Below, piece by piece: positions 1 through 12,794 of a DNA stretch of 12,794 nt. The DNA comes from Alphaproteobacteria bacterium (lineage in GTDB: Bacteria; Pseudomonadota; Alphaproteobacteria; Sphingomonadales; Sphingomonadaceae). How positions within the stretch are numbered: the stretch's first letter is position 1; the number at the start of each line of letters is the position of its first letter. The notes beneath the pieces are model-generated. The model had not been told where the DNA came from, searched no databases, and was given only the letters and a program-made list of their open reading frames with translations. The position numbers and the translations under genes were made by a program. The DNA is taken from assembly GCA_016650315.1 (NCBI GenBank), contig JAENVZ010000224.1, positions 1-12,794 of the forward strand, given 5' to 3'.

Positions 1-1022
1 CGGTCGAGGTTGCGGGCAAGAGCTATCGCGCGAAGAATATCGTCATCGCGACGGGTTCCTCGGTCACGCCGCTGCCGGGCGTAGAGGCCGATGGCAAGGT
101 TATCGTCGATAGCACGGGCGCGCTGGCGCTGCCCAAGGTGCCGGGGCACATGGTCGTTATTGGCGGCGGGGTGATCGGGCTGGAACTGGGTTCGGTCTGG
201 CGGCGTCTGGGCGCGAAAGTGACGGTCGTTGAATTCCTTGACCAGATACTCCCCGGCATGGACGGTGAAGTCCGCAAGGAAGCCGCCAAGCTGTTCAAGA
301 AACAGGGTTTTGACATCAAGCTTTCCACCAAGGTGACTGGCGCGACCGTCAAGGGCGGCAAGGCGACGTTGACCGTCGAACCGGCCAAGGGCGGTGCGGC
401 AGAAACCATTGAGGCCGATTGCGTGCTGGTGGCGATTGGCCGCAAGCCCAATATCGATGGCCTTGCACTCGACAAGGCGGGTCTTGCCGTCAATGCGCGC
501 GGACAGATTGAAACCGATCACGACTTCGCGACCAAGGTTGCGGGCGTCTGGGCGGTCGGCGACGTCATTCCCGGCCCGATGCTCGCCCATAAGGCAGAGG
601 ATGAAGGGATTGCCGTTGCGGAAAATATCGCGGGCCTGACCGGCATTGTGAACCATGATGTGATCCCGGCGGTCGTTTATACCTATCCTGAAATCGCCAG
701 CGTCGGTTTGACCGAAGAACAGGCGAAGGAACGCGGCGCGATCAAGGTCGGCAAATTCCCGATGATGGCGAACAGCAGAGCCAAGACCAATCGCGAGACC
801 GACGGTTTCGTCAAGGTCATTGCCGATGCTGAAACCGACAAGGTGCTGGGCGTTCATATCATCGCGTCGGTTGCCGGCACGATGATCGCGCAGGCGGCGC
901 AGGCGATGGAATTCGGCGCGTCGTCGGAGGACATCGCCTATACCTGTCACGCGCATCCCACGCATAATGAAGCGGTCAAGGAAGCGGCGATGGCGGTGTT
1001 GGGTAAGCCCATTCATATCTGA
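1..1022 (+). CDS. lpdA: Dihydrolipoyl dehydrogenase (E3), 5'-truncated
   Basis: This flavoprotein reoxidises the dihydrolipoyl arm of 2-oxoacid dehydrogenase complexes (pyruvate, 2-oxoglutarate or branched-chain) and reduces NAD+ in the cytoplasm. The reading frame is open from base 3, so about 339 residues are visible of a family length near 465. The missing N-terminus would carry the FAD dinucleotide fold and the redox CxxxxC pair. Visible parts are an ATGSS segment, the NAD-binding Rossmann motif (GGGVIGLELG) after position 138, an FAD-contacting AVGDV segment near 555, and the dimerisation domain. The C-terminus carries the catalytic His-Glu dyad in HAHPTHNE, followed by the family-typical ending GKPIHI. 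The stop is TGA at 1020-1022. An internal ATG at 138 is not the start, because homology continues upstream. Which complex it serves cannot be told from this window. Confidence 0.96.
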   Translation, partial: VEVAGKSYRAKNIVIATGSSVTPLPGVEADGKVIVDSTGALALPKVPGHMVVIGGGVIGLELGSVWRRLGAKVTVVEFLDQILPGMDGEVRKEAAKLFKKQGFDIKLSTKVTGATVKGGKATLTVEPAKGGAAETIEADCVLVAIGRKPNIDGLALDKAGLAVNARGQIETDHDFATKVAGVWAVGDVIPGPMLAHKAEDEGIAVAENIAGLTGIVNHDVIPAVVYTYPEIASVGLTEEQAKERGAIKVGKFPMMANSRAKTNRETDGFVKVIADAETDKVLGVHIIASVAGTMIAQAAQAMEFGASSEDIAYTCHAHPTHNEAVKEAAMAVLGKPIHI

Positions 1023-1035
1023 TTGTCTTGCCCAT

Positions 1036-1073
1036 AAAAAACCGGGGTGGAAAACCACCCCGGCCAGTCTTTC
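1036..1073. terminator. Intrinsic terminator between convergent genes
   Basis: A perfect 9-bp GC-rich stem (CCGGGGTGG at 1042-1050 and CCACCCCGG at 1055-1063) closes on an AAAA loop. On the - strand the hairpin is followed directly by six T (A-run at 1036-1041), giving a textbook terminator for the RcnB-like gene that ends at 1099. On the + strand the T-run is weaker (CTTT at 1069-1073), but the hairpin begins 20 nt after the lpdA stop and probably serves it too. Confidence 0.85.
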
Positions 1074-1098
1074 CTAAAGTCCGCTTCAGGACGCGCGA

Positions 1099-1920
1099 TT
1101 AATCGAAAAAGTTGTAGATCACATCGACGACATAGCCGTCCCGGATGTCGATCAGCATCGCGTCATCATAATAGCGAATCCAGCGCATTGAGCCGTAAGC
1201 AGGTGGCAAGCGGTAATACCAAGGATCGTCTATCCAGTAGCTGCGGCTATAGAGCGGTCCGCCCAGATAGATGCCGATGGAAAAGCGGCTATACCCATGG
1301 TTCCATCCGCGCGGCGCATAATAACGTCCCGACCGGTAGATATGCCTGTTTGTCTGACGATAGTTGCGCCAGTCATAGCGGCGATCGTTGCGCCAGTTGT
1401 TATTCCAGCGGCGCTGGTCGGACCAGCGGTTTTCGACATGGCCCTGGCGGTTATCGCGTCGATCCCCGCCGCGCCATTCGCGCCGGTCGTCGCGGCGTTC
1501 GACGTGCCTTTCGACGCGTGTGTCACGCCGATCATCGCGCCGTTCGACGCGTGAGTCATTGCGATTGTCATGCCGCGCTTCGCTCCAGTTGCGCTGGTTA
1601 TCGCCACGCTCCCTACGGTTATCCTGACGTTCTTCCCGCTGCGCGCTACGATCGCCACGCTGGCTGTTGCGGTCGCCATGGGTCATGGTGGCGCGCTGGT
1701 TGTCGTGGCGTCCCTGGCGTTGCTCCCCACGATTGTCACGGCGGTCGTTGCGATCCACACCAGCCGCGGTGGCGCGTGGGTTGTCGCGTTGTTTGCTGCG
1801 ATCGTCTTGATCCGTGCTATCCTTCTGATCGCTGCGATCCCATCGCGGTTGCGCAGCTATGGCCGAAATGGGCGTAAAGGCCGTGGCGGCCATTAATCCC
1901 GCCAATATGAAATGTCTCAT
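1099..1920 (-). CDS. RcnB-family secreted protein with long R/D/N-rich region
   Basis: The 273-residue product starts with a clear Sec signal peptide (residues 1 to about 22-23, an AIA-A type site), so it should be periplasmic. Residues about 24-180 are a low-complexity, probably disordered stretch rich in Arg, Asp, Asn and Gln with imperfect internal repeats (VERRDDRR occurs twice). The aromatic C-terminal part, about residues 190-273, resembles the RcnB domain: a Trp/Tyr-rich segment, LPPAYGSMRWIRY, then DAMLIDIRDGYVVDV. In E. coli RcnB helps nickel/cobalt homeostasis, but no rcnA-like exporter or metal regulator lies nearby, so a metal role is unproven. An ATG at 1918-1920 is preceded by GGAGG (1928-1932) at 7-nt spacing. 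The disordered insert is much longer than in E. coli RcnB (about 110 residues). The gene is monocistronic, with a possible stress promoter upstream and a strong terminator downstream. Confidence 0.82.
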   Translation of the reverse strand: MRHFILAGLMAATAFTPISAIAAQPRWDRSDQKDSTDQDDRSKQRDNPRATAAGVDRNDRRDNRGEQRQGRHDNQRATMTHGDRNSQRGDRSAQREERQDNRRERGDNQRNWSEARHDNRNDSRVERRDDRRDTRVERHVERRDDRREWRGGDRRDNRQGHVENRWSDQRRWNNNWRNDRRYDWRNYRQTNRHIYRSGRYYAPRGWNHGYSRFSIGIYLGGPLYSRSYWIDDPWYYRLPPAYGSMRWIRYYDDAMLIDIRDGYVVDVIYNFFD

Positions 1921-1964
1921 CTCAAGTCCTCCAAAGGGGCCTCTGGCCCACTGTGGAAACAGGG

Positions 1965-1990
1965 TTACGCCTTTGTAAATGAGTCGTTCC
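1965..1990 (-). promoter_or_regulatory. Candidate EcfG (general stress sigma) promoter of the RcnB-like gene
   Basis: On the - strand GGAAC (1986-1990) is followed after exactly 16 nt by CGTA (1966-1969), one base from the alphaproteobacterial EcfG consensus GGAAC-N16/17-CGTT. It would give a leader of roughly 40 nt before the ATG at 1920. The consensus is established knowledge; its use here is inferred from motif and spacing only. The rest of the 1921-2023 gap shows nothing else clear. Confidence 0.42.
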
Positions 1991-2023
1991 TGAATTGCTT
2001 AGTCAGCATTAAGCAAGAATTCC

Positions 2024-2569
2024 CTATTGGCCGTCAGGTGGCGATAGCGCGGGTACGGCCCTTGCCGCGTCCTCGGGTGCGATGCCGGATGGCGGGGCGG
2101 CGGCAATGCTTTCTTCCCGCCGCATGATCCGGCCCGCACGCTTGACTGCCTCCCGGATGCGGGGATAGGTGCCGCAGCGGCAGATATTGGTGATCGCTCC
2201 GTCAATATCCGCATCGGTGGGATTGGGGTTTTTCTTTAATAGCACGGCTGCGGCCATGATCATGCCGGGCTGGCAAAAGCCGCATTGCGGTACATTTTCG
2301 GCGGCCCATGCCTGTTGCACCGGATGGCTGCGGTCGGGTGAAAGCGCCTCGATCGTGGTGACGAAGCGGCCTTCGACCGTAGCGATGCTGATAAGGCAAC
2401 TGCGGACCGCCTCGCCATCTATTTCAACCGTGCATGCGCCGCAATCGCCGGTCCCGCAGCCATATTTGGCACCCGTCAGGTTCGATGCATCGCGCAGCGC
2501 CCAGAGTAGCGGGGTGTCGGGGTCCATACGATACTGAATGGGTCGGTCGTTGACGGTGAATTTGGTCAT
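2024..2569 (-). CDS. (2Fe-2S)-binding subunit, IorA/XdhC-type molybdenum hydroxylase small subunit
   Basis: The 181-residue protein is the two-cluster iron-sulfur subunit of the xanthine dehydrogenase/isoquinoline 1-oxidoreductase family. It passes electrons from a molybdopterin subunit to an external acceptor. The N-terminal ferredoxin domain has Cys38, Cys43, Cys46 and Cys58 (CGTGDCGAC then C). The C-terminal helical domain has CGFCQPG (Cys96, Cys99) and CRCGTY (Cys130, Cys132), so both clusters are complete. It is oddly alone: no IorB-type molybdopterin subunit or cytochrome gene is adjacent. A Pro/Ala-rich tail after about residue 150 makes it longer than usual relatives (about 150-160 aa). 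The ATG at 2567-2569 has no good Shine-Dalgarno sequence. The gene lies 60 nt downstream of the aldolase gene on the same strand and may be co-transcribed. Family assignment is firm; substrate unknown. Confidence 0.92.
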   Translation of the reverse strand: MTKFTVNDRPIQYRMDPDTPLLWALRDASNLTGAKYGCGTGDCGACTVEIDGEAVRSCLISIATVEGRFVTTIEALSPDRSHPVQQAWAAENVPQCGFCQPGMIMAAAVLLKKNPNPTDADIDGAITNICRCGTYPRIREAVKRAGRIMRREESIAAAPPSGIAPEDAARAVPALSPPDGQ

Positions 2570-2629
2570 GCGGTTTCGTAAACTATCTGTTCGCGGAATG
2601 GGAGAGGGAAGCGTTCCCGCATCCAGGTC

Positions 2630-3388
2630 CTATTCGCGCCAGCTTTTATCCTTGCGATCCACCAGGCGGACCATGGCGTTGAAATCCGCCACGCCCGCCC
2701 CACCAGACGCCTGCACCTTGGCAAGGTCGCGCTGATGCACCGCTATGACTTCGGGGGACAGTTCGATGGCCGTACCCGCCGCCATGGCCGCCAACTGGAT
2801 CTCGCAGGCCCGCTGAAGAGCCCAGTGTTTCAGAAATGCTTCGGGCAGGGTTGTGCCCATCACCAATATGCCGTGATTGCGCAACAGCATGACACGCTTG
2901 TCACCCAGATGTTCGATAAGGCGAACGCCCTCTTCGGCACGGACCGTCACGCCTTCGAAATCATGATAGGCGATCTGGCCCGCAAAGCCCGCCGCGTAGA
3001 AATTGATCGGACGCAATCCGCCCTCCATCGAGGCGACAGCCATGCCTGCACTCGTATGGGTGTGCATGATGCAATGTGCGTCGGGTAAATGGCTGTGAAA
3101 GACGCTGTGCTGGACAAATCCGGCCAGGTTGACGGGATAGGGGCTGTTGTCCAGCGTATGGCCATCAATGTCGATCTTGACGAGGTTTGACGCGCATATT
3201 TCGCTGAAATGCAGGCCATAGGGATTGATGAGGAAGGCATTTTCCTGGTCCGGCACGCGCAGGGTGATGTGGTTGTAGATCATTTCCGACCAGCCAAGCA
3301 TGTCGAAAACGCGATAACAGGCGGCCAGTTGCTGCCGCGCGTCCCATTCACTCTTCGTCATTGCGCTGTTCGCCGCAGCCGTTGCCAT
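2630..3388 (-). CDS. Class II aldolase/adducin family protein
   Basis: The 252-residue cytoplasmic protein has the class II aldolase/adducin fold used by fuculose-phosphate aldolase, ribulose-phosphate 4-epimerase and many unassigned homologues. The zinc-site histidines are visible as HTH at residues 109-111 and His172 in RNHGILV. The N-terminal YNHITLRVP and NPYGLHFSEI blocks bind the substrate phosphate or backbone in relatives. The Glu that acts as catalytic acid/base in FucA is not evident where expected (about FVQHSVFH, residues 91-98), so an ordinary sugar-phosphate aldolase reaction is doubtful. The subgroup is usually annotated only by fold. The ATG at 3386-3388 has a strong TAAGGAG (3397-3403) at 8-nt spacing. 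It is probably the first gene of a short - strand unit with the Fe-S protein. Confidence 0.9.
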   Translation of the reverse strand: MATAAANSAMTKSEWDARQQLAACYRVFDMLGWSEMIYNHITLRVPDQENAFLINPYGLHFSEICASNLVKIDIDGHTLDNSPYPVNLAGFVQHSVFHSHLPDAHCIMHTHTSAGMAVASMEGGLRPINFYAAGFAGQIAYHDFEGVTVRAEEGVRLIEHLGDKRVMLLRNHGILVMGTTLPEAFLKHWALQRACEIQLAAMAAGTAIELSPEVIAVHQRDLAKVQASGGAGVADFNAMVRLVDRKDKSWRE

Positions 3389-3430
3389 GCTTCCGTCTCC
3401 TTACGACAACCGATCTGTTCTGTTTGTGCT

Positions 3431-3459
3431 ACTATCGGTCAGAAAACTCTATCTGTCGA
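3431..3459 (-). promoter_or_regulatory. Candidate promoter of the aldolase gene with a direct-repeat operator
   Basis: On the - strand TCGACA (3454-3459) and GATAGT (3431-3436) are separated by 17 nt, a plausible sigma-70-like pair giving a leader near 36 nt. The same stretch holds a 9-bp direct repeat with one mismatch, GACAGATAG (3449-3457) and GACCGATAG (3432-3440), at a 17-bp period. Such repeats can be operator half-sites, but no regulator can be assigned. The remainder of the 3389-3642 divergent gap shows no other clear site. Confidence 0.35.
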
Positions 3460-3642
3460 GTTGATGCAGGATGTTTTGGGCGGCTTTTGACTTGATATTC
3501 TCCGACTCCGCTGATAGGGCGCGCGTCATACGGCGCAGTCTATGCCTGCGACGAACCCTGTTTATATGCTTTCGGTTTGCCCGTTGGCGGCGCACTATGC
3601 GGCTGGCGGACGATATCGTTTCGGTTGGAGATTGACTGTCTT

Positions 3643-3849
3643 ATGCAAATTATCGTTCGCGACAACAATGTTGACCAGGCGCTGCGGGCGCTGAAGAAGA
3701 AGCTGCAGCGTGAAGGCGTGTACCGCGAAATGAAATTGCGCCGCCATTATGAAAAGCCGTCGGAAAAGCGCGCCCGCGAAAAGGCCGCCGCCATTCGCCG
3801 CGCTCGCAAGCTGGAACGCAAGCGGGTTGAACGCGACGGCGCTCGTTAA
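3643..3849 (+). CDS. rpsU: 30S ribosomal protein S21
   Basis: The 68-residue, very basic protein is bacterial ribosomal protein S21, a small-subunit component involved in translation initiation. The N-terminus [20 protein letters not shown] is diagnostic, followed by [16 protein letters not shown] and an Arg/Lys-rich helix to the end, as in alphaproteobacterial S21. The start is the ATG at 3643-3645. A longer in-frame start at 3577 would add a 22-residue extension absent from the family. GGAG at 3627-3630 lies 12 nt upstream of the chosen ATG, a rather long spacing. The FKBP gene follows after 44 nt with no terminator visible, so the two are probably co-transcribed. Confidence 0.97.
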
Positions 3850-3893
3850 GACCTCTTTTACGCGCTTCTCTCTTTCATAAGGGCTGCTCCGGC

Positions 3894-4460
3894 ATGTCGG
3901 AAATCACCGCCGTTCCCCTTCGTCCCATTGCCAAGGGATCGCTTGTCAAATTGTGGCTGGGCATCGCTGTTGCGCTGCTGGTTTCGGCGGGGCTGGCCTA
4001 TGTTGGAACGCAGGGCGTCATTGGCAAATCGCCGGCAGGCTTCATGGCCGCCAATGCGCGCGACGAAGGTGTGGCCACGACGGAAAGCGGTTTGCAATAC
4101 AAAGTGCTGGAAGCGGGGAAGGGCGACAGTCCGACACTCGAAGATGTCGCGCTGATAAACTACACCGGGATGCTGATAGACGGCAAGGTTTTCGACCAGA
4201 ATGAGCGTGCGCCGCTGGAAGTTGCTGGTGTCGTTCCGGGCTTTTCCGAAGGGCTGCAACTGATGCAGCGTGGCGGCAAATATCGCCTCTGGATACCGCC
4301 ACAGCTCGGCTATGGTTCGGACGTGCCCGCTGGTGGTCCCATACCCAAGGACAGCGTCCTGGTGTTCGATGTTGAGCTGCTCGACTATATCACCAAGACT
4401 CAACTGATGCAGATGCAGCAAATGCAACAGATGAAGCAGCAGCCCCCGGCGGGACAATAA
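3894..4460 (+). CDS. Membrane-anchored FKBP-type peptidyl-prolyl cis-trans isomerase
   Basis: The 188-residue protein has a short basic N-terminus, one hydrophobic segment (about residues 18-38, a signal anchor) and an FKBP domain at about residues 66-157, predicted on the periplasmic side. FKBP hallmarks are SGLQYKVLEAGKG, INYTG, DGKVFDQ, the VVPGFSEGLQLMQRGGKYRL core and IPPQLGYG, ending in LVFDVELLDY. It should catalyse prolyl isomerisation or act as a folding chaperone in the cell envelope. The C-terminal tail is a Met/Gln repeat (LMQMQQMQQMKQQ), likely a disordered or short helical tail. An ATG at 3894 is preceded by AAGGG (3879-3883). It follows rpsU by 44 nt; the pairing is familiar from sphingomonads (from memory). 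No clear terminator is seen in the 127 nt after the stop. Confidence 0.93.
   Translation: MSEITAVPLRPIAKGSLVKLWLGIAVALLVSAGLAYVGTQGVIGKSPAGFMAANARDEGVATTESGLQYKVLEAGKGDSPTLEDVALINYTGMLIDGKVFDQNERAPLEVAGVVPGFSEGLQLMQRGGKYRLWIPPQLGYGSDVPAGGPIPKDSVLVFDVELLDYITKTQLMQMQQMQQMKQQPPAGQ
4401..4443 (+). repeat. Met/Gln codon repeat in the FKBP tail
   Basis: Near-tandem ATG-CAG and CAA-ATG units encode the alternating Met-Gln tail of the FKBP protein. The tract could expand or contract by slippage and change only the tail length when whole codons are involved. Confidence 0.55.
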
Positions 4461-4587
4461 TTCCTTAATAGTTTCTGCCGGTTTGCGTATTTTTCTGTTC
4501 CAGTCCCTGATTTTTCGTCGAACCTTAACCTCTCGCTTACCTTGTTGTGCGAAACAGGCGTGAGAGATTCGACCCGAATGGGGCTAT

Positions 4588-4923
4588 ATGGCTGCGCAAA
4601 CTCAACCTTTCATGGACATTCCGGAGCGATTGAACGACCGGCATAACCTGCTGATCAGCGTCAAGCTGCGCCGGTCGGGTGAAAATTGGTTCAATGCGCG
4701 GCTTGCCAACCTGTCGCCGACGGGATTCCGCGTTCAGAGCTTCGCCAAGCTGGAAATGGATTCGATCATCTGGGTGATGTTGCCGGGTTTCGACGCGCGA
4801 CGGGCCAAGGTGATCTGGACACGCGATCATGAGGGCGGATGCCAGTTTGAACGACCACTCCACCCCGCGATATTCGACCATATTCTCCGCATGAACCGGA
4901 TAAGGGCGCGGCAGCAACCATGA
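4588..4923 (+). CDS. Small PilZ-domain protein
   Basis: The 111-residue single-domain protein fits PilZ, the cyclic-di-GMP receptor fold. The two signature elements are visible: RxxxR (Arg14-LND-Arg18) and NLSPTG, matching [D/N]xSxxG, followed by a beta-barrel pattern (GFRVQSF, IIWVMLPGF, RAKVIWTRDHEGGCQFERPL). Because both elements are present, c-di-GMP binding is plausible. The motif uses Asn where many family members have Asp, so this needs testing. With no effector domain it would act by binding a partner, for example in motility or envelope control. The ATG at 4588 is chosen because the ATG at 4578 is out of frame; the Shine-Dalgarno is weak. Its stop lies 4 nt before the stop of the convergent LysR gene. 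Confidence 0.85.
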   Translation: MAAQTQPFMDIPERLNDRHNLLISVKLRRSGENWFNARLANLSPTGFRVQSFAKLEMDSIIWVMLPGFDARRAKVIWTRDHEGGCQFERPLHPAIFDHILRMNRIRARQQP

Positions 4924-4927
4924 TCGC

Positions 4928-5791
4928 CTAAACCATGCGCCGGATGGCCGTCAAAATTGATGATGGGTGTTCACGCAGTGTTTCGGCGTGGCTGGCATAT
5001 AGAATGCCAATGCTTCGCGTCAGGGTAAAACCGGCAAGCGGCACCAGTGCAACGCCCTCTGCCGCATGGCTTTCAGGCATCAGCGTGATGCCAAGTCCGG
5101 CACGGACAAATGCGTTCGCACGTTCGTCATTGGTCGTGCGATAAGCGAAAAAGGGACGTATTCCGCGCTCGGTGAAATAACGACTGGTATCGGTCAACAC
5201 CTCGCAATTGCGGCGGACGATCATCACGTCATTAGCAAGGCTTTCGGGTTGAAGCATTTTTTGGCCCGCCAGCGGATGATTGAGCGGAAGCGCCATCGCA
5301 TAGCCTTCGGTTTTCAGGACTTCACCCAGAAAACGGTTATCGTCTGCCCGGACGATGCTGAGCGCTATGTCAATGCGGCCACGCATGAGCCGCTGGTTGA
5401 GTTCACGTTCATTGCCATCAACAATTTCCACTCGGTCGGGAGCGCCGTTGCGCCTCAATGTTTCAATCACTTGCGTCATGGTTGCCGCGTTGATTGTGGA
5501 CAATAGGCCGATTCGCCATATCCGCGCGCTGTCATGCCCGGTTACTGCTGTTATGGCCTGGTTGAACTCGGCCTCTATCCGTCGGGCATAGGGCACAAGC
5601 TTCGCTCCCGCTTCGGTCAAATGCACCCGTTGGCTGGAACGGAAGAAGAGCCTGGCGCCCAGTGTCGCCTCCAGCTTTGCTATCCCGATGGAAAGCGTTG
5701 GCTGCGTCACATTGCTATGGGTCGCGGCACGGGAGAATGTGCCGCAATCGACAACGGCCAGGAAATAGCGGAGTAAATAACGGTCAATCAT
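4928..5791 (-). CDS. LysR-type transcriptional regulator divergent from the leucine operon
   Basis: The 287-residue protein has the LysR layout. An N-terminal winged helix-turn-helix (about residues 1-60: YFLAVVDCGTFSRAA, then TQPTLSIGIAKLEATLGARLFFR) is followed by a linker helix and a periplasmic-binding-protein-like effector domain from about residue 90. It is transcribed away from liuA, the usual arrangement for a LysR regulator and its target, so control of isovaleryl-CoA/leucine catabolism is inferred. The effector is unknown; a CoA thioester or a leucine-derived acid is plausible. A 15-bp palindrome overlaps its own ATG (5789-5791), suggesting autorepression. No Shine-Dalgarno is visible before the ATG and a TATAGA-like -10 sits only a few bases upstream on the - strand, so the mRNA may be leaderless. 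The effector domain has a single Cys (Cys196). Confidence 0.92.
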   Translation of the reverse strand: MIDRYLLRYFLAVVDCGTFSRAATHSNVTQPTLSIGIAKLEATLGARLFFRSSQRVHLTEAGAKLVPYARRIEAEFNQAITAVTGHDSARIWRIGLLSTINAATMTQVIETLRRNGAPDRVEIVDGNERELNQRLMRGRIDIALSIVRADDNRFLGEVLKTEGYAMALPLNHPLAGQKMLQPESLANDVMIVRRNCEVLTDTSRYFTERGIRPFFAYRTTNDERANAFVRAGLGITLMPESHAAEGVALVPLAGFTLTRSIGILYASHAETLREHPSSILTAIRRMV

Positions 5792-5804
5792 AGATATTAT
5801 CTAT
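5790..5804. promoter_or_regulatory. LysR-type operator (T-N11-A box)
   Basis: ATAGAT-ATT-ATCTAT is a perfect 15-bp inverted repeat and contains T-N11-A (5791-5803), the LysR-family box. It overlaps the start codon of the LysR gene and lies about 66 bp upstream of the predicted liuA start point, where LysR recognition sites are usually centred. Sequence and symmetry are seen directly; binding by the adjacent regulator is inferred. Confidence 0.72.
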
Positions 5805-5821
5805 ACTGTATGTGACTGTAT
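5805..5821 (+). repeat. Direct repeat ACTGTAT-GTG-ACTGTAT next to the operator
   Basis: Two identical 7-bp units (5805-5811 and 5815-5821) are spaced 10 bp start to start, about one helical turn, between the LysR palindrome and the liuA -35. They could be the lower-affinity activation site of the LysR regulator or a second factor's site. Confidence 0.4.
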
Positions 5822-5828
5822 TTCAATT

Positions 5829-5856
5829 TTGCCAATGATATGCAGCATGGTAGATT
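5829..5856 (+). promoter_or_regulatory. Candidate promoter of the leucine operon
   Basis: TTGCCA (5829-5834) and TAGATT (5851-5856) are separated by 16 nt, predicting a start near 5863 and a leader of about 27 nt before the ATG at 5890. The imperfect -10 fits an activator-dependent promoter. Identified by eye only. Confidence 0.42.
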
Positions 5857-5873
5857 TGCGCGAAACGATCAAT

Positions 5874-5881
5874 GGATGAGG
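5874..5881 (+). promoter_or_regulatory. Ribosome binding site deciding the liuA start
   Basis: GGATGAGG lies 8 nt before the ATG at 5890, whereas the upstream in-frame ATG at 5872 has no Shine-Dalgarno. This favours the start at 5890 (382 residues) over 5872 (388 residues). Confidence 0.6.
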
Positions 5882-5889
5882 ATTGGAAT

Positions 5890-7038
5890 ATGCTGGAGGC
5901 GCTGGATTTCGCTCTGGGCGAAAATGCCGACATGATTCGGGAGAGCACTGCGCGCTTTGCCGCCGACCGAATTGCGCCGCTGGCAGTCAAAATCGACGCG
6001 GACGACTGGTTCCCGCGTGATCTGTGGCCCGCAATGGGTGAACTGGGCCTGCACGGGATCACGGTTGAGGAAGAATGGGGCGGCCTGGGTCTGGGCTATC
6101 TGGAGCATGTTGTCGCGGTTGAAGAAGTGTCCCGCGCATCGGCGTCCATCGGGCTTTCCTATGGCGCACACAGCAATCTGTGCGTCAATCAGATCCGCCG
6201 TTGGGGCAATGACGCACAAAAGGCGAAATATCTGCCCAAGCTGATTTCGGGTGAACATGTCGGTTCGTTGGCCATGTCGGAGGCAAATGCCGGATCGGAC
6301 GTGGTCGGCATGAAGCTGAAAGCCGACAAGAAGGGCGACCGCTATATTCTCAACGGCACGAAATTCTGGATCACCAACGCGGCTTATGCCGACACGCTGG
6401 TCGTCTATGCCAAAACAGGAGAGGGATCGCGCGGGATAACGGCCTTTCTGATTGAAAAGGACATGCCGGGCTTTTCGATCGGGCAGAAGATCGACAAGAT
6501 GGGCATGCGGGGATCGCCCACCGCCGAACTGGTGTTCGACGATTGCGAAGTGCCGGCAGACAATGTGATGGGGCCGGAAAATGGCGGCGTGGGCGTGCTG
6601 ATGTCCGGCCTTGATTATGAACGCGCCGTGCTGTCGGGCATTCAACTGGGCATCATGCAGGCCTGCCTTGATGTGGTGCTGCCCTATGTACGGGAACGCA
6701 AACAATTCGGTAAGGCTATTGGAGGATTTCAACTGATGCAGGCGAAGATTGCCGATATGTATGTCGCTTTGAATTCGTCGCGTGCCTATGTCTATACTGT
6801 GGCGCGCAATTGCGATGCGGGAAACACCACCCGCTTTGATGCGGCAGGCGCGATTTTGCTGGCGAGCGAGAACGCCGTGAAAGTCAGCCTTGACGCGATT
6901 CAAGCGTTGGGCGGCGCGGGTTATACAAAGGATTGGCCGGTCGAACGCTATATGCGCGATGCCAAGTTGCTCGACATCGGTGCTGGCACCAACGAGATTC
7001 GCCGGATGCTGATCGGGCGGGAGTTGATCGGGGTATGA
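5890..7038 (+). CDS. liuA: Isovaleryl-CoA dehydrogenase
   Basis: This FAD-dependent acyl-CoA dehydrogenase oxidises isovaleryl-CoA to 3-methylcrotonyl-CoA in leucine catabolism and passes electrons to ETF. The 382-residue protein has the ACAD layout: an N-terminal helical domain, a middle beta domain ([26 protein letters not shown]), and a C-terminal helical domain ([45 protein letters not shown]). Two features mark it as isovaleryl- rather than short/medium-chain type. The catalytic Glu is in the [10 protein letters not shown] helix (codon 6619-6621), and the alternative Glu site near the C-terminus is replaced ([10 protein letters not shown]). The start at 5890 is chosen by its ribosome binding site; ATG at 5872 is the alternative. 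It is the first gene of the operon and its stop overlaps the liuB ATG (ATGA, 7035-7038). Confidence 0.95.
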
Positions 7039-8636
7039 GCGCGCCTGTGATGGACACGCGCATCGCTCCCGATAGCGAGAGCTTTCGCGCCAATGCTGAA
7101 CATAATCGGGCGTTACGTGACGACCTTTATGCGCGGGTTAGGCAGACGGCGCTGGGCGGTTCGGAAAAGCATCGGGAACGCCATGCCGCACGTGGCAAGC
7201 TGTTGCCGCGTGAACGGGTGGAACGCCTGCTTGATCCCGGTTCGCCTTTTCTGGAGATCGGCCAGCTTGCCGCCTGCGATATGTATCATGGTGAGGTTCC
7301 AGGCGCGGGCCTGATCGCGGGGATCGGTCGCGTGTCGGGGCGGCAGGTGATGATCTTATGCAACGATGCGACGGTGAAGGGCGGCACCTATTACCCCATG
7401 ACCGTCAAGAAGCATCTGCGTGCGCAGGAGATCGCGGCGGAAAATCGGCTGCCCTGCGTCTATCTGGTCGATTCAGGCGGTGCCAACCTGCCGCATCAGG
7501 CAGAGGTTTTCCCTGACAAGGAGCATTTCGGGCGCATATTTTTCAATCAGGCGCAGATGTCGGCCAAGGGTATCCCACAGATTGCCTGCGTCATGGGCAG
7601 TTGCACGGCTGGCGGGGCTTATGTACCCGCCATGTCGGACGAAACGGTGATCGTGCGCAATCAGGGCACGATTTTTCTGGCTGGCCCGCCATTAGTTAAG
7701 GCCGCGACGGGCGAAGAAATCAGCGCCGAAGAACTGGGCGGCGCGGAAACGCATGGACGTCGTTCGGGCGTTGTCGATCATGTTGCGGAAAATGACGAAC
7801 ATGCGTTGTCCATCGTGCGCGATATCGTTTCCACCCTGCCGAAAGACCATGTGCCAGACGTGGCGATGAAAGACCCGCGCCCGCCCAAATATGCCATGAA
7901 GGAACTGTACGGCATCATCCCCGATGACGTTCGCGCGCCCTATGATGTGCACGAAGTCATTGCCCGTATTGTCGATGGCAGCGAATTTCATGAGTTCAAG
8001 GCGCTCTATGGCAGCTCGCTGGTCTGCGGCTTTGCCCATATCTGGGGCATGCCGGTGGCGATCCTTGCCAATAATGGCGTCTTGTTTTCCGAAAGCGCGC
8101 AAAAGGGCGCGCATTTCATTGAGCTGGCCTGTCAGCGGCGGATACCTTTGCTGTTCCTTCAGAATATCTCCTGCTTCATGGTCGGCGGCAAATATGAGGC
8201 GGAGGGCATCGCCAAACATGGTGCAAAGCTGGTCACCGCCGTTGCGACGGCGCAAGTGCCCAAGGTGACGGTGCTGATCGGCGGCAGTTTCGGCGCGGGC
8301 AATTACGGCATGTGCGGGCGGGCCTATTCGCCCCGCTTCCTGTTTACCTGGCCCAACAGCCGGATCAGCGTGATGGGCGGCGAACAGGCAGCGAGCGTAC
8401 TTGCCACGGTCCACCGTGACGCCGAAAAATGGACGGCGGAAGACGTTGAAGCCTTCAAGGCGCCAATTCGCAAGAAATATGAGGATGAGGGCAATCCCTG
8501 GCACGCAACGGCACGCCTGTGGGACGATGGCGTGATCGATCCGGCGCAGACACGTGACGTGCTGGGGATGGCGTTTGCGGCGACGCTGAATGCGCCGGTA
8601 CCGGAACGGGCGCAATTCGGCATATTCAGGATGTGA
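7035..8636 (+). CDS. liuB: Methylcrotonyl-CoA carboxylase, carboxyltransferase (beta) subunit
   Basis: This 533-residue subunit (also MccB) transfers CO2 from carboxybiotin to 3-methylcrotonyl-CoA, giving 3-methylglutaconyl-CoA. Both crotonase-like carboxyltransferase halves are visible. The N half has [37 protein letters not shown] and [16 protein letters not shown]. The C half has [47 protein letters not shown] and [13 protein letters not shown]. Length and motifs match MCC beta rather than propionyl-CoA carboxylase beta. The start is the ATG at 7035, overlapping the liuA stop (translational coupling); an in-frame ATG at 6933 would lie inside liuA and is rejected. Its partner liuD lies 426 nt downstream, separated by a 386-bp inserted element. 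Confidence 0.95.
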
Positions 8637-8660
8637 TGATGGGAAGCCGCATCCTACCCT

Positions 8661-8688
8661 GTCATGCTGAACTTGTTTCAGCATCCAT
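8661..8688 (+). repeat. Left terminal inverted repeat (REP-like hairpin)
   Basis: This copy is the exact reverse complement of 9019-9046 over 28 bp; flanking bases on both sides do not match. Within it ATGCTGAA (8664-8671) and TTCAGCAT (8677-8684) form a perfect 8-bp stem around a 5-nt loop. Translated, one strand reads HAELVSASI and the other MLNLFQHP, peptides I recall as recurring spurious translations of a dispersed repeat in many bacterial genomes. The stop codon of the GIY-YIG gene (8678-8680) lies inside it. Confidence 0.9.
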
Positions 8689-8995
8689 CCCGCCGCGAAG
8701 GTGGAAGTCCAAGACCTGGCGCAAGATCAGCCCAGTGCGGATTTTCGCTTTCTATGAGGTTGATCTTCCATTGTCGATGCCAGTTCTTCAATTGCTTTTC
8801 GCGCCTGATCGCATTTTCCATGTCACCGAACATCTCGAAACGGACAAGGCTATGAACGGAATATCGGTTCGTGAAACCGGGCGTAGCGGCAGCGCGATGC
8901 TGGTAGAGACGAGCAACAAGGTTCGATGTTACGCCGATATAGAGCGTGCCGTAAGGCGTGCTGGAAAGGATGTAGACGCAGGGTTGTTTTTCCAT
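8678..8995 (-). CDS. GIY-YIG family endonuclease, encoded antisense inside the element
   Basis: The 105-residue protein is a small single-domain GIY-YIG nuclease of the UvrC-Intron-type (URI, COG2827-like) group. Visible motifs are the GIY strand (CVYIL, residues 6-10) and YIG (LYIGVT, 18-23). The catalytic Arg29 and His33 are in ARLYQHR, and the metal-binding Glu66 is in RREKQLKNWHRQWKINLI. All expected catalytic residues are present, so it may be active. The start MEKQ at 8993-8995 fits family N-termini but has no Shine-Dalgarno. An in-frame ATG inside the right repeat (9041-9043) would give 121 residues beginning MLNLFQHPF. Transcribed against the operon, it has only about 20-60 nt for a promoter. 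The last codons and stop come from the left repeat. Function is unknown; processing of the repeats is a reasonable hypothesis. Confidence 0.83.
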   Translation of the reverse strand: MEKQPCVYILSSTPYGTLYIGVTSNLVARLYQHRAAATPGFTNRYSVHSLVRFEMFGDMENAIRREKQLKNWHRQWKINLIESENPHWADLAPGLGLPPSRRDGC

Positions 8996-9018
8996 AGCAA
9001 GTCGGAGCGTGCCGATAA

Positions 9019-9046
9019 ATGGATGCTGAAACAAGTTCAGCATGAC
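9019..9046 (-). repeat. Right terminal inverted repeat (REP-like hairpin)
   Basis: This is the exact inverted partner of 8661-8688, with the same internal 8-bp stem. It contains two potential start codons: ATG on the - strand (9041-9043) in frame with the nuclease, and ATG on the + strand (9042-9044) in frame with liuD. Confidence 0.9.
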
Positions 9047-9049
9047 GAT

Positions 9050-9056
9050 AGGGGAG
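9050..9056 (+). promoter_or_regulatory. Ribosome binding site deciding the liuD GTG start
   Basis: AGGGGAG lies 6 nt before GTG 9063-9065, which gives the family-typical N-terminus (M)LKSLLIANRGEIA. The in-frame ATG at 9042 lies inside the element's repeat, has no ribosome binding site, and would add seven non-homologous residues. Confidence 0.75.
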
Positions 9057-9062
9057 ACGCTG

Positions 9063-10907
9063 GTGCTTAAATCCCTTCTTATCGCCAATCGTGGCGAAAT
9101 TGCCTGCCGGATTATCCGCACGGCGCGTGCCATGGGTATTCGCACTATTGCGGTCTATTCCGATGCGGATGCGCAGGCGATGCATGTCGCCCATGCCGAT
9201 GAGGCCGTGCATATCGGGCCGTCGCCAGTACGCGAAAGCTATTTGCTCGGCGACAAGATCATTGCTGCGGCGAAAGCTACCGGTGCAGAAGCGATCCATC
9301 CCGGTTATGGCTTCCTTTCCGAAAACGCCGCGTTCGCGCAGGCGGTGATTGATGCCGGACTCATATGGGTCGGGCCAAGGCCGGACAGCATCACCGCCAT
9401 GGGCCTGAAAGATGCGGCCAAGCAATTGATGCAGGACGCTGGCGTCCCCACCACGCCGGGCTATCTGGGTGCGGACCAATCCCCCAAACACCTTGCAAAG
9501 GAAGCGGAGGCCATTGGCTATCCCGTCCTGATCAAAGCAGTCGCGGGTGGCGGCGGCAAAGGGATGCGCAAGGTAGATGCCGCAGGCGATTTTGCCGATG
9601 CCCTTGTATCCTGTCAGCGGGAGGCGGCTTCCTCCTTTGGCAATGATAGCGTGTTGCTGGAAAAATGGGTGACCAACCCGCGCCATATCGAGGTGCAGGT
9701 GTTCGGCGACACCCACGGCAATGTCGTCCACCTGTTCGAACGCGACTGTTCGCTCCAGCGCCGCCACCAGAAGGTAATCGAGGAAGCGCCCGCGCCCGGC
9801 ATGGATGCGGAAACGCGTGAAGCGATCTGCGCGGCGGCGGTGCGTGCGGCCAAGGCCGTCGATTATGTCGGCGCGGGGACGATTGAGTTCATCGCTGACG
9901 GATCGGAGGGGCTTCGCGCCGACCGCATCTGGTTCATGGAAATGAATACAAGGCTTCAGGTCGAACATCCGGTGACCGAAGAGATCACCGGAGTGGACCT
10001 TGTCGAATGGCAGTTGCGCGTCGCCAGCGGTGAGGCTCTGCCAAAGCGGCAGGAGGAACTGGCGATCAACGGTTGGGCGATGGAAGCGCGGCTTTATGCC
10101 GAGGATCCGGCCAAGGGTTTCCTGCCCAGCATCGGCCGGCTTGAAACGTTCGATCTGGGCGATGCCTACCGGATCGATACCGGGGTGGAGCAGGGCGCCG
10201 ACATATCGCCCTTCTATGACCCGATGATTGCAAAGGTCATTGCCTGGGGTGATGACCGTGACGCCGCCCGTCTGTCGCTCGCGGCAACATTGGCCGATAG
10301 CGCGGTGTGGCCGGTTCGAACCAATGCGGGATTTCTTGTCAAGGCGCTGGAGCATCCCGCCTTTGTCGCCGCAACGATCGACACGGGCCTGATCGGGCGC
10401 GAAGGCGATGCGTTACTCGCCGCTCTGCGGCCTTCGGATGAAGCGCTGGCCGATGGCGCGTCGGCGCTGGTTGACGGCGGCGGGCTAAACGGTTTCCGGC
10501 TGAATGCGCCGCATAAGCGGGAAGGCCATTTCCTGCTGGATGGCGAACCTGTGACGGTGCGGATTGGTGATGTCGCCCAAAACGTCGGACCTGCCGATTC
10601 AATTTTGATCGCTGAGGGTGGCCAGACCTGGGAACTGACGCCCTGGCGTGCGGCGGGGACAGAAGGTGCAGGGGCTGGCGACGGTGCGATTCTTTCGCCC
10701 ATGCCTGGCCGCATCATTGCGGTATCCGTTGGGCTGGGCGAACAGGTGATAAAGGGTCAAAAACTCGTCACGCTGGAAGCCATGAAGATGGAGCATAGCC
10801 TGACCGCGCCCTTCGATGGCACAGTTGCAGAACTGAGTGCTGTTGATGGTGCTCAGGTATCGGAAGGCGCGCTGCTGGCGCGAATCGAAACGAAGGATGA
10901 GGGCTAG
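9063..10907 (+). CDS. liuD: Methylcrotonyl-CoA carboxylase, biotin-containing (alpha) subunit
   Basis: This 614-residue subunit (also MccA) carboxylates its biotin with ATP and bicarbonate for the LiuB carboxyltransferase. The biotin carboxylase part (about residues 1-445) has LIANRGEIACRIIRTAR, the ATP-grasp glycine loop KAVAGGGGKGMRKV, HIEVQVFGD, ERDCSLQRRHQKVIEEAPAP and the catalytic MNTRLQVEHPVTEEITG. A linker (BT-like) region follows, then a C-terminal biotinyl domain with biotin acceptor Lys575 in EAMKMEHSL. The GTG start at 9063 is chosen for its ribosome binding site and homology; ATG 9042 is the alternative. The element upstream appears to have spared both the gene and its ribosome binding site. 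Its stop (TAG 10905-10907) abuts the next gene's ATG. Confidence 0.95.
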   Translation: MLKSLLIANRGEIACRIIRTARAMGIRTIAVYSDADAQAMHVAHADEAVHIGPSPVRESYLLGDKIIAAAKATGAEAIHPGYGFLSENAAFAQAVIDAGLIWVGPRPDSITAMGLKDAAKQLMQDAGVPTTPGYLGADQSPKHLAKEAEAIGYPVLIKAVAGGGGKGMRKVDAAGDFADALVSCQREAASSFGNDSVLLEKWVTNPRHIEVQVFGDTHGNVVHLFERDCSLQRRHQKVIEEAPAPGMDAETREAICAAAVRAAKAVDYVGAGTIEFIADGSEGLRADRIWFMEMNTRLQVEHPVTEEITGVDLVEWQLRVASGEALPKRQEELAINGWAMEARLYAEDPAKGFLPSIGRLETFDLGDAYRIDTGVEQGADISPFYDPMIAKVIAWGDDRDAARLSLAATLADSAVWPVRTNAGFLVKALEHPAFVAATIDTGLIGREGDALLAALRPSDEALADGASALVDGGGLNGFRLNAPHKREGHFLLDGEPVTVRIGDVAQNVGPADSILIAEGGQTWELTPWRAAGTEGAGAGDGAILSPMPGRIIAVSVGLGEQVIKGQKLVTLEAMKMEHSLTAPFDGTVAELSAVDGAQVSEGALLARIETKDEG

Positions 10908-11360
10908 ATGGCCGGGAAATATTTCGACCAATGGGTGATCGGCGAAACACTATCGCATGACATTAGACGCACCGTGACAGAGACGGACAATCTGCTGTTT
11001 TCGACGATGACCCATAATCCGCAACCGTTGCATATTGACACAGAGGCAGCGAAAGCGTCGGAATTTGGTCAGATCCTCGTCAACGGCACCTTCACTTTTG
11101 CGTTGATGGTAGGGTTGTCGGTCGGCGATACCACGCTGGGCACGCTGGTCGCCAATCTGGGCTATGACAAGCTGGTGATGCCAAAACCCGTATTCATTGG
11201 CGATACGCTGCGTTGCGAGAGCGAGGTGACAGAGTTAAGGAGCAGCAAGTCGCGGCCCGATGCGGGAATCGTGACCTTCACCCATCGCCTGTTGAACCAG
11301 CGGGATGAGATCGTTTGCCAGTGCCTTCGTATGGCGCTGATCCAGAAGGCTTCCCTATGA
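10908..11360 (+). CDS. MaoC-family hydratase, proposed 3-methylglutaconyl-CoA hydratase
   Basis: The 150-residue protein has the single hot-dog MaoC fold. The hydratase-2 region reads FSTMTHNPQPLHID (about residues 31-44), then EFGQILVNGTFTFALMVGLSVGD. The Asp of the usual D-x-N-P-x-H motif is Thr35 here, while Asn37, Pro38 and His42 remain, a variation I associate with mesaconyl/methylmalyl-type MaoC enzymes. Placed between liuD and a CitE-like lyase, it most likely hydrates 3-methylglutaconyl-CoA to HMG-CoA, replacing the crotonase-fold LiuC. The stereochemistry would be (R) by analogy with M. tuberculosis Rv2499c. The start ATG follows the liuD stop with no gap and has AAGGATGAGGG just upstream; its stop overlaps the next ATG. 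Fold is firm; substrate is inferred from context. Confidence 0.85.
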   Translation: MAGKYFDQWVIGETLSHDIRRTVTETDNLLFSTMTHNPQPLHIDTEAAKASEFGQILVNGTFTFALMVGLSVGDTTLGTLVANLGYDKLVMPKPVFIGDTLRCESEVTELRSSKSRPDAGIVTFTHRLLNQRDEIVCQCLRMALIQKASL

Positions 11361-12205
11361 AATTACGTTCCCTCCTCTTTGTACCCGGTGATCGGCCTGA
11401 GCGATTCGATAAAGCCGCAGCAAGCGGTGCGGATGCGGTCATCCTGGATCTGGAAGACAGCGTTGCGCCGGCCAACAAGGGTAAGGCGCGCGATGCTGTG
11501 GCGCGGTGGGTTGGAGAAAATGAGGGACAGATCACTCGGATCATCCGGGTTAATCCTCTCGATAGCGGCCTGCTCAATGCTGATCTGGATGCCATATTGG
11601 ATGCAGGAGCGGATGCACTGATGTTGCCCAAGGCGGAGGGGGCGGCATCGGTCCGGGCGCTGTGCGATATGATGCAGGGCCTTGCCATTCCGATTTTGCC
11701 GATCGCTTCGGAAACGCCTGCCGCAGTGTTTCAACTGGGCAGCTATGCCGAGGTATCCGACCGGCTTTGCGGCCTGACATGGGGCGCGGAAGATCTGCCT
11801 GCCGCGATTGGGGCCGCTGCCTCGCGGGAAAGCGATGGACGCTATACGCCGCCTTATGAGGTGGTCCGGGCGCTAACCCTGTTCGGCGCTCATGCGGCGG
11901 GTGTCCTGGCGATCGAAACGGTCTTTCCCGCTATAAACGATACGGACGGGCTGGCGGCCTATGCCGCACGCGGACGGCGGGATGGATATGTCGGCATGAT
12001 GGCCATTCATCCCGTGCAGGTGCCCACCATCAATGCTGCATTTACACCGGACGAGATGGAAATTGCGCATGCCCGTGCGGTCGTTGCGGCGTTTGAGGCG
12101 AATCCGGGCGCGGGCGTGTTGCAGCTTGACGGCAAGATGATCGACAGGCCGCACCTCAAACAGGCGGAGCGCATATTGGCGCTGGCCGGAGTGGCCACAG
12201 GTTAG
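11357..12205 (+). CDS. CitE-like beta-hydroxyacyl-CoA lyase (HpcH/HpaI family)
   Basis: The 282-residue TIM-barrel protein belongs to the CitE/malyl-CoA lyase group, which cleaves 3-hydroxyacyl-CoA esters with Mg2+. Visible are RSLLFVPGDRPERF, DLEDSV (31-36), Arg64 in IIRVNP, MLPKAEG, and Glu119 (ASETPAA) with Asp146 (TWGAEDLPAAIG), the likely metal ligands spaced 27 apart as in malyl-CoA lyases; then AIHPVQVPTIN. It lacks partner citrate-lyase subunits. In a leucine operon it most likely cleaves HMG-CoA to acetyl-CoA and acetoacetate, as described for M. tuberculosis Rv2498c, which also acts as citramalyl-CoA lyase in itaconate breakdown. The start ATG at 11357 overlaps the MaoC stop (ATGA) and has AGAAGG (11344-11349). 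The upstream in-frame ATG at 11315 lies inside maoC and is rejected. Confidence 0.87.
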   Translation: MKLRSLLFVPGDRPERFDKAAASGADAVILDLEDSVAPANKGKARDAVARWVGENEGQITRIIRVNPLDSGLLNADLDAILDAGADALMLPKAEGAASVRALCDMMQGLAIPILPIASETPAAVFQLGSYAEVSDRLCGLTWGAEDLPAAIGAAASRESDGRYTPPYEVVRALTLFGAHAAGVLAIETVFPAINDTDGLAAYAARGRRDGYVGMMAIHPVQVPTINAAFTPDEMEIAHARAVVAAFEANPGAGVLQLDGKMIDRPHLKQAERILALAGVATG

Positions 12206-12227
12206 AGCAAGCCGCGCGATGCTCTAA
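12202..12227. terminator. Hairpin spanning both stop codons of the convergent operon and AI-2E gene
   Basis: TTAGAGCA (12202-12209) and TGCTCTAA (12220-12227) form a perfect 8-bp stem with a 10-nt loop. The stem contains the CitE-like stop (TAG 12203-12205) and the opposing AI-2E stop (12224-12226). No T-run follows on either strand, so it is at best a weak or Rho-assisted bidirectional terminator. Confidence 0.4.
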
Positions 12228-12794
12228 TCCGGCGCGGGCGCTCCATTCTGCCGGGACCGTTCCTCCAGAAACACCTTGATCATCGCAATGATGGGATCGG
12301 CCAGGAACAAGCCCAATATGCCAAACATTGCGCCGAACAGGATTTGCGCACCCAGCACCAATGCCGGGGCCAGATCGACGGCGCGCTTCGCCACGATGGG
12401 TACGATCAGATAGCCATCGACAATCTGTACGGCGAGATAGACGCCAATAGCGTAAAGGCCAGTATCCACGCCCGCCGAAAATCCCACAAGAATGATGAGA
12501 ATGCCCGAAATGAGGGCGCCGATATTGGGCAGAAAGGCCAATATCCCGGTGAGAACGCCTAGCAATGCGGCCATCGGCACACCGCCAAGCAGCAGCAATA
12601 TCCAGGTGCCAAATCCTTCCACCGCCATGCCGACCATCCGGCCTGCCATCAACCGGCGCAGGGTCCAGCCCATTTTGTCGGCGGTGGTATAAAAGGCTGC
12701 ACGCCGACCCATAGGCAGCATCCAGGCAACCCCCCGTTCATACAGGCGCGGTTCGACCGCGATAAAGATGGCGAGCACGATCATCATGACCAGA
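12224..12794 (-). CDS. AI-2E family transporter, C-terminal part
   Basis: The visible roughly 190 residues are the C-terminal half of an inner-membrane protein of the AI-2E exporter (TqsA/PerM, former UPF0118) family. The frame is open to the right edge, so the 5' end lies outside the window; full length is usually about 350-400 aa. Features include an LRRLMAGRMVGMAVEGFGTWILLLLGG region, FLPNIGALISG (matching the family's conserved F-IP-G-x motif area), several hydrophobic segments, and a DGYLIVPIVAKRAVDLAPALVLGAQILFG block typical of the family, then a short polar tail. Members export AI-2, sodium/proton or other solutes; the substrate here is unknown. The ATG near 12787 is internal, not the start. 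It is convergent with the leucine operon and probably unrelated to it. Confidence 0.9.
   Translation of the reverse strand, partial: LVMMIVLAIFIAVEPRLYERGVAWMLPMGRRAAFYTTADKMGWTLRRLMAGRMVGMAVEGFGTWILLLLGGVPMAALLGVLTGILAFLPNIGALISGILIILVGFSAGVDTGLYAIGVYLAVQIVDGYLIVPIVAKRAVDLAPALVLGAQILFGAMFGILGLFLADPIIAMIKVFLEERSRQNGAPAPD

Follow-up and report, generated by a model that had tools for sequence, protein, structure and literature searches.

We describe a compact unit at positions 8660-9047 of the window (the whole stretch of alphaproteobacterial DNA analysed here, 12,794 nucleotides long), in which the gene of a small GIY-YIG endonuclease is enclosed by two inverted REP sequences of the CGTC type. 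With a probability that we put at about 0.72, the segment is a REP-bounded unit whose nuclease would serve as the dedicated partner of CGTC REPs, much as RAYTs serve GTAG REPs; the estimate derives from comparison of sequences and genomes. Enzyme and repeat change together across genomes, and this makes the nuclease a candidate partner of this REP family. The initial annotation, which suggested the role of a RAYT for the gene, is thereby upheld at the level of association by the inverted flanking repeats, the co-divergence of enzyme and repeat class, the copy numbers and the existence of empty sites. The link between a GIY-YIG gene and CGTC REPs is the part that may be new, its novelty being uncertain.

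A repeat-bounded nuclease gene at a carboxylase junction

A repeat search of the window recovered two 28-nt arms (8661-8688 and 9019-9046) that are 100% complementary and separated by 330 nt, in agreement with the perfect 28-bp inverted repeats originally noted around an antisense GIY-YIG gene at the liuB-liuD junction. Each arm forms a hairpin with an 8-bp stem and a 5-nt loop (folding z -3.05 and -4.19), so that the REP-like character ascribed to the repeats also holds. The unit extends over 8660-9047 when its 4-nt tags, TGTC on the left and CGTC on the right, are included. The left REP reads TGTC-ATGCTGAA-CTTGT-TTCAGCAT-CCA, and the right one is identical except for its CGTC tag and lies inverted. 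The features of the region are as follows.

6933..8636, + strand: carboxyltransferase gene upstream of the unit (PF01039, E 3.5e-156), whose orthologues served the junction test
8660..8687, + strand: left CGTC-2-type REP; tag TGTC 8660-8663, stem 8664-8671 and 8677-8684, loop CTTGT, tail CCA 8685-8687
8678..8995, - strand: GIY-YIG nuclease gene (PF01541), 105 aa; ATG 8995-8993, stop 8680-8678 within the left REP
9020..9047, - strand: right REP, inverted; CGTC tag 9047-9044 outward, CCA tail 9022-9020 inward
9063..10907, + strand: biotin carboxylase gene, likely start GTG 9063

We read the two flanking genes as those probably encoding the beta (6933..8636, liuB-like) and alpha (9063..10907, liuD-like) subunits of methylcrotonyl-CoA carboxylase (MCC). 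The longest open reading frame of the latter begins at 9042, within the right REP, and comparison with orthologues points to GTG 9063 as the likely true start. With this start the right REP ends 16 bp ahead of the biotin carboxylase gene, and its hairpin could influence translation of that gene. A structured RNA reading of the segment was dropped because Rfam gave no match at E ≤ 1 within positions 8500-9200.

The repeat belongs to a described class

The repeat had at first been placed in a possible new REPIN-like unit; that the repeat itself is new we rejected, because it fits the CGTC-2 REPs already described by Di Nocera et al. 2013 (PMC3733652). As characterized there, CGTC REPs carry the tag CGTC or, in many cases, one of its variants TGTC and CCTC, a stem of 8 or 9 bp, a loop of 4-5 nt and a CCA tail, occur mostly as dimers and are found mainly in alphaproteobacteria; the dRS3 repeats of Neisseria are CGTC-1. 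The window arms have the CGTC or TGTC tag (CCTC being also admitted for CGTC-2), the 8-bp stem with AT-type pairs first, the 5-nt loop and the CCA tail, and they share with CGTC-2 the arrangement in dimers of opposite orientation. The paper reports no dedicated enzyme for these repeats and leaves their route of spread open, and its main text does not contain the term 'GIY' (PMC3733652); the association with a GIY-YIG gene is the addition made here.

The expectation that the repeat would be dispersed in many genomes proved correct: far from being unique to this locus, CGTC-2 copies occur in 157 of 298 genomes of the window's family, with up to 238 per genome. The repeat is rare in the 2.06-Mb genome of the window, which has four copies by pattern and one looser copy on contig C98, and CGTC-1 copies occur in 176 of the 298 genomes. 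The stem classes that we encountered include ATGCTGAA, ACCCTGAA and ATCCTGAA with the loop CTTGT, ATTCCCGC and ATCCCCGC, ATCCCGGC, and ATGCCGGA. Within a class, stem changes are paired. The search left two pairs unconstrained, and of 224 distinct copies in the collected loci 216 keep Watson-Crick pairing there, where independent variation of the two strands of the stem would give 82.9. Inverted doublets of the REPIN type were met in the window's genome (C238:1221-1312) and in genome G083. The latter holds 238 CGTC-2 copies in 3.1 Mb and a single nuclease match, and by eye many of its dimers have their tags inward, opposite to the orientation seen around nuclease genes.

The nuclease and its relatives

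GIY-YIG (PF01541, E 2.8e-14) is the sole Pfam family matched by the window nuclease at E ≤ 0.001, and NCBIfam yielded no family at this threshold. The Arg, His and Glu residues to which the initial annotation had pointed (R29, H33 and E66) are invariant in 39 aligned nuclease sequences, as are Y8, Y19 and N85; we take all six to be catalytic positions of a GIY-YIG nuclease. The structure model shows a GIY-YIG domain and nothing more (mean pLDDT 84.1); for this model Foldseek ranked the GIY-YIG proteins 1zg2, Slx1 and UvrC at the top (ranks 1-15), with none at E ≤ 0.001. UPF0213 (BH0048, PDB 1zg2) and the GIY-YIG domains of Slx1 and UvrC thus have a fold in common with the window nuclease, but the match in sequence is weak (best PDB E 0.029), and we know of no REP link for any of them. 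The distinguishing features of RAYTs (an HUH motif, a catalytic tyrosine and the Pfam family Transposase_17) were not found in the window nuclease, GIY-YIG being its only family at E ≤ 0.001. A phage or defence module was considered and dropped, since 50,697 phage records gave no match at E ≤ 1e-8 and the matches in padloc (best E 0.002, to PDC-S14) and phrogs (best E 0.021) are weak.

No strict CGTC REP occurs at the loci of the five other GIY-YIG genes of the window's genome. One of them, on contig C142, belongs to the same nuclease family (~51% identity) and has inverted hairpins of a different sequence. This second family nuclease (G000:C142:9874-10092, locus L310) is located shortly before the start of an lpdA-like gene and is enclosed by its own inverted hairpins, CTCCTGC-GAAA-GCAGGAG. 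The tail of C142 and the head of the window (1-1022) have 8 bp in common and the lpdA-like gene reads across, which probably makes the contigs neighbours and places the two nucleases ~9 kb from each other.

A relative from Neisseria gonorrhoeae matches the window nuclease without a break at 59.1% identity over 83% of the query and has ATTCCCGC (CGTC-1, dRS3) repeats on both sides. A 2025 paper in Nature Communications reportedly describes Ssn, a GIY-YIG family of site-specific single-strand nucleases, of which the Neisseria meningitidis member is said to interact with the NTS repeat, present in hundreds of copies, and to modulate transformation. Given the gonococcal relative and its dRS3 surroundings, we presume that the window gene most likely belongs to the Ssn family. 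The reported Ssn/NTS pair and the window unit both link a small GIY-YIG nuclease to an abundant repeat family; they differ in that the repeat of the Neisseria system is of another class and the window's host is alphaproteobacterial, the comparison running through the N. gonorrhoeae relative alone. No paper linking GIY-YIG genes to CGTC REPs was found in the literature searched, which mostly excludes subscription titles, and the term GIY is absent from the available text of the RepRanger paper (PMC12306157) and of the 2018 survey of HUH endonucleases (PMC6006769).

Association of the nuclease with CGTC REPs

For the best 80 of 564 confirmed relatives (loci L021-L100), we scored inverted repeats formed between the two 200-bp flanks of the nuclease gene; the top score reached at least 14 in 54 cases and in none of 240 pairs of control segments taken from these loci, which excludes chance for the flanking inverted repeats. 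REPs are 22.9 times denser beside the nuclease gene than elsewhere in these loci, and the association of repeat and nuclease lies far above chance. With a detector that allowed one stem mismatch and required a CGTC or TGTC tag and a fixed tail, and is therefore subject to misses as well as chance matches, a CGTC REP was found within 350 bp of 211 of 263 family genes (261 loci), and on both sides of 150. After removal of identical proteins, the two genome sets possibly including one organism twice, the corresponding figures are 196 of 248 relatives and 137 with REPs on both sides. In 103 of these 137 the nearest REPs are paired in the orientation of the window, with tags outside. The median distances of the REPs from the matched nuclease domain are 30 and 23 bp, and 83 of 263 family genes, counted with duplicates, have their stop codon within a CGTC REP.

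The loci included two sets of 30 taken as delivered by the searches plus 120 regions hand-picked from the listed matches, mostly one per genome, a sampling under which the flank counts favour close relatives; for this reason we split them by nuclease profile score. A CGTC REP accompanies 122 of 125 nucleases scoring at least 150, 59 of 74 at 130-150, 15 of 48 at 100-130 and neither (0/1) the single one below 100: the association declines with distance from the window's nuclease. Of the 51 relatives that lack a strict CGTC REP and have enough flank, 32 still show an inverted repeat scoring at least 14, several of these being CGTC-tagged with longer stems. Of eight plasmid-collection relatives inspected, drawn from 33 records with a match, the four from Sinorhizobium, Rhizobium, Planktothrix and Spirosoma had no CGTC REP within ~1.5 kb.

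Co-divergence of repeat class and nuclease

Judged by the tree and by pairwise identity, the class of REP follows the sequence of the nuclease. Mapped on the nuclease tree, REP class requires 24 changes, against at least 60 in each of 200 shuffles (173 labelled rows, with 23 rows of class 'other' omitted and a few, such as L247, fitting their class loosely). Between nucleases of different genomes, the proportion of pairs with the same REP class falls from 94% at 70-79% identity to 53% at 60-69%, 17% at 50-59% and 5% at 40-49%. The nearest nuclease predicted the REP class correctly in 148 of 173 cases when relatives of up to 95% identity were usable and in 112 (71 expected by shuffling) with relatives of up to 70%; with relatives of up to 60% it did so in 49, no better than the 70 expected by chance, which indicates that class specificity turns over. 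Labels differ in seven of ten genomes with two labelled nucleases, a difference to which we give no weight because four of the seven (G275, G088, G484, G548) involve 'other' and the label of a fifth (G107) fits loosely.

Residues 71, 73, 79, 56 and 52 are among those differing most between nucleases of the CTGAA and CCCGC classes in a comparison uncorrected for phylogeny. In the predicted model, residues 71-79 form the meeting point of helix 59-71, which bears the presumed catalytic Glu, and helix 74-84; the residues around 71, 73 and 79 are candidates for recognition of the REP class.

REP copy number tracks the nuclease of its class

A nuclease match at E ≤ 1e-20 is present in 185 of the 298 family genomes, with 1 to 7 matches each. 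According to the hand-transcribed genome tables on which the copy-number statistics are based, at least three CGTC-2 copies are found in 49 of 50 genomes with a nuclease at E ≤ 1e-42 (median 16) and in 19 of 113 genomes with none at E ≤ 1e-20 (median 0). Since the genomes are related, P values from such counts are not independent, and comparison within genera is safer: CGTC-2 copies are more numerous where a nuclease at E ≤ 1e-37 is present in 28 of the 31 genera that include species with and species lacking it, fewer in one and equal in two, and with the two flanking copies subtracted the balance is 27 genera against four.

In a joint fit, the CTGAA-type nuclease predicts CGTC-2 copies (t 12.2), with almost no contribution from the CCCGC-type (t 1.6); CGTC-1 copies depend on the CCCGC-type (t 6.7) and less on the CTGAA-type (t 4.3). 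On these genome counts the second nuclease type tracks the second REP type, giving a double dissociation. There are exceptions in both directions: at least 10 CGTC-2 copies occur in six genomes that lack a nuclease at E ≤ 1e-20, and of the 72 genomes possessing one at E ≤ 1e-37, six fall short of three copies. Twenty-seven genomes have at least 25 CGTC-1 copies without a close CCCGC-type nuclease; in at least two of them (G022 and G304), another family member adjoins ATTCCCGC repeats (L188 and L187, respectively). The window's genome, with 22 CGTC-1 and 4-5 CGTC-2 copies, likewise has no close CCCGC-type nuclease.

Occupied sites, empty sites and movement

The orthologous liuB-liuD junctions were compared, as the initial annotation had proposed, in 30 loci around MCC-alpha in the window's genome and its relatives. 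The nuclease lies between the two carboxylase genes in three of them, the window included, and in five (L102, L109, L115, L116, L127) these genes are adjacent without it; in the remainder the gap is longer or the beta gene is absent there. Locus L102 belongs to a congener, G001, which lacks the nuclease unit and any CGTC-2 copy by pattern, so the segment is not fixed in all relatives; what G001 does carry is a nuclease with ATTCCCGC repeats at its flanks (L201). Six more MCC junctions with a nuclease (L022, L030, L039, L044, L056, L072) were found among the best 80 of 564 relatives, some of which may duplicate organisms of the 30-locus set. The nucleases of the two other occupied loci, L103 and L104, are 70% and 69% identical to that of the window and the neighbouring genes 85-89%, by which measure the nuclease at this junction has diverged more quickly than the genes beside it. 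At the L072 junction the REPs beside the nuclease are reversed, with tags inward, and its nuclease stands apart from the other junction nucleases on a weakly resolved tree.

Solitary REP pairs also have empty counterparts. The pair upstream of a second biotin carboxylase gene of the window's genome (C238) is found at the same place in G022 and is absent in G001. Two G083 pairs are absent at the orthologous sites of those congeners in which both flanks align (three of four genomes for one pair, two of four for the other), and at these tested sites the congeners lack more than the REP pair alone.

The 81 nuclease loci fall into 8 recurrent neighbourhoods and 18 singletons. The largest neighbourhood, with 22 loci, is ruvA-ruvB (named from L024:2317-4384, the remaining 21 loci being assigned by homologous flanks), where the nuclease points one way in 13 loci and the other way in nine. 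That a hairpin-linked nuclease should so often sit between ruvA and ruvB, in either orientation, is curious. Other sites lie beside pheS, between a release-factor and a histidyl-tRNA-synthetase-like gene, in the gap between biotin carboxylase and methylmalonyl-CoA mutase, near gcpE and, in Azospirillum, between sufB and sufC. On the nuclease tree the neighbourhood changes 14 times, as against 39.6 when shuffled, and this conservation indicates that the gene is mostly inherited vertically and rarely moves. Nucleases sharing a junction sometimes fall into more than one clade on this weakly resolved tree, and the junction-occupancy tree has too few columns to tell single from repeated insertion.

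As to the suggestion that the nuclease gene itself spreads as a repeat-bounded cassette, a high-copy element is not borne out by its 1 to 7 matches per genome, nor by same-genome pairs, of which 2 of 16 compared are at least 95% identical (G373 and G580, the latter with a tandem copy). Genome G373 has, on different contigs, two units that agree at 99.3% of positions across 291 bp and fully across another 73 bp; their identity stops ~10-13 bp beyond the outermost REPs. A 144-bp insertion carrying a REP pair breaks one of these units (L280:793-1300), and the second contains additional sequence ahead of its right REP. The flanks of the insertion overlap by 4 bp (TTTA), which is suggestive of a target duplication; this is a single case, with ~30 bp outside each REP, and we do not take it as proof.

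Discussion

The comparisons above make it very likely that the nuclease is a class-matched partner of CGTC REPs. The unit resembles RAYT-REP units, or REPtrons, as presented by Nunvar et al. 2010 (PMC2817692). In both systems the gene lies between two inverted REPs, is paired with a specific REP class and keeps its position, while the REP stems change yet stay palindromic; RAYTs evolve faster than neighbouring genes (PMC2817692), and so does the GIY-YIG gene at the MCC junction. The co-divergence of REP class and enzyme that typifies RAYTs was likewise found for the nuclease. Non-autonomous REP pairs elsewhere in the genome are a further trait that CGTC REPs have in common with the REPINs described in the text of Bertels and Rainey 2011 (PMC3116915). 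The enzymes themselves are different, the RAYT being an HUH/tyrosine transposase associated with GTAG repeats and the window enzyme a GIY-YIG nuclease associated with CGTC repeats.

What could be the mode of action of such an enzyme? We strongly infer that the nuclease cuts CGTC REP hairpins. It would recognize the single-stranded hairpin of its own class by the CGTC tag, the stem and the CCA tail, the region of residues 71, 73 and 79 perhaps determining its class specificity, and cleavage would take place when the hairpin is single-stranded, for example on the lagging strand. Less certainly, repair or recombination after the cut might spread REP pairs, in the manner of REPINs, to intergenic sites, with the nuclease gene itself staying in a few intercistronic sites and passing mostly by vertical inheritance. 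GIY-YIG enzymes are not known to join DNA ends, and the spreading of REPs would therefore need host repair. That this GIY-YIG family constitutes the missing mobilisers of CGTC REPs, forming a second, independently evolved mobilising system for REPs that acts through hairpin cutting and host repair in place of an HUH transposase, with the unit itself occasionally copied to a new site, is a tentative proposal to which we would give somewhat less than an even chance.

In a rival reading, the nuclease would mobilise nothing and act as a gate of the Ssn type, cutting incoming or exposed single-stranded DNA that bears the repeat and thereby tuning natural transformation or recombination, the repeats being target marks accumulated by other means. 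The reported effect of the N. meningitidis nuclease and its NTS repeat on transformation speaks for such a role, as does the position of the gonococcal relative (59% identity) among CGTC-1/dRS3-type repeats. By itself, however, a gate leaves unexplained why inverted repeats bound the nuclease gene and why copy number within genera tracks the nuclease, though the accumulation of targets could account for the latter; we regard this role as a serious but rather unlikely one. Alternatively, the REP-bounded unit could be a selfish cassette that transposes or homes between intercistronic sites, with solitary REP pairs as its deletion derivatives. The nearly identical G373 units on different contigs, the variety of gene junctions occupied by nucleases and the imperfect clustering of one-junction nucleases on the weakly resolved tree speak for such a cassette. 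The rarity of closely similar same-genome pairs, one of the two being tandem, and the conservation of neighbourhoods argue against it, and since the G373 copies lie among further REPs, ordinary recombination could have copied them too, so that we consider a selfish cassette improbable.

The association might also be passive, the REPs gathering in intergenic DNA and flanking a short dispensable gene by accident, or acting as terminators. REPs do occur elsewhere, with at least one in 9 of 29 control MCC-alpha loci, two of the nine being the nuclease loci L103 and L104. The enrichment within the same loci, the predominance of one orientation, the co-divergence of REP class and the double dissociation all oppose passive association as a full explanation, which we therefore deem very improbable.

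A dedicated, class-matched enzyme would provide a directly testable answer to the question of how CGTC REPs spread. The target repeat of each nuclease would be predictable from the flanks of its own gene, and the natural pairs of nuclease and REP could be used to map how a GIY-YIG domain of 100 residues reads a hairpin. If the link has already been made in the Ssn paper, the present data would add to it a second repeat class and an evolutionary setting.
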